In this document: positions 1 to 64,000 of the stretch, piece by piece | Position numbering within the stretch: position 1 is the stretch's first letter | Layout of the letters: the number at the start of each line of letters is the position of its first letter | Assembly: GCA_030432295.1 (NCBI GenBank) | Contig: JAUIHI010000004.1 | Span: 209,706 to 273,705 of the forward strand | Length of the DNA stretch: 64,000 nt | Direction of reading: 5' to 3' | Source of the DNA: Anaerolineae bacterium | Lineage (GTDB): Bacteria; Chloroflexota; Anaerolineae; Caldilineales; Caldilineaceae | Position numbers and translations under genes: made by a program | The notes under the pieces: generated by a model | What the model was told of the DNA's origin: nothing | Database searches by the model: none | The model's input: only the letters and a program-made list of their open reading frames with translations

Positions 1-9
1 CGGTTTCGC

Positions 10-1260
10 CTAGGCGGGTACGTCGTCAAAGAAGGGGTCGTGTTTGGGCTGATCCACAGTCAGATTGCCCGCAATGCTCGCCATTGTGCCCGGGTTGCCT
101 TGGATGGCGAGCTGGAGAATGGCAACAATCAATTCATCCAGGGCATTGGCTGCACCATCCGGCCCAGGTGTCTCCCCACCGTTTGCATCAAAAGGGATGC
201 CAAATTTATTTTCCAGGCTTTCCAGCACCGTCGGGGGAATCAGTGTCTTGAGACGGGGAATGAGTGTGGCGGGCGAAAAACCGCGGATGTCAAAGAGATA
301 TTCCTGCACATCTTTGGCCTCCAGCGGGTCCAGCATTGCGGCCACAATGCGCTGTCTGTCGCTGATTGTCAACTCAGGCAATTTGGGCCGTCCACTGATC
401 AGGACGATCACTTTGGTCTGCATGGCCCGCAGATGGCCCAACAATTCTGCCAGAACCCAATCGCCCACTTCCTGGGGTGCATCCTGAAAACTGTCGAGCA
501 GAAGCACAACCGCGTCGGCCCGTTGCGCCAGCGCTTCCAGGTCTTGAAAGAAGGCAGCGCTGATCTCCCGTTGGGCGCGGTTGCGGTTGCGCTCGTCGGC
601 AAAACGCAGTTCAGAACCCAAATCGGTGACGAAGCGGTCATCCGCCTGGAGCGTCGGGGGCTGGGGCGAATCTTCCCGCAGAAATTCCAGTCCTGCCCAC
701 CAGTTCACATTGGCGCCTTCCATTGTGGGCAGGGTAGGAATGGTGTCGATCAGCGCGGCCAGTTTCCCCAGCCGATCGAAAAAATCGACCACTTTCTGCA
801 CCTGCAAAAAGAAGGGATCGCTGCCATCTCCCACAATGTCCTCAATCCTGATACCCAATGCGCCGGTCAGAAATTTGAGGTCCGCAGGGCGTAAATTGTT
901 GTGCAACTTTTTTGTGACAGGTGTCAGCCTGCGGGTGGTGGGGTCCAGGGCCTGGGCAAGGCTGGGGAAATCATCGCTGCCGGGGCTTTGCAGTTGGGCA
1001 GCCAGGATTTGGATCAGATTGATGGGGGTTTGGATGTTGTGTTGTCCCCGGCGCAGGCCAAAGTCAACATAGGCCACCGGTTTTTGGTTTTCGGGCTGCT
1101 GGCAAAACTGGTAGAACTTTTGCGCAAGCCAGCTCTTCCCCATCCCCTCGTCGGCCTCTACCACCATTCCAAAATGGCTGACTTCGGGTTGCAGCAGCTT
1201 TTGCAGACCGCCAAAGATGCGGGTTCGATTGACAAAGAGACCTTCTTCGTAATTGCTCAT
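10..1260 (-). CDS. P-loop (STAND-like) ATPase partnered with an EAD1-protease
   Basis: Predicted cytoplasmic P-loop NTPase of 416 aa. A Walker A-like EADEGMGKS sits at residues 35-43 (Lys42). A Walker B strand VVLLLDSF lies at about 251-258, followed by a second strand ending in SGRP near 289-292. Between them, residues about 120-175 contain NLRPADLKFLTGALGI and then VDFFDRLGKLAALI, a helical pattern that resembles the death-like effector-associated domains of STAND conflict systems; I read this by eye, not by a search. The gene follows the protease gene by 9 nt on the same strand, so the two form an operon. No C-terminal sensor repeats are recognisable. The stop is at 10-12, so the gene is complete, but further operon members to the left would be outside the window. 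A switch or sensor role in a conflict system is inferred from the partner. Confidence 0.7.
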   Translation of the reverse strand: MSNYEEGLFVNRTRIFGGLQKLLQPEVSHFGMVVEADEGMGKSWLAQKFYQFCQQPENQKPVAYVDFGLRRGQHNIQTPINLIQILAAQLQSPGSDDFPSLAQALDPTTRRLTPVTKKLHNNLRPADLKFLTGALGIRIEDIVGDGSDPFFLQVQKVVDFFDRLGKLAALIDTIPTLPTMEGANVNWWAGLEFLREDSPQPPTLQADDRFVTDLGSELRFADERNRNRAQREISAAFFQDLEALAQRADAVVLLLDSFQDAPQEVGDWVLAELLGHLRAMQTKVIVLISGRPKLPELTISDRQRIVAAMLDPLEAKDVQEYLFDIRGFSPATLIPRLKTLIPPTVLESLENKFGIPFDANGGETPGPDGAANALDELIVAILQLAIQGNPGTMASIAGNLTVDQPKHDPFFDDVPA

Positions 1261-1269
1261 AGCACTTCC

Positions 1270-2370
1270 CTATCCGCCCAGACCGGCCAGTTTCCCCCGC
1301 TTGCTCAACAGGCTCACAACCGCCTGCAGGGGAATGCCCTCGTTGTATTGGCCCGGCCTGGAAAAGTCGGGGTCGCCGCTGTGATGCAGGGCGACGATTT
1401 GCCAGTTGGCGTCAAAACAGGGGGAGCCAGACGATCCGGGTTCGGTGTCGTTGAAATAGGTGATGCGGGTGTCGTTCTGATTGTGGCCGCGATAGATGTT
1501 GGCGGTGATTTTCAGTGGCTGACCTTTGGGGTGTTGCACAATAAAGAGTACCTTGTTGGCTTCAAAATCGTGGCTGGTGCCCAGCGCTGGCAGGGACAGG
1601 TGGCCCCGCTCGTCAGATAGGCTCGGCTCGCCCACACGGTCCTCACCCGGGCTGCTATCCAGACGCAGAAGCGCGTAGTCCAATTCATCGACGGCTGGAG
1701 TTGACGTTTTCGGCTCCGGCTGGTGGTCCGCGCTACTATAGGGGCTGCTGTCGATCAGCCAGTCGTCCAGCGCGCCTACCACCAGGCGATGGATCACGCC
1801 GGAATTGATGGTGGTGCCATCGTCCAACACCTTGTAGTCAAAACGCAATGTCACTTTGTCCGCGCCAGCCCCCTTTGCCCGGATTACATCTTCCAACACG
1901 TGATAATTCGTGATGAGCAGATTAGGAGCGACCAGAAATCCGGTGCCTCGGGGCTGGCCACCCATCTCCACACGACAGACCTGGCGCTCGATGGCCGCCA
2001 CCTGGTTGCGAAAAGCCACGATGTCGAAAACGACATTCTGGCTACTCAGTATCCGTTCCAAATTGTCTGTAGGTGGCGCGACCCCAACCGACTGGGCAAA
2101 GTCGAAGATCAGAGGCAGGTTGGGTCGGTTACGTTGGGCCGCTTCCACTAGTTCCAGGGTGCGGTTGCGCGCCTCGGTAAAGCTGATGACTTCGTAGAGC
2201 ACATCGGGCATTGGACCGGGAAAAACGATATCGCTCAGGTCGATATCCATCTCGAACTTGAGCAACCGCTCCAACTCCCGATAGCTGAAGGCATCTTTGA
2301 GCGCGTTAAGCAGAATTCGCCACTGGGAACCGGTCAATTTTTTGGGTTTTGGGGTTGTCGATGTAGCCAC
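1270..2370 (-). CDS. EAD1-domain trypsin-like serine protease
   Basis: Two-domain protein of 366 aa. Residues about 10-95 (LTGSQWRILLNALKDAFSY onward) match the effector-associated domain 1 pattern, an adaptor that links effectors to NTPase regulators in predicted counter-invader systems. Residues about 140-360 are a trypsin-like protease: GTGFLVAP precedes ITNYHV with catalytic His157, ELDYALL gives Asp231, and PGSSGSP gives the nucleophile Ser314. No signal peptide, so it acts in the cytoplasm. I chose GTG at 2370 because GGAGG lies 5 nt upstream; the longer GTG start at 2424 has no ribosome site and no domain content. It is the first gene of a two-gene operon with the P-loop ATPase. Family knowledge suggests protease activation on sensing invasion; the substrate is unknown. 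Confidence 0.85.
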   Translation of the reverse strand: MATSTTPKPKKLTGSQWRILLNALKDAFSYRELERLLKFEMDIDLSDIVFPGPMPDVLYEVISFTEARNRTLELVEAAQRNRPNLPLIFDFAQSVGVAPPTDNLERILSSQNVVFDIVAFRNQVAAIERQVCRVEMGGQPRGTGFLVAPNLLITNYHVLEDVIRAKGAGADKVTLRFDYKVLDDGTTINSGVIHRLVVGALDDWLIDSSPYSSADHQPEPKTSTPAVDELDYALLRLDSSPGEDRVGEPSLSDERGHLSLPALGTSHDFEANKVLFIVQHPKGQPLKITANIYRGHNQNDTRITYFNDTEPGSSGSPCFDANWQIVALHHSGDPDFSRPGQYNEGIPLQAVVSLLSKRGKLAGLGG

Positions 2371-2460
2371 TTTCTCCTCCACAGATGGATCGCCGGTCAG
2401 GAGAGATTCGGGTCGTCTTCTCACTGACAGAGGGTTGGCCAGGACGCAGGAAGTGGGTGG

Positions 2461-2489
2461 ATACTAACAAAAAATCAGGTCACTGTCAA
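2461..2489 (-). promoter_or_regulatory. sigma70-type promoter of the EAD1-protease operon
   Basis: On the minus strand TTGACA (2489-2484) is followed after exactly 17 bp by TAGTAT (2466-2461). The -35 is perfect and the -10 matches 4 of 6. A start near 2455 would leave an mRNA leader of about 85 nt before the GTG at 2370. Confidence 0.6.
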
Positions 2490-2526
2490 AGGGGCAAAAA
2501 TCAGGGGGGGGTAGTACCAGTAGCAT

Positions 2527-3588
2527 CTAAATCAACGCCCGCACCACCTCACTCCCCTCCACCAGATTGATCAGATCGGTCAACTGGAAGAGCGCCATGT
2601 GGCCGTCTATGCGGTAGATGCCGTTGGCGGGCGCGGCCAGACGCTCGGCAAGCCAGTCGAGCATTTGGCCGGGTATATCCGCTTCGACATCCAGCCGCAC
2701 GACGGAGGAGAGCAGATGGCGGTTATGCAGTACAGGGGCCGGATCGAAAAGCTCCTCATTCTGGGCAAGGGAAGGAACCGAGCGCAGCACCCGAAAGAGC
2801 CAGGCATTTTCCACAGTCAGGCCAGGAAAAAGTTCCGGGAGAAAGAAGCGCACGATCTCCTCGCTCCACACAAAACTGCGCGCGTTCGAGTCTTCGCCAA
2901 TCTCCGATTCGGGCACTTCGATAAAGCGGCTGAGCAGACGGGGCACTTTGATGCGGGCAAAGCTGGCATTCGAAGAAGCCGCGCCGGGCTTCAGCCCTCG
3001 CAGCTGCACCAGAAAGTTAAGGCTGTAGCTGCTGATGAAGGGAAAGGGGTGGCCCGGATCAATCGCCAGTGGGGTGAGCAGAGGGAAAATCTGGGCCTGG
3101 AAGAAAGAGCGCAGCCAGGCTCGCTGCTCCCTGTCCAAAGTGGCTGGCTCGCGCAGAAGTGCGCCACGCTCCTGGGCCAGAGCGGGCAAGAGTTCCCGGC
3201 GAAGTAGCCGGGAAGAGCGGTCCAGGAGGGTAATCACACCGGCGCAGAATTCGTCGGAGAAGAGCGACGGCTGGTCCCAATCGTCGTCGTCCCCACCGCC
3301 CCACTCCTGATCCACACAGAACTGGTCCAGGCTGGTCGCCATCAGCCCCAGAATCCGCATCCGTTCCACCAGCGGGCGGGTCGAATTGTGGCTTTCGTCG
3401 CAGAGATAGCTCGGCTCGGCCAGGCTGCGGGGGATCGAGCCGTCTGGCTGGTAGCGGGCGAGACCAGCGGCCAGAGACTTGGCCCGCTCGGCCACCCGGC
3501 GTTGACGGACGCGGGCCGCGCCATCCTCGGCCACGCCCAGGGGGAAGCGATTGGTGGGGGTTATAGCAGATGGGAGAAGACTGGACAC
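2527..3588 (-). CDS. polyphosphate kinase 1-like N-terminal half, no catalytic domains
   Basis: 353-aa protein resembling the N-terminal helical and middle domains of PPK1. Recognisable stretches are MATSLDQFC (the family's SSNLDEFF position), PLLTPLAIDPGHPFPFIS with SLNFLVQLRGLK, a FARIKVPRLLSRF segment, ELFPGLTVENAWLFRVLRS, and a final YRIDGHMALFQLTDL. Full PPK1 is about 690-720 aa and carries the two autophosphorylated histidines in C-terminal domains that are entirely absent here: the frame stops right after the middle domain. The start at GTG 3588 has AGGAAAG upstream, overlapping the stop of the ATP-grasp gene 10 nt away; longer frames would run deep into that gene. Polyphosphate synthesis is therefore not expected. 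It may be a binding-only relic or a regulatory paralogue. Confidence 0.65.
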   Translation of the reverse strand: MSSLLPSAITPTNRFPLGVAEDGAARVRQRRVAERAKSLAAGLARYQPDGSIPRSLAEPSYLCDESHNSTRPLVERMRILGLMATSLDQFCVDQEWGGGDDDDWDQPSLFSDEFCAGVITLLDRSSRLLRRELLPALAQERGALLREPATLDREQRAWLRSFFQAQIFPLLTPLAIDPGHPFPFISSYSLNFLVQLRGLKPGAASSNASFARIKVPRLLSRFIEVPESEIGEDSNARSFVWSEEIVRFFLPELFPGLTVENAWLFRVLRSVPSLAQNEELFDPAPVLHNRHLLSSVVRLDVEADIPGQMLDWLAERLAAPANGIYRIDGHMALFQLTDLINLVEGSEVVRALI

Positions 3589-3598
3589 GGCGTCTTTC

Positions 3599-4795
3599 CT
3601 AGGCCTGGGCGGTGGTGGAGGGCGGCAGCACCGCCATAAAATCGCTCGCAAAGCGCTCGGCATAGCTGCCCAGCAGATTTTGCACCCGTTCCAATGCCGG
3701 GGACGCCACAATCAGACCCGCGTGGTTTTCCTTGTGGAGCCGCCAGACGATCTCTTCGTTACTGTAGGCGGAGAGGTCCGGGCGGTTCTGGCGGGCCAGG
3801 CAGAGAATCAGACCCGCGTATCCCTGGCGGGCGGGCGGCAGTACATAGGCTTCGCCCCGTAGATGGGCCAACTCGATGCGCGCCCACTCGGCCCACAGAT
3901 TCACGCCGGTGGCCGCGGCCACCAATTCGTCGATATTGGCCCCGCCGACCCGGGAGGCAGTCTCCAGAAAATAGAACTGGCCGTCGTGATTCGAGCGGAT
4001 AAATTCGGCGTGGGTGACACCCCGCACCATTCCCAGGCTGCTCAAGACCTGGCGGTTGAGGGCGAAGAGGGCCTGGGTTTCGGCGTCGTCGTAGTCCAGG
4101 GTGTGGGTGGTAAAGATGCCACCGCTGTGGAAGACATCCATCGGTGGCCGCCCGTAGCGGTGGGCGATGTGGAAGATGACCTCCCGCTCCGAGACAATCG
4201 AATCCACGTGATAGACCGGGCCGGGCAGATATTTTTCCAGCACGTAATGGGATTGGAGATCGCCCAGTTCGTCCAGGCTGCGCCAGAGTTCCTCGCTGTT
4301 CTCCACCTTTTTCAGCCCAATCGAACCGGCCTGGGAGCGGGGTTTGAACATCCACGGCGGGGGCACGTCGGCCATAAAAGTGCGCAGGCTGTCGTAGTTA
4401 AGGACGTGGACAAAGGGGGGCACGGGGATTTTGCTGTCCCTGGCCTGGACGCGCATGGCGAGTTTGTCCCGGAAATAGCGGGCGGTGGTGTCGCCCATTC
4501 CTGGCGTGCGCAGATGTTCACGGAGGGCCGCGGCGGTCTCCACATCGAAGTCGTCCAGAGGCACAATGCGGTCGATGCGCCGGGAGCGGGCCAGATAGCT
4601 CACCGCATTGGTGACATCCGGCAGGACAATTTTGGGCATGTAGAAAATCTCGTCGATGCTCTCGTGTGCCCAGGCCGCGTCCCGCAGTTTTTCCACAGTA
4701 ATCAGAATCACCCGGCAGCCCTGGCGCTTGCACTCGCGCAGAAATTCATTGCCTTTGAAAAAGCTGCCAATACAGAGAATCGTCAGTTCGCTCAC
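3599..4795 (-). CDS. ATP-grasp superfamily ligase
   Basis: 398-aa enzyme of the ATP-grasp fold, expected to join a carboxylate to an amine or thiol nucleophile through an acylphosphate. The N-terminal Rossmann-like part (ILCIGSFFKGNEFL) is followed by the nucleotide-binding region with WMFKPRSQAGSIGLKKV at about 147-163 and the metal-binding segment YFLETASRVGGANIDEL near 276-292. The substrate cannot be read from sequence. Its start codon overlaps the stop of the YceI-like lipoprotein gene by 4 nt (ATGA), so the two are translationally coupled, and the PPK1-like gene follows after 10 nt. It belongs to a long minus-strand operon with the sulfatase at 5490-7304. It could be a small-peptide or amino-acid ligase. 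Confidence 0.8.
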   Translation of the reverse strand: MSELTILCIGSFFKGNEFLRECKRQGCRVILITVEKLRDAAWAHESIDEIFYMPKIVLPDVTNAVSYLARSRRIDRIVPLDDFDVETAAALREHLRTPGMGDTTARYFRDKLAMRVQARDSKIPVPPFVHVLNYDSLRTFMADVPPPWMFKPRSQAGSIGLKKVENSEELWRSLDELGDLQSHYVLEKYLPGPVYHVDSIVSEREVIFHIAHRYGRPPMDVFHSGGIFTTHTLDYDDAETQALFALNRQVLSSLGMVRGVTHAEFIRSNHDGQFYFLETASRVGGANIDELVAAATGVNLWAEWARIELAHLRGEAYVLPPARQGYAGLILCLARQNRPDLSAYSNEEIVWRLHKENHAGLIVASPALERVQNLLGSYAERFASDFMAVLPPSTTAQA

Positions 4796-5493
4796 TGCTG
4801 CTCCTTCGCGGTCAATTCTATCCGAATCGTGAAAAGATCGTCCACCACCAGTGTGTTGGCGAAGTTGGGCGGGGTCACGCCGAAATCGCTCATCTTCACT
4901 TTGGCTTCGGCCACACCGGTAATTGTATCGCCGCTGAGGGTGGCTATCACATCAAAGGTGGCGGGCAGGGTGATGGCACGCACGGTCAGGTCGCCCACCA
5001 GTTGGAAGTTTACCTCTTGGCCTTCGGTGTAGTCAGCGGGTGCGCCTTCAACCGAAGAAGCCACAAAGACCGCTTCGGGAAATTTATTCGATTCCAGCGC
5101 GTTGTCCCGAATCCAGCCGTCGCGCAGGGATTGGTCGCTGGTCAGGGAGGGCAGATCGACGGTGAAGCGGTTGGGTCCCAGGGGCTGATCCGCGCCCAGG
5201 TCCAGTGCCAGAGAACCGGCCACTTCCTGAGTGCTGCCGATTGTGACCTTCTGCCCGGCCTCAATGTTATATTTGGAGAGAGCAGACGCGAAGAACTCTT
5301 CGTCCACCAGATAGGAAGCGGTGGACGAGCCAGGCTCAACCACAAAGGTACGCATGCCGGGAGCGGCGGGGGCCGCAGGTGGCGCGCTTGTGGCGGTGGG
5401 TTCGGCGGGGGCCGCTGTCTGCGGGGCGGGCGTCGCCGCGCCACAGCCAGCGAGCAGAACCAGAACAGTCAAGAGTAGCAGAATTCGTTTCAC
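4792..5493 (-). CDS. YceI-like lipoprotein
   Basis: 233-aa exported lipoprotein. The N terminus MKRILLLLTVLVLLAGCG is a signal peptide with a lipobox LAGC (Cys17), followed by an Ala/Pro/Thr-rich linker to about residue 47. The remainder is a YceI-type lipocalin-like beta barrel: alternating strands such as RFTVDLPSLTSDQSLRDGWI, then ESNKFPEAVF, a typical YceI signature (substrate-stabilising loop before NALES.KFP). YceI proteins bind isoprenoid or amphiphilic ligands. It overlaps both neighbours by 4 nt (ATGA junctions at 5490-5493 and 4792-4795), placing it firmly inside an operon with the membrane sulfatase and the ATP-grasp ligase. Role is likely in the cell envelope; the ligand is unknown. 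Confidence 0.85.
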   Translation of the reverse strand: MKRILLLLTVLVLLAGCGAATPAPQTAAPAEPTATSAPPAAPAAPGMRTFVVEPGSSTASYLVDEEFFASALSKYNIEAGQKVTIGSTQEVAGSLALDLGADQPLGPNRFTVDLPSLTSDQSLRDGWIRDNALESNKFPEAVFVASSVEGAPADYTEGQEVNFQLVGDLTVRAITLPATFDVIATLSGDTITGVAEAKVKMSDFGVTPPNFANTLVVDDLFTIRIELTAKEQQ

Positions 5494-7304
5494 GGTGTTT
5501 TCTCTCCTTCTTTTGGCTGAGCCGCCAGTGTGCCCAGAAAAGGCACACCGTCGGGCAAAAATGGGGGCAAGGCTAGGCTGTGATCCCCGTAGCTGTCCAG
5601 CAGCAGGCGGGCCAACAGTGAATGGATGCCCGCGTGGTGGAGCGATGGGCTGCGGCTGGTCACATCCAGTCCGCTCTCAAAACCGTATGCAGCCAGACTG
5701 TCGACCAGCACAGTGTCCCGGCTGATGATGTGGACAGGCGTCTCCCAGCCGTCCTCCTTGCGGGAGACCCGTGGCGGCTGGTGATCGCCGACCAACACAA
5801 AGAGCGCGTTGGGATCCTCTTCATTCTGGATAAAATCGACCAGCACCCGCAAGTCATAGGCCACCGCATCGAAATAGTTCTGCCGCCGGGTTTCGTGGAA
5901 AATGCCCTCGGCGTCGATCGGCGCGGGATCGTCGCCGGGGGTGTTGAGCGTCTGCCAATCGTCAGCCAGCGCGGGCAAGGGCGCCCAGGGATAGTGCAGG
6001 TTCTGGGTGATGGTGAAGAGAAAATAGGGCTGCTCGCTCCCTGCTTGAATCTCAGCCTGCATCTCGGCCCGTGCCCGATTGAGGGCGAATTGATCCGGCG
6101 GAGACGGCCCCCAGCCATACTTTGGCCCGATGTACTCCAGGTCCCGGTAGCGGAGCCAGCGGTCCGCGCCGTAGAATCTGAGATAGCGATCCCATTTGGC
6201 GTCGGACAGTTCCAGAGCAATCGACGACAGCCCATAGAAGCGGTAGCCCTGCCTCTTCAAAAAGCTGCCCAGGTCCGGGAAATCGTCCGCCTGGTAGCGC
6301 TCCATCAGCATCTCGTATTCCGGGTCCGAATCGATGCGCAGGCCAAAGAGCGCGCTGGTATAGGCCATCCACGAACCGCCGCCCCAGGTGCTGGATGTGC
6401 TGAGGGCGCTGGCCGCGTGCCAGCCATCTGCGGTCAGGGTTGTCTCCAGCTCGTCGGCCAGCGCGGTATAGGCTGGCAGCCAGTCGGGCCGTTTGTAGAG
6501 GACACTCCCGTAGGATTCCAGAAAGATCAGGTAGACATTCGGCTTTGTCACCAGTGCCTGGCCCCGGTAATCGTAGGCACGGCGCACATAGCCGTCGTCA
6601 AAGCTACGCACAGTCTGGTACATCTTCTCCGACGCAGCCAGATTGTCCTGGACTTTGAAGAAAAGGCTGCTCACTACCATTTCCGGCTGGGCCAGGTAGT
6701 GCTGATAGCGCACGGCCTGGCCGAGACCAAAGACAACGAGCAGGGCCAACACAGCCTGGGAGAAATGGCTGATCCCGCCAGCGACAGTCTGGCTGGTCAG
6801 GAGGCGGATAGCGACAAAAAGGCCAGACAGGAGCAATCCCCCGCCCAGCAATGCCAGCAGATAGTAGTGGGCCGGGATGCTCATACCGTCCAACAAAAAG
6901 CCCAGCCCTTCGGTCAACATCCGGTATTGGCTGTAAAAGACCGGCTCCACCTGATAGAGGGAGCGCATGGCTACCTCGTAGACCGCATAGACCAGGGCCA
7001 GGAGATAGCCGAGCAGAAGCATCAGCCGCGGGACTGTGCGGCGCAGAAAGGGCAGCGCCACAAAGAGAGCGGTCAACAGCAGCCATTCCAGATGCAGTCG
7101 GCCCACATCCGCCGTGGGCCGCCAGATTGCCAGCATATACCAGAGATGGGTCGGCGCGCTCGTCACAGCCGACCAGAAGCCTGCCTCCCCTTCGCTGGTC
7201 AACAGGCCGGGCAGAAAGAGCAGGCAGTTGAGCAGGCCAAAGAGCAGCCAGAAGCTGAGATCGGGGTGTTTTTGAAACCAGATACGCCACGAACGAAGAC
7301 CCAC
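5490..7304 (-). CDS. membrane-bound sulfatase/phosphoglycerol transferase-like protein
   Basis: 604-aa polytopic protein with about five N-terminal membrane segments (first ones near residues 18-34 and 62-80) followed by an extracytoplasmic alkaline phosphatase-superfamily domain from about residue 255. Visible motifs are NVYLIFLESYGS (metal-binding Asp/Glu strand), STSSTWGGGSWMAY (nucleophile loop, a Thr or Ser instead of the sulfatase Cys), and LVGDHQPP (metal Asp-His). This layout is that of LtaS/MdoB-type transferases and membrane sulfatases acting on lipid-linked polymers. GTG start at 7304 has GAGG 8 nt upstream. It overlaps the YceI gene by 4 nt. A role in modifying a cell-surface polymer is inferred; the true donor is unknown. 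Confidence 0.8.
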   Translation of the reverse strand: MGLRSWRIWFQKHPDLSFWLLFGLLNCLLFLPGLLTSEGEAGFWSAVTSAPTHLWYMLAIWRPTADVGRLHLEWLLLTALFVALPFLRRTVPRLMLLLGYLLALVYAVYEVAMRSLYQVEPVFYSQYRMLTEGLGFLLDGMSIPAHYYLLALLGGGLLLSGLFVAIRLLTSQTVAGGISHFSQAVLALLVVFGLGQAVRYQHYLAQPEMVVSSLFFKVQDNLAASEKMYQTVRSFDDGYVRRAYDYRGQALVTKPNVYLIFLESYGSVLYKRPDWLPAYTALADELETTLTADGWHAASALSTSSTWGGGSWMAYTSALFGLRIDSDPEYEMLMERYQADDFPDLGSFLKRQGYRFYGLSSIALELSDAKWDRYLRFYGADRWLRYRDLEYIGPKYGWGPSPPDQFALNRARAEMQAEIQAGSEQPYFLFTITQNLHYPWAPLPALADDWQTLNTPGDDPAPIDAEGIFHETRRQNYFDAVAYDLRVLVDFIQNEEDPNALFVLVGDHQPPRVSRKEDGWETPVHIISRDTVLVDSLAAYGFESGLDVTSRSPSLHHAGIHSLLARLLLDSYGDHSLALPPFLPDGVPFLGTLAAQPKEGEKTP

Positions 7305-7324
7305 AGTTGTTCCTCTTCACATTC

Positions 7325-7358
7325 AGAAGTTCGACTTTTTCTGAAAAGTCGAACTTCT
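7325..7358. repeat. 34-bp palindromic hairpin, arms 15 and loop TCTG
   Basis: Perfect inverted repeat: arm AGAAGTTCGACTTTT at 7325-7339, loop TCTG, matching arm 7344-7358. It overlaps the stop codon of the HD-domain gene (7357-7359) and lies before the sulfatase start. Same design as copies at 8947, 12222, 13250 and 37867. Confidence 0.9.
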
Positions 7359-7956
7359 ACCCCCCAAACAGCCCGTCGGCCTGGGCCTGGCGCAGAATTT
7401 GACCGGCCAACTCGCCCAGCGCATCCGACCCCTCTTCGATGGCTGTGGCCCGGTCCGCCACAAACTGGGGGAGCACGCCCGCCATCTGCCAGGTAGTGGT
7501 GCCGTCGGCCAGATTGTGAAACATCGGCATCAGCCGATCCACAGCGTTGGCAAAGCGGGATTCCGCGCTTGTGCGCGCTTCAAACTCATCCCAAAGCCCG
7601 CGCAGTTCACTGGCCTGATCCGCGGGCAGCAGTCCGAAAATCCGGTCGGCCGCGGCCTCTTCCCGCTCGGCTTTGGTCTTGCCCCCGGCAAAATCGTAGG
7701 CAAAAGTGTCGCCCGCGTCCAGTTCCACAATGTCGTGTACCAGCAACATTTTGAGTGTATGCAGCAGGTCCACCGGCTCGTTGGCGTGCTCGTGGAGAGT
7801 CAGCGCCAGCATGGCCAGATGCCAGGAATGTTCCGCCGAATTCTCCCGGCGGGACGAGCCGAGGATCAGCGAGCGGCGCAGCACCTGCTTCAGCCCGTCG
7901 ATCTCCAGCAGGAAGTGTATCTGTCGGGAGAGCCGTTCATTCTCAATCGAAATCAT
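7357..7956 (-). CDS. HD-domain phosphohydrolase (YfbR/HD_3-like)
   Basis: 199-aa cytoplasmic metal-dependent phosphohydrolase. His43 in AEHSWHLAML, the His74-Asp75 pair in LLVHDIVELDAGD, and a later Asp in NAVDRLMPMF form the HD metal site, as in YfbR-type 5'-deoxynucleotidases. I place the start at ATG 7956, which has CGGAG 6 nt upstream. The 20 codons before it come from a short direct repeat (GTTCCGCATTC at 7983-7993 and 8004-8014) and hold no conserved sequence. The last codons and the stop are supplied by the palindrome at 7325-7358. It sits between the NYN gene and the membrane sulfatase on the same strand. A nucleotide clean-up role is likely; the substrate is not determined. Confidence 0.82.
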   Translation of the reverse strand: MISIENERLSRQIHFLLEIDGLKQVLRRSLILGSSRRENSAEHSWHLAMLALTLHEHANEPVDLLHTLKMLLVHDIVELDAGDTFAYDFAGGKTKAEREEAAADRIFGLLPADQASELRGLWDEFEARTSAESRFANAVDRLMPMFHNLADGTTTWQMAGVLPQFVADRATAIEEGSDALGELAGQILRQAQADGLFGG

Positions 7957-8017
7957 TTTGTACTCCGTGCTGGGTATTTTTTGTTCCGCATTCCCACTTC
8001 TTCGTTCCGCATTCAAA

Positions 8018-8803
8018 TCATCCGGTCCAGCGGAATTCCTTGGCGTTCACCGCTTTCACACGCCCGTCATCGGTGGGGACCAGGTCAAATTCGATGATGG
8101 CCCGGCGGTTCTTGAGGTGAGCAAAAGAGGCGTTGTCGATGGGCTGTCCGTTGCGGGTGACATCGCTGATGTGACAGAAGACATCGTAGCGCACGTCGTC
8201 CGGCCCCAGCCCTGTGCGCACAGTCATAAAGCCGAAGCCCTTCTCCTCATTCACCGCGTGCAACACGCCCCGCAGCCGGCCCTCCCGCTGGTTGTCCACC
8301 GGCACCACATTGGGGATCAGAAAACCGTTGAAGTGGTTGTCCACCTCGCGCACCAGATCGTTGCTGGCGTTGGCAAAGGAGATCAGGTCCACCCGCTTGC
8401 CCCGGTTTTGCAGAGCGCGCACTAGGCGCAGAAAGTCGCCGTCGCCGCTGCCCAGCAGAATGTAGTCCAGGTTGTCCGATTGGAGCAGGGCGTCCACGGC
8501 CAGGTCCAAATCCGCATTGGCTTTCAGTACCAATTCGCCCTCAGAATCCCGGAAACGGCGCACCTCCTTGTGGATCAGATGGAAGCCCGTGCGCCGGATC
8601 GCGGCCCGGTAGTCGGACGAACGCTGGCGATAGGCCGGGTCTTCGGCCTCCCGCTCCACATCCACGGCCAGATAGGCGTTGGCCCGCAGTACAGCCATAT
8701 CTCCCTGGGCAATCACCAATTCCTTAATAATTTCATAGCGGATACCCCAGCCGCCATTCCTGCTCAAATTTTCCACGTCTAAAAATATGCCAGCTTTTAG
8801 CAA
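8018..8803 (-). CDS. NYN-domain (LabA/DUF88) nuclease-like protein with cold-shock-like C terminus
   Basis: 261-aa protein. Residues about 3-150 form a PIN-like NYN domain: GIFLDVENL (Asp9, Asn12), a central DLDLAVDALLQ, and LLGSGDGDFLRLV supply the acidic metal cluster of this RNase-like fold. Residues about 172-258 (REGRLRGVLHAV, EKGFGFMTV, VFCHISDV) look like a cold-shock/OB RNA-binding domain, with the RNP-like GFGFM strand. The pairing suggests a single-stranded RNA-targeting protein. The TTG start at 8803 has GGGGAAG 5 nt upstream. It is the first gene of the minus-strand run ending in the PPK1-like gene. Function in the cell is unknown. Confidence 0.82.
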   Translation of the reverse strand: MLKAGIFLDVENLSRNGGWGIRYEIIKELVIAQGDMAVLRANAYLAVDVEREAEDPAYRQRSSDYRAAIRRTGFHLIHKEVRRFRDSEGELVLKANADLDLAVDALLQSDNLDYILLGSGDGDFLRLVRALQNRGKRVDLISFANASNDLVREVDNHFNGFLIPNVVPVDNQREGRLRGVLHAVNEEKGFGFMTVRTGLGPDDVRYDVFCHISDVTRNGQPIDNASFAHLKNRRAIIEFDLVPTDDGRVKAVNAKEFRWTG

Positions 8804-8946
8804 CTCAACTTCCCCTTGTCATTGTTTCATATTTAGTTGTTGTAGTGATCTTATGATGGGTAATGAGATACCTGCCTATTGTATCAGATATTGGAAAGAT
8901 GCTTAATCGTCCAAGCGTGTGGCGTGTATCTGAAATCCAAGAAGTC

Positions 8947-8980
8947 AGACCTGGCAGGTTTTCTGAAACCTGCCAGGTCT
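8947..8980. repeat. 34-bp palindromic hairpin, arms 15 and loop TCTG
   Basis: Perfect inverted repeat with arm AGACCTGGCAGGTTT at 8947-8961, loop TCTG and matching arm 8966-8980. It lies just after the sulfatase stop (8998, minus strand) and may act as its terminator. The rest of 8804-8997 holds only the NYN leader. Confidence 0.9.
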
Positions 8981-8997
8981 GATCGGCAGAGGCCCTT

Positions 8998-10536
8998 TTA
9001 CATCGACGGCAAGGCTTCGTCGTCTCTGGCTCCAACCCCGCCCATCTCCGGCAGGGGAACCGGCGGGCTGTCCTCTGTGCGGATGCTCCAATCGGCCAGC
9101 CGCAGCCGCAGATCAGCCAGCACAGGGCCATTCGCCGGATCGTCCACCACATTCGTCAACTCCCAGGGATCCCCGGCCAGATCGTAGAGTTCGTCCCGAT
9201 CCCCCATCGGGTCGTGGACGTACTTCCAGGCTGTAGTGCGCACCATTTTGCGCCGCCCTTCGGCCTCCCGCCAGCGCAGGGTTTGGAGAAGAGTGTGCCG
9301 TCCGTGGGGTTCGGGCAGCCGGGCCAGGTCCGAAAGGCCAAAGAGCGGCCCGCCCGCGCCATATTCAGAAAAAGCCGCGTCTCTGGGCGGCGTCTCCGTG
9401 GCCGTGGGCAGGGGAGCGCCCTGAAAAGCGACGGGTGACTCGGCCCCTTGCAGATGAAAAATCGTGGGCACAATGTCAATCAGGTTGACCAGAGAATCGT
9501 CCCGCACGCCCTGGGGAATCTGCCCCGGCCAGGAGACGATCAGGGGAACTCGCACCAGCGCATCGTAGAAGACACCCCCTTTGCACTGCATCCGATGCTC
9601 ACCCATAAAATCGCCGTGATCCGAGCAGAAGACGACAATCGTATTCTCCCGCAGCCCCGTCCGTTCCAGCGCGTCCAGAATCTGCCCTACGCCGTCGTCC
9701 AAGAAGCGAACCATCCCATAATAGGCGGCCAGCGCCCCCCGCAATTCGTCGATCTCCTCGTTGCGCACGCCCAACATTTCGTAGAGTGCCCGGTTGCGTT
9801 CCGGGGCCGTGCCGTCGTCAAATTCACCGGGCCGCCAGGGAGGAAGCTGCACCTGATCTTCCATCTCTTCAAAGTAGCTGCGGGGACAGACCCAGGGTTC
9901 GTGGGGATCGGGGAAGGAGACCCACAGGGCAAAGGGCTGGTCCCCCTGCTGGTCTGCCTGCTCTTGCAGAAAGCGCACAGTCTGCCCGGCCACCAGCCCG
10001 GTGCTGTGATCGTCCAGGGGTAAATGATCGGAGATGGCGTAGCCAAAGCGGGGGTTCTGGGGCGTCATTGTGCGGCGCAGTTCGTGGGCGGCGTGGATGC
10101 CGTCGATGGGCCGAAACCACTCCATTCCTTTGGTCGTCGGGCCTGTAGTTGGGCCTGAGGGCAGCCCGCCGTGTCCGATCTCGCACCAGACGTCGAAGAG
10201 GTCCAGATCGCTCTGCTCGCTAAAACAGTGATTTTTGCCGATCAGCCCGCAGCGATAGCCGGTCTCTTTCCAGAGCTTGAAGGCGTGGAGGGCATCGGGC
10301 TTCATCGGCGTCTCGTTGCGTCGGCTGCCCGTGCTGTGGGCATAGCGGCTCGTCCAGAAGGCGACCCGGGCCGGCATACAGAGGGGATGAGGGGTGATGG
10401 CGTGCTCGTAGAGCACCCCTTCGGCGGCCAGCCGGGCCAGATTGGGTGTCTGGCAGAAGGCATTGCCCCAGAGATGGCTGGCCGTGGCCTTCTGCTGGTC
10501 GGTCATAATGACGAGAATATTGGGTTGGGGGGACAC
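8998..10536 (-). CDS. sulfatase (formylglycine-type)
   Basis: 512-aa hydrolase of the arylsulfatase family, removing sulfate esters from an organic substrate. The N terminus NILVIMTDQQ gives the metal-binding Asp13. CMPAR at residues 53-57 is the C-x-P-x-R site whose Cys is converted to formylglycine by a maturase. CSDHGDFMGEH provides further calcium ligands. No signal peptide is seen with this start, so it may be cytoplasmic. GTG at 10536 is chosen because AGGAGG lies 7 nt upstream; the longer frame to 10647 would overlap the divergent secD promoter. A second sulfatase of this class is at 40373. Substrate not readable. Confidence 0.88.
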   Translation of the reverse strand: MSPQPNILVIMTDQQKATASHLWGNAFCQTPNLARLAAEGVLYEHAITPHPLCMPARVAFWTSRYAHSTGSRRNETPMKPDALHAFKLWKETGYRCGLIGKNHCFSEQSDLDLFDVWCEIGHGGLPSGPTTGPTTKGMEWFRPIDGIHAAHELRRTMTPQNPRFGYAISDHLPLDDHSTGLVAGQTVRFLQEQADQQGDQPFALWVSFPDPHEPWVCPRSYFEEMEDQVQLPPWRPGEFDDGTAPERNRALYEMLGVRNEEIDELRGALAAYYGMVRFLDDGVGQILDALERTGLRENTIVVFCSDHGDFMGEHRMQCKGGVFYDALVRVPLIVSWPGQIPQGVRDDSLVNLIDIVPTIFHLQGAESPVAFQGAPLPTATETPPRDAAFSEYGAGGPLFGLSDLARLPEPHGRHTLLQTLRWREAEGRRKMVRTTAWKYVHDPMGDRDELYDLAGDPWELTNVVDDPANGPVLADLRLRLADWSIRTEDSPPVPLPEMGGVGARDDEALPSM

Positions 10537-10640
10537 TGCACCGCCTCCTGTGGATTGGGAGAGATGAATAGGCAATAGATACGAGTATACCCTCTGCCAG
10601 CAAAAAGTGGCAACAGTCCGGCTGAAATGTAAGACCAATT

Positions 10641-10669
10641 TTGACACCGGGATCGGGCTGGTCTATAAT
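10641..10669 (+). promoter_or_regulatory. consensus sigma70 promoter of secDF
   Basis: Perfect TTGACA at 10641-10646, 17-bp spacer, perfect TATAAT at 10664-10669. Transcription from about 10676 gives a leader of roughly 145 nt before secD; nothing else coding lies in 10537-10820. Confidence 0.85.
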
Positions 10670-10820
10670 GGACCGGTTTGAATGTTGCTATTTCTTGCCA
10701 CACAATGCCCCACACACTGGTTCCGCCCTCCTTGTTTCGTGGAACGGCAGCATTTTTCGCCAGCGGACTGTCACCGCAGGAAACTAGCCAGCGCAATCAT
10801 CCAAAAGAGAAGGATCTGGT

Positions 10821-12215
10821 ATGCAGAACAACAACAACGTCACCCTTGTGGGGATACTCCTACTGTTTGCGGTCGCCCTCTACGTCAGCCTGCCCATCGA
10901 CCACCCGCTCTGGCTGGAAGAGGCGTTGGCCCCCGGCGAGAACACCCAGCGGGATATCCGGGACCTGACTCTGGGGCTGGACCTGAAGGGCGGAACCCAA
11001 GTGCTGCTGGAGGTGGACCTGCCCGAAGGTCAGAGTATCGAAGCAGGCGCGCTGGACACGGCCAAAGTGATTGTGGAGCAGCGTGTCAACGGCCTGGGTG
11101 TCTCCGAGCCAAATGTCCAGTTGCAGGGCGAGGTGCGGATGATTGTTGAACTGCCCGGCGTCAGCAACCCGGACCAGGCCATCAACACCATCCGCTCCAC
11201 CGGCCAGTTGGAATTCATCGAACCGGCGGGCGAACAGCTTTCGAGTGGGATGATCATCAACACCACCAATCGGCCCGACGCGGTGGCCCGTGCCATGGAA
11301 GCGGACCCCGCGGCCGTAGCTGCGGCCCCCTTCGCCGACCGGGTCTTTGAGACGGTGATGACCGGCGACATTCTGCAAAATGCACTCGCTGCCCAGGACG
11401 AATACAACCAGTGGCAGATTCAGTTCAACCTGACCGGCGACGGCAGCAGCCAATTCTTTGAATACACCCGCAACCACATCGGTCTGCCTCTGGTCATTGT
11501 GCTGGATGGCCGGGTACTTTCGGCCCCGGTGATCAACGCGGCCATCAGTGATAACGGCGTAATTACCGGCCAGTTCACCCGGGAAGAGGCCAACAGCCTG
11601 GCAGTCCAGATGCGCTATGGCGCGCTGCCCGTGCCCCTGACAGTGGTGGATGTTCGCACCATCGGTGCCAGCCTGGGCCAGGATTCGGTGGACGCCAGCC
11701 TGACCGCAGGCATCATCGGTATGTCGATGGTTCTGCTCTTTATGCTCGTCCTCTACCGGCTGCCCGGCTTCCTGGCGGACGTGGCCCTCTCGGCCTATGT
11801 GGCCTTCAACATCGCCATCTTCAAACTCCTGCCTGTCACGCTGACCCTGCCCGGTATCGCTGGTTTCCTGCTCTCTATCGGTATGGCGGTGGATGCCAAC
11901 ATCCTCATCTTTGAACGTATGAAAGAGGAGCTACGATCAGGCCGCTCTGTGCGGCTTGCAGTGGAGACCGGCTTCAGCCGGGCCTGGCCTGCCATCCGCG
12001 ATGGCAACCTTTCCACGCTGATCAGTTGCGCGGTGCTCTACTGGTTTGGCAACAATTTTGGGGCCAGCATTGTCAAGGGTTTTGCCATCACCCTGGCCAT
12101 CGGTGTGCTGCTCTCGATGTTCACCGCGGTCTTTGCCACCCGCACATTCATGCGGGCATTTCTCTCTACCCAGGGGCAACGGCTGCTGGACAATCGCGGG
12201 TTGATCGGGTACTAA
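10821..12215 (+). CDS. secD: protein translocase subunit SecD
   Basis: 464-aa membrane subunit of the Sec translocon accessory complex, using the proton gradient to help pull exported proteins outward. One N-terminal membrane segment (about 8-26) is followed by the family D1 motif [15 protein letters not shown], a large periplasm-side P1 domain, and a C-terminal block of about five membrane helices with the signature [20 protein letters not shown]. The length fits the shorter SecD form. ATG 10821 has GAAGGA upstream. secF follows after 71 nt containing a palindrome, so both are transcribed from the promoter at 10641. Confidence 0.97.
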
Positions 12216-12221
12216 ACTTTT

Positions 12222-12254
12222 AGAAGTCGGACTTCTCAGAGAAGTCCGACTTCT
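12222..12254. repeat. 33-bp palindrome between secD and secF
   Basis: Arm AGAAGTCGGACTTCT at 12222-12236, loop CAG, perfect matching arm 12240-12254. Since secF must be expressed with secD it is unlikely to be a full terminator; it may tune the ratio or protect mRNA. Confidence 0.88.
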
Positions 12255-12286
12255 GGTTCTGAATATACTAACGAGGACTTTTTGCT

Positions 12287-13231
12287 ATGAATCTTGTCGA
12301 ACGGCGTGGCCTCTGGTTTGCGATCTCCCTGGTACTCATTCTGCCAGGGATACTCTATATGATTTGGCATTTGGCAACAGTAGGCACGCCTCTGCCACTG
12401 GCCATCGACTATACCGGTGGAACCCAGTGGGAGCTGCGCTTTGAGCAGGCCGTAGAACCCACAGATGTTCGGCAGGTCTTTGTGGCCGCGGGCTACCCCG
12501 ACACCACCGCTTTTCTGGTGGAAGACGACGGGCGGACTGTACAGCTAAAGCTCAAGAGCATCGATCCGGACCAGAAAGATATTCTGCTGGCCGACCTGAC
12601 CGCCAAATACGGCAACTTTGAGGAACGCTCCTACCGCAGCATCGGCCCCACCATCGGTACTGAGGTGAGCCGGGCCGCGCTGCTGGCCGTGATTGCCGCT
12701 TCGGTGCTGATTCTCATCTACATCGCCTTTGCCTTCCGCGAGGTTCCCCACCCCTTCCGCTTCGGCACAGCCGCCATTATTGCGCTGATCCACGATGTCT
12801 TTGTGACGATCTCCTTTGTCGCAATTATGAATCTGGTGGCGGGTTGGGAGATCGACGCGCTCTTTCTCACCGCGGTCCTGACGGTTATCGGTTTTTCGGT
12901 CAACGATACGATCGTCATCTTCGACCGTATCCGGGAAAATCTGCACCGCCATCGGGGCGAGTCCTTCGCCACAGTCACCAACCGCAGCCTGATCGAGACA
13001 ATGCAGCGCTCCATCTCGACCCAAGTGACCGCGATGCTGATTCTGGTAGCACTGATTATCTTTGGTGGCGCTACCCTGCAGGTCTTTATGTCCACCCTTC
13101 TGGTCGGTCTGATTTCGGGGACCTACTCCTCGATTTTCAACGCAGCGCCGGTGGTGGTGGCCTGGGAAGAACGCAAACTACTGGGCACCCCCGTGCCGGC
13201 CAAAGCCAGTGGCGTTGCGGTTACCGCTTAA
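12287..13231 (+). CDS. secF: protein translocase subunit SecF
   Basis: 314-aa partner of SecD in the inner-membrane complex that assists protein export. It has an N-terminal membrane helix (about 8-28), the substrate-side motif [11 protein letters not shown], a small P1-like domain, and a C-terminal membrane block containing the RND-type signature [20 protein letters not shown]. The length is normal. ATG 12287 is preceded by GAGGAC. The gene ends 18 nt before another member of the AGAAGT palindrome family and about 60 nt before a classical terminator. Confidence 0.97.
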
Positions 13232-13249
13232 AGCAGAAGTTTAGTTTTT

Positions 13250-13282
13250 AGAAGTTCGACTTTTCCGAAAAGTCGAACTTCT
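13250..13282. repeat. 33-bp palindrome downstream of secF
   Basis: Arm AGAAGTTCGACTTTT at 13250-13264 (identical to the arm at 7325), loop CCG, matching arm 13268-13282. It stands directly upstream of the intrinsic terminator. Confidence 0.9.
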
Positions 13283-13288
13283 ATTGCA

Positions 13289-13319
13289 AACAGCGGAGCC
13301 ATGCGGCTCCGCTGTTTTT
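13289..13319 (+). terminator. intrinsic terminator of secDF
   Basis: A 12-bp GC-rich stem (AACAGCGGAGCC paired with GGCTCCGCTGTT), loop ATGC, followed by TTTTT. This is a textbook rho-independent terminator 58 nt after the secF stop. Confidence 0.9.
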
Positions 13320-13459
13320 GATTGGTGTGAATTCGGCAAAGTCCCCGGCACTTTCTGCCCAAGCGAGTCGATAGGCCACAATCACTCCATTGTTGTGCGG
13401 GAAGTGCTGGGGACTTTCGCATGCAAGCCGGCCTCATCCTTATAATTGGAGATAACCCA

Positions 13460-14440
13460 ATGCGCGCATTGCGTTTGACCGATAACGGCCCCTTTCTGGA
13501 CACGGACTACCCCGTCCCCATACCCGGCCCGGACGAAGCGTTGATCCGGGTGCGGCTGGCAGGCATCTGCGCCACAGACCTGCAACTGCTGGCAGGCTAC
13601 AAGCACGGCTACCGGGGGGTGCTGGGCCACGAGTTTGTGGGGGAAGTGGTGGAAGCGCCCGGCCACACAGAATGGGTCGGCCAGCGGGTGGCGGGGGAGC
13701 TCAACATCGGCTGCGGCCACTGCGATCTCTGCCGCCGGGGGCTGGGCAAACACTGCCGCCAGCGGGAATCTCTGGGCATCATCGGGCGCGATGGAGCCTT
13801 CGCCGATTTCCTCACCCTGCCCATCGCCAACCTGCACCCCCTGCCCGACACTCTCCCCGACGAGCACGCGGTCTTTGTGGAACCTCTGGCCGCGGCCCTG
13901 CAACTGCTGGAACAGTGCCACATCCGCCCGGATGACCGGGTCTATGTGCTGGGGGATGGACGGCTGGGGCTGCTGGTGGCCCAGGTCATCGCCCGCACCG
14001 GCTGCGACCTGACCGCGCTGGGGCGCACCGATGCAAAGCTGGCAATCCTGGCCGAACGGGGCATCGCCACCGCGCGCACGGACAATCCGAGAGTCCTGAC
14101 AGAACTCCTCGCCCACCCCGCGGATGTGGTGGTGGAAGTCACTGGCTCACCGGTTGGCTTCGCCCTGGCCCGGCGGCTGGTGCGGCCCGGCGGCATCCTC
14201 GCCCTCAAAAGCACCTTCGCCGCCGACCTCCCCAGCTTCGACATCAGCAGTCTGGTGGTAGACGAAATCACCCTCGTCGGCAGTCGCTGTGGACCCTTCC
14301 CGCCCGCCGTTCGTCTGCTGACCGAGGGAGCGGTGTCCGTGCAGCCGCTCATCCACGCCCGCTATACGTTGGATGACGGGGTGGCCGCGCTGGGGTATGC
14401 GGGGCAACGGGGGGTGTTGAAGGTGCTGGTTGGGGGGTAG
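13460..14440 (+). CDS. zinc-dependent alcohol/polyol dehydrogenase family protein
   Basis: 326-aa medium-chain dehydrogenase, oxidising a hydroxyl group with NAD(P). The catalytic zinc ligands are in GICATD (Cys) and LGHEFVGEV (His-Glu). The four structural-zinc cysteines are in CGHCDLCRRGLGKHC. The Rossmann part contains VYVLGDGRLGLLVAQV, where the usual GxGxxG is present as GDGRLG. ATG 13460 is chosen because GGAG lies 8 nt upstream; the frame upstream to 13421 holds no conserved residues. The gene ends 10 nt from the convergent metH stop. Close relatives act on threonine, sorbitol or galactitol; the substrate here is not clear. Confidence 0.85.
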   Translation: MRALRLTDNGPFLDTDYPVPIPGPDEALIRVRLAGICATDLQLLAGYKHGYRGVLGHEFVGEVVEAPGHTEWVGQRVAGELNIGCGHCDLCRRGLGKHCRQRESLGIIGRDGAFADFLTLPIANLHPLPDTLPDEHAVFVEPLAAALQLLEQCHIRPDDRVYVLGDGRLGLLVAQVIARTGCDLTALGRTDAKLAILAERGIATARTDNPRVLTELLAHPADVVVEVTGSPVGFALARRLVRPGGILALKSTFAADLPSFDISSLVVDEITLVGSRCGPFPPAVRLLTEGAVSVQPLIHARYTLDDGVAALGYAGQRGVLKVLVGG

Positions 14441-14450
14441 GCGATATACT

Positions 14451-17400
14451 CTACCCCTCATACCCCAAATTCGGCCCCAGCCAGCGCTCGGTCTCTTCCA
14501 CAGCCATCCCCTTGCGCGCGGCGTAGTCCTCAACCTGATCCCGCCCGATTTTGCCCACTGTGAAGTAGCTGGCCTGGGGATGGGCCAGGTAGAAGCCGCT
14601 GACCGCAGCCGTGGGGGTCATAGCAAAGCTCTCGGTCAGGTGCAGACCGATGGCACTGTCCGGGCCGAGCACCTGCCAAAGCGTGCCCTTTTCCGTGTGT
14701 TCCGGGCAGGAAGGGTAGCCCGGCGCGGGACGGATGCCCCGGTACTTCTCTTTGATCAGCTCCTCGTTGTCCAGTTCCTCGTCGGGCGCGTAGCCCCAAT
14801 AGACTTTACGCACCTCCTCGTGCATCCGTTCGGCCAGGGCCTCGGCCAACCGGTCAGCCAGGGCTTTCACCATAATCGACTGGTAGTCGTCGTGGTCGGC
14901 CTCGTATGCGGCCACCAGTTCCTCCACGCCGATGCCCGCGGTGACCGCAAACATCCCCATATAATCGGCCACGCCGCTCTCCGCCGGGGCCACAAAGTCA
15001 GCCAGACTGTAGTTGGGACGGCTCTGGCCCCGGTCGGTCTGGTTGCGCAGCATATGCAGGGTCGTCAATACTTCGCCCCGACTGTCGTTGGTGAAAAGCT
15101 GCACGTCGTCGCCCACACTGTTGGCCGGGAAAAGACCGATGACCGCTCTCGCCTTCAGCTTGCCTGTGGCGATAATATCGGCCAGCATAGCCTGGGCGTC
15201 GGTCAGGAGTTTGCGGGCTTCCGTCCCTTTCATCGGGTCGTTGAGGATGGCCGGATAGACCCCCCGCATCTCCCAGGCGTGGAAGAAGGGGGTCCAGTCG
15301 ATGCGCTCGGCCACCCAGGCCAGGTCGATATTGTCGAAGACCTGCACCCCCAGCCGGGCCGGGCGCACAATATCCACCTGATCCCACTCGCTCTTAAAGC
15401 GGCGGGCGCGGGCCGTTTCCAGGGAGAGCAGAGGCTTGCGCTGCTGGTTGGCCTGGTGATGCTCGCGCAGGCTGGCATACTCGGCCTTCACGTCGTCCAT
15501 AAACTGCTCCTGGCTGTTGCGGTTGAGCAGCTTCTCCACCACACCCACACTGCGGCTGGCGTCGTTGACGTGGATCACCGGGCCACTGTAGACCGGGTCG
15601 ATCTTCACAGCCGTGTGGATGCGGGAGGTGGTGGCCCCGCCGATGAGCAGCGGGCGGATAAAGCCCTGGCGCTCCATCTCCTTGGCCACGTGGACCATTT
15701 CGTCCAGGGAAGGGGTGATCAGCCCGCTCAGGCCGATGATGTCCGCGTTCTCCCGGCGCGCGGTCTCCAGGATTTTCTCGGCAGGGACCATCACCCCCAA
15801 ATCCACGATTTCGTAGTTATTGCAGCCCAGGACCACACCGACAATATTTTTACCGATGTCGTGGACATCCCCTTTGACCGTCGCCATCACAATTTTACCC
15901 GCGGGCTGGTTGTTGCCGCTGACCAGTTTGGCCGCCTCGATGAATGGCTGCAAATAGGCCACCGCCTTCTTCATCACGCGGGCGCTCTTGACCACCTGGG
16001 GCAGGAACATTTTGCCCCCGCCGAAGAGATCGCCCACCACATTCATCCCGTCCATCAGCGGCCCTTCGATGACCTGAATCGGTTCGGGCAGAAGCTGGCG
16101 CATCTCCTCCGTGTCGGCCTCGATGTAGTCGGTCAGCCCCTTGACCAGAGAATGGATCAGCCGTTCCTTCACCGGGAACTGACGCCAGGCGGCCTCTTCG
16201 GCTTTGGCGATCACTTTGTCCCCGCCTGCAGCTTTGATCTGCTCGGCAAAGTCCACCAGCCGCTCGGTGGCGTCATCCCGCAGGTTGAAGATCACATCCT
16301 CCACCAGTGTGAGCAGACCCGTGGGGATGTCGGCGTAGACCGGCAGCGCGCCCGCGTTGACAATCGCCATATCCAGCCCGGCCTGGATGGCGTGGTAGAG
16401 GAAGGCGCTGTGCATAGCCTCGCGCACGGTATTGTTGCCCCGGAAGGCGAAGGAGAGATTGCTGACACCACCGCTGGTTTTGCAGCCGGGCAGGCTGGCT
16501 TTGATGATACGCACGGCCTCGATAAAGTTGACTGCGTAGTTGTTGTGCTCCTCGATGCCTGTGCCCACCGTCAGGATATTGGCGTCGAAGATAATATCCT
16601 CCGGCGGAAAGCCGACTTCCTGGGTGAGGATGCGGTAGGCACGGGTGCAGATCGCCACTTTGCGCTCGACCGTATCGGCCTGGCCCTGCTCGTCAAAGGC
16701 CATGACAATCACCGCCGCGCCGTAGCGCCGCACCAGCCGGGCTTGCTGCCGAAATTGTTCCTCGCCCTCTTTCAGGCTGATGGAATTGACCACTGCCTTG
16801 CCCTGGACACATTTCAGCCCGGCCTCGATCACACTCCATTTGGACGAGTCGATGACCACCGGAACCCGGGCGATGTCTGGCTCCACCGCGATCAGATTGA
16901 GGAAGCGGGTCATACAGGCCTCCCCGTCCAGCATCCCGTCGTCAAAGTTGACATCAATCAACTGGGCGCCGCTTTCCACCTGCTGGGCCGCCACCCGCAC
17001 CCCGGCCTCGTAGTCCCCAGCCAGGATCAGCTTGCGGAAACGGGCGGAACCGGTCAGGTTTGTGCGCTCGCCGATGTTGACAAAATTGGTGACGGGGGTA
17101 ATCTCCAGCGGTTCCAGACCGCTGAAACGGGTGTACTGCTCAATAGCCGGGACGTGCCGAGGCTGAAGTTTCTCCACTGCCTGGGCGATGGCTCGGATGT
17201 GATCCGGTGTGGTTCCACAGCAGCCGCCCACGATATTGAGAAAGCCGCTCTCCCCAAACTCCCGCAGATGGGCCGCGATCTCGTCCGGGGTCTGGTCGTA
17301 TTCGCCGAACTCGTTGGGCAGACCCGCGTTGGGATAGGCGCTGACCAGTGTATCCGCGTGCTCGGAGAGGCTTTCCAGATAGGGACGCATTTCCGCCGCA

Positions 17401-18161
17401 CCCAGCGCACAGTTGAGACCTACGCTGAAGGGCCGGGCGTGGGAGACCGAATTCCAGAAAGCTTCGGTGGTCTGGCCGGAGAGGGTGCGCCCGCTGGCAT
17501 CGGTGATTGTGCCGGAGATCATCACCGGCAGATACTCGCCCCGCTCCTGAAAGAGCGCGTCCACAGCGAAGAAGGCGGCTTTGGCGTTGAGGGTGTCGAA
17601 GATTGTCTCGATGAGCAGCAGGTCTACCCCCCCGTCCATCAGCCCCGCGGCCTGTTCTTTGTACGCGGCCACCAGTTCATCAAAGGTGACATTGCGCTTG
17701 CCCGGATCGTTCACATCCGGCGAGAGGGAGGCCGTGCGGTTGGTCGGTCCCAGCGCGCCGGCCACAAAGCGGGGCTTGTGGGGTGTGGCCGCGCTCACTT
17801 CGTTCGCGGCCTGCCGGGCGATGCGCGCCGCGGCCAGGTTAATTTCGTAGGCCAGCGCCTCCATCTGATAGTCGGCCTGGGAAATGGATGTTGCGTTGAA
17901 GGTGTTGGTCTCGATAATATCCGCGCCCGCGTCCAGATATTGGCGGTGAATCTGGCCGATAATCTCTGGCTGGGTCAGGGAGAGCAGGTCGTTGTCCCCC
18001 TTCAGGCTGGTGGGCCAGTCCGCGAAGCGCTCGCCCCGGTAGTCGGCTTCGTCCAGCCGGTGCTCCTGAATCATCGTGCCCATCGCGCCGTCCAGAAGCA
18101 GAATGCGTTCCTGGGCCAGAGCTCGGATGTCGCGGGCGGGGGTAAGGGTTGGGTCCGTCAT
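14451..18161 (-). CDS. metH: cobalamin-dependent methionine synthase
   Basis: Full-length 1236-aa enzyme transferring the methyl group of methyltetrahydrofolate to homocysteine through cob(I)alamin. Domains in order: homocysteine-binding barrel (about 10-330) with the zinc cysteines in [11 protein letters not shown] near residue 310; pterin-binding barrel (about 350-620, starting [11 protein letters not shown]); cobalamin domain (about 650-880) with DVHDIGKNI near 765 supplying the cobalt-ligating His; and the AdoMet-binding reactivation domain, including [12 protein letters not shown]. All are intact. ATG 18161 has AAAGGA upstream. It faces the alcohol dehydrogenase convergently and the carboxypeptidase gene divergently. 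No cobalamin or SAM riboswitch is evident in its short leader. Confidence 0.98.
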
Positions 18162-18212
18162 AATAGAGTGAATCCTTTGCAGGCAAATTGGTGTTTATAG
18201 GGATGCCAAGAA

Positions 18213-18241
18213 AGTATACTGCGAATCGCCGCTCTGGTCAC
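18213..18241 (-). promoter_or_regulatory. candidate promoter of metH
   Basis: On the minus strand GTGACC (18241-18236), 17-bp spacer, TATACT (18218-18213). The -35 is 4 of 6 and the -10 is 5 of 6. The leader to ATG 18161 would be about 45 nt. Confidence 0.45.
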
Positions 18242-18265
18242 ATTTTGGGCATCGGATGCCCACGC

Positions 18266-18294
18266 TTTACCTTTCCCCCCGTCTGCGCTAGAAT
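18266..18294 (+). promoter_or_regulatory. candidate promoter of the D-Ala-D-Ala carboxypeptidase gene
   Basis: TTTACC at 18266-18271, 17-bp spacer, TAGAAT at 18289-18294. A start near 18301 means any translation start of the downstream gene lies after that point, so the palindrome at 18393-18448 is transcribed. Confidence 0.4.
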
Positions 18295-18330
18295 GCCTAC
18301 AGCAGCCCTTATTTACCCATCCGCCCACCT

Positions 18331-19575
18331 GTGCACACGCCTGTGAACTCGCACGCCCGCCTAAGCGAAAAACCATCAGAATTGCACACCCATAGGGGCG
18401 CTGCTTGCTGCGCCCGTCGTGCATCGGGCGCAGCAAGCAGCGCCCCTACGATATCGCGTCGCCGACTTTCCGTGGCGACCCTGGCCCTTCTTGCCTTCTT
18501 CCTCTGCGGCTTCGGCCCGCCCACTCTCCTGGACAGGGATGGCCCTAATCCCCAGCGCCTGACCGTCGGCCAGTTGCGCCAGATGGAACAGGCCGGTCGC
18601 CCGCCAGAAACGATTACGGCCCAGGCCGTGCTGGTCTATGATGTAGACGCGGACCGCATTCTCATCCAGTCCAACGCTGGGGTTGCCCGCGCCCCGGCCA
18701 GCCTGACAAAACTGATGACCGCTCTGCTCATTCTGGAAAAGGGTGGGCTGGAACAGCGGGTGGTGGTGGAGCGGGAAGATTTGGTGGGCGAATCCACAAT
18801 GGGGCTATCCGCAGGTGAGTTGCTCACCGCCGAGGAACTGCTCTGGGGATTGCTCATCCCCAGCGGCAACGACGCGGCTATGGCCCTGGCCCGTCATCAC
18901 TCCGGGAGCGTAGATACATTCGTCCAGGCAATGAACCAGCGCGCCCAGGCGCGGGGACTGACCGAGACCGCTTTCGCCAATCCCCACGGCTTCGACGCGG
19001 ACGGACAGATCAGCAGCGCCCAGGACATGCTCACTCTCACCCGCCTGCTCTGGGCCTACCCCCTCTTTCGCCAGATAGCAGGCACAGCTTCGGCAACAGT
19101 AGCGGGCCATCCGCTCGTCTCCACCAACCAACTGCTGGGGACTTTCCCCAACGCAAACGGCGTGAAAACTGGCACGACGACCGCGGCCGGCCAAAATCTC
19201 GTCGCTGGGATCGACCGGGGCGGCCATCAGCTTTTCGCAGTCATTCTGGGCAGCCAGGATCGCTACTTTGACGCCCGCGCCCTGGCCGTCGCCGCTGACA
19301 ACAGCTTCGCCTGGGCCAATCTCGGCAGCGGACCACGGCTGACTGCGCTGGATCGAGTCTACGATGCGGACCAGAAACGCTGGTTTGTGCGGGCCGAGGG
19401 TGAAACACCTGCGCTTTTTCTGCCAGCCTGGGAACGCCAGCGTCTCTCCCCCTACCGTCGTCTGCAACTGCCCCCGCCCGGTCTCTGGGCAGCCGGGGCC
19501 AGTGCCGGTGTGCTGGAATGGCGAATGGGTGGGGAGGTCGTGGCGACTCAACGCTTGGTGCTCTACTTGCCGTGA
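18331..19575 (+). CDS. D-alanyl-D-alanine carboxypeptidase (S11 family)
   Basis: Extracytoplasmic penicillin-binding serine peptidase that trims peptidoglycan stem peptides. The three active-site motifs are present: ASLTKLM (S-x-x-K), PSGND (S-x-N), and GVKTGTT (K-T-G). A hydrophobic export segment LSVATLALLAFFLCGF lies at about residues 49-64 of the frame, preceded by RRR. The start is uncertain: GTG codons at 18331 and 18343 lack clear ribosome sites, and a later GTG inside the hydrophobic segment would remove the basic n-region. With the upstream start, a perfect 24-bp-arm palindrome (18393-18448) encodes about 19 residues of the N-terminal extension. A second palindrome follows the stop. 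Confidence 0.88.
   Translation: MHTPVNSHARLSEKPSELHTHRGAACCARRASGAASSAPTISRRRLSVATLALLAFFLCGFGPPTLLDRDGPNPQRLTVGQLRQMEQAGRPPETITAQAVLVYDVDADRILIQSNAGVARAPASLTKLMTALLILEKGGLEQRVVVEREDLVGESTMGLSAGELLTAEELLWGLLIPSGNDAAMALARHHSGSVDTFVQAMNQRAQARGLTETAFANPHGFDADGQISSAQDMLTLTRLLWAYPLFRQIAGTASATVAGHPLVSTNQLLGTFPNANGVKTGTTTAAGQNLVAGIDRGGHQLFAVILGSQDRYFDARALAVAADNSFAWANLGSGPRLTALDRVYDADQKRWFVRAEGETPALFLPAWERQRLSPYRRLQLPPPGLWAAGASAGVLEWRMGGEVVATQRLVLYLP
18393..18448. repeat. perfect palindrome (24-bp arms) inside the carboxypeptidase frame
   Basis: Arms at 18393-18416 and 18425-18448 are exact reverse complements (start TAGGGGCGCTGCTTGCTG), with an 8-nt loop TCGTGCAT. It lies between the promoter and the signal-peptide codons. 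Confidence 0.92.
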
Positions 19576-19582
19576 CAAGACA

Positions 19583-19645
19583 GACGGCGGACGGCAGACC
19601 GCGGACGGCGCTGTCCTGGCGGTCCGCGGTCTGCCGTCCGCCGTC
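19583..19645. repeat. perfect palindrome (24-bp arms) after the carboxypeptidase gene
   Basis: Arms 19583-19606 and 19622-19645 (beginning GACGGCGGACGGCAGACC) are perfect reverse complements around a 15-nt loop. Located 7 nt after the stop at 19575 and before the proline racemase-family gene; a possible terminator or mRNA-protecting hairpin. Confidence 0.92.
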
Positions 19646-19671
19646 AATTCGCACCCATTCGGAGAAATCTA

Positions 19672-20718
19672 ATGACCACTCCCACCTGGTCTCCCCCCGC
19701 CCACTGGACCCACATCACCGCCATCGACGCGCACACCGCGGGCGAACCGTTGCGTATATTTACCGGCGGGCTGCCGAACTTCCCCGGTGACACAATCCTC
19801 GCCAAGCGTCGCTATGCGAAAGAACATTGGGATCACATCCGCACGGCGACGATGTGGGAGCCACGGGGCCACGCGGATATGTACGGAGCGATTCTCACCG
19901 AGCCGGTGACAGCCGACGGCCACGCCGGGGTACTCTTTGTCCACAACGAGGGCTTCAGCACAATGTGCGGCCACGGCATTATCGCCCTGGCCCAGGCGGG
20001 GGTGGAGACCGGCCTGCTGACCGGCGAGCCAACCGCGGCAGACCCGTCTGTGCTGGAAATCCGACTGGACACCCCCGCGGGCCGGGTCACGGCCTTTGCC
20101 CGGCGTGCAGGCGGACGGGTGGCTGAAGTCTGGTTTCACAATGTGCCCTCCTTTGTCTACGCGCTGGATCGTACGGTGGAAGTAGACGGCTTTGGCCCGG
20201 TGCGCTATGATGTAGCTTACGGGGGTGCGTTCTATGCCTTTTGCCGGGCGGAAGAGGTGGGCGTGGGCCTGGGGCCGGAGAACTTTCGGGCGTTGATCGA
20301 TGTGGGGATGGCGATCAAACGGGCGGTGATGGCAAGTCTGCCCATTCACCACCCGACAGAGCCGGACCTGGGCTTTCTCTACGGCACAATCTTTACCGGT
20401 GCAGCCCACAATCCGGCCCACCACAGCCGCAACGTTTGCATCTTCGCCGACGGCGAGGTGGACCGCTCGCCCACGGGCACAGGCGTCAGCGCCAGGGCCG
20501 CGCTACATTTTGCCCGCAACGAAATCGGGCTGGGCGAAGCCTTCACCGTCGAAAGCATTCTGGGCACGACCTTCACCGGAGCGGTGACGGAGACGACGAC
20601 ATTCGGCGGCTACGAAGCGGTCACCCCCCGGGTCAGCGGCAGCGCCCACATCTGCGGGCGCAACGAACTGCTCATCGACCCGGAGGATCCCCTGGCCTAT
20701 GGCTTTCTGCTGCGCTGA
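19672..20718 (+). CDS. proline racemase family, probable trans-3-hydroxy-L-proline dehydratase
   Basis: 348-aa enzyme of the proline racemase superfamily. The first catalytic site MCGHGI carries the conserved Cys. At the second site, where racemases and epimerases have DRSPCGTG, this protein reads DRSPTGTGVSARAAL, with Thr replacing Cys. In the family a Cys/Thr pair marks trans-3-hydroxy-L-proline dehydratases, which make pyrroline-2-carboxylate, rather than two-base racemases. The substrate assignment is by this residue only. ATG 19672 has GGAGA 7 nt upstream. The gene lies between palindromic repeats and has no obvious co-operonic partner. Confidence 0.8.
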   Translation: MTTPTWSPPAHWTHITAIDAHTAGEPLRIFTGGLPNFPGDTILAKRRYAKEHWDHIRTATMWEPRGHADMYGAILTEPVTADGHAGVLFVHNEGFSTMCGHGIIALAQAGVETGLLTGEPTAADPSVLEIRLDTPAGRVTAFARRAGGRVAEVWFHNVPSFVYALDRTVEVDGFGPVRYDVAYGGAFYAFCRAEEVGVGLGPENFRALIDVGMAIKRAVMASLPIHHPTEPDLGFLYGTIFTGAAHNPAHHSRNVCIFADGEVDRSPTGTGVSARAALHFARNEIGLGEAFTVESILGTTFTGAVTETTTFGGYEAVTPRVSGSAHICGRNELLIDPEDPLAYGFLLR

Positions 20719-20902
20719 AAAGCCAGCAGAAGGAAACGCAGATGACACAGATTTCCGCAGACTAAATTCCCGTACATCCAATCTATCCCTTCACTTCGAC
20801 AGGCTCAGTACAAGCGGCAAGCTCAGGAGACCGCCGTACAAATTCGTGCCCCAATTTTTGTTCAGTACTCACCCCATTTAGACAGAAAGGAACTACCCGT
20901 CT

Positions 20903-21808
20903 ATGTCCACCCTCCACCTGACCCACGACTACGACGACGCCCTGGAGGTACGCCACGGCGACACAACCCTTTTCCGCTACGTCTACCAGCCCCGGATGGA
21001 GCAGAGCGAATCGCCCAAGCCCTACTTTCACCCGGTCCACGACCTGGCGGGCAATCTGGTGACGATCTTCCGCCCTTACGATCACGTCTGGCACAAAGGC
21101 ATTGCCTTGACCATCTCCCATCTGGAAGACCAGAACTTCTGGGGCGGGGCCAGCTACCGCCACGGCCAGGGCTACATTCCCCTGCCCAACAACGGAACCC
21201 AGCGCCACGACGCCTGGGATGCCATCGACTTCGACGGCGAGAGTCTTCGCGCCTGTGAGCGGCTCTCCTGGATTACCCAAAGCGGCGAGCATTGGCTGGC
21301 CGAGGAACGGCAGATCGGTGCTGCCGTTGACGCGGACGCGGGCTATTGGGCGCTGGATTTCAGCAGCAGCCTGACCAATGTGCGGGGCAAGGTCATCCAT
21401 ATCGGCTCGCCCACCACTGCGGGCCGGGAGAAGGCGGGCTACGGCGGTCTCTTCTGGCGGGGTCCCCGCTCCTTCTTCCAGGGCACAACCATCGACAGCG
21501 AAGGCCGCCAGAACGACGAAAGTATGGGAGAACGGGCCAGTTGGATCGCCTACAGCGGGCAGCACGACGGCAGCGGCGACCGCTCTACCCTCGTCTTTCT
21601 GGACCACCCGTCCAGCCTGCGCCACCCCACCCAGTGGTTTATGCGCCGGGACCCCTTCGCCTGTGCCGCCTTTGCCTGGATGTTCGACGAAATCTACCAC
21701 CTGCAACCCGACGAGACGATTCAACTGCGCCACCGCATTGTGGTTGGGAATGGCTTGTGGGACGCGGAGAAGATTGCGCCGTTGGCCCAGGACTGGGAAA
21801 GGGAATGA
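20903..21808 (+). CDS. DUF6807 (PmoA-like) protein
   Basis: 301-aa protein matching the DUF6807/PmoA-like group: RPYDHVWHKGIALTI, the NFWGGASY region, GYGGLFWRGPRSF and the C-terminal WFMRRDPFACAAFAW followed by LRHRIVV. Homologues occur in carbohydrate-utilisation loci, but no activity is established that I can name. There is no signal peptide. ATG 20903 has AAAGGAAC upstream. The SARP-type regulator begins 9 nt after this stop in the very same reading frame, so the pair is almost certainly co-transcribed. The region 20719-20902 before it contains a fragment TTCGACAGGCTCAG, also seen inverted near 55251. Confidence 0.75.
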   Translation: MSTLHLTHDYDDALEVRHGDTTLFRYVYQPRMEQSESPKPYFHPVHDLAGNLVTIFRPYDHVWHKGIALTISHLEDQNFWGGASYRHGQGYIPLPNNGTQRHDAWDAIDFDGESLRACERLSWITQSGEHWLAEERQIGAAVDADAGYWALDFSSSLTNVRGKVIHIGSPTTAGREKAGYGGLFWRGPRSFFQGTTIDSEGRQNDESMGERASWIAYSGQHDGSGDRSTLVFLDHPSSLRHPTQWFMRRDPFACAAFAWMFDEIYHLQPDETIQLRHRIVVGNGLWDAEKIAPLAQDWERE

Positions 21809-21817
21809 GCGTCGGGA

Positions 21818-24800
21818 TTGGCTGAAGAAATTTCAATCCTCTCCTTTAGATTACTGGGGCAGGTTGCCCTATTCAAAGATGGAAAGCCCCTGGAGCAGTT
21901 TCGCAGCCAAAAAGAAGCCGCGCTGCTGATCTACCTGGCCCACACGGGAGAGAGCCATCCCCGAGATTTTCTGGCCGAATTGTTATGGGAAGACCGTACA
22001 ATCAGCCAGATGCGGGGGAATCTGCGCACCGTCCTCTCCCGCCTGCGCGAGCAAGTTGGTGACGCGCTGGTGGTCACACGCTCGTCCGTGGGGCTGGCAG
22101 AGGATAGCCGCCACCCGGTGGATTCGGTGCGTCTGCTCCAGGCGCTGATCAACTTTGGCCCGATCGGTTCGTCGGAAAAGGCCACGGCCCTCCAGAACCT
22201 GCTGACCGACTATCGGGGCGATTTTCTGGCCGACTTTTATCTGAGCGACGCGCCCCTCTTCGACAGTTGGACAACGACGACGCGCGAAGAAATTCGGACA
22301 CAAGTGATTGTCGCCTTTCGCAAATTGGCAGAGTACATTCTGGACGGTGGAGAGACCACCCAGGGCATCGCCATCGCCCGGCGCTGGCTCAAGGTGGATG
22401 AACTGGATGAAGATGCCCACATTCTGCTGATCCGATTGCTGCTGGAACAGGGCGATAGACCGGCGGCTGTCGCCCACTATCAGGCGGCTGTCCACCTGCT
22501 CCGTTCTGAACTGGATGTGGAACCGTCCCCATCCCTGTCAGGGTTAATCCAGCCTGCCCTGCCCACCCCTTCTCCACCAGCCCGCCATCTCCGGTCAGCG
22601 TCCCACAACCTCCCCCCCGCCTACAATCCATTCTTTGGCCGGGTGCGCGTCCAGCGGGAAATTCACAGCCGACTGGACCAGTCCTGGTGTCGGCTTGTGA
22701 CAATTGTGGGCCAGGGGGGTGTAGGGAAAACACGGCTGGCTACCGACATTGCCCGGGACCGGTTGGACCGCTATTCCGACGGTGCCTGGCTGGTGGATCT
22801 GGCAGAGGTAGAATCGGAGGACGAAGACCTGGCCGAAGCTATCGCCATCGAAATCGCCACCGCCATCGACCTGCGCCTGAGCGGCTCTGCCAGGCCAACC
22901 GAACAACTGCTCACCCATCTGCAACAGAAGCAAACGTTGCTGGTGCTGGACAATTTCGAGCATATCCTGGGCGGCATACAGATCGTTCTTGACATTCTGC
23001 AACGCTGCGAAGCCGTGCAATTGCTGGCCACATCCCGAGAGGCGTTGCACATCCGGGCCGAATGGGCCATCCCTCTGTTGGGGTTGGACTATCCCGACGA
23101 CGATAGGGAGGAGACTCCTTCCGACGCCGTCGACCTGTTTGTGGCCCGACATGCCCAACAGTCGCCGGGGCCACTCTCAGCCGCAGAGATGACCGCCATC
23201 CGCACCATTTGCCGCAGGGTAGAAGGGCTGCCCCTGGCGCTTGAACTGGCCGCCGCGCTGACACAGGAGACCCCAAGCCAGGAAATTGCAGCCCAGATCG
23301 AGAACGATTTTGACAAGTTGACTGCCTCTCTGCGCGATGTACCGGAACGCCACCGCAGCCTGCATATTGTCTTCGAAATGTCCTGGGGCAGACTGTCGGC
23401 GGACCTGCGGACCTGCCTGGCCCAACTGGCGATCTGTCGCGGCGGCTTTGCCCCTGACGCAGCCCAGCAGATTGCTCAGGCCGATGCCCGTCACCTGGAC
23501 GCGCTGCAACAAAAGTCCCTGCTGACCTACAGCCCAGAAGCCGACCGCTACACGCTCCATTCGGTGGTGCGTGCCTATGCCGCGGCCAAGCGTCCAGCCG
23601 AAGACCCCACGCCCCACAGACACGCCGAGTATTACCTATCTCTGCTGGCTGCCCACGCGGACCCCTTGCAGCGCGCAGCGCCCCAGAAGTCTGTGGCGCT
23701 GCTTCTGACCGACCTGGACAATATACGCCTGGCCTGGCAGACCGCGCTGGCCGAGCGCACAGCCAAGCGACTCGCCCCTGCGTTGCCGGCGATTTCGACT
23801 CTCTATCAACTGCGTGGGCTGGCCCGTGAGGCCGAGGACGTGATGCAGGCCACAGCCAGCGCAGCAGCAGAATGGGGTGCAAGCGGCCTTCCCCTGGCGG
23901 CGCGGGCTGGACTGGAACGGGCGCGCTTCCAAAATCGGCTGGGACGCTACCGGCCGGCCATTGAGACAGCCCAACGGGCAGTGGCATTGGCGGAGAGAGT
24001 CAATGACCGCTGGGCAGACGGTATGGGCCACATCCTGTGGGGTGAATCTCTGTGGCGGCTGGGGGAGTACGCAACTGCCCGGCAGCAGCTGACCCACGCC
24101 CTCGCCCTTGCAGAAGGGATGGCCCCAGAGAGTGTCCAGGCGGAGGATGCGACCCAAATTGTGGGCTGGTGTCACCATCACTTGGGCATCATCGACGACA
24201 TTCAAGGCCGCTATGCCAGCGCCCTCGACCATTTGCAGCAGTCATGTGCCGCGTGGCAGACAATCGATAACGCACAGGCGTTGAGCAACAGCCTCAACAG
24301 CGTTGCCATTGTGCGCTATCATCAAGGCGATCTGCCAGCAGCCCAGCAGGCCATGGAACAAGCCCTGGCAATCGGTGAACAGATCGATGACCGCCATCGC
24401 CAGGCAAACCTGATCAACAACCTGAGTATGATCGCTACTGAACAGGGCAATTATGCGGATGCCCACTACTATTTACAGCAGGGGCTGAACCTGGCTGTGG
24501 CGGCCGGGGATGTCTATGTGCAAGGAGTTCTCTATAACAACCTGGGTAAAAACTATCGTCTGCTGGGTGATTTCGATGCTGCCGAGGAAGCATTGGCCCA
24601 GGCAATGCAGATTGTGGAGCCAATTGGTGATCCGATGTTGCGGGCGACTGCGCTATTCTATCTGGCCGACACGAAACAAGCGCGCGGAGAGAGCAAAGAG
24701 GCCGAGTCCTACTATCGACAAGCGTTGGAAATCGCACGGCGGGACAAGCTGGAGTACATTGCGTGTGAAATTTTGATCGGCCTGGCCGGGCTTTGGCGTG

Positions 24801-24904
24801 CCACAAAGGCCGCCCAGGCCAGAGAATATGCAGCCCAGGCCATTGCGTTGGCAACGAAACTCAAAAATCCTGAACTGCTGAAGCGCGCACAGGCCATTCA
24901 TTGA
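21818..24904 (+). CDS. SARP-type transcriptional regulator with NB-ARC and TPR domains
   Basis: 1028-aa AfsR-like regulator. Residues about 8-100 form the winged-helix DNA-binding domain (FRLLGQVALFKDGKPL, then RGNLRTVLSRLRE). Residues about 100-245 are the bacterial transcriptional activation domain (WLKVDELDEDAHILLIRLL). The STAND ATPase follows, with Walker A VGQGGVGKTRLA near 295 and Walker B TLLVLDNFEHIL near 372. TPR repeats fill about 640-1020 (for example YNNLGKNYRLLGDFDAAEEA). The start is TTG 21818, the first possible start after the in-frame stop of the DUF6807 gene at 21806. SARP proteins bind direct heptamer repeats; two such sites lie downstream at 25178 and 26413. The activating ligand is unknown. 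Confidence 0.88.
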   Translation: MAEEISILSFRLLGQVALFKDGKPLEQFRSQKEAALLIYLAHTGESHPRDFLAELLWEDRTISQMRGNLRTVLSRLREQVGDALVVTRSSVGLAEDSRHPVDSVRLLQALINFGPIGSSEKATALQNLLTDYRGDFLADFYLSDAPLFDSWTTTTREEIRTQVIVAFRKLAEYILDGGETTQGIAIARRWLKVDELDEDAHILLIRLLLEQGDRPAAVAHYQAAVHLLRSELDVEPSPSLSGLIQPALPTPSPPARHLRSASHNLPPAYNPFFGRVRVQREIHSRLDQSWCRLVTIVGQGGVGKTRLATDIARDRLDRYSDGAWLVDLAEVESEDEDLAEAIAIEIATAIDLRLSGSARPTEQLLTHLQQKQTLLVLDNFEHILGGIQIVLDILQRCEAVQLLATSREALHIRAEWAIPLLGLDYPDDDREETPSDAVDLFVARHAQQSPGPLSAAEMTAIRTICRRVEGLPLALELAAALTQETPSQEIAAQIENDFDKLTASLRDVPERHRSLHIVFEMSWGRLSADLRTCLAQLAICRGGFAPDAAQQIAQADARHLDALQQKSLLTYSPEADRYTLHSVVRAYAAAKRPAEDPTPHRHAEYYLSLLAAHADPLQRAAPQKSVALLLTDLDNIRLAWQTALAERTAKRLAPALPAISTLYQLRGLAREAEDVMQATASAAAEWGASGLPLAARAGLERARFQNRLGRYRPAIETAQRAVALAERVNDRWADGMGHILWGESLWRLGEYATARQQLTHALALAEGMAPESVQAEDATQIVGWCHHHLGIIDDIQGRYASALDHLQQSCAAWQTIDNAQALSNSLNSVAIVRYHQGDLPAAQQAMEQALAIGEQIDDRHRQANLINNLSMIATEQGNYADAHYYLQQGLNLAVAAGDVYVQGVLYNNLGKNYRLLGDFDAAEEALAQAMQIVEPIGDPMLRATALFYLADTKQARGESKEAESYYRQALEIARRDKLEYIACEILIGLAGLWRATKAAQAREYAAQAIALATKLKNPELLKRAQAIH

Positions 24905-24992
24905 GTTATTGGCAAAGGTTCCGCGCGGCTCCACCACCCATCCTCCTTATTGTCCTCGCTGGTTCTTCGATTATTCTCCAAAAAATTTAGTG

Positions 24993-25158
24993 TTCCCACC
25001 GCTTTTCTGTATTGGTCAGGTAGATGTTGAAACTTAACGCAAAGTCGCAGGGACGCAAAGGGCGCAGAGAACAGCTTTGCATCTTTCGATCTTTGCGCCA
25101 TTGCGTTGAGGATCGGCAGTTCAAGCTGTTGTTGACCAATACAGTTCCTACCACTTTT
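24993..25158. mobile_element. MITE-like element with 12-bp TIRs and 14-bp near-direct repeats
   Basis: Terminal inverted repeats CTGTATTGGTCA (25007-25018) and its exact complement (25133-25144) bound 138 bp. Immediately outside are near-identical direct repeats TTCCCACCGCTTTT (24993-25006) and TTCCTACCACTTTT (25145-25158), 12 of 14 matching, as expected of an old target duplication. Inside is a second imperfect palindrome (AACGCAA at 25036 against TTGCGTT at 25102). There is no coding capacity. With the SARP-type site this accounts for the 370-bp gap between the regulator and the NB-ARC gene. Confidence 0.55.
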
Positions 25159-25177
25159 CGTGGCTAAAGCGCCACTT

Positions 25178-25210
25178 GGAAGCGCTTTGGAAGCGTTCAC
25201 TCCCTATACT
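25178..25210 (+). promoter_or_regulatory. SARP-type operator/promoter 1
   Basis: GGAAGCG at 25178-25184 and again at 25189-25195 (7-mer, 4-bp gap, 11-bp period), then 9 nt, then TATACT (25205-25210) as the -10. No good -35 hexamer is present; in SARP promoters the repeats occupy that region. Expected transcription start is near 25217. Confidence 0.7.
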
Positions 25211-25274
25211 GAATATCATCCCCGTCGCAGCCGCTGAACATAAACCGCGCAGATACGCAGATTTCAAATCATAC

Positions 25275-26360
25275 GTGAGAGCCATTCTTGTGGTCGGTCC
25301 CGATTCCCCTCTTCCGCCGCGCGCACGGCCAGCGTCCACCCATAACCTGCCCCCTGATTTTGATCCCTTCATCGGGCGCGAGGAGGAACGCCGGGAGATC
25401 CACGCCAGCCTGGACCAGCGCTCAACCCGGCTTGTCAACCTGTGGGGAATGGGTGGCGTGGGCAAGAGCCGCCTGGCAATTGCCATCGCTCAGGAACGTC
25501 TGCACCGCTACCCGGAGGGTGTCTGGCTGGTGGAGCTGGCGGAGATGAAGCCGGGCAAGCTGGACCAGACCAGGGAAATGGCGGTAGCTATCGCCGCTGC
25601 CCTGCAGCTACCCTGGCGGGAGGGTGCGAACGCCAAAGCCCAGTTGCTCGGTCATCTGGCAGGGCGACGGACACTGCTGGTGTTGGACAGCGTGGAGCGG
25701 TTGGCCGGGGATGGCCTGCCCTTCCTCGTCTCTGTGGCCGAGCGCTGTCCCGGTGTGGACCTGCTGGCGACCAGCCGGGACGCACCGCCGCCCGGCCTGG
25801 GCCCCACCTTTCCTTTGACCGGGCTGGCCTATCCACCCAGCCACAACGACAATGACAATGACGACGACAATGACAAGCAGCCATGGGAAGCGGTGGAACT
25901 CCTGACGGTTCGCCGCGCCCAGCACTGTTGGGCGCCTCTTACCCGGGCCGACCAGAGGGCCATCCGCCGCATCTGCCGACTGGTGGAGGGGCTGCCCCTA
26001 GCCCTGGAACTGGCCGCAGCCCAGACCAAACAGATGAGTCTGCCGGAGATCGCCGCCGCCCTCGAAAGCGGTCTGGAGATACTATCTTCCCCTCTGCGGG
26101 ATACACCAGCCCGCCAGCGTAGCCTGGCCGCGGCCCTGGCCGATTCCTGGCAGCGTCTGCCCCCGGACCTGCAAGGATGTCTGGCCCGGCTGGCCGCGCT
26201 GGACGCAGAGTTCAGCGCGGCCACAGCCCGACGCGTGGCAAGGGCAACACCGGGGCAGCTTGCCGCTCTGTGTAACCGATCCCTGCTGATACACCAAGTG
26301 TCGGAAGACCTTTACCGGCTGCACCCAGCAGTGCGGACTTTCATAGAGCGGAAAGAGTAG
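25275..26360 (+). CDS. NB-ARC ATPase, paralogue of the SARP regulator's central domain
   Basis: About 361 aa from GTG 25275. It is clearly homologous to the NB-ARC part of the regulator at 21818: HNLPPDFDPFIGR beside HNLPPAYNPFFGR, Walker A WGMGGVGKSRLA, Walker B TLLVLDSVERL, and LVEGLPLALELAAA. It lacks the DNA-binding, BTAD and TPR domains, so it is either a partial duplicate or a stand-alone ATPase modulator. The frame is open up to 25176, but that would place codons inside the predicted promoter; GTG 25275 is the first start after the predicted transcription start and has no clear ribosome site. A run HNDNDNDDDNDK, from a GACAAT microsatellite, interrupts the fold at a variable loop. Confidence 0.65.
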   Translation: MRAILVVGPDSPLPPRARPASTHNLPPDFDPFIGREEERREIHASLDQRSTRLVNLWGMGGVGKSRLAIAIAQERLHRYPEGVWLVELAEMKPGKLDQTREMAVAIAAALQLPWREGANAKAQLLGHLAGRRTLLVLDSVERLAGDGLPFLVSVAERCPGVDLLATSRDAPPPGLGPTFPLTGLAYPPSHNDNDNDDDNDKQPWEAVELLTVRRAQHCWAPLTRADQRAIRRICRLVEGLPLALELAAAQTKQMSLPEIAAALESGLEILSSPLRDTPARQRSLAAALADSWQRLPPDLQGCLARLAALDAEFSAATARRVARATPGQLAALCNRSLLIHQVSEDLYRLHPAVRTFIERKE

Positions 26361-26412
26361 GAAAGTCTCATTGCACCTGCTCGCTTCCACTTCTGCGATG
26401 CCCCAGCGCTGT

Positions 26413-26445
26413 GGAAGCGTTTTGGAAGCGCTGGCTGAGTACACT
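26413..26445 (+). promoter_or_regulatory. SARP-type operator/promoter 2
   Basis: GGAAGCG at 26413-26419 and 26424-26430 (again an 11-bp period), then exactly 9 nt, then TACACT (26440-26445). An inverted copy CGCTTCC sits at 26382-26388. It lies in the leader region of the secreted metalloprotease gene (ATG 26644), with an expected leader of about 190 nt. Confidence 0.7.
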
Positions 26446-26643
26446 GGGTGATAGATCCTATAACAATAGAAATAACCCACTTGTCAACCGCCCGATGTCT
26501 GAAAGTAACCATCCGTCTACTTACAGAGATAAATCGTGTGTAATACCTTATGTCAGGATACGCGTGGTGATGGAACATCCCTTGTCCTCTGTACTCGGCT
26601 TTCATTGCTCTTTATTTTAACTCTGACCAAAAGGAGATTCTCT

Positions 26644-29600
26644 ATGCACCAAAGAATATCCGTTACCATATGTACGTTGGCTTCGTTGTTCGCATTATTA
26701 GTCCTTACCGTGGCGGTCAGCCCCGGTATCACCCAGAGTGCCTATGCTGATACTTTTGCCAGCATCTCAGCCAGGACGATGAACAGCTTCGCAGGTTCGC
26801 TCATCCTGACCAGTCACGGGCCGATGCCCCACGCTGTGGGTGTAGACATGGGCCAAATCATCACGGCGACATTCAGTTCGGACGTAAACGCGGGCAGCGT
26901 GACCACCCACACCTTCACTGTGCGCAGCAGTCTGCGTGGCCTCTTCACCAGCACGGCCACAGTCAGCGGCGCTACCATCAGCGTAGACCCCACCCGTAAC
27001 TTCTTTACGGGTGAGCAGGTAGAGGTGGTAGGCACGTCGGGAGTCCAGGGGACGAATGGGGATACGCTCGCGCCTGTCCAGTGGAGTTTTCGTGCGGGTG
27101 CGGTGACGAATCGATGTGTGGCAGGCTTCACGGACATCGGCGCGTCCATCGCCAACATCGACTTTGGCAGCGTGGCCTGGGCCGACTACGACGGCGACGG
27201 CGACCTGGACATTCTGCTCAGCGGCCGCACGGCCAGCGACGACTCGGATGCAACGCTCATCTACCGCAACGACGGCGGCGGCAACTTCACCGACATCGGC
27301 GCGGGGCTGGTCGGTCTCAAATGGGGCAGCGTGGCCTGGGGCGACTACGACAACGACGGCGACCCGGATGTGCTGGTGACAGGCACCGAAGGAGCGACCA
27401 ACACCAACAACAGCATACCCGTCACCCGCCTCTACCGCAACGACCGCGGGACTTTCGTCGAGGTCAACAGTGGCATCGCTGGCTACTGGCAGCAGAGCGC
27501 TGTGGCCTGGGGCGACTACGACAACGACGGCGACCTGGACATTGTGCTGGCCGGTCGGGGTAGCGATGCCCGCATCTATCGCAACGACGGCGACGATACA
27601 TTCAGCGACATTGCTGCCGGTCTGCCAACCCTGTGGATGGCCAGTGTTGACTGGGGCGACTATGACAACGACGGCGACCTGGACCTGCTGCTCACCGGTG
27701 AAGTAGCCAATACAAATACATTTGTCAGCCGGGTCTACCGCAACGACAGCAGCGCATTCACCGACATCGGCTCCGGACTGGCAGGGGTCAGGCGCGGCAG
27801 CGCCGATTGGGGCGACTTCGACAACGACGGCGACCTGGACATCCTTCTCACTGGCGCAGTCAGCGCCAATTCCTATGGATCATTCATCTATCGCAACGAC
27901 GGTGGTGGGGTCTTCACTGACATCAACGCTGGCCTGGTTGCCATCCACAACAGCGGCGTGGCCTGGGGCGACTACGACAACGACGGCGATCTGGACGTGC
28001 TCTGGGCCGGCGCGGACAACAATGTGCAGGCAGGCATCCACCGCAACAACGGCGACGGCACATTCACCAATATCAACGCCGGTTTGCAGAAGGTCAACTA
28101 CGCCGCCGTGGCCTGGGGCGACTACGACAACGACGGCGACCTCGACATCCTCCTCACCGGTCGCGTCACCAACATCGTCTTCGTGGCAAAGCTCTACCGC
28201 AACGACGACTGTGGGGCAACCTCGACGCCTACCCCGACGCCCACGCCGAGCCGCACGCCGACGCATACGTCTACAGTGACGCCCACGCCGAGCAGCACAC
28301 CGACGCATACATCTACAGTGACGCCCACGCCAAGCAGCACACCGACGCATACCTCTACAGTGACGCCCACGCCAAGTAGCACGCCGACGCATACATCTAC
28401 AGTGACGCCCACGCCAAGTAGCACATTGACAAGTACGCCGACGGCTACGCCCACGCCAAGTAGCACGCCGACGAATACGCCTACGGCCACGCCCACGCCC
28501 ACGCCCACGGGCAATTTAACCATCCGGCGCGTGGAAGTCTCTCAGGCGATTCAAGACACCAATAACAGTGTGCCTCTGGTGCGGGGACGTCCGGCTGTGG
28601 CCCGAGTCTATGTGGAGAACGCGGGTACCAGCCCGGTATCGGGCGTAGAGGTGCTGTTGCACGGATCCAGCGGCGGCGTGGCCCTGGCGGGTTCGCCCCT
28701 GCATCTGACAAACCAGACAATCCCGGTGGATATTGTAGAGACAAACCTGGCCCATACTATCAATTTCAACCTGCCCGCCGGCTGGCTCAGCAATAGCATG
28801 CTGACCCTGCGGGTCGAAATGAAGTTGCCGGGCAGCCAGCGCGCTGGGGACCAAAGCGCGAGTCTGAGTAGGGAGACGACCCTCCAGGTGGTTGCTGTAC
28901 CCTCTCTGGAGGTGGTGCTTATCCCCATCGCCTATCAACACAAAGGCCAGGGCACTATCTACCGGCCTAATATCAATGCTGACAATGTCTTCGGTCTCAA
29001 GGGGCTGAAGGAGGTCTACCCCATTCCCGGCGTCACCATCACGCGGCACGAGGAATACTACTTCGATGGCGCGTTGGGCAGTGCTCTCTCCGATGCTTCG
29101 GGCGATGACTGTGGCAAGGGTTGGAATGATCTTCTAGGTGAATTGAGCAATCTGCGGGTACAGGAACGGCCCAGGGAAAGCTCTTGGGGCAACCCCACTG
29201 TACGGCCTCTCTACTACGGCGTCCTACCTATGGAAGCCTCCTGTTGGGGCGGTCTGGCCTATCGACCTGGTGCCGCCGGTATGGGCCTGGTGGATCAATA
29301 CCTAGTGGCCGCCCACGAAGTTGGACACAATTTGGGCTTGCGCCACATTGAGTCCAGCGTCTGCGGCGCTTCTCCCGCCAAACCCGATGCCAGCTATCCC
29401 CATGCCCAATCCAGCATCGGGTATGTCGGGTTGGATGTGTTCTCCATGCGCACCTACGATCCGGCAATCTATCGAGACTTCATGTCCTACTGTTGGCCTC
29501 AGTGGGTATCGGACTTTGGCTACAAGAAATTGATGAATGTGATGACTGGCAGCCTGGCGCAGGCCCAGAGTCTGGCCGATCAGAACACAACGGACGAGAC

Positions 29601-30468
29601 AGTTCTGCTGGTCTCCGGTGAGATTTCCGGGACAGCCAAAACCGGCGACCTAGGTAACGCCATCCAACTGGAAACAGATGCGGTGGTGACGGTTCCCGGT
29701 GCGGGCAATTACAGCCTGAAGCTGAAATCCGCCGATGCTACCATCCTGTTCGACTACGCCTTTGAGCCGGTGGATTCTTCGGAAGGCGATGAACTTCCCC
29801 TGGGCTTTGGCTTCAATGTTCCAGCCCATGCCGGTCTGGATCGCATCGAACTCTGGTATCAGAATCAACTGCTGGATACGCTGCTCGCCAGCGCTACGCC
29901 TCAAATCTCTGCCACCTTCCAACTGGATGGCGAATCCTTCACCGTCAGTTGGACAGTTCAGGGCACGCCGGATGTAGCCATTTCCCTGCGCTACAGCGCA
30001 GATGGCGGCTCCACCTGGAAGGTACTGGCCCAGGGACTCACAGGCAATAGTTTCAGCGGTTCCAAGAGTGCGCTGTCGGCTTCTCAAAATGGTCTCTTGG
30101 AAGTAATCGCGGTGGACCGCACCACCAAAGCCAGCAAATCACTGGAACTTGGCCCGGTCTCGGACAAAGCTCCCTCGGTCGGCATCGATCTGGAGGATCC
30201 GTTACGAGTAAATGTCGGCCAATCGGTGCTCTTGACCGCCGTGGGCTTCGACTTTGAGGACGGATCCCTGCCCGAGACAGCCTTTACCTGGAGCGACGCC
30301 GCCGGGAAGGTACTGGGCACAGGCAGCCAACTGGAGCTGGCGAACGGCCTGGCTTTCGGCGAACACACCTTCCGTGTGACAGTGCAGGATTCGGCCAACA
30401 ACAGCGCCAGCGATAGCATTACGATCCAGGCGGGTGAGCGTATCTACTTGCCTTCTATCAACAAATAA
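26644..30468 (+). CDS. secreted FG-GAP/VCBS propeller protein with metzincin metalloprotease domain
   Basis: 1274-aa exported protein. A signal peptide covers about residues 1-36 ([15 protein letters not shown], cleavage near AYA-D). An Ig-like Big_5-type domain covers about 45-155. Seven or eight FG-GAP/VCBS repeats follow at about 160-520, each with [13 protein letters not shown] calcium-binding loops. A Thr/Pro linker of 14-residue repeats comes next (about 525-622), then a CARDB-like domain (about 625-760). The protease part has [13 protein letters not shown] near residue 890, the HExxHxxGxxH metzincin zinc site, and a Met-turn DFMSYC near 945. Ig-like domains follow and the protein ends [14 protein letters not shown] 26644 has AAGGAG upstream; the frame to 26536 is only leader. 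Likely an extracellular protease under SARP control. Confidence 0.88.
28220..28509 (+). repeat. 42-bp tandem repeats encoding a Thr/Pro linker
   Basis: About six copies of a 42-bp unit coding [14 protein letters not shown], the later copies drifting to [13 protein letters not shown]. They form the linker between the propeller and the protease half of the protein at 26644-30468. Confidence 0.9.
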
Positions 30469-30475
30469 CCTGTAG

Positions 30476-30524
30476 GGCGGGCTGGGCATCCTGACCTCAC
30501 CCGCGTGGGATGTCCCCGCCCGCC
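30476..30524. repeat. imperfect GC-rich palindrome
   Basis: GGCGGGCTGGGCATCC (30476-30491) pairs with a bulge to GGATGTCCCCGCCCGCC (30508-30524), 8 nt after the metalloprotease stop. Probably a terminator-like structure. The rest of 30469-30681 shows only a ribosome site before the next gene. Confidence 0.6.
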
Positions 30525-30681
30525 ATCGCAGCTTTTCGGACAAGAATGGAAAGGTTGAGCAACAAAAGACAAAACCGCGCAGGTGGGCATTCCCGGTCAG
30601 CCGGGATGGGTAGGTTTGGGGTGATGTAAAGGAAAATTTTGTGCAAATGCAATGTAAATACAATCGCAGAGGAGAATTCAG

Positions 30682-33138
30682 ATGAACCGTACCATTCCCA
30701 TTGTCACTCTCACCACGGCATTGCTGCTGGGGTTGCTGTTCTCTGTGCTGAATACCGACCAATCCCAGGCCACAGCCAATGACGTCAGTTGGGAGTCGCT
30801 AGGACCTGAAGGTGGACCTGTGAACGTTCTGGTGGTCCATCCCACCACACCCACAACCCTCTACGCGGGGACAAATGCTGGCGTCTTCAAAAGCACCGAC
30901 AGCGGCGCAACCTGGGCATCCGCCAGCAACGGCCTGACTTCTACTCAGATTGACGATCTGGTTATTGACCCAATCACAACGACAACCCTCTATGTCGGAA
31001 CATCTGGTGGTGTATTCAAGAGCATCAACGATGGTGCCAATTGGCTCGCGATGAATACAGGTTTCCCAACTGGCACCAATCCAGTCAATGCGTTGGCGAT
31101 CGATCCAACTGCGCCCGCCACGCTGTATGCGGGCACCACTCGCGGTGAGTTATTCAAAACCACTGATGGCGGGGCGATGTGGAGCGAAGTATTCAATAGC
31201 AATACCCAAAATTGGGGCATTGTGGTTAATCCCACCGCCCCCGGCACGATTTATGCCGCCATGTGGGGCACTGGCGGCGGTGTGTTGAAGAGTACGGATG
31301 GTGGGGCGACCTGGAATCCGGTGAACAGTGGCTTGAGTAACACCAGCGCCAAAGCTTTGGTGATGGACCCTTCTCAAACAAACACACTCTACGTGAGTCT
31401 AAATGGAGCAGGAATCTATAAGACCACCGACGGTGGAAGCAACTGGACCCAGATAAACAGCGGTCTGGGTACGCTTGGGCGCTATGCGACAGCGCTGGCC
31501 ATTGACCCACAAAATGCCAGTACAATATATCTGGGCGCACCGGATGATGGAGTGTACAAAACCATGGATGGCGGTGCGAATTGGAGCAAACTCAACAACA
31601 GCCTAAGTTATTTTGGAGTGAAAATCAACCATCTGATGGTTGATCCCGCCGCCTCGACAACCGTGTATGCCGGGATGAATGACGGTGTGTATAAGAGCAC
31701 TGACAGTGGCAACGGCTGGGTCCAGACTACCAAAGGACTGAATAACATCTCAATTCAGGACATGGAGATTCATCCGACCATATCTACCACCATCTATGTT
31801 GGAACCGGTAGCAACGGCGTATACAAGAGTGTCGATGGAGGCATGAGCTGGAGCGACATAAACAGCGGTTTGACCAATCCCGTAATCTACGACCTGGCGA
31901 TCGACCCCATTACGACTACAATTCTCTATGCTGCGACCGGAGGCAACGGTGTCTTCAAAAGCAGCGACAGTGGGGAAAACTGGAACTTGGCCAGCCAGGG
32001 ACTGCCTTTCAACCCCTTTGTTCATGTATTAGCGATTGATCCAAAGACACCAACCACCCTCTATGTCGGCACACCTGACGGTGTGTACAAGAGCAGCAAC
32101 GGTGGGGCGAACTGGGCTATGACCAGCAACGGGTTGCCCAGCAATCCGTGGGTATACAAGCTGGTAATTGATCCGAGTACGACGACGACTATCTATGCCG
32201 GCACATCCGTAGGTATGTACAAGAGTACCGATGGCGGAAGCAGTTGGAATGCCATCAACAACGGTCTACCCCCATCAACTGCGATTAATGGGCTAGCCAT
32301 CGATCCAACCAATCCCTCTACCCTTTACCTGGGCTACTATGCCGGTGTCTACAAAAGCAGTGATGGCGGAGCCACCTGGAGCGCTGCCAACCAGACATCG
32401 AACTTCGTCTACATCTATTCTCTGGCCATCGACCCAAGCACACCTTCTACTGTATACGCGGGGTCCTCTGGCAAAGGTGTATTCATGAGCACTGACGGTG
32501 GGATAAGCTGGAATGCCGTCAACGGTGGGCTGAAGGATTCCTACGTCAACACTTTAGCCATTCACCCGGCTCAACCTGACACTGTTTATGCTGGCACGCT
32601 CGGCAGCGTATTCAAAGGGACGGTGGGCGGCACACTAGCAATCACAGATGGCAACGGCGACGGCATCCCCGACGACCAGCAGGCGAATGTGGAGACCTTC
32701 CGCAGCGAGACGGGCAATGCGGTGACGCTGGCTGCCCCAGCGGGCGTGATCCTGAGCAACGTGCAGGCGATGCCCCCCACGGTGGCCCCGCCTGCCAATG
32801 TGGGCCTGCCCCAGGGGCTGATCGGCTTTGAGGCCGCAGGCATCAGCGCTGGCGGCAGTATGAGTATTACGCTCATTTTGCAGCAGGGAGCCACCGCCAC
32901 CAGCTACTGGAAGTACGGGAAGACAGTGGACAATCAGACCGATCATTGGTACGAGTTCCTCTTCGACGCGGTCAGCCAGACTGGTGCCATCATCAACGGA
33001 CGCACGATTACCCTCTACTTTGTAGACGGGCAACGGGGCGACAGCGACCTGACCGCCAACGGTGTGATCACTGATCCCGGCGGCCCAGGCGGTGTGACTC
33101 TGGACAACTTCGTCTGGTTGCCGATGATGCAACGGTAG
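30682..33138 (+). CDS. secreted BNR/sortilin-type beta-propeller protein with choice-of-anchor U domain
   Basis: 818-aa exported protein. The signal peptide (about 1-32, TALLLGLLFSVLNTDQSQA) is closely similar to that of the gene at 33865. Residues about 40-650 are some fourteen BNR-like repeats with the pattern TTLYAGT, GVFKSTDGGATW, typical of Ycf48/VPS10-type propellers. Residues about 655-800 (DGNGDGIPDDQQANV, YWKYGKTVDN, LYFVDGQRGDSDLTANG, then DPGG) match the choice-of-anchor U domain seen at C termini of surface proteins. The protein ends NFVWLPMMQR. ATG 30682 has AGAGGAGAA upstream. It is probably attached to or displayed on the cell surface; its ligand is unknown. Confidence 0.87.
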   Translation: MNRTIPIVTLTTALLLGLLFSVLNTDQSQATANDVSWESLGPEGGPVNVLVVHPTTPTTLYAGTNAGVFKSTDSGATWASASNGLTSTQIDDLVIDPITTTTLYVGTSGGVFKSINDGANWLAMNTGFPTGTNPVNALAIDPTAPATLYAGTTRGELFKTTDGGAMWSEVFNSNTQNWGIVVNPTAPGTIYAAMWGTGGGVLKSTDGGATWNPVNSGLSNTSAKALVMDPSQTNTLYVSLNGAGIYKTTDGGSNWTQINSGLGTLGRYATALAIDPQNASTIYLGAPDDGVYKTMDGGANWSKLNNSLSYFGVKINHLMVDPAASTTVYAGMNDGVYKSTDSGNGWVQTTKGLNNISIQDMEIHPTISTTIYVGTGSNGVYKSVDGGMSWSDINSGLTNPVIYDLAIDPITTTILYAATGGNGVFKSSDSGENWNLASQGLPFNPFVHVLAIDPKTPTTLYVGTPDGVYKSSNGGANWAMTSNGLPSNPWVYKLVIDPSTTTTIYAGTSVGMYKSTDGGSSWNAINNGLPPSTAINGLAIDPTNPSTLYLGYYAGVYKSSDGGATWSAANQTSNFVYIYSLAIDPSTPSTVYAGSSGKGVFMSTDGGISWNAVNGGLKDSYVNTLAIHPAQPDTVYAGTLGSVFKGTVGGTLAITDGNGDGIPDDQQANVETFRSETGNAVTLAAPAGVILSNVQAMPPTVAPPANVGLPQGLIGFEAAGISAGGSMSITLILQQGATATSYWKYGKTVDNQTDHWYEFLFDAVSQTGAIINGRTITLYFVDGQRGDSDLTANGVITDPGGPGGVTLDNFVWLPMMQR

Positions 33139-33178
33139 AAGGACGTTGTGATGGGGATGCTAGACGGATAGAATAAAG

Positions 33179-33209
33179 AGTAGGGGCGTGAAAGTATCAC
33201 GCCCCTACT
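33179..33209. repeat. palindrome AGTAGGGGCGTGA, copy 1
   Basis: Arms 33179-33191 and 33197-33209 are perfect complements. It follows the BNR gene and is duplicated at 37232-37270 together with its flanks. Confidence 0.88.
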
Positions 33210-33253
33210 TCTTTTCCAGTAGCCTCGTGCAAGAACCGCAAGGAGACGCCTCC

Positions 33254-33460
33254 GTGCCCTCAACACCCAGCCCCTCCCCCTTCCCCGGACCTGCCATACC
33301 ACTGGCTGGGAACCCTAGCTGTGGGCTACGGACGACCCGGCAGCACTGACTTTCCTGACAAAATTGCGGGACGCCACCCATAACTACTACACGAATACTG
33401 GCAGTTGGCGGCACGGCTACTGGACGATGCAGGAAGCCCATCACCGACGATTCTGAACTA
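33254..33460 (+). pseudogene. decayed 5' copy of the 450-aa gene at 37310
   Basis: From 33140 onward the sequence parallels 37190 onward: GATAGAATAAAGAGTAGGGG, the palindrome, CTCGTGCAAGAACCGCAAGG, the ribosome site and the GTG start (33254). Coding similarity continues in pieces: CCCCGGACCTGCC, CTGGGAACCCTA, then TGGCGGCACGGCTACTGGAC and GCCCATCAC. Internal deletions (about 110 nt near the start) and frame breaks make it non-functional. Similarity ends about 33460, and no remaining part of the gene is present. Confidence 0.8.
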
Positions 33461-33737
33461 TACCCCGTCCTGTCGTCCTGTCCAGTCGTTTGACAGATCA
33501 CTGCTGATTTATTATGATGGGCCTGCTCAACCGGATAGAAGCTTCTATGAATAAGTACATTCGGCACTAAAATCAGCCACCCCCCTCTCCTACTAATTGC
33601 CGGTTTTGCGCCATAAAAATACAAAAAAAGTAAAAGCAATTCTCTGCATCGCTCTGTCTCTGCGCATCTGTAATGGCCCAAATGAGGATGGAAAGAGCAG
33701 AACGCAGATAAACACCGAGGGACGCGGATTTTTGCCT

Positions 33738-33812
33738 ATGAACCCGTGTCTACCCGGGCAAATCACCGTGCAGACGGGCGCTCGTATCTATTTGCCCGCA
33801 CTCAATCGATGA
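33738..33812 (+). pseudogene. orphan C-terminal tail of a secreted protein
   Basis: A 24-codon frame ending ITVQTGARIYLPALNR and a stop. It matches the end of the metalloprotease at 26644-30468 ([16 protein letters not shown]). With no gene body upstream it looks like the last remnant of a deleted secreted protein. The stretch 33461-33737 has no recognisable coding content, only GGACGC/CGCAGATAAAC repeat fragments. Confidence 0.6.
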
Positions 33813-33864
33813 CCTGTTGTAGTGTGATTGCAAAGGCATATTGCCCCAGTTCAAGGAGAATTCG

Positions 33865-36800
33865 ATGAACCGCTATGTTCCCATAGCCACATTATTCGCA
33901 GCCCTGCTATTGGGTATTCTGGCATTCGCGCTGAATACCGCCCAGTCCCATGCCACAGGCATTGACACAGGCAGCAACCAACCCAGCCTGGATATGTCCA
34001 CCAATTCAGAGGTTGCTCCCACATCTGTCCTCAGTACTTCCCAGCAGGTCTATGTCTTCAGTAGCGGTAACACCACCACAGACCAGCGCATCCTGGAAGT
34101 ACTTAGCTCGGGAGGATTCAGCCCAACGCTTGGGATACAACCCGGCGAATTTACAGGCTCACAGGTCGACTTGACTCTGTTTGCCGCGGTTGTGCTGCAA
34201 CACAGCCACAACTGGCCCAATAGCATCTTACCCGTGGCGGGCGAAAACAGTCTGGTGGAGTACGTGCAAAATGGCGGTGGTCTCGTCACTGCCGAGTGGA
34301 TTATCTGGCGCTATGGCTCCTTAGGCACTTCGACTTCGCCGATTTCCGCCATCTTGCCCGCCACATATACATACTGCTGTGGGGGGGCTGATACTACTTA
34401 TGTTGTTGATACGCCGGACGCAGTCATCAATGCAGGCTTGCCAAATAGCTTTGATTTGAAATTGACTACTCTCGGCGGTTATGAGACTGGCCTTGATCCC
34501 AAACCAGGGGCCACCGCATTCTATAGCAGCACTACGACAGGCCACAGCGGGTTGGTTGGCTGGGAAATCGGCACGGGTCGCGTTGCCAGCTTCTCCAACT
34601 TGATGACCAGTGTTGAGCTAGCAAGCGCTGACCTGGCAAGGCTACTTAACAATACTGTGAACTGGGTGGCGGGCCAGTCTTCCCTCCCCAACCGCATCTT
34701 CCTCTCCAAAAAGGTGGGGCTGGATGGGAGCTGTGATCGCTTTCGACTGAATATGACAGCGGGCACGGAAGTAACCTATTGTTACGAAGTGATCAATCGC
34801 AGCGCCCTGACCCTTACACAGCACACCCTCACCGACGACAAGCTGGGCACACTGATCAACAACGCAGCCTTCACCCTCACTACCGGTGAGAGTTCGCGCT
34901 TCACCACGACCGCAGTCATTGACGCAGACACGCTGAATGTGGCGACCTGGACTGCCCAGGACGCAGCGGGAACTGTGATTTCAGATACGGCCCAGGCCTA
35001 TGTCTCCATCGCCAAAACGGATTTGATGGTCTATAAATCCGTCTACGCTCCCTCGATTGTGGCGGGAGACGAGCTGACCTACTACATTTACTATCGCAAC
35101 AAGTCCAGTGTGGCCGCCCAGAATGTGGTGATCAGCGACACCCTGCCGACGGAATTGACCTTTGTCAACTCAGGTGTGCATTGGACAGTTGGTTCCCAAT
35201 CTGTCGTCACCCAAACCAACGGCAATGTGGCCTTGTGGACCATATCCAATCTACCGGCCTGGTCCTATGGTCATTTGACCCTCACAGCCCGTGTCGCGGA
35301 TACAGCAGCCATCGATACAACCATCAGCAATCCGGTGACGATCCGTTCCAGTACAGATGATGCAAATCCTGCTGACAACAGCTATACCCATACGGCTCAG
35401 GTGAAAGCGAGTACACGCGACCTCGCGATTGAGAAGCGGGTTTACGGTTCCCCACAGCCAGGAAACACCATCAACTACTACATCTACTATCGAAACATCG
35501 GCAACCGCACCGTCGATAATATTCTCATCACCGACACCCTGCCCAGCGGCCTAACGTATCAATACCACTACGACTACAATCGTGGCACGACTATGCAGAC
35601 TGTCGGTGACGATCTGGTCTGGTCCCTTGGCTCTTTGGGGCCGTATCGCACGGGCTATCTCTATCTGACCGTCAACGTGACCGATACGGTAACGGCAGGT
35701 ACGGTTCTGACCAACGCTGTCCGCATCTCCGGCGCAGGAACAGACGTAGACCTCGACAACAATTCCGATGTGGTCACAAGCACTGTGATTGTCCCCGGTC
35801 GTATAACCGGAACTGTGGCGATGGACGACGGCACACCCCTGCAATGGGCTACCGCCTATGCCTATCAGAATACGCCGCCCTATGCCCGGGGCTGGGCACG
35901 GACCGATGCCAGCGGCCAGTACGACATTGGCGGCCTGCCCGCTGGCAACTACTTCGTCTATTTCTACAGCCAACTGGGCAACGAAGTCTATGACGATGTG
36001 ACCACCACCGTCAGCGCCACGCTGGTAAGCGTGACTTCCGGCCAGATCACACCAGACATCAATGCCCGCTTCGCTCCGCCAGCGCCACCAAAGGCGTCGG
36101 TCGACGCTGGCAACAACTACGTATATGTTGACCCCAGAACCGGTGAATCGCGCATCTGGATCAACCGCAGCAATCCATCGGATCTGACCATCTCCAAGGT
36201 GATTACCTGTAGCGGCAATATCACCCCAACCAATGTGACACTGGTGTTCGAAACGACCAGCAGTGGAACGTACGAATATCCTATGACGGGCAGCGGAGAC
36301 ACCTACACAGCGACGATTCCTGCCGGTGACCTGACCCGCGGCACGATTGCGGTTGATTATGAATGTGACGGCACCGAGGTCCATGAGGTGGTCGGGCACG
36401 GCCTGATCGACCCCAGCGGCTTCATCACCGATTCAGAGACGGGCGACCCCATTGTGGGCGCTACTGTCCAGCTATTCACCATTGATGGCTGGGTGCCAAA
36501 GACCGGTCCTGCGGATACTCGACCCAACACCTGTCACACCGTCGATAGCCGTCCGTCGGTCTGGAACGATATGCCGCCTGCGCCGCTGATCGGTCGCCTG
36601 GGCAACCCCCTGGCCGATCCCCAGGAGATCGACCCGGTCCAGAACCCGCTGCTGACGGACAACACTGGCTACTACGCCTGGGATGTGGCCGCAGGTTGCT
36701 GGTACATTGTAGTCACAGCGGACGGCTACGAAACCCGGATCAGCCCCGTTGTGGGTGTCCCGCCAGAGGTCACCGATCTGCACCTGACGATGAAGAAGAT

Positions 36801-37188
36801 CGGCTCTGCGGAAGTCTCCTTCGGCAAAGCCAGCTACACGGCCAGCGAGAATGGCGGCACTGTGCTGATCGACCTCATCCTCAGTGACATCACCCAATCG
36901 GATGTGACTGTGACCATCGCCAGCAGTGATGGTACAGCCCAGGCAGGCAGCGACTATACCGCTATCAACAGTACTGTGACCATCCCGGCAGGTCAACCTT
37001 CCGCCAGCGTGAGCATTAGCTTGCTCGACGACGACACCGTTGAGGGCAACGAAACCCTGACTTTGACACTGAGCAATCCTGTCAACGCCAAACTCGGCGC
37101 GATCAGCAGTGCAACGCTGACTATTGCCGATGATGACAAAGCGGCTTCGCTTAACTATCCCATCTATCTGCCGACTGTAATCAGGTAA
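33865..37188 (+). CDS. secreted multi-domain DUF11/CNA-B/Calx-beta protein
   Basis: 1107-aa exported protein. The signal peptide (about 1-32) resembles that of the BNR gene: MNRYVPIATLFAALLLGIL. Residues about 55-255 (QQVYVFSSGNTTTDQRILEV) look like a glutamine-amidotransferase-like fold as in ThuA/DUF4350 proteins. Residues about 280-640 hold DUF11-type repeats (YTYYIYYRN-like strands, then TDTLPSGLTY). A carboxypeptidase-regulatory/CNA-B-like domain starts near 644 (GRITGTVAMDDGTPL), another near 845, and a Calx-beta domain covers about 982-1092 (ASYTASENGGTV, SDYTAINSTVTIPAG). It ends YPIYLPTVIR. ATG 33865 has AAGGAG upstream. It is a structural or adhesive surface protein by composition. 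Confidence 0.85.
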   Translation: MNRYVPIATLFAALLLGILAFALNTAQSHATGIDTGSNQPSLDMSTNSEVAPTSVLSTSQQVYVFSSGNTTTDQRILEVLSSGGFSPTLGIQPGEFTGSQVDLTLFAAVVLQHSHNWPNSILPVAGENSLVEYVQNGGGLVTAEWIIWRYGSLGTSTSPISAILPATYTYCCGGADTTYVVDTPDAVINAGLPNSFDLKLTTLGGYETGLDPKPGATAFYSSTTTGHSGLVGWEIGTGRVASFSNLMTSVELASADLARLLNNTVNWVAGQSSLPNRIFLSKKVGLDGSCDRFRLNMTAGTEVTYCYEVINRSALTLTQHTLTDDKLGTLINNAAFTLTTGESSRFTTTAVIDADTLNVATWTAQDAAGTVISDTAQAYVSIAKTDLMVYKSVYAPSIVAGDELTYYIYYRNKSSVAAQNVVISDTLPTELTFVNSGVHWTVGSQSVVTQTNGNVALWTISNLPAWSYGHLTLTARVADTAAIDTTISNPVTIRSSTDDANPADNSYTHTAQVKASTRDLAIEKRVYGSPQPGNTINYYIYYRNIGNRTVDNILITDTLPSGLTYQYHYDYNRGTTMQTVGDDLVWSLGSLGPYRTGYLYLTVNVTDTVTAGTVLTNAVRISGAGTDVDLDNNSDVVTSTVIVPGRITGTVAMDDGTPLQWATAYAYQNTPPYARGWARTDASGQYDIGGLPAGNYFVYFYSQLGNEVYDDVTTTVSATLVSVTSGQITPDINARFAPPAPPKASVDAGNNYVYVDPRTGESRIWINRSNPSDLTISKVITCSGNITPTNVTLVFETTSSGTYEYPMTGSGDTYTATIPAGDLTRGTIAVDYECDGTEVHEVVGHGLIDPSGFITDSETGDPIVGATVQLFTIDGWVPKTGPADTRPNTCHTVDSRPSVWNDMPPAPLIGRLGNPLADPQEIDPVQNPLLTDNTGYYAWDVAAGCWYIVVTADGYETRISPVVGVPPEVTDLHLTMKKIGSAEVSFGKASYTASENGGTVLIDLILSDITQSDVTVTIASSDGTAQAGSDYTAINSTVTIPAGQPSASVSISLLDDDTVEGNETLTLTLSNPVNAKLGAISSATLTIADDDKAASLNYPIYLPTVIR

Positions 37189-37231
37189 ACGGTAGCAGGA
37201 AGTTGTGATGAGAAAGATAGAAGGATAGAAT

Positions 37232-37270
37232 AAAGAGTAGGGGCGTGATGCATTCACGCCCCTACTCTTT
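37232..37270. repeat. palindrome AAAGAGTAGGGGCGTGA, copy 2
   Basis: 17-bp perfect arms (37232-37248 and 37254-37270), loop TGCAT, directly before the 450-aa gene. Same element and flanks as at 33179-33209. Confidence 0.9.
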
Positions 37271-37309
37271 TCCAGTAACCTCGTGCAAGAACCGCAAGGA
37301 GACGCCTCC

Positions 37310-38662
37310 GTGCCCATCTACAGCCAGCCCGTCGTCCATTCCCCGGACCTGCCCACTGCCTGTGAGCGCTTTGTGGCCGATGTGGGCGACTGGGTACGCG
37401 ATTGCATCCGGCGCTACGCCGACGCGCCGCCCACGAATGTCCACGACCAGGCCACCTACACCACCAGCTGGGAACCCTATCTGCTCGCCACGGGCGACCC
37501 GGAAGCTCTGGGCTATTTGGCAAAGTTGCGGAATGAAATTTGTGTTCACTACACGCAGACCGGCCAGTGGCGGCACGGCTACTGGACTATGCACGAGGCC
37601 CATCACGGCACAGAACACTTCGAACTCTTTCTCGGCTTTTTGCAGCGGGTCTTGCCCGACGACCCGGAGACAACCCGCCAGCTTCAGGACGCGGCCGAAC
37701 ATGTGGGCAACTGGTCGGCGGAGGTGTCGGACTGGTTTAACTGGGAGCGACGACGCTTCCACTCCCTCTTCTTCGGTGCGGATGGCGTGCGCGCTGAATC
37801 GGGGATGGAGATCAATTCGCCAGACCATCTGCGCCTGGTGAATATCTGCCTACTGGCCGCGGGTGCAGAGCTGCCAGGTTTTCCGAAACCTGGCAGCTCT
37901 ATAGAACATTACATTGACCTCGCCATTCTCTATGCAGGGGAGTGGGCAGATGCTATTCTGGCCGAGGAACGCCTGCCATTGGCCCTGACGCCAACGGGCA
38001 CACTCTACGACTTTGACGGCGCAAACGAGGCGGTCTACCGCTCCTTTATGGGCGAAGTCTCCGGTCTGGAATCGCCGGTGGACCGGGCCGAGAATTTCCT
38101 GGGGTCCGACGCTATCAACACCTTTCTGCGCTTGTGGAAAGAGAGCGGTCAGATGCGCTTTCGTCAGGCAGCCGAGCGCCTGCTCGATCTCCTCGTCACC
38201 CAACTCGACGATCCCGACGCGGGCGCAGCCGCGGATGCTGTGCGGGCATACCGGCGCTGGACTGCTGACAGCCGCTACGACGCGGCTGTTTTGAAGGCAG
38301 TGGCGACTCTCGAACCCAGCGCTGTTCGTGAGCTAACCCTGGACACGGACTTCCGCCTGGACCACCGCCCTTCCGGCGTGGGCAAGCGCTCGGACATGCC
38401 CCGCTGGCTGGAGGATGGCGCGCCCCGTCGCCACAACCCCATCACACTGCTGGTAGCTGCCGAAATACGCCGGGACGAAAAGCTGGCAACCGCGACCGTC
38501 GATCTCGCCCGCGCCTATTTTTTGTTGGCTCGCCGAGCCTTTCCAGATGGCCGGGAGCACGGCTGTGCAGCCCGCACAGTCAGCGCTATCGCCCGGGGCC
38601 ACGGGCGGGAAAACCACGCGGGGATGACGACGGCAGTCCTGGCACCGGCCCTGAGATGGTGA
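37310..38662 (+). CDS. uncharacterised 450-aa protein with an in-frame palindrome
   Basis: I do not recognise the family. The protein is largely helical and rich in Trp, His and Asp (HGYWTMHEAHHGTEHFELFL, WSAEVSDWFNWERRRFHSLF), which suggests an alpha/alpha-toroid or metal-dependent enzyme; this is inference only. No signal peptide. GTG 37310 has AAGGAG 8 nt upstream, and the decayed copy at 33254 preserves the same start and ribosome site. Residues about 186-198 (GAELPGFPKPGSSIE region) are encoded by a perfect 34-bp palindrome of the intergenic hairpin family. It precedes the enolase-superfamily gene by 69 nt on the same strand, so it may belong to that catabolic cluster. Confidence 0.75.
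   Translation: MPIYSQPVVHSPDLPTACERFVADVGDWVRDCIRRYADAPPTNVHDQATYTTSWEPYLLATGDPEALGYLAKLRNEICVHYTQTGQWRHGYWTMHEAHHGTEHFELFLGFLQRVLPDDPETTRQLQDAAEHVGNWSAEVSDWFNWERRRFHSLFFGADGVRAESGMEINSPDHLRLVNICLLAAGAELPGFPKPGSSIEHYIDLAILYAGEWADAILAEERLPLALTPTGTLYDFDGANEAVYRSFMGEVSGLESPVDRAENFLGSDAINTFLRLWKESGQMRFRQAAERLLDLLVTQLDDPDAGAAADAVRAYRRWTADSRYDAAVLKAVATLEPSAVRELTLDTDFRLDHRPSGVGKRSDMPRWLEDGAPRRHNPITLLVAAEIRRDEKLATATVDLARAYFLLARRAFPDGREHGCAARTVSAIARGHGRENHAGMTTAVLAPALRW
37867..37900. repeat. 34-bp palindrome inside a coding region
   Basis: Arm AGAGCTGCCAGGTTT (37867-37881), loop TCCG, perfect arm 37886-37900. The design matches the intergenic copies at 7325 and 8947, but it is read in frame. Confidence 0.92.
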
Positions 38663-38731
38663 GAGGCTAGACCTCTCCCCTCATCCCACTCCTTACATAT
38701 AATCGACCCCCAAAACGAAGCCAAAAGAGCA

Positions 38732-40192
38732 ATGAAAATTCTCTCCACCGACCTTCACATCCTCACTCTCCACAACCGGCTGCCCTTCCGCTATGGCATC
38801 GCCACAATGACAGCCGTGCCCCATCTCTTTGTGCGCGTCCTGCTGGAGGTGGACGGGCAGGAGCGTTGGGGTATCGCAGCCGACAGCCTGGCCCCCAAGT
38901 GGTTCACCAAAAATCCGGACAGTTCCTTCCGGGACGAAATCGACGATATGCTGGCGGTGATCCGCGCTGCTTGTGACTACGCGCAAAACGCAGGTGAGCA
39001 GCCAACCGTCTTCGACCTCTGGCAGCGGGTCTATCAGCAGCAGAAAGCCTGGGCCGCGGCCACCCCCCACCCGCCACTACTCTGGGGACTCGGACCCGCG
39101 CTGGTGGAACGGGCGCTGATCGACGCCTTTTGCAAAGCCACAGGCCAACCCTTCGCCGAAGCCCTAAGCGCCAACCGGCTGGGCATCCGTCTGGACGCCA
39201 TCCACCCGGAACTGGCCGGGCTTGCCCCTGCGGACCTGCTGCCAGAGAAGCCATTGGAACGGGTGAGCGTCCGCCACACCATCGGCCTGATCGATCCCCT
39301 GACCGACGACGAAATCGCCCCAGCAGATCGACAGACCGATGGATTGCCCCACTCCCTGGCTGCCAACATCGACACCTACGGCCTGACCCACTTCAAACTC
39401 AAAATCGGCGGGGATGTGGCCGCAGACCGGGCGCGATTGGCCCGCATTGCCCGGCTGTTGGACGAGCGGGGGATCGACTACCGCTTCACCCTCGACGGCA
39501 ACGAGCAGTACCGCTCCGTGGCCGACTTCCGCAGCCTGTGGGAAGGACTCACAGCCGACCCGGCCCTTGCCTCCTTTCTGCAACGGCTGATCTTTGTGGA
39601 GCAGCCCCTGCATCGGGACGTGGCCCTGAGCGAAGATACCGCCGCTGCCCTGCTGGCCTGGGACGAACGCCCCCCGCTGATCATCGACGAGTCCGACGCT
39701 ACGCTGGACAGCGCGCCCATCGCCCTCTCCAGCGGCTATGTAGGGACCAGCCACAAGAACTGCAAAGGGGTTTTCAAAGGCATCGCCAACGCCTGTCTCA
39801 TTCGCCACCGGCAGAAAAACGACCCAAACCAGACCTACATTCTCAGTTGCGAGGACCTCTCGAACGTCGGCCCAGTGGCCCTGCTGCAAGACCTGGCAGT
39901 GGTGGCCAGCCTGGGCATCAGCCACGCCGAGCGCAACGGCCACCACTACTTCGCAGGACTCTCCCATCTACCCGCAGAGCAGCAGGCGGCTGTACTGTCC
40001 GCACACAGCGATCTTTACCGCCAGCACACAACCGCGGACGGGCGCAGCTTTCCCAGCCTGGCAATCGAAGAGGGCAGCATTTCGGTTGCCAGCGTCGTGG
40101 CCGCACCCTTTGGCCTGAACCCACCCTTCGACCCGACGATCTTCCCGGAGGCCAGCGAGTGGTCGTTTGCGTCCCTGGGGCTTGAGGGATAG
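38732..40192 (+). CDS. enolase superfamily (mandelate racemase/muconate-lactonizing-like) enzyme
   Basis: 486-aa metal-dependent enzyme abstracting a proton alpha to a carboxylate. Expected residues are visible in order: base Lys in FKLKIGG near 221, metal ligands in DGNE near 254, FVEQP near 289 and IIDESD near 318, and a second Lys in HKNCKG near 340. It is longer than the usual 350-400 aa, with an insertion between the capping domain and barrel. The likely substrate is a sugar acid, judging by the sulfatase, dehydrogenases and DUF2264 gene that follow. ATG 38732 has only a weak ribosome site. Confidence 0.85.
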   Translation: MKILSTDLHILTLHNRLPFRYGIATMTAVPHLFVRVLLEVDGQERWGIAADSLAPKWFTKNPDSSFRDEIDDMLAVIRAACDYAQNAGEQPTVFDLWQRVYQQQKAWAAATPHPPLLWGLGPALVERALIDAFCKATGQPFAEALSANRLGIRLDAIHPELAGLAPADLLPEKPLERVSVRHTIGLIDPLTDDEIAPADRQTDGLPHSLAANIDTYGLTHFKLKIGGDVAADRARLARIARLLDERGIDYRFTLDGNEQYRSVADFRSLWEGLTADPALASFLQRLIFVEQPLHRDVALSEDTAAALLAWDERPPLIIDESDATLDSAPIALSSGYVGTSHKNCKGVFKGIANACLIRHRQKNDPNQTYILSCEDLSNVGPVALLQDLAVVASLGISHAERNGHHYFAGLSHLPAEQQAAVLSAHSDLYRQHTTADGRSFPSLAIEEGSISVASVVAAPFGLNPPFDPTIFPEASEWSFASLGLEG

Positions 40193-40236
40193 GATAAGGC
40201 TGATTTTGGGTTTCTTTTGAGAAGACAGGCCAGTAG

Positions 40237-40349
40237 TGTCGTGTCATGGCAGATCTGATAGAAACCCGAGGAGCGAGCACGCCCTCGTGCGGCCCGGACC
40301 GGCACGAGGGCCTTGACCCTTCATCCATTATTTAATGCTTGACACGACA
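40237..40349. mobile_element. MITE-like element with TGTCGTGTCA terminal repeats
   Basis: Perfect 10-bp inverted repeats at 40237-40246 and 40340-40349, flanked on both sides by GTAG as a possible target duplication. Inside is a hairpin GCCCTCGTGC/GCACGAGGGC (40281-40290 and 40302-40311). It is 113 bp, non-coding, and lies between the enolase-family and sulfatase genes. Confidence 0.55.
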
Positions 40350-40372
40350 GTAGGCAGACGAGGCAGAAGCCG

Positions 40373-41890
40373 ATGAGCACAGCAAAACCAAACATCATTT
40401 ACATCCTGGCCGATGATATGGGCTACGGGGATGTCAGTTGCCTGAACGAGAACTCCAAAATTCGTACAACCCACCTGGATCGCCTGGCCGCAGAGGGCAT
40501 GAAATTTCGGGACGCCCATTCCTCCTCTGCCGTCTGCACGCCCTCCCGCTACAGCATTTTGACCGGCCGCTACAACTGGCGTTCCACCCTGAAACAGGGG
40601 GTCAAATGGGGCTACTCCCGCCCGCTGATCGAGGAAGGACGCACAACCGCGGCCTCGTTCCTCAAACAGCACGGCTATCGGACGGCCTGCCTGGGCAAGT
40701 GGCATTTGGGCTGGGATTGGGGCACCCAGCCAGACGCACCAGAAACAGCGGAAGCGCTCCTGGACACCCCGGAATTTGAAGGCGAGCATATCGATCTCAG
40801 CCAACCCATCCAGAACGGCCCCACCGCGGTTGGCTTCGACACCTTCTTTGGCATCAGTGCCTCCCTGGATATGCCCCCCTACGTTTACATTGAAAACGAC
40901 CGGGTCACCGCCCAGCCCGACCGAATTGTGCCGGAAAGCGGCGGCAAAGAGATGTGGCGGGCCGGCCCCATTGGACCCGACTTCGAGCATCGGGAAGTGC
41001 TGCCCCTGCTGACCCGCAAGGCGGTTGCCTACATCGACGAACAGGCCAATGCAGATGCTCCCTTCTATCTCTACTTTCCGCTGCCAGCACCCCACACGCC
41101 CATCCTGCCGACCGCAGAATTTGTGGGCAAATCGGGCACAAACAGCTACGGCGATTTCTGTTTGCAGGTGGACGATCTGGTCGGCCAGCTAATGACAGCC
41201 CTGGATCGCAACGACATCGCAGACAACACAATCCTCATTTTCACCAGCGACAACGGCTGCTCCAACCGGGTCGATTTTGCCGAGTTGGCTACCTTTGGGC
41301 ACAATCCCAGCTACGTTTTCCGGGGCCACAAGGCCGACATCTACGAGGGCGGCCACCGCATTCCGCTGATCGTCCGCTGGCCTGACGCGATCAAACCCGG
41401 CTCCGTCTGTGACGAAACCGTATGTCTGGTCGACTTCCTGGCCACCTGCGCCGACATTCTGCACGACACGTTGCCGGACAATGCAGCCGAGGACAGCGTC
41501 AGTAATCTGCCCCTGTGGAAAGGCGAATCGCTGGATACCTCCTTGCGGGAAGCCACCGTCCACTCCTCCATCGATGGCTCGCTCTCCATCCGCAAAGGGC
41601 GTTGGAAGCTGGAGATGTGTCCCGGCTCTGGCGGCTGGAGCTTTCCCCGACCCGGCCCGGAATGTGAAGGCTTACCGCCTATCCAGCTTTACGATCTGGC
41701 AGCCGACATCGGCGAGCGCGCCAACATCTCCTGGGATCAGCCTGCGGTCGTCGAAGAGTTGACCGAACTGCTGACCCGCTATATTCGCAATGGCCGCAGT
41801 ACCCCAGGCACGGCTCAACAGAATGCCGACGATATTATCTGGCCTCAACTTTGGTGGATCGCTGACAAATCAAGAGAGGCAAAATCTTGA
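40373..41890 (+). CDS. arylsulfatase-type sulfatase
   Basis: 505-aa formylglycine sulfatase. NIIYILADDMGYGD carries the paired calcium-binding aspartates, and CTPSRYSILTGRYNWR gives the C-x-P-S-R maturation motif. LGKWHLGW and FTSDNGCSNR are further active-site segments typical of arylsulfatase A-like enzymes, and HKADIYEGGHRIPLIVRWP follows the family pattern. No signal peptide is apparent, so it acts on imported substrate or is exported by another route. The next gene starts inside its stop codon (TTGA at 41887-41890). It fits a pathway for sulfated carbohydrate breakdown together with its neighbours. Confidence 0.92.
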   Translation: MSTAKPNIIYILADDMGYGDVSCLNENSKIRTTHLDRLAAEGMKFRDAHSSSAVCTPSRYSILTGRYNWRSTLKQGVKWGYSRPLIEEGRTTAASFLKQHGYRTACLGKWHLGWDWGTQPDAPETAEALLDTPEFEGEHIDLSQPIQNGPTAVGFDTFFGISASLDMPPYVYIENDRVTAQPDRIVPESGGKEMWRAGPIGPDFEHREVLPLLTRKAVAYIDEQANADAPFYLYFPLPAPHTPILPTAEFVGKSGTNSYGDFCLQVDDLVGQLMTALDRNDIADNTILIFTSDNGCSNRVDFAELATFGHNPSYVFRGHKADIYEGGHRIPLIVRWPDAIKPGSVCDETVCLVDFLATCADILHDTLPDNAAEDSVSNLPLWKGESLDTSLREATVHSSIDGSLSIRKGRWKLEMCPGSGGWSFPRPGPECEGLPPIQLYDLAADIGERANISWDQPAVVEELTELLTRYIRNGRSTPGTAQQNADDIIWPQLWWIADKSREAKS

Positions 41891-43278
41891 GCAGCCTTCG
41901 CAAACCCACCACCCGCGCCGGCGTCATCGGAACCGGCCACTTTGCCACGGCAGTTGTCACCCAAAGCGAATCGATGACCGATTTGCAGGTGGCTGCTGTG
42001 GCCGACCTGAATCCGGAAGCTGCCCGCCGGGCCTTTCGCCTGGCCGGTGTGCCCGACGACGCCATCGCCTTCTGCGAAAACCGGGCCGAAGCGCTGGCTG
42101 CACTGGAAAGGGGCCAGCGGGCGATTGTCGAGGACGCGCTGCTGCTGATGGACCTGCCTGTGGATGTGATTGTGGAATCCACCGGCGTGACGGAAGCGGG
42201 CGCGCGCCACGCCCAGGCCGCCATTGCCGCGGGCAAGCACGTGGCGATGGTCAGCAAGGAAACGGACAGCGTCGTCGGGCCGATGCTGGCCCATCTGGCC
42301 CGACAGGCCGGGGTGAGCTATACGCCGGTGGACGGGGACCAGCACGGCCTGCTCATCGAACTGGTGCGCTGGTGCCGGATGCTGGGGCTGGAGGTGCTGG
42401 CCGCGGGCAAAGCCAGGGACGGCGAATATTTCTACGACCGCACAGCCCTGGAGGTGCGGGGCGGCGAGTACGTGCTGCGCCTGCGCAGCCGGGACAGCCG
42501 CTGGCTCGCGCCCCTGCGTCCACTCAATCTGGCCGGGCAGTTGCAGGAGCGGATGGACTTTCTGGCCCCTCTGCCCGGCGTGGGCGGCTGGGACCTGACC
42601 GAACTGGTCATCGCGGCCAACGCCCTCGGCCTGCGCCCGGACGATCCATTCGACGGAACCGGCGGCGGACAACTCCACGGCCCCGCACTCTACACCACCG
42701 AAATCCCCGGCGTCTTCTGCCCCAGGGAAATGGGCGGCATTCTGGAAAACCGGGGCGTCATCGAAGTCCTCACCTCCCTGCGCATCCCGGAAGCCGCGGG
42801 GCTGGGCGGCGGCGTCTTCGCTGTTGTCCACGCCGACACCGACTATTCCCGGCAGATTCTCGCCACCAAAGGCTGTCTCGCCAATGCCAGCGGCGACGCG
42901 GCTCTCATCTACCGCCCCTATCACCTCTGCGGGGTGGAGACACCTGCCACACTCCTGGCCGCGGCCCAATCCGGCCATTCCACCTATGATGAAAGCTACC
43001 GTCAGAAGTGGGATGTGGTGATGGTGGCTCGTCGGGACCTGGCCGCAGGGGAGACGCTGGGCACGGATCACAGCCCGGATGTGGAGGCGCTGATCGCCCC
43101 GGTCCAGTCCATCCACGACGACGGGGCCTGGCTGCCGATTCATCTGGGCAGCGGCCTGCAACTGCGGCGGGATGTGCCAGCAGGCACGCCGATCCCAGTG
43201 GGCGCGGTGGAACGACCCGCTGGTTCGGTCCTCTGGACGTTGCGCCAAGAACAGGAAAAAATATTGGGCATTGGATAG
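41887..43278 (+). CDS. NAD(P)-binding oxidoreductase with C-terminal SAF domain
   Basis: 463-aa protein. Residues about 8-150 form a Rossmann fold (AGVIGTGHFATAVV, then VIVESTGVTEAG), resembling homoserine dehydrogenase/Gfo-type enzymes. Residues about 375-455 (VARRDLAAGETLG, LPIHLGSGLQLRRDVPAG) form a SAF domain like those of sialic acid synthase C termini and FlgA. This architecture occurs in uncharacterised sugar-acid pathways; the reaction is unknown. The TTG start at 41887 overlaps the sulfatase stop, implying coupled translation. The last codons (ILGIG) and stop lie in the left arm of the palindrome at 43261-43329. Confidence 0.78.
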   Translation: MSSLRKPTTRAGVIGTGHFATAVVTQSESMTDLQVAAVADLNPEAARRAFRLAGVPDDAIAFCENRAEALAALERGQRAIVEDALLLMDLPVDVIVESTGVTEAGARHAQAAIAAGKHVAMVSKETDSVVGPMLAHLARQAGVSYTPVDGDQHGLLIELVRWCRMLGLEVLAAGKARDGEYFYDRTALEVRGGEYVLRLRSRDSRWLAPLRPLNLAGQLQERMDFLAPLPGVGGWDLTELVIAANALGLRPDDPFDGTGGGQLHGPALYTTEIPGVFCPREMGGILENRGVIEVLTSLRIPEAAGLGGGVFAVVHADTDYSRQILATKGCLANASGDAALIYRPYHLCGVETPATLLAAAQSGHSTYDESYRQKWDVVMVARRDLAAGETLGTDHSPDVEALIAPVQSIHDDGAWLPIHLGSGLQLRRDVPAGTPIPVGAVERPAGSVLWTLRQEQEKILGIG

Positions 43279-43329
43279 TTGACGGTGGCACGGCGTGTGC
43301 CACACTACAAAATATCCAATACCCAATAT
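43261..43329. repeat. palindrome supplying a gene end (ATATTGGG...)
   Basis: 17-bp arms 43261-43277 and 43313-43329 with a single mismatch. The left arm encodes the end of the SAF oxidoreductase. Related cores recur near 45607 and 62089. Confidence 0.82.
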
Positions 43330-43363
43330 CTGCTTCCCTACCAGACGAAAGGAGTCCCACCCA

Positions 43364-44521
43364 ATGAACGGCTCAAATTCCGACCGGGCCTACTGGCTCA
43401 CTGTTCTGGAACGCATCGCCCGGCCACTGCTCGAAGCCGGCGCGGTTGGCGAACTGCGGGCGCGTATGCCCATCGAACACCGACCCGAAAGCACTGACCG
43501 CCACCGCTTCGCCCATTTGGAAGCAGTGGGTCGTCTGCTCTGTGGCATTGCCCCCTGGCTGGAATTGGAAGGATTGTGCGGCCCAGAGGAGGCCCGGCGC
43601 GCGGAGTTGGCCGAACTGTCCAGGCGCACAATCGCATTCGGCGTGGACCCGGATTCACCCGATTTCTTCAATTTCAGCTACGACTACCAGCCGATTGTGG
43701 ACGCGGCTTTTCTGGCCCAATCCTTCCTGCGTGCGCCCAACACTCTCTGGCAGCCCCTCTCGGACAAGACGAAAGCGCAAGTGCTGGACGGCCTGCGTGC
43801 CACCCGCACCCGCAAACCGGGCTTCAGCAATTGGCTGCTCTTTGGCGGGGAGATCGAAGCGTTTCTCTATACAGTGGGCGCACCGGACTGGGACCCTATG
43901 CGGGTGGACTACGCCCTACGCCAGCACGCCCAGTGGTATGTGGGGGACGGTCACTACAGCGACGGCGTAGAGTTCCACTGGGATTACTACAACAGTTTCG
44001 TCATCCAGCCGATGCTGATCGATGTGTTGACGGCTGTGCGGGGTGTCTACGCGCAGTGGGATGTGATGATGCCGGCTGTCCAGGAACGGGCCACCCGTTA
44101 CGCGGCAGTGCAGGAGCGGCTTATCTCACCAGAGGGAACCTACCCGGCGATTGGGCGCTCTTTGGCCTACCGTTTCGGCGCGTTCCAGTCCCTGGCCCAG
44201 TCCGCTCTGCTCCACAGCCTGCCGGAGGAAGTGACACCCGGCCAGGTGCGGGCCGCGCTCACCGCCGTCATCCGCCGCCAGATGGAAGCACCGGGAACCT
44301 TCGACGCCGATGGCTGGCTGACCGTCGGCTTCTGCGGCCACCAGCCGGGGATTGGGGAGACGTACATCTGCACAGGCAGCCTCTACCTCTGCGCGGCGGG
44401 CCTGCTGCCCCTGGGCCTGCCCCCGTCGGACCCATTTTGGGCCGACCCGCCCGCGATGTGGACGAGTCAAAAGGCGTGGGGCGGGGTGGATATGCCGACC
44501 GATCATGCGCTGGGACATTGA
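43364..44521 (+). CDS. DUF2264 family protein
   Basis: 385-aa protein of the DUF2264 family, predicted all-helical toroid and often found in carbohydrate utilisation loci. Characteristic stretches are YDYQPIVDAAFLAQSFLR, FSNWLLFGGEIEAFL, YVGDGHYSDGVEFHWDYYNS and IGRSLAYRFGAFQSL, ending with WTSQKAWGGVDMPTDHAL. The reaction is not established. ATG 43364 is preferred because GAAAGGAG lies about 9 nt upstream, while the earlier frame from 43295 comes from the palindrome region. The gene belongs to the plus-strand cluster from 38732 and ends in a convergent arrangement with a 2-hydroxyacid dehydrogenase. Confidence 0.85.
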   Translation: MNGSNSDRAYWLTVLERIARPLLEAGAVGELRARMPIEHRPESTDRHRFAHLEAVGRLLCGIAPWLELEGLCGPEEARRAELAELSRRTIAFGVDPDSPDFFNFSYDYQPIVDAAFLAQSFLRAPNTLWQPLSDKTKAQVLDGLRATRTRKPGFSNWLLFGGEIEAFLYTVGAPDWDPMRVDYALRQHAQWYVGDGHYSDGVEFHWDYYNSFVIQPMLIDVLTAVRGVYAQWDVMMPAVQERATRYAAVQERLISPEGTYPAIGRSLAYRFGAFQSLAQSALLHSLPEEVTPGQVRAALTAVIRRQMEAPGTFDADGWLTVGFCGHQPGIGETYICTGSLYLCAAGLLPLGLPPSDPFWADPPAMWTSQKAWGGVDMPTDHALGH

Positions 44522-44522
44522 C

Positions 44523-44567
44523 ACGTGCTGCGTGCTCCGTAAACATTCCGCGGAGCACGCAGCACGT
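44523..44567. repeat. palindrome between convergent genes
   Basis: Perfect 17-bp arms ACGTGCTGCGTGCTCCG (44523-44539) and complement (44551-44567), loop of 11 nt. It stands between the DUF2264 stop (44521) and the dehydrogenase stop (44577), so it could terminate both transcripts. Confidence 0.9.
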
Positions 44568-44576
44568 AGCAAAGAA

Positions 44577-45575
44577 TCACGCCAAAAACTTCGCCCGCGC
44601 CTCTGTAATTTCGTACTCCATCGCTTCCCCAGCCAGAAAATGACGCAACTCTTCCACCATTGTCTGGCCCATGCGTCGGCATTCGTCGTCCATCGCGCCG
44701 GCGATATGGGGCGTCAGGACGACGTTCGGCAGATCGTAGAGAGGCGAACCTTCCACAGGCGGCTCCGGATAGGTCACGTCCAGAATCGCCCAGAGATCGG
44801 GCCGTTCCTGCAGCACAGCAATCATCTCCGGCTCCCGCACAATTGCGCCGCGAGAGGTGTTGATGAATGTGGCGTTCTCTTTCATCGACGCAAAGTGCGC
44901 GCCGGTAATCATCCCGACGGTCTCTGGCAGCCAGGGCGTGTGCAGGGAGACCACATCCGAACGGCGGAAGACATCCTCCAACCCGACCAGTTCCACGCCC
45001 AGCTCGGCGGCATCCGCGGCGCTGGCAAAGGGGTCGTGGACGATCACCTGCACGTCCAGAATTTGCAGCACCTTCGCCACCCGTCGCCCCACCTGCCCCA
45101 GCGAGACCAGACCAACGGTACTGCCATACGTTCCAGGGATCGGCGTCTTCTGCACCCAACTGCGGTTCTCGCGGATGGAACGGGAGTAGTGCCAGCCCCG
45201 CTTCAGGCTAAAGATGACCTGGGCCAAAGTATACTCGGAGACGGGCACAGCGTTGGCCCCGTAGGCGCTGGTCACCCGCACGCCCCGCGCCCAGGACGCA
45301 TCGGTCACAATTTTCTTGACCGAACCAGCCCCGTAAAAGAGCGCTTTCAGATTGGGCGCGGCGGCCAGGAATTCTTCGTTCATTTCGGACATTCCCCAGC
45401 CGGAGAAGATAACCTCCACATCGGCCAGGACCGACGGATTTTCCAGCACAGACTGGACATTCTGGGGCGGGGCGACAAACTCCACCAGTTCGGCCAGGGC
45501 AGACTGCTGGGCAGGGCCGTAGATTTTGGGCAGTGCGTCGGGGCGCAGGAGATAGATGGCACGTGGCTTGGGCAT
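44577..45575 (-). CDS. D-isomer-specific 2-hydroxyacid dehydrogenase
   Basis: 332-aa NAD(P)-dependent dehydrogenase reducing or oxidising a 2-keto/2-hydroxy acid. The nucleotide-binding loop reads VGLVSLGQVGRRVAKVL, where the first Gly of GxGxxG is Ser. Catalytic residues are Arg in INTSRGAIV, Glu in DVTYPEPP and His in LTPHIAGAM. The length is normal. The ATG at 45575 has AAAGGAA upstream. It is convergent with the DUF2264 gene and shares its strand with the SDR gene at 45666-46538, probably as part of the same sugar-acid pathway. Confidence 0.88.
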   Translation of the reverse strand: MPKPRAIYLLRPDALPKIYGPAQQSALAELVEFVAPPQNVQSVLENPSVLADVEVIFSGWGMSEMNEEFLAAAPNLKALFYGAGSVKKIVTDASWARGVRVTSAYGANAVPVSEYTLAQVIFSLKRGWHYSRSIRENRSWVQKTPIPGTYGSTVGLVSLGQVGRRVAKVLQILDVQVIVHDPFASAADAAELGVELVGLEDVFRRSDVVSLHTPWLPETVGMITGAHFASMKENATFINTSRGAIVREPEMIAVLQERPDLWAILDVTYPEPPVEGSPLYDLPNVVLTPHIAGAMDDECRRMGQTMVEELRHFLAGEAMEYEITEARAKFLA

Positions 45576-45630
45576 GGGTTGGGGTTCCTTTGGGTGGTAG
45601 AGAGGATTTGGATATTGGGTTATCGATATG

Positions 45631-45701
45631 ACGACGGACGATAGATGATAGACGAACGGGAGGTGTCAATCGTCCGTTTTCGTTCGTCTGTCGTCCGTCG
45701 T
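45631..45701. repeat. composite palindrome at the SDR gene end
   Basis: Outer arms ACGACGGACGA (45631-45641) and complement (45691-45701); inner arms GACGAACG (45651-45658) and complement (45681-45688). The SDR stop (45666-45668) lies in the loop, so the last residues of that protein are repeat-encoded. Confidence 0.8.
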
Positions 45702-46538
45702 CTGCCGTCTGCTTTCAGCGAAGCGGCGGCGGCGGATTTTTGTGGCCTGGAGCAGCCCCCATTCAAAAAGGCCGGGGAAAAGCTGCGCGCCCAGGACGAT
45801 CAGCCGGTCAAACAGGGTAATGTAGACCTCCCGCTCCCGGCGGCGGATGGCCTTGACCACCCGGCGGGCGACTCGCTCGACGGGCACACCGCGCAGGGGC
45901 GCGTGGCGCTCACCCTGCATATCCTCCACACCGGGCACGCTGATGCGGGAATGGGCGGCAAATTCCGTGTCGGTCAGGCCGGGGCAGACGAGGACGACGG
46001 CAATGTTTTCGCTTTTCAGTTCGGCCCGGGCCGCGCCGCTGGCCCCGTGCAGTGCGTATTTACTGGCACTGTAACCGCCGCCCAGGGGCTGGGGAAATTT
46101 GCCCACAATACTGCCGATGTTGACAATCACCCCGTCGCCCTGGCTGCGCATGTGGGGGACAGCGGCATACATAGCCGCGACTGGTGCAAAAAAATTCACG
46201 GCAAAGGTGGCGTGCAAGTCGTCAGAACGCAGCCCAGCCATATCGCCGTAGATGCCCCCGCCCGCGTTGTTGACCAGAATGTCCAGTCGGCCCCAGCGTT
46301 CGATAACCGCCTCGACCATTGCCGCCACCTGGCCTTCGTCGCTCAAATCCACGGGCAGGGCGATGGTTTCCACGCCGTAGCGCTGGCGGAGATCGTCCGC
46401 CAGTTTTTCGATGGCGCCCTGGCTGCGCGCGACCAGGGCCACGTGACAGCCCGCCTCGGCCAGCGCCGTAGCAATCGCCGCTCCTATTCCCCGGCTGGCT
46501 CCCGTCACCAGCGCAATTCGTCCCCGTAGCTCTTTCAT
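45666..46538 (-). CDS. short-chain dehydrogenase/reductase (SDR)
   Basis: 290-aa classical SDR. The cofactor motif TGASRGIG is at residues about 13-20, NNAGGG at about 90-95, and the catalytic Ser-Tyr-Lys in IGSIVGKF and GYSASKYALHG. A membrane-proximal C-terminal stretch (LFDRLIVLGAQLFPGLFEWG) resembles SDRs that act on lipophilic substrates. The extreme C terminus ESRRQTTDDRRTKTDD is encoded by the palindromic repeat at 45631-45701 and is unlikely to be part of the fold. The substrate is unknown. Confidence 0.88.
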   Translation of the reverse strand: MKELRGRIALVTGASRGIGAAIATALAEAGCHVALVARSQGAIEKLADDLRQRYGVETIALPVDLSDEGQVAAMVEAVIERWGRLDILVNNAGGGIYGDMAGLRSDDLHATFAVNFFAPVAAMYAAVPHMRSQGDGVIVNIGSIVGKFPQPLGGGYSASKYALHGASGAARAELKSENIAVVLVCPGLTDTEFAAHSRISVPGVEDMQGERHAPLRGVPVERVARRVVKAIRRREREVYITLFDRLIVLGAQLFPGLFEWGLLQATKIRRRRFAESRRQTTDDRRTKTDD

Positions 46539-46632
46539 TCAAAACTCTCTATTCGCTATTCACCGTTCGCTATTCAGCATAGCGCTCTGCCCCAAATCCG
46601 GCAACTTTCCCCGCCGGGAATTGCCTCTGTAT

Positions 46633-46661
46633 TTGGTCACTTTCGCGCAGAAAGGTATACT
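46633..46661 (+). promoter_or_regulatory. candidate promoter of the dsbA-like operon
   Basis: TTGGTC (46633-46638), 17-bp spacer, TATACT (46656-46661). The -10 is good, the -35 only 3 of 6. The leader to ATG 46714 would be about 45 nt. Confidence 0.4.
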
Positions 46662-46713
46662 GTAGAAAGTTATATCCCTGAATCTCCCAACCAAATGAGG
46701 TCAAAGAGAACAA

Positions 46714-47436
46714 ATGGCCGAACGTTCAAGAACATCCCGTCCTGTATCTGCCGCAGCCACACCCGGCAAGAAAAAACCGCCCACCGGTCTTCTGCTGATT
46801 GGCGGCGCGGCAATTCTGGTCGTGATCGTCGTGATTGCCTATGTGATTGCCAACCAGCCAGCACCTGCGGTCGCCACCGACTATAATGAAGTCCCCGTCG
46901 AATGGATCGATCGGAATAGCATTGGCAACCCGGATGCAGTCGTCGTCCTGCAGGGCTGGGAAGATTTCCCCTGCCCGGCCTGCGCCAGTTGGAATCAGAC
47001 TGTCAAGCCCCGATTGCTGGACGACTATATCAAAGCGGGCAAAATACGCCTGGAGTATCACTACTTCCCCCTGAGCCAGCACGAACCGGGGGCCAGTGTA
47101 TCCGCCCAGGCAGCGGAGTGCGCGGCGGATCAGGGCGCATTCTGGCCCATGCATGACAAACTCTTTGCCGGGCAGAATTCGGGCGCGGCCGCATTCTCTG
47201 CCGAGCGGATGATCACCTATGCGGAAGATTTGGGGCTGGACAGCCGGGTATTCACCCAATGCCTGACCGGACAAGAACATTTCCAGGCCGTGCAGGCATC
47301 CTTGAGCCAGGCCGTGAGTCTGGGACTGAACAGTACGCCGTCCCTGCTGATCAACAATCAGCTAGTGGACAACCCAATGGATTATGCGGCCGTCTCCGCT
47401 GAAATCGACAGGCTCCTGGCTGCCGCAGGCCAGTAG
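46714..47436 (+). CDS. membrane-anchored DsbA-family thiol-disulfide oxidoreductase
   Basis: 240-aa protein with one membrane helix near residues 25-46 (LLLIGGAAILVVIVVIAYVI) and an outward-facing thioredoxin-like domain. The redox motif CPAC lies in WEDFPCPACASWNQ, and the cis-Pro loop in LNSTPSLLINNQ. This is the DsbA/BdbD layout that introduces disulfides into exported proteins. The following gene, 14 nt downstream, encodes its expected reoxidising partner of the DsbB type, here fused to a cytochrome c domain. The many secreted proteins in this window are plausible clients. Confidence 0.9.
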   Translation: MAERSRTSRPVSAAATPGKKKPPTGLLLIGGAAILVVIVVIAYVIANQPAPAVATDYNEVPVEWIDRNSIGNPDAVVVLQGWEDFPCPACASWNQTVKPRLLDDYIKAGKIRLEYHYFPLSQHEPGASVSAQAAECAADQGAFWPMHDKLFAGQNSGAAAFSAERMITYAEDLGLDSRVFTQCLTGQEHFQAVQASLSQAVSLGLNSTPSLLINNQLVDNPMDYAAVSAEIDRLLAAAGQ

Positions 47437-47450
47437 AAGGATACGCAGAA

Positions 47451-48362
47451 GTGATGGAATCGTCTACATCCACTGGTCGGACGGGTAGCTGGGCACTCTA
47501 TATCGCATTGCTGGCCGCGTGGACAGCGATGCTGGGCAGTCTCTACTTCAGCGAAGTGCGGGGCTATGTGCCCTGCGCCCTCTGCTGGTATCAGCGGATT
47601 TTGATGTATCCGTTGACCGGGCTGATCGCTTTTGGCATCCTGCGCCGGGATCGCCATCTGCCCTTTCTGGTGCTGCCCTTTTCCCTGCTGGGGCAAGGGG
47701 TTTCCACGTACCACTACCTGATCCAGAAGACGACGATTTTCGGTGGGCCAACAGCCTGCGCGGCGGGCGTGCCCTGCACAACTGCCTGGATCAACTGGCT
47801 CGGTTTCATCACTATTCCCTTTCTGGCGATGATCGCGTTCCTCATCATCACTATCGCCGTCCTGACCGCCTATTACAGCGACCAGCCCAGCGAGAAAAAC
47901 CGAATGCCAGTGCGCTGGCCGGTGGTTGCGATTATTGCTCTGGCTCTGCTGATCTACGGCGGTGTCTACGGCCAGGCCCAGGCGGCCAAAGAGGCAGCAG
48001 CGACTGCCCTGCCGGTGACCGTTCTGGAAGGGACCGAAGACGCTGAGCACAATCCGGTGGAACCAGCCGCGCCCTCGGCGACGTTGGAGGAGGGCAAACT
48101 TCTGTATGCCCAAGCCTGCGCCGCCTGTCACGGCCCCAACGGAGAAGGCATTGTGACATTGGGGAATACACTTGTCGCCTCCAAGTTTCTGACGACAAAC
48201 GACGACGCGGCGGTGCTGGCGATGATCCGGGCCGGACGGGAACCGAACGCAGCGGACAATGCCAGCGGTGTAGCTATGCCTGCCAGCGGCGGTCGCCCGG
48301 ATTTGACGGATACGCAGTTGACTGCGATTATTGGCTATATTCGCAACGGACTTCCCCAATAA
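47451..48362 (+). CDS. DsbB/BdbC-type membrane protein fused to cytochrome c
   Basis: 303-aa fusion. Residues about 12-150 are a DsbB/BdbC four-helix membrane protein: the first redox pair is in VPCALCWYQRI (C-x-x-C) and the second pair in TACAAGVPCTTAW. A fifth membrane helix near 165-185 (VVAIIALALLIYGGVYG) leads to a C-terminal cytochrome c domain with the haem motif CAACH in YAQACAACHGPNGEGI and a candidate axial Met in GVAMPASGG. DsbB normally gives its electrons to quinone; here the tethered haem offers a route to the respiratory chain. The start is GTG 47451 or ATG 47454, with AAGGA upstream. Confidence 0.9.
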   Translation: MMESSTSTGRTGSWALYIALLAAWTAMLGSLYFSEVRGYVPCALCWYQRILMYPLTGLIAFGILRRDRHLPFLVLPFSLLGQGVSTYHYLIQKTTIFGGPTACAAGVPCTTAWINWLGFITIPFLAMIAFLIITIAVLTAYYSDQPSEKNRMPVRWPVVAIIALALLIYGGVYGQAQAAKEAAATALPVTVLEGTEDAEHNPVEPAAPSATLEEGKLLYAQACAACHGPNGEGIVTLGNTLVASKFLTTNDDAAVLAMIRAGREPNAADNASGVAMPASGGRPDLTDTQLTAIIGYIRNGLPQ

Positions 48363-48376
48363 GAGAGTATTCTTCT

Positions 48377-49180
48377 GTGACAAATATGGCACGCCGCTTA
48401 TTGACGATCCATCTAACGCTGCTCATTCTGGCACTGGTAAGTGTGCTGTGGCTGCCCGCGCCCTCTGCGCTGGCCCAATCCGGGCCGGGGATCACATCGC
48501 CCGCCACGGGTAGCAGTGTGCGGGGCAGTGTGGCTGTACGGGGCACGGCCAGCAGCGACTCCTTCGCCCGCTACGAACTCTACTTCAAGCAGGAACCCAG
48601 CGGCGACGAGTCGTATATCTGGTTTGCTGGCAACACAGCCCAGGTTTTTGACGGCGAATTGGGCACCTGGCAGACGGGCGATCTGGCGCCGGGAACCTAC
48701 ACCCTGCGTCTGCGCATTGTGCGGCCCGACGGCAACTACGGCGAATTCTTTGCCCGGGACCTGCGGGTGAATCTGGAAGCGCCCACACCCACGCCCACAG
48801 AAACGCCCACCGGACCGACGCCCACGCCGATTCCCATCGACACGCCCACGCCCATCACCCAGCCCACGCCGGTGGTTGTCTCGGTGGACCAGCCCGATCT
48901 GGCCGAACCGACACCGACCCCCACGCCGGAACTGGTAGCACTGAACAGCGGTGGCGACAGTCAATCGGCCGTGGCCGATGAACCGCAGGCCGTGGGTTCT
49001 ACAGAAGCCGTGAGCGAAGGAAATGCGATTACACGCGAGTTGAGCGCTGCGGTTTCGCTGGACAGGCTAGGAGATCGCTTCTTCACAGGTGCGCGCTGGG
49101 CCGCGGGAATTTTCTTGCTCGTCTTTGCAATTTTTGCGGCCAAGCGCCTGATTCAGTGGGCACTGGCCCGGGCAGGCTGA
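48377..49180 (+). CDS. exported Ig-like protein with Pro/Thr stalk and C-terminal membrane anchor
   Basis: 267-aa protein. An N-terminal signal peptide (LTLLILALVSVLWLPAPSALA) precedes an Ig-like/Big-type domain at about 35-135 (GITSPATGSSVRGSVAVRG, then LAPGTYTLRLRIVRPDGN). A Pro/Thr stalk follows (PTPTPTETPTGPTPTPIP), then a C-terminal membrane helix near 238-255 (WAAGIFLLVFAIFAAKRLI). It is displayed outside on a stalk. The GTG start at 48377 lies 14 nt after the DsbB-cytochrome gene; ATG 48386 is an alternative. Its function is unknown; synteny with the disulfide system suggests a co-expressed envelope protein. Confidence 0.8.
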   Translation: MTNMARRLLTIHLTLLILALVSVLWLPAPSALAQSGPGITSPATGSSVRGSVAVRGTASSDSFARYELYFKQEPSGDESYIWFAGNTAQVFDGELGTWQTGDLAPGTYTLRLRIVRPDGNYGEFFARDLRVNLEAPTPTPTETPTGPTPTPIPIDTPTPITQPTPVVVSVDQPDLAEPTPTPTPELVALNSGGDSQSAVADEPQAVGSTEAVSEGNAITRELSAAVSLDRLGDRFFTGARWAAGIFLLVFAIFAAKRLIQWALARAG

Positions 49181-49354
49181 CGATTGCTCTGTCCTGGCAG
49201 ACAGAAACCTGCCCTACAATTAAAGCGTTGAAATCGAACCCTCCCACAGGCCATTGCGCCCGTGAGAGGGTTTCCGGCGTTGATCGAAAAGATGAACTTT
49301 CTACAAAAAATAGTGCGCTGGGTTCAGCCCCGCGCACAAACCGAAGAGAATGGT

Positions 49355-49975
49355 ATGGCAGACGTAAAAATGATCGTGGGCCTGGGCAATCCCGGCCCCC
49401 AATATGCGCGCAATCGGCACAATCTGGGCTTTCAGGTCATCGACATTCTGGCCCGCCGCCACAATATCGATCTGGGCCGCAGCCAGAATAAAGCCCGTTA
49501 CGGGGATGGCTGGATCAGCCAACGGCGCACGCCAGACCCGGCCGATCCGTTTGGTGGGCTGGCCGAGCGGCAGAAGGTGCTGCTGGTCAAACCGATGACG
49601 TATATGAACAACAGCGGCCAGGCCGTCGGCCCGCTCATGCGCTACTTTGATGTGGATGTGGCAAATCTGCTCGTCATCCACGACGACCTGGACCTGGCCT
49701 CGGCCAAACTGCGTCTGCGTCCCGGCGGCAGTTCCGGCGGGCAGAACGGGATCAAATCGATCATCCAGCATCTGGGCGGCGCGCAGGAATTTGGCCGGGT
49801 GCGCATGGGTATCGGTCGCCCGCCCGGACGGATGAACCCCGCAGATTATGTGTTGCAAAATTTCAGCGCAGCGGAAGAGGAAGAGTTTGCTATCCTGCGG
49901 GAGACCACCGCTGACGCAGTAGAATACTGGCTGTTTGAAGGCATCGAAGTGGCGATGAATCGATTTAATGGATGA
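49355..49975 (+). CDS. pth: peptidyl-tRNA hydrolase
   Basis: 206-aa enzyme freeing tRNA from stalled peptidyl-tRNA. The N terminus [20 protein letters not shown] includes the conserved Asn and catalytic His. [11 protein letters not shown] and [10 protein letters not shown] provide the next conserved Asn and Asp, and [14 protein letters not shown] the substrate loop. I prefer ATG 49355, close to the usual family start, with a GAAGAGAA site upstream. The frame stays open to 49262 and ATG 49292 would add 21 residues not typical of Pth. mfd follows, as in many bacteria, but here a large palindrome separates them. Confidence 0.95.
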
Positions 49976-49994
49976 TAAACTGATAGGGTTGATC

Positions 49995-50120
49995 AGCGCC
50001 GGTTGAGTAGGCGGGTGCTTTTCCCCGCCGTATCGAAACCAAGCGGGTAAACCCTATTATCGTTCAACCCGTTCGCTAGGTTTCGATACGCCTCGAAGAC
50101 TCGGCTACTCAACCAGCGCT
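49995..50120. repeat. large nested palindrome (GGTTGAGTAG/CGTATCGAAACC type)
   Basis: Outer arms AGCGCCGGTTGAGTAG (49995-50010) and CTACTCAACCAGCGCT (50105-50120) match 15 of 16. Inner arms CGTATCGAAACC (50029-50040) and GGTTTCGATACG (50079-50090) are perfect. It fills the gap between pth and mfd. A related element is at 55312-55376. Confidence 0.85.
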
Positions 50121-50142
50121 TACTATCCTGGATCGACAATTC

Positions 50143-53100
50143 ATGAAACTTAACGGCCTACTACCCATACTGCACAGACTCCCTGCCTACACACATCTGC
50201 TGGACACTGGCAGCAACGCGCCGTTGGCACTGATACGCGCGGCCCGTCCATTTCTGGCCGCGGGATTGGCGACGGACAGTCCTGGCCCAGTAGTTATCCT
50301 CACTGGCAGCAGCGAGCAGGCCCAGCAGTGGGTGGAAGGGATCAGCCACTTTCTGACCCCCGCGGATGAGGGCGGCCCGCCTGTGCTGCTCTACCCGGAG
50401 CCGGACAGTCTGCCCTTCGAGCGCATCGCATGGACCGACCGCACCCGCCAGTCCCGACTGACCGCGCTGGCCGCGTTGCAGAGCAAATCCGGCCCGCCGC
50501 CGATTGTCGTCGCACCGACCCGCGCCCTGCTGCAAATGACCCTCCCGGCCAGGGACCTACGGCTTTCCCTGCGCCCCCTTTCTGTGGGCGGCGTCATCCG
50601 CCTGAACGAGACACTGACCCGCTGGGTGGAGTCGGGCTATGAACCCGCGGAGGTGGTGGAGGAGCCAGGCCGCTTTGCCCGGCGCGGTGGTCTGGTGGAC
50701 ATCTGGCCGCCCAACCTGCCCTATCCCATCCGCATCGACCTCTTCGGCGACGAAGTGGAGAGCCTGCGCGTCTTTGACCCCAACACCCAACGCACAGAAC
50801 GAAAGGTGAACCGGGTTGAAATCGGCCCCGGCAGCGAAGCACTGACTAAATACAGTGACAGAGTGACAGGCTGGCAGGGCGACAAGATGCCAGGCGAGTC
50901 GCCAGTCACCAGTGACCAATCTCCACTCCCCAATCCCCAGTCCCCTCTCCTGGCCGACCCCAATGTGCTGCTGGCGATCCGGGATGAGATCGCCAACGAA
51001 CTGGACCTGCTGGCCCAGGGGCGCAGCTTTCGGGGCATAGAGTGGTATCTGCCCCTTTTCTACGCCCAGCCCGCCTCCCTGTTGGATCACCTGCCGGCCA
51101 ACGCTAAACTGCTGATCGACGACGGCACGGATTTCACCACCCGGCTACACGAAGCTGACGAGCGAGTGCAGCAGCTTCGCTACGAACTGGGCCGCAGCGG
51201 GGAACTGCCCGCGGGCTTCCCGTCCAGTTTTTTCAGTGGCGAGGAGATGCTGGCGGCGGTGCAGGCGCGTCAGCCCATTCTGCTCGGCTTTGGCGATCTG
51301 GTGGGCCGGGCCGACAGCGAACCCTCACCCCTGGCCCGAAGTTTTGTCCCTGGCCCCCGCTTCGGCGGCAAGAGCAAAGAGATCGTCCAGGCCATTGGCA
51401 AAGCTGTGGCCGCGGGCGATCAGGTGGTGCTTCTCACCCGCCAGGCCGCGCGGATGCAGAACGATCTGAACGAAGCATCCATCCCCGCAGACCTGCGCGC
51501 CGATCTGTCCGCCCCTCCCGGCGCAGGCGTCACAATTGTGCAGAGCGTCCTCTCCGAAGGGTTTGTGATGCAAGGGGCGAGGGGCGAGGGGCGAGAGACA
51601 GATGACGAATCCCAATCCGCAACTCGCAATTCGCCCCTCGCAAATCTCCACCTCCTCACCGACGCCGAACTCTTTGGCTGGCAGAGCAGCGGTCAGCGCA
51701 AACGGGCCAAGACCCGCTCATCGGTGGCCCCGGAACTCTTCTTCGCCGATGTCAAGGCCGGGGAGTATGTGGTGCATATGGAGCACGGCATCGGCCTCTA
51801 CGAGGGGCTGGTGAAGATCGAACTGAGCGGCGTGGCCCGGGAGTATTTGCAGGTTAGCTATGCCCAGAGCGACAAATTGTACGTGCCAGTGCATCAGGCC
51901 GACCGGCTCAGCCGCTATGTGGGCGCAGGGGACAGCGGCATTCCGCCCGCCATCACCCGGCTGGGCACGGCGGACTGGCAGACTGTCAAAGAGCGGGCCA
52001 AGAAGGCGGTGGAGGAGATCGCGGAGGATTTGCTCGTCCTCTACGCCGAGCGGGAACTGGTGACGGGTCACGCATTTGGGAAAGATTCGGCCTGGCAGGA
52101 GGAGATGGAGGCTGCCTTCCCCTTCCAGGAGACCGAAGACCAGATACAGGCCATCGGCGAAGTCAAGCGGGATATGGAGTCGGAAGAGCCGATGGACCGG
52201 ATTATCATCGGCGATGTGGGCTACGGCAAGACGGAAGTGGCCGTGCGCGCGGCCTTCAAAGCGGTGATGGACGGCAAACAGGTGGCCGTACTCGTGCCCA
52301 CGACGGTCCTGGCCCAGCAGCACCACCGCACCTTCAGCCGTCGCCTGTCCCAGTTCCCGGTCACAGTCGAGGTGCTCTCCCGCTTCCGCACGACCGCCCA
52401 GCAGACCAAAATTTTGCAGGGCATCCGGGAAGGCAGTGTGGATATTGTGGTGGGAACCCACCGGCTGCTCAGCAAAGACCTGGACTTTCACGATCTGGGG
52501 CTGCTGGTGGTGGACGAGGAGCAGCGCTTTGGGGTCTCTCACAAAGAGAAGCTGAAGCAGATGCGCAAGCAGGTGGACGTGTTGACCCTCAGCGCAACGC
52601 CCATTCCCCGCACCCTACACATGAGCCTGAGCGGCGTGCGGGATATGAGCACCATCAACACCCCGCCCCAGGAACGGCTACCTGTGCGCACAATTTTGTC
52701 AGAATACGACGACAACCTGGTCAAACAGGCCATCCAGCGGGAGATCGACCGGGACGGCCAGGTCTTTCTGGTGCATAACCGGGTGCAGGGCATCGAACAG
52801 ATTGCGGCGCGAGTGCGGCGGCTGGTCCCGGATGCACGGGTGGAGGTGGCCCACGGCCAGATGGCGGAGCGGGGGCTGGAAGATGTGATGATGCGTTTCT
52901 CCGAGGGGGAGATCGATGTGCTGGTCTCGACGACGATTGTGGAGAACGGGCTGGACATCCGCCGGGCCAATACGATGATTATCAACCGGACGGACCACTT
53001 CGGCCTGGCCCAGCTCTACCAGTTGCGGGGGCGGGTGGGCCGGGGTGCGGTGCGGGGCTACTGCTATCTGCTGCACGACAAGCACAAATCCCTCACCTTC

Positions 53101-53949
53101 GATTCGCGACGACGGCTGGAAGCGCTGATTGAGAGCAGCGAGGAGTTGGGCGCGGGCTTCCGCATAGCCATGCGGGACTTGGAAATCCGCGGTGCGGGGG
53201 AATTGCTGGGGGCGCGCCAGCACGGGCAGATCGCCAGCATCGGCTTCGATCTCTACACCCGGCTGCTGACCCAGGCGGTCAACGAACTGCGGCGCAAGAA
53301 GAGTCAGTTTGAGAAGGCCGAGGCGCGAGAAAATGGAACCACAAAGACACAAAGGCACGAAGATGAAGACAATAATCTGAGTCTGGACCCGGACGAAACA
53401 TCCAATCCGCAACTCGCAACTCGCAATTCGCTCCCCTTCGATCTGGACGACCCGCTTGCCCCGGCAGTGACGCTGGATTTGCCCCTGCTGGCCGAGATTC
53501 CTGACACTTATGTGCAGGAGGAAGGGCTGCGCCTGCAACTCTACCGGCGCATTGCCGGGCTAAACAGCCGGGCCGAGATCGACGCCATGCGCCAGGAGTT
53601 GCTGGACCGCTTCGGCACGGACGAGGAACGGGATGGCTTGCCCATGCCGGTGGAAAATCTGCTCTATCAAATCCTCATCAAAATCCTGGCCCTGAAGGCG
53701 GGGATTCTCAATATCGGGCGGCGGCGGGAGCAGATCGCCATCCGCAAGGAGGGGTTGAGCGACGCCCAACGGCGCAGTCTTCAGACCCGTCTGCGTCGGG
53801 ATTTGGGACATATGAGCGACGAGGGTGAGTTTATCCCCCAGAATGGGCTGCACGTGGGCCGGGAAGCGGTCTACCTGCCCATCGACGAGGACGACTTCTG
53901 GCGGGTGCTGCTGGTGAAGGCGTTGGAGGCGTTGCGGGTGGAGGCTTAG
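50143..53949 (+). CDS. mfd: transcription-repair coupling factor Mfd
   Basis: 1268-aa DNA translocase that removes RNA polymerase stalled at lesions and recruits UvrA. The N-terminal UvrB-like module (about 1-380) is followed by the RNA polymerase-interaction domain ([18 protein letters not shown] near 540), then the helicase core with Walker [10 protein letters not shown] and the DEEQRFGV box, then the C-terminal TRCF domain. Three segments unlike the family are in frame: about residues 235-270 (nt 50849-50954), 476-502 (nt 51571-51648) and 1060-1097 (nt 53323-53434). Each is built from repeat-like DNA; the second and third share CCAATCCGCAACTCGCAA. All core motifs stay intact, so the protein is probably active. 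Confidence 0.95.
51584..51641. repeat. palindromic repeat insertion inside mfd
   Basis: GCGAGGGGCGA (51584-51594) pairs with TCGCCCCTCGC (51631-51641). Between them is CCAATCCGCAACTCGCAA (51612-51629), repeated at 53402-53419 in the third mfd insertion. Confidence 0.75.
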
Positions 53950-53959
53950 GAGTGTGACC

Positions 53960-54007
53960 AGTGAGCAGTAATCAGTGGAGAAGCAAGTCCACTGATTACT
54001 GCTCACT
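53960..54007. repeat. palindrome between convergent mfd and MFS genes
   Basis: Perfect 20-bp arms (53960-53979 and 53988-54007, AGTGAGCAGTAATCAGTGGA and complement), 8-nt loop. The right arm encodes the last residues and stop (53996) of the MFS transporter. Confidence 0.92.
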
Positions 54008-55168
54008 ATTCACTGCCAACTCCCGCCGCTGGGCCACGGCAAACACCGCCATACAGAGCGCGCCCAACACCGGCGCGACCAGCAGCCAGCGCAGGGCCGC
54101 GTCCAGCCCGATGCGATCGGCCAGCAGGCCGGTGACCGACGCGCCCAGGCCCCCCGGCCACCAGCCCAACCCCATCACCAGACCCGAAGCCAGGGCAAGT
54201 CCTTTAGGCCAGACTTCCTGCGCCAGCACCACCGCGGTGGGGAAAGTACACCCCAGACAGAACCCAATCCCGCCCAGAAAGACGGCCTGCGTCAGCCCGC
54301 TGCTGTTGAGATAGAACCAGTAGAGGGGCGAGAGCAGGGCCAGACAGACGATCAGCACCTGCCAGCGCCCCACCCGATCCGAGAGTGTGCCCCCAGCCAG
54401 ACTGCCCAGGCCGATACAGATGGAGAGTAAAAAGAGCATCTGCGCGGCGTCGGCCACTGTGCGCCCCTGGCCTTCCAGCCAGACGGGCAGGTAGGAGGTG
54501 AGGGAAAACTGAAACCAGGAGCGGGTCATCACCGCCAGGGTGAGCAGCACCAACCCGGCCACAAAGCCGTTGCCCGCTTCGGCCTGGGATTTGCGGTGGC
54601 TGGCCTGTTCCCCGGCATCTTCCCGGCCCAGTCCAAAGAAGAGCAGTCCCCCGGCCAGCAGAGCCAGGGGCAGCAGAATCGTCGTGCCCGCCAGACCGAA
54701 GGCGGCCAGCCCCGCGGCCATCAGCACTGGGCTGAGCGCACTGCCCAGATTGCCGCCCACGGAAAAGAAGGAGACGGCCAGCCCCTTCAAGCCACGGGTG
54801 GCTTTACTCACGACAGCCGCGCCCGCGGGGTGAAAGGCCGCGGACCCCAACCCGGCCAGGGCTACAATCCCTAGCAGCAGCCAGTAGTCGGTCGCCAAGC
54901 CCACCAGCCCCATCAGCAGCCCCAGCCAGAGCACACTGAGCGCCACCACCCGCCGTGCATCCCAGCGGTCGGTGAAAAAGCCAAAGATCGGCTGGGCCAG
55001 AGAACTGGCCGTCGTCGCCACCAGTCCAATGACACCCAATTGGGCGAAGGAGAGATCGAATTTCGTCAGCAGCAGCGGGTAGATGACTGGCAGGTATTGG
55101 TGGAAGACTTCCAACAGCATATGGCCGAGGGAGACAAGCAGAATAGCGGCGAGCGGGCGACGGGTCAC
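53996..55168 (-). CDS. MFS transporter (fosmidomycin-resistance-like)
   Basis: 390-aa twelve-helix major facilitator. The loop FGFFTDRWDARRVV between helices 2 and 3 is the MFS signature, and SDRVGRWQVL is its second-half counterpart. ALAGLGSAAFHPAGAAVVSK resembles the Fsr/fosmidomycin-resistance group, which favours small phosphonate-like or drug efflux. The substrate is uncertain. GTG 55168 has AAAGG about 9 nt upstream. The C terminus AVNSEQ and the stop are encoded by a palindrome arm. No regulator gene is adjacent. Confidence 0.88.
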   Translation of the reverse strand: MTRRPLAAILLVSLGHMLLEVFHQYLPVIYPLLLTKFDLSFAQLGVIGLVATTASSLAQPIFGFFTDRWDARRVVALSVLWLGLLMGLVGLATDYWLLLGIVALAGLGSAAFHPAGAAVVSKATRGLKGLAVSFFSVGGNLGSALSPVLMAAGLAAFGLAGTTILLPLALLAGGLLFFGLGREDAGEQASHRKSQAEAGNGFVAGLVLLTLAVMTRSWFQFSLTSYLPVWLEGQGRTVADAAQMLFLLSICIGLGSLAGGTLSDRVGRWQVLIVCLALLSPLYWFYLNSSGLTQAVFLGGIGFCLGCTFPTAVVLAQEVWPKGLALASGLVMGLGWWPGGLGASVTGLLADRIGLDAALRWLLVAPVLGALCMAVFAVAQRRELAVNSEQ

Positions 55169-55196
55169 AGGGGACGGCCTTTCGGGGGTGATGGAT

Positions 55197-55425
55197 CAGG
55201 GCAATCGCGAGTTGGGAAGTAAGGGAGTGAATCCGCCGATTGAGCGGTGTCCTGAGCCTGTCGAAGGGTAGGCGATAAGGCTACTTTCCTTGAGCGTTCA
55301 GATCCCATCGCCGTATCGAAATCCAGGATTCGCGACCGTTCGGCCCGACTGGGCTTCGATACACCGCCTGAAGGCGGCACTCAGCCGGCGTCGGTCCTCA
55401 CTACCACCTACTCGCGATTGCCCTG
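55197..55425. mobile_element. composite repeat element bounded by 16-bp inverted repeats
   Basis: CAGGGCAATCGCGAGT (55197-55212) and its perfect complement (55410-55425) bound 229 bp. Inside are CCTGAGCCTGTCGAAG near 55250, a GTATCGAAATCCAG hairpin (55312-55325 with 55348-55361, 12 of 14) and CCGCCTGAAGGCGG (55363-55376). There is no coding content. With the promoter at 55444 it makes up the 349-bp gap between the MFS and DinB genes. Confidence 0.6.
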
Positions 55426-55443
55426 GTGATTGATATACAGCGG

Positions 55444-55473
55444 TTGACCCTACTACCTTTGGCAGTATACAAT
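55444..55473 (+). promoter_or_regulatory. candidate promoter of the DinB-ankyrin gene
   Basis: TTGACC (55444-55449) with TATACA at 16 bp (55466-55471) or TACAAT at 18 bp (55468-55473). The leader to ATG 55518 would be about 40 nt. Confidence 0.5.
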
Positions 55474-55517
55474 GGGCTTAGCGAGATGAAAAGTCCCCAC
55501 CACAGCGAGGCAACCCA

Positions 55518-56912
55518 ATGACCCTCTCCCAATTGACCCAATCCGTCGAACACCTGGCCGCGGCCTCCGTCCATTTGACTGATGCCGAACTGGCCAGCGG
55601 CGCATTTGCGTGGGGCGATTACGGCGGCGTGCGTATGGCCTTACTCGGCACAGCCCAGGATTTAGACGCGCTGGCCGCCTCTCTCCACGTCCAACGGGCA
55701 GCGGCTGGCAACCCACCCACCCGCGTCCATCGGCTGTTGGCCCACCACCGGTCCGCCTACCGGGATTTGCAGGGACTGCTGGAAGGCATCGAACCGGCAG
55801 AACTCACCCGCGCTCCTGCCCAGGGCGAGTGGTCTGTGATGGAAGCCTTCAGCCACATTGACAGCGCTGAGCGGAATTTCTTTATCTCCATTTTGGCCGG
55901 GTTGGACGCGCAGGTGCAGGGCACAGCCGCGGCTATGCCCCCCCGCGAGCAGCGGGCCGGGATTCTGGCAGAAGCGAACCCAGCGCCAACCGCGCACGCA
56001 GACCCGGCAGAGCGGTTGGCGGCCTACGCCCGGCTCCACTTTCTGGTCGAGGAAAAACTGGCCGGGCTGAGTGACGCGCAATTGGAGGCCCGTTCGCCCT
56101 TCTGGGAGCCGGAGCAGTCTTCGGTCGCCTTCCGAATTGGGCGCTTCACAGCGCATCTGCGCGAGCACACTGTGCAGGCAGAAAAGGCCCTGCTGGCATT
56201 GGGCCACATCCCCGGCGAGGCCCGGCTGCATATCCGCACACTCTACAGAGCGCTGGCGCGTGTGGAAGGCGCGCTGATAGGCGCTGCGGATTTGACGGCT
56301 GAATGCACTGGCTTGGCGGAGACGGTCGGTGGGCGGGCGGGGGCTGCGGTTGAGGCTGTGGCCGACAGCGCCGCTCTGATCGACGCCATCCGCGCCGGGA
56401 ACGCTGAGGGGGTAGACGCTCTTCTGGCCAAGAACCCACTACTGGCCGACGCCAGCGACGCCAACCAGCAGTCGGCGGTGATGGTAGCGGCCTATGCCCA
56501 TCAGTTTGCCATCGCACAAATGCTGCACAAGGCCAGCGCTGAGCTGGACATCTTCTCTGCCGCAGCTATCGGCTATCTGCCCGAAGTAGAGGAGTATTAC
56601 GACTGGAACCCGGCCACAATTGATTGGTACGCCAAAGACGGCTTTACGCCCCTACAACTGGCCTGCTACTTTGGCCAGGCCGAAGTAGCTCTCTGGCTGA
56701 TTGAAAAGGGTGCAAACATCCACGCCGTGAGCAAAAATGGGGCCACATTGCAGGCGATTCACGCCGGGGTGGCGGGGCGGAACCCAACGATTGTACGGGC
56801 GCTGCTCGATGCCGGTGCCGATTTGAACGCGCAACAGGCAGGTGGATTCACCCCGTTGATGGCCGCGGAGCAGAACGGGGATGGAGAGATTGCGGCGATG
56901 TTGCAGGGCTGA
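55518..56912 (+). CDS. DinB-like domain protein fused to ankyrin repeats
   Basis: 464-aa cytoplasmic protein. Residues about 50-235 form a DinB/YfiT-like four-helix metal-binding domain (WSVMEAFSHIDSAERNF, later FTAHLREHTVQAEKALL), in which the His residues would bind metal. Residues about 290-464 are ankyrin repeats (FTPLQLACYFGQAEVALWLI, then GGFTPLMAAEQNGDGEIAAML), a protein-binding scaffold. DinB-type proteins include thiol-dependent transferases, so the ankyrin part may recruit a partner. ATG 55518 has GCGAGG 7 nt upstream. It is a single-gene unit. Confidence 0.85.
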   Translation: MTLSQLTQSVEHLAAASVHLTDAELASGAFAWGDYGGVRMALLGTAQDLDALAASLHVQRAAAGNPPTRVHRLLAHHRSAYRDLQGLLEGIEPAELTRAPAQGEWSVMEAFSHIDSAERNFFISILAGLDAQVQGTAAAMPPREQRAGILAEANPAPTAHADPAERLAAYARLHFLVEEKLAGLSDAQLEARSPFWEPEQSSVAFRIGRFTAHLREHTVQAEKALLALGHIPGEARLHIRTLYRALARVEGALIGAADLTAECTGLAETVGGRAGAAVEAVADSAALIDAIRAGNAEGVDALLAKNPLLADASDANQQSAVMVAAYAHQFAIAQMLHKASAELDIFSAAAIGYLPEVEEYYDWNPATIDWYAKDGFTPLQLACYFGQAEVALWLIEKGANIHAVSKNGATLQAIHAGVAGRNPTIVRALLDAGADLNAQQAGGFTPLMAAEQNGDGEIAAMLQG

Positions 56913-57050
56913 ACCTCTCCCTTCTATCCCCGGCAATATCTCACCAGCAATTTCTATTGTGATACCCGATGGCTATGCGTTTCGCACCCATTTATCAAAA
57001 TCTGTACTGATCAGCAGGATGATTAAACAAAAAATGGGACGCTGATTCAC

Positions 57051-57104
57051 GCAGATAAACGCTGATCCAGAGGCAAAAATCTGCGTTTTTCAGCGTTTAT
57101 CTGC
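57051..57104. repeat. CGCAGATAAACGCTGA palindrome
   Basis: GCAGATAAACGCTGA (57051-57065) and its perfect complement (57090-57104). The extension GCGTCCAAC past 57104 encodes the C terminus and stop of the adenosine deaminase gene (57097). A related imperfect copy is at 60432-60492. Nothing else is seen in 56913-57096. Confidence 0.8.
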
Positions 57105-58200
57105 GTCCAACTTTTTCACCATCAGTCTGATCACCACACCATTTATCAAAATCAGCCAAAAGTGCGCGCTTCAGGCCCGGCTCCGCATAGGAAGCCAGGA
57201 ATGCGTTGCGGGCAATGCGGATCAGATTGGCCTTGTTGTAGCCAAAAGTATCCGACAGCAGACGGTACTCATCCAGCAGGCTGGTGTTGAAAAGGGGCGG
57301 GTCGTCGCTGTTGATCGTGACAAACAGCCCCATCCGGTCCAGATGGGGGAAGGGGTGCTGCTCGGCGCTGGAATAGACGCCCAGGCAAACATTACTGTAG
57401 GGGTTGATTTCCAGGGGAATCTGCCGCTCTTGCAGATGCAGGAGCAGGGCCGGGTCTTCCAGTGCCCGCACCCCGTGACCGATACGCTCCGCGCCCAACG
57501 CGTTCAGCGCCCCCCACACGCTGGCCGGGCCTTCCATCTCCCCGGCGTGGGGCAGGGAGTGCAGACCCGCCGCTTTGGCCTTTGTAAAGGCGTGGGCAAA
57601 GGGTTCCGGTGGCGCGCCCACTTCGTTTCCCCCCAGACCAAAGCCGATGACACCGTACTCCATCCCATAGAGCGCCTGGGCCAGGGTCGTATCCGCCGGA
57701 AAAGGGTCATAGGGCCTGCCCGGCTTCAGGCTGACATTGCGGGGAATGTCCACCACCCAGCGCATCTCCACGCCAAAATCCCGACGTGCCCGTTGCCGCC
57801 CATCCTCCAGCCCCGCAAAAATCTCTTCAATCGAAATCTCTTTGCCCTGCAAATGGGTGTGGGTGAAGGTCGTAATCGTACATTCCCGGTAGCGGATGCC
57901 CTGGGCCGCCATATCCTCGCCGTTGCGATAGGCGATGGTGGAGAAATCCTCGCCGGTGCGCAACAACTCCTGAATCGCACAGAAAATATCGACGAAGTGG
58001 TCGAAATCCCGAAAGACAAACCAGCGCCGCAGGGACTCCTCATCCTGGGCGGGCAGGCTGTCCAGTCGCCCGTGGACCGCGGCCAGTTCCAGCACAGTGG
58101 CCGGCTGGATGGCTCCTTCCAAATGGATGTGGAGTTCGGCTTTGGGCAGGGCACGCAGGAAGTCAGTGATTGAGGGCAGGCTGACGGCGGCAGGTGGCAT
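57097..58200 (-). CDS. adenosine deaminase family protein
   Basis: 367-aa zinc hydrolase converting adenosine (or adenine) to the 6-oxo purine. AELHIHLEGA carries the two zinc His ligands. HAGEMEGPASVWGAL gives the next His and catalytic Glu, ERIGHGV the catalytic His, and INSDDPPLFNT the Asp pair. ATG 58200 begins a normal family N terminus; the open frame extends far upstream to 59466, but that part is the antisense of the metallopeptidase gene. The final residues GEKVGRR are encoded in a palindromic repeat. Divergent from the metallopeptidase gene with almost no gap. Confidence 0.92.
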   Translation of the reverse strand: MPPAAVSLPSITDFLRALPKAELHIHLEGAIQPATVLELAAVHGRLDSLPAQDEESLRRWFVFRDFDHFVDIFCAIQELLRTGEDFSTIAYRNGEDMAAQGIRYRECTITTFTHTHLQGKEISIEEIFAGLEDGRQRARRDFGVEMRWVVDIPRNVSLKPGRPYDPFPADTTLAQALYGMEYGVIGFGLGGNEVGAPPEPFAHAFTKAKAAGLHSLPHAGEMEGPASVWGALNALGAERIGHGVRALEDPALLLHLQERQIPLEINPYSNVCLGVYSSAEQHPFPHLDRMGLFVTINSDDPPLFNTSLLDEYRLLSDTFGYNKANLIRIARNAFLASYAEPGLKRALLADFDKWCGDQTDGEKVGRR

Positions 58201-59628
58201 TTGTGGTATACTTTCGCAGCTAGTGATTGGCTCGATACAGACGTTATACCATTCCGCCCGACAGGGGTCAATTTGTCTTCCAAAGCGTCCGAACGCCTCT
58301 CCTATATTGTTCGCTGGACAGGCCACATCCCCCAATCTGTGCTCACCCTGCGGTTGTTGACCGACCGGTTGCCCTCCGCGCGCGCCTTTCTCTCGCTGCT
58401 GGTTACGCTTAGCATTACCCTCAGCTTTGTGGGTGGAAGCGCAGCCAGCGACGGCCAGGCCCGCTTCCAGACTATCGGCGCGCTGGTAGGCAGCCGGGCC
58501 TTTAGTCTGGTCGGCTGGGAATGGCAGGCGCTGGGCGAGAAGATCCAAAGCTGGCGGTCTGGGGTGGGCGCGGGGCTGACCACCGAGCAGGAACGAGCGG
58601 TGGTGTTGGGCTATATCGAAGGGATGCGCCGGGTGCGCACGGCCCAGGAACGGGTCAACCGGCTGGTGAGTTTGGATGCTGCCCCGGATGAACTGGCCCA
58701 GGCCCGCAGCGATCTGGCCGATCTGCGCCAGAGGCAAGCAGGCCGTCGCCCCCTGGCCGAGGCGGTGATCCAGCGCCAGGTGGGGCAGATGCTCATCGAC
58801 ACCGGTCTGGGCATCAATGGCGCGCCTGTGCCGCCGGTCAACTTCACATTTACTGAGCCGCCCCAAATCCTCATCATCAGCCCCCGCCAGGAGATTCGTA
58901 ACGTCTACGCCCGGATGCTGGTCCCGGACATCGACAGCGCGGAGGCGGGCCAAAAAGAGGGGGCCATCGCAGCCCAGACCGATTACTCCGCCTACATCAC
59001 AAAAATCGGCGGGCTGGGGGCCTACCCCACAATGGTGGTGGAGAGCACAAACATCGAATGGCTGGTCTCCACAGTGGCCCACGAATGGGTGCACAACTAT
59101 CTGACCCTTTTCCCCCTGGGCATGCGCTTTGGCAGCAGCCCGGAACTGACGACCCTCAACGAAACTGTGGCCGATATTGTGGGCGACGAAATCGGGCGGC
59201 GGGTGCTGCTCCACTTCTACCCGGAATTTGCGCCCAGACCCATCCGCCAAGCCCAGACCCAGACAGCCCCCACCCCTGCCGAGCCGGAAGACCCATCGGT
59301 CTTCGACTTCAACCGGGAGATGGGCAAGACCCGACGACAGGTGGACGAACTGCTGGCAAATGGCGATTATCTGGCCGCCGAGCAATATATGGAGAGCCAG
59401 CGCCAGGTCTTTGTGGAGAACGGCTATCACCTGCGGGTGCTGAACCAGGCCTACTTCGCCTTTCACGGCAGCTACGCCACCGGCGGGGCCAGTTCCAGTC
59501 CCATCGGCGCGCAGTTGCAGGAGCTACAACGAAAAACCCCGGACGACATTGCCGGATTCCTGCATACCGTGCGCTGGTTCACCAGCGCGGCGGATTTGGC
59601 GCGGGTGCTGGAGATGGCAAAGCCATGA
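58201..59628 (+). CDS. membrane-associated HExxH metallopeptidase-like protein
   Basis: Up to 475 aa. A hydrophobic segment near residues 62-80 (AFLSLLVTLSITLSFVGG) anchors or exports the protein. The body contains HEWVHNYL near residue 294 (HExxH zinc site) and NETVADIVGDEIG near 320, whose Glu could be the third zinc ligand as in gluzincins. I do not recognise the family further. The start is uncertain: TTG 58201 touches the divergent adenosine deaminase start, and TTG near 58273 is an alternative. Its stop overlaps the sfsA start by 4 nt (ATGA), so the two are co-translated. Confidence 0.75.
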   Translation: MWYTFAASDWLDTDVIPFRPTGVNLSSKASERLSYIVRWTGHIPQSVLTLRLLTDRLPSARAFLSLLVTLSITLSFVGGSAASDGQARFQTIGALVGSRAFSLVGWEWQALGEKIQSWRSGVGAGLTTEQERAVVLGYIEGMRRVRTAQERVNRLVSLDAAPDELAQARSDLADLRQRQAGRRPLAEAVIQRQVGQMLIDTGLGINGAPVPPVNFTFTEPPQILIISPRQEIRNVYARMLVPDIDSAEAGQKEGAIAAQTDYSAYITKIGGLGAYPTMVVESTNIEWLVSTVAHEWVHNYLTLFPLGMRFGSSPELTTLNETVADIVGDEIGRRVLLHFYPEFAPRPIRQAQTQTAPTPAEPEDPSVFDFNREMGKTRRQVDELLANGDYLAAEQYMESQRQVFVENGYHLRVLNQAYFAFHGSYATGGASSSPIGAQLQELQRKTPDDIAGFLHTVRWFTSAADLARVLEMAKP

Positions 59629-60425
59629 ACATCCCCTTCCTCGTCGAACCGGCTACCTTTCTGGAACGCCCCAACCGCTTTGTCATCCACGCCCGGCTGC
59701 ACAGCAGCGGCGAAGAGGTGCGCGCCCACTGCCCCAATCCGGGGCGAATGCACGAACTGATGATCCCCGGCGCGACGGTCTATATTGACAAAGCTGGCGA
59801 TCCAAAGCGGCGCACACCCTACACCCTGCGCTTTATCGAACACCCGGCCAACGGCCAACTGATCAGCCTCAACACCCAACTGCCCAACGACCTCTTTGCC
59901 GAAGGACTGGCCGACGGCTTCTTTGCCCCTTTTACCGACTACACGAATCACCAACGCGAGGTCACTCTGCCGCCACCCGCATCGGCCGCAGAAAAATCAG
60001 CGGCAATCCATCCAAATCACAAAAATCTGCGTCCAGCCAAAGGGGTGACCAGCCGCATCGACTTTCGTCTATCCGCGGCGGATGGCCGGGTTTGCTGGGT
60101 AGAGACAAAATCGGCTACCCTAGTATACGAGGACGGACGGGCCTACTTTCCCGACGCGCCCACCGAGCGCGGCCGCCGCCACGTGGAGGAGTTGGCGTAT
60201 TTGGCCGCGACCGGCGTGCGGGCAGCGGCGCTGCGGACAGCGGTCGTCTTTATCATTCAGCGGCCCGACGCCATTTCGATTGCGCCCAATCGGGAGACCG
60301 ACCCGGCCTTTGCCGACGCCCTGGCCCAGGCCCAGGAACAGGGCGTGGAACTCTACGCCTACACCTGCGGCGTCACCACCAGCCGGGTCTGGCTGGAACG
60401 GGAAGTGCCGGTGGTAGTAGGTTGA
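59625..60425 (+). CDS. sfsA: SfsA family DNA/RNA-nuclease-like protein
   Basis: 266-aa SfsA-family protein. Core motifs are RPNRFVIHARL, HCPNPGRMHEL, SRIDFRLSA, CWVETKSATL, PDAPTERGRRHVEEL and YAYTCGV, of which the D-E-K set suggests a PD-(D/E)XK-like nuclease fold. E. coli SfsA was linked to sugar fermentation control; the biochemical role remains unclear. Between the N-terminal OB-like part and SRIDF there is an insertion of about 25 residues (nt 59976-60053), which includes CAAAAATCTGCGTCCAGCC, close to intergenic repeats near 57072 and 60480. It overlaps the metallopeptidase gene by 4 nt. Confidence 0.88.
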   Translation: MNIPFLVEPATFLERPNRFVIHARLHSSGEEVRAHCPNPGRMHELMIPGATVYIDKAGDPKRRTPYTLRFIEHPANGQLISLNTQLPNDLFAEGLADGFFAPFTDYTNHQREVTLPPPASAAEKSAAIHPNHKNLRPAKGVTSRIDFRLSAADGRVCWVETKSATLVYEDGRAYFPDAPTERGRRHVEELAYLAATGVRAAALRTAVVFIIQRPDAISIAPNRETDPAFADALAQAQEQGVELYAYTCGVTTSRVWLEREVPVVVG

Positions 60426-60431
60426 GAATTT

Positions 60432-60492
60432 GGGACGCAGATGAACGCAGAAAACGCAGATTTTCACCTCTGGATCAGCGTAAATCAGCGTC
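60432..60492. repeat. imperfect GGACGCAGAT palindrome
   Basis: GGACGCAGATGAACGC and GCGTAAATCAGCGTCC pair in 12 of 16 positions. This belongs to the family at 57051; further ATCAGCG fragments continue to about 60560, filling the gap between sfsA and the AAA gene. Confidence 0.6.
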
Positions 60493-60575
60493 CAGCCTTT
60501 TCCGCTATCACCTGACCAGCACAGAAATCCGTTTTTATCAGTGTCCATCAGCGTTCATCAGTGGCTATTTTCTGC

Positions 60576-62063
<1,488 letters not shown>

Positions 62064-62149
62064 GGAAGGTCGAGTGGGCAGGGGAGGTATTGGGTATTGG
62101 ATACTCCAAGTCAATTCCACTTTTACAACAGGATATTCTAAACTCAACG

Positions 62150-63992
62150 TTCGGTGAAATTGGACAGGAAAAGAGAGAATATTGATACTCGTCAGATATG
62201 ACAAAAATAGACGAGAAGGCACCAAGAATAGAACGGGTAGATGACATACCAGTCATCTATGGATTGCTAGAGCGAATGGGCATCCAAATTATCACAGATG
62301 GAGCCATCACGCCCCACGGGAACTGGACAGGAATCAGTCCGGGATGGGTGGTCACCTTGTAGTTGACCCATATTCTGAGCGAGAAAAATCACCTGATGGA
62401 ACCGGTGCAACAGTGGGTAAGCCGCCATCTGATAATATTGACCCGACTGAGCGGTCAGCCAGTACGGGCGTTGGACTTTGCAGACGATAAGCTGGCTATT
62501 TGCCTGCGAGAACTGAGCGGAGCCGGGATTTGGCAAGCCATCGAAAACCAGTTAGGCATGCGACTGATTCGGGTCTATGACCTGAGAACCAACGTTCTGA
62601 GACTGGATGCAACCGTGGGCACAGTCAACCACAACCCGGAAAATGGCAGCCTGTTTCAGGTAGGCAAAGCCAAAAACGGACTGTACGAGACCCAGTTCAA
62701 ACTGATGATGGCCAGCCTGGACCCCCTGGGACTGCCCCTGGTGGTGGATGTGAAGCCAGGCCACCAGGCTGACGACCCGCTCTACATTCCCAGCTACCAG
62801 CGGGCCAAGCAGATAGTAGAGCACGACGGCATCCTGGTGGTAGGCGACAGCAAAATGAGTGCCTTGACGACCCGGGCCACGATTGTGGCGGGGCAGGACA
62901 GCTATCTGGTGCCCCTGGCCGACAAGAAAGACGAACCCCACCTGCTTGCCCAGGAACTGGCGGCCTGGCAGGAACGCAAGGCAGAGGCAATACCCATCTT
63001 CCGACCCGAAGATATGCCTGCTGACGGCGGGAAGCCGGAGCCAGAACTGGCGATTGCCCGGGGCTTCGAGGTGACACGTACCCGTAGCGTGTGGTTGGAT
63101 GGGGTAGAAATCACCTGGGCGGAACGGCTGCTGGTCGTCCAGTCCTACAGCTATAGGCAGAGCATCCTGGCCGGGTTGCGCCAACGGCTGGAGAAAGCAG
63201 AGGCCGCCTTCCTGGCCCTGACTCCTCCTCGTCAGCGGGGCAAGAAACAGATAATCCAGGAGGCCAAACTGCTCTCTGCCATTGCACAGATCGAAAAGAA
63301 GTACCGGGTGCAAGGGTTTTTCCACTACGACTATCAAGCCGAGACGACTGAGCGGCAGGTGCGTGGCTACAAAGAGACAGATGCCCGTGTGGAATGCCAG
63401 GTGCGCTATCAATTGACCGTCAGTCGCCAGCAAGAGGCCATCGAAAAGGCAGAATGGGAGGCTGGCTGGCGCATCTATGCCACCAATGAAATCAGCCAAC
63501 GGCTTTCTCTGCCCCAGGCTGTAGCCGTTTACCGGGACCAGATTATTGAAGAAAACGTTTTTCGCCGCCTGCACGGCAAAATGCTCTCCATCACCCCTCT
63601 CTATGTCCAACGAGAGGATCATGCCCAAGGGTTGGTCCACCTTCTCACCCTGGCGGCCAGACTTTTGGCCTTGGGTGATTATCTGGCCCGGGAAGCTCTG
63701 GCCACACTGGGCGAAGAACTGACCGATGTCTATGCTGGCAACCCCAATCGGGGCACTACACGACCTACCAGTGAGCGCATGTTCAAGGCCTGTGACGGGA
63801 TTGACCTGGTCATTTTCCCTAAAGATGGCCGCACATCCACCTTTTTGACCGGCTTGAGGCCGGTTCATCAACGCATTCTGGCTCTACTTGGCTTACATTC
63901 AGATACCTTTGCCACCCTGCAATCTGCCTGAACAAGGGAGTACCCTATCTTATGCACATATTCACCTGATTTTCTGCTTGACGTCACCCAAT
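62150..63992 (+). mobile_element. IS1634-like insertion sequence, ends tentative
   Basis: Contains the transposase pseudogene. Candidate terminal repeats are TTCGGTGAAATTGGACAGG (from 62150) and, on the complement, TTGGGTGACGTCAAGCAG (ending about 63992), which align imperfectly over about 25 nt. No target duplication could be confirmed because the right flank is cut off by the window end. Confidence 0.45.
62198..63931 (+). pseudogene. IS1634 family (IS4-like DDE) transposase with an in-frame TAG
   Basis: Reading from ATG 62198 gives IPVIYGLLERMGIQIITDG and SPGWVVTL, then TAG at 62360-62362. The same frame continues at once with LTHILSEKNHLMEPVQQWV and on for 522 codons. One base change (TAG from TGG) would restore Trp and a normal 577-aa IS1634-type transposase. 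The catalytic core looks intact: Asp in RLDATVGTV, Asp in VVGDSKMSA, and Glu in YRDQIIEENVFRRLHGK. Other genes here use TAG as a real stop (for example the EAD genes), so recoding is unlikely. Probably recently inactivated. Confidence 0.85.
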
Positions 63993-64000
63993 TTGGTTGC

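Follow-up and report, generated by a model that had tools for sequence, protein, structure and literature searches.

Two tandem-heptamer sites in a Chloroflexota genome (Anaerolineae, Caldilineaceae) are very probably operator-promoters of SARP-A, an AfsR-like SARP encoded just upstream of them; binding and activation at these sites are inferred. The pair was found in the window, that is, the whole stretch of 64,000 nucleotides that was analyzed, and exemplifies a broader pattern in which other SARPs have a heptamer of their own in the same geometry. The features involved are listed in Table 1.

Table 1. Features of the SARP-A locus and of related loci in other genomes (coordinates refer to the window unless a locus is named)
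Feature	Position	Strand	Basis or remark
SARP-A, AfsR-like (winged helix, BTAD, NB-ARC, TPR)	21818..24904	+	Pfam, AfsR match, domain model
Operator 1, GGAAGCG at 25178-25184 and 25189-25195	25178..25195	+	Exact match; conserved in ortholog-carrying genomes
-10-like hexamer TATACT	25205..25210	+	Exactly 9 nt past operator 1
NB-ARC-only protein, GTG start assumed	25275..26360	+	45% identical to NB-ARC part of SARP-A
Operator 2, GGAAGCG at 26413-26419 and 26424-26430	26413..26430	+	Exact match
-10-like hexamer TACACT	26440..26445	+	Exactly 9 nt past operator 2
Secreted FG-GAP propeller protein	26644..30468	+	ATG 26644 after AAGGAG; longer ORF from 26536
Protein of ~550 aa without Pfam match	L134:1664-3304, L129:2354-4063, L138:2314-3993		Divergent from GGAAGCG operator

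The original prediction described tandem GGAAGCG heptamers with an 11-bp period, each pair followed after 9 nt by a -10-like hexamer, and this arrangement was observed exactly at both sites. It also called the two operators (GGAAGCGctttGGAAGCG and GGAAGCGttttGGAAGCG) identical, which is true of their heptamers, spacing and -10 offset but not of their 4-nt spacers, which differ at one base. The absence of a normal -35 was borne out, as no sigma-70-like -35/-10 pair was found in positions 24850-26700. In the whole source genome (6.72 Mb), GGAAGCG-N4-GGAAGCG occurred only twice, both times at this locus and on the same strand, whereas a backwards-read control of the genome contained no exact pair and 0.05 copies were expected under a uniform model. 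The scan of the source genome for the composite motif had been set as a refutation test, which the prediction passed, the motif being confined to this locus. When two mismatches were permitted, finding two matches in the window was unremarkable (this was reached in 23 of 100 shuffles), so the evidence rests on the exactness of the match and on the count for the whole genome. Searching the source genome with three mismatches gave equally many matches in the reversed control; only one extra match (C34:63699) was informative, and it proved to be a paralog's TGAAGCG operator. An inverted repeat (CTGTATTGGTCA ... TGACCAATACAG) flanks ACGCAAAGTCGCAGGGACGCAAAGGGCGCAGAG-type text at 25007-25146, in the interval that separates the SARP gene from operator 1, and this segment looks like an interspersed repeat element.

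The gene upstream of the sites was expected to encode a SARP-NB-ARC-TPR protein, and Pfam domains BTAD, NB-ARC and TPR_12 were detected in its product. SARP-A is a member of the large AfsR-type SARP family, in which an OmpR-type winged helix is followed by BTAD and a C-terminal NOD (NB-ARC) and TPR part; the recognition-helix contact residues and the 11- or 22-bp period of the direct repeats also meet the criteria for this family. Its alignment with AfsR was nearly full-length (residues 3-975, phmmer). An AlphaFold2 model of the SARP domain (pLDDT 91.8) had AfsR (8k60, E 1.6e-10) and EmbR (2fez, E 8.2e-08) as best structural matches. AfsR recognition-helix residues R87, T88, S91, R92 and R94 are retained in SARP-A, and K95 is replaced by E. 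DNA binding and activation by SARP-A are inferred by analogy with AfsR.

AfsR of Streptomyces coelicolor, which has been characterized by cryo-EM, is the closest known system. Two of its SARP domains bind repeats of the afs box side by side over the -35 element and engage sigma region 4, and its NOD and TPR parts are inhibitory, an effect relieved by ATP (PMC10936776). SARP-A has the same winged helix-BTAD-NOD-TPR organization over nearly the full length, the same SARP-domain fold and five of the same recognition-helix residues, and its sites likewise consist of two direct repeats with an 11-bp period that overlap the -35 position. However, AfsR uses a CGTTCATCG-type repeat located 8 bp from the -10, whereas the SARP-A heptamer is GGAAGCG and the distance is 9 nt; in addition, AfsR targets afsS, whereas SARP-A, in a Chloroflexota host, is predicted to control an NB-ARC protein as well as secreted proteins. 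PimR and other SARP-LAL regulators of Streptomyces also have heptameric direct repeats with 4-nt spacers, and their binding requires two heptamers (PMC5930380). They differ from SARP-A in the repeat (CGGCAAG, often in three copies), in their association with antibiotic clusters and in the C-terminal half of the protein. EmbR of Mycobacterium tuberculosis shares the SARP-domain fold but contains an FHA domain where SARP-A has NOD-TPR (PMC10936776). A 2024 review considered SARPs to be exclusive to Actinobacteria (PMC10972967), and no report of a SARP operator outside this phylum was found in our literature search, which left most subscription journals uncovered.

The distance to the -10 was analyzed with 20 sites that were collected by heptamer only (at most 2 mismatches), without use of the -10, and aligned on the heptamers. 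In 14 of these sites, TAnnnT followed the second heptamer at a distance of exactly 9 nt, compared to 0-4 sites for any other offset between 0 and 29; without the two sites of the window, the count was 12 of 18. Information across the 20 sites was near background outside the motif and the -10. How far the commonest gap observed here departs from the 8 bp of Streptomyces depends on where the repeat is considered to end.

Conservation was assessed with an extended form of the motif, GGAAGCGYTNNGGAAGCGYT. Exact matches were present in 4 of 46 relatives (G000, G003, G015 and G017), and a full or near-full SARP-A ortholog above 50% identity was likewise restricted to these four genomes (split into two contig fragments in G003). 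The remaining relatives had paralogs of at most 40% identity, except for one 321-residue stretch at 53% in G025. Thus, all four ortholog carriers and none of the 42 other relatives had the motif. The site was located 125 nt (G003) and 82 nt (G017) from the end of the ortholog match. Among 396 genomes of the class, eight had an ortholog above 50% identity and seven had the exact motif; it occurred in 6 of the 8 carriers vs 1 of the 388 others (Fisher P = 3.8e-11, with the reservation that related genomes are not independent). Of the two other carriers, G262 had a site with one mismatch and G232 had a 2-mismatch site 6.7 kb downstream of the ortholog on the same strand; with mismatches permitted, the site was therefore present in all eight. 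A second refuting condition, loss of the motif from relatives in which the regulator is retained, was thus not fulfilled, and the motif is nearly absent elsewhere. Only 2 of 7 genomes in the genus of the source contained the ortholog and the site, so shared descent alone is insufficient to explain the match. Most of the genomes compared are MAGs, and absences are therefore soft. The co-occurrence of motif and ortholog supports the proposal of a self-contained SARP regulon outside Actinobacteria, although in the source genome this regulon comprises only two promoters.

A scan of 84,980 species genomes identified 16 stretches with the exact motif, nine of which were from Chloroflexota, among them Kouleothrix (Chloroflexia), which lies outside the source class. 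Six Chloroflexota genomes from this list were searched for SARP-A, and four had orthologs with 47-59% identity (one of them partial). The other two, G103 (the same as G388) and G108 (J038), had the exact motif without an ortholog above 50% identity; in the former, the promoter of a SARP whose N-terminal domain is 43% identical carries a site with two mismatches. Seven stretches were not from Chloroflexota, and most of these, having neither a -10 at +9 nor a close SARP, were regarded as chance matches. One Actinobacterial sequence, from Microtetraspora, contains three tandem GGAAGCG heptamers with an 11-bp period, 8 nt before TAGCGT (L067:6237-6265). They precede a gene for a secreted carboxylesterase-like protein; at a distance of 1.6 kb, the opposite strand has a SARP gene whose product differs in its recognition helix.

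With regard to target genes, an NB-ARC gene and a gene for a secreted metzincin/propeller protein had been predicted behind the sites. Both are present, but the Reprolysin-like match in the FG-GAP protein is weak (20.0 bits, under the Pfam cut-off of 22). The order SARP, operator, NB-ARC-only gene recurs in G219, a member of another family. Proteins behind the site in relatives contained Sortilin/BNR, cadherin-like, Fib_succ_major, DUF11, PMP-repeat, lactonase-propeller and carboxypeptidase-regulatory-like domains. Signal-peptide-like starts, which were assessed by visual inspection and a crude hydrophobicity score with no dedicated predictor, were observed in most predicted targets in relatives but not in one VWA protein. 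The idea that the motif lies upstream of secreted proteins thus held in most cases, the exception in the source genome being its non-secreted NB-ARC target. Downstream of the site 2 target, the same strand encodes two more large extracellular-type proteins, one with Sortilin/BNR (30682-33138) and one with DUF11/Calx-beta (33841-37188) domains. A protein of ~550 residues without Pfam match (NFYEESLWTGRLTSFTESINANLRLLRVI) is encoded divergently from a GGAAGCG operator in three genomes.

Operators of other SARPs were searched for in a motif-blind manner, in which any exact heptamer repeat followed by TAnnnT was counted around SARP genes and circularity was avoided. The sample consisted of 106 other SARP loci (769 kb) from related genomes, which are hence not independent. 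At a period of 11 and an offset of 8-11, the count was 36, roughly tenfold that at other periods. Fixing the offset yielded 48 composite matches in the SARP loci vs 2 in a control of 400 kb of SARP-free stretches from the same genomes; matches were counted as distinct match strings, whose number is close to, but not exactly, that of sites. Most of them preceded the SARP start by 50-700 bp and were oriented away from the SARP gene. A strict site was missing in 76 of the 105 SARPs having enough upstream sequence.

Different groups of SARPs had different heptamers, including TGAAGCG, GGGTGCG, CGCTACG, CCACGCG, GTTCACG, CGTGACG, CTGATCG and others, and 39 of 61 entries ended in CG. When only adjacent sites were considered, the heptamer was common to 29 of 35 pairs with DNA-binding domains more than 60% identical. 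Covariation of heptamer and DNA-binding domain was observed overall (r = -0.47; none of 5000 permutations was as low). No significant correlation was found below 50% domain identity, nor with one representative per 50% domain cluster (r = -0.08). Because the trend is not significant between groups of less than 50% identity, the data establish group-specific words and not a readable residue code. A first covariation run (r = -0.68), in which GGAAGCG had been assigned by hand to all SARP-A orthologs, was partly circular and was not relied on. These results suggest that in Chloroflexota the heptamer, typically NNNNNCG, is specific to the SARP group and is set in an 11-bp/9-nt frame, with the promoter usually facing away from the SARP gene.

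Individual groups were also followed. A search for the TGAAGCG form in 46 genomes found 11 sites in 8 genomes and no control matches. One of these sites, in G006, was new. It precedes by 154 bp a SARP that belongs to the expected group, its N-terminal domain sharing 78% identity with the corresponding domain of the source genome's TGAAGCG-group SARP. SARP-B, a second SARP adjoining the SARP-A ortholog in G015, G232, G408, G104 and G109, is associated with a GGGTGCG site of its own; this pair occurs once in each of these genomes and in G219 but was not found in G000, G003 or G017. SARP-B had been considered as the GGAAGCG binder, given its position between SARP-A and the operator in G015. This candidate was rejected because of its own GGGTGCG site and because G000, G003 and G017 have GGAAGCG sites without GGGTGCG pairs. 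In three loci (L058:15188, L129:7183 and L130:8434), the GGGTGCG promoters of SARP-B face into the 3′ end of SARP-A with no clear ORF. It is possible that they produce an antisense transcript by which SARP-B acts on SARP-A.

Other regulators could in principle use sites of this kind. OmpR/PhoB-type regulators also bind tandem repeats with a period of ~11 bp beside the -10, and SARP DNA-binding domains are themselves of the OmpR type. Moreover, PhoP of Streptomyces also recognizes the AfsR site (PMC10972967). However, the heptamer varies with the SARP group and the sites adjoin SARP genes, and no receiver-domain regulator was found among the window proteins scanned (relatives were outside that scan); we regard response-regulator boxes as improbable. 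A role as LacI-family repressor operators is less plausible still. Sites of this family often have a AAGCGCTT-type core in common, and AAGCGYT is present in all four heptamers of the window, but complementarity around CG is low and heptamer-dependent (mostly 1-4 of 6), leaving the criterion of a CG-centered palindrome unmet. In addition, GGGTGCG, GTTCACG and CGCTACG have the same geometry without that core, and both position and heptamer track SARP genes.

That the sites are not operators at all but part of a repeated element or a recent duplication is the least credible explanation, even though repeat-like text bounded by an inverted repeat (25007-25146) lies nearby. The two promoter regions have only the ~19-bp motif in common, which argues against recent duplication, and information in the 20-site alignment is at background beyond the motif and the -10. 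Just two copies exist genome-wide, and conservation across genomes within unalike flanks contradicts this explanation. Finally, the SARP could bind here and repress rather than activate, as the sign of regulation is without any measurement. There is little to recommend repression, since an operator in place of the -35, with no normal -35, is the layout of a SARP-activated promoter (PMC10936776).

If the sites are operator-promoters of SARP-A, two SARP domains would bind side by side to heptamers one helical turn apart, replacing the -35 as in AfsR, and would position RNA polymerase, together with sigma region 4, over the -10 hexamer that lies 9 nt beyond them. Gating of this step by nucleotide or ligand is expected of the NB-ARC/TPR part of SARP-A. 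SARP-A would then switch on the NB-ARC-only protein and the secreted propeller protein, with transcription starts that are likewise inferred. The NB-ARC-only protein might also feed back on SARP-A via the shared NB-ARC domain, an inference that is speculative.

Operators of the SARP type seem to function beyond Actinobacteria, mainly at genes for secreted proteins, with binding and activation inferred. Their geometry was recovered in Caldilineaceae, other Anaerolineae and Kouleothrix, with words that differ between regulators. We lean, with little margin for certainty, toward a broader reading: Chloroflexota genomes have dozens of AfsR-like SARPs, each group of which reads a private NNNNNCG tandem heptamer at an adjacent promoter, usually that of a secreted protein, and thus forms a set of modular switches with NB-ARC-only feedback partners at some loci. 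If true, this set could allow a SARP recognition code to be worked out. For a large number of regulators that have not been studied, the sites also provide target genes that can be tested. In addition, they offer natural variation from which DNA selection by SARPs can be learned, and they are candidates for orthogonal switches. That the targets are secreted repeat and propeller proteins suggests that these NOD-type sensors govern what the cell displays to, or releases into, its environment.
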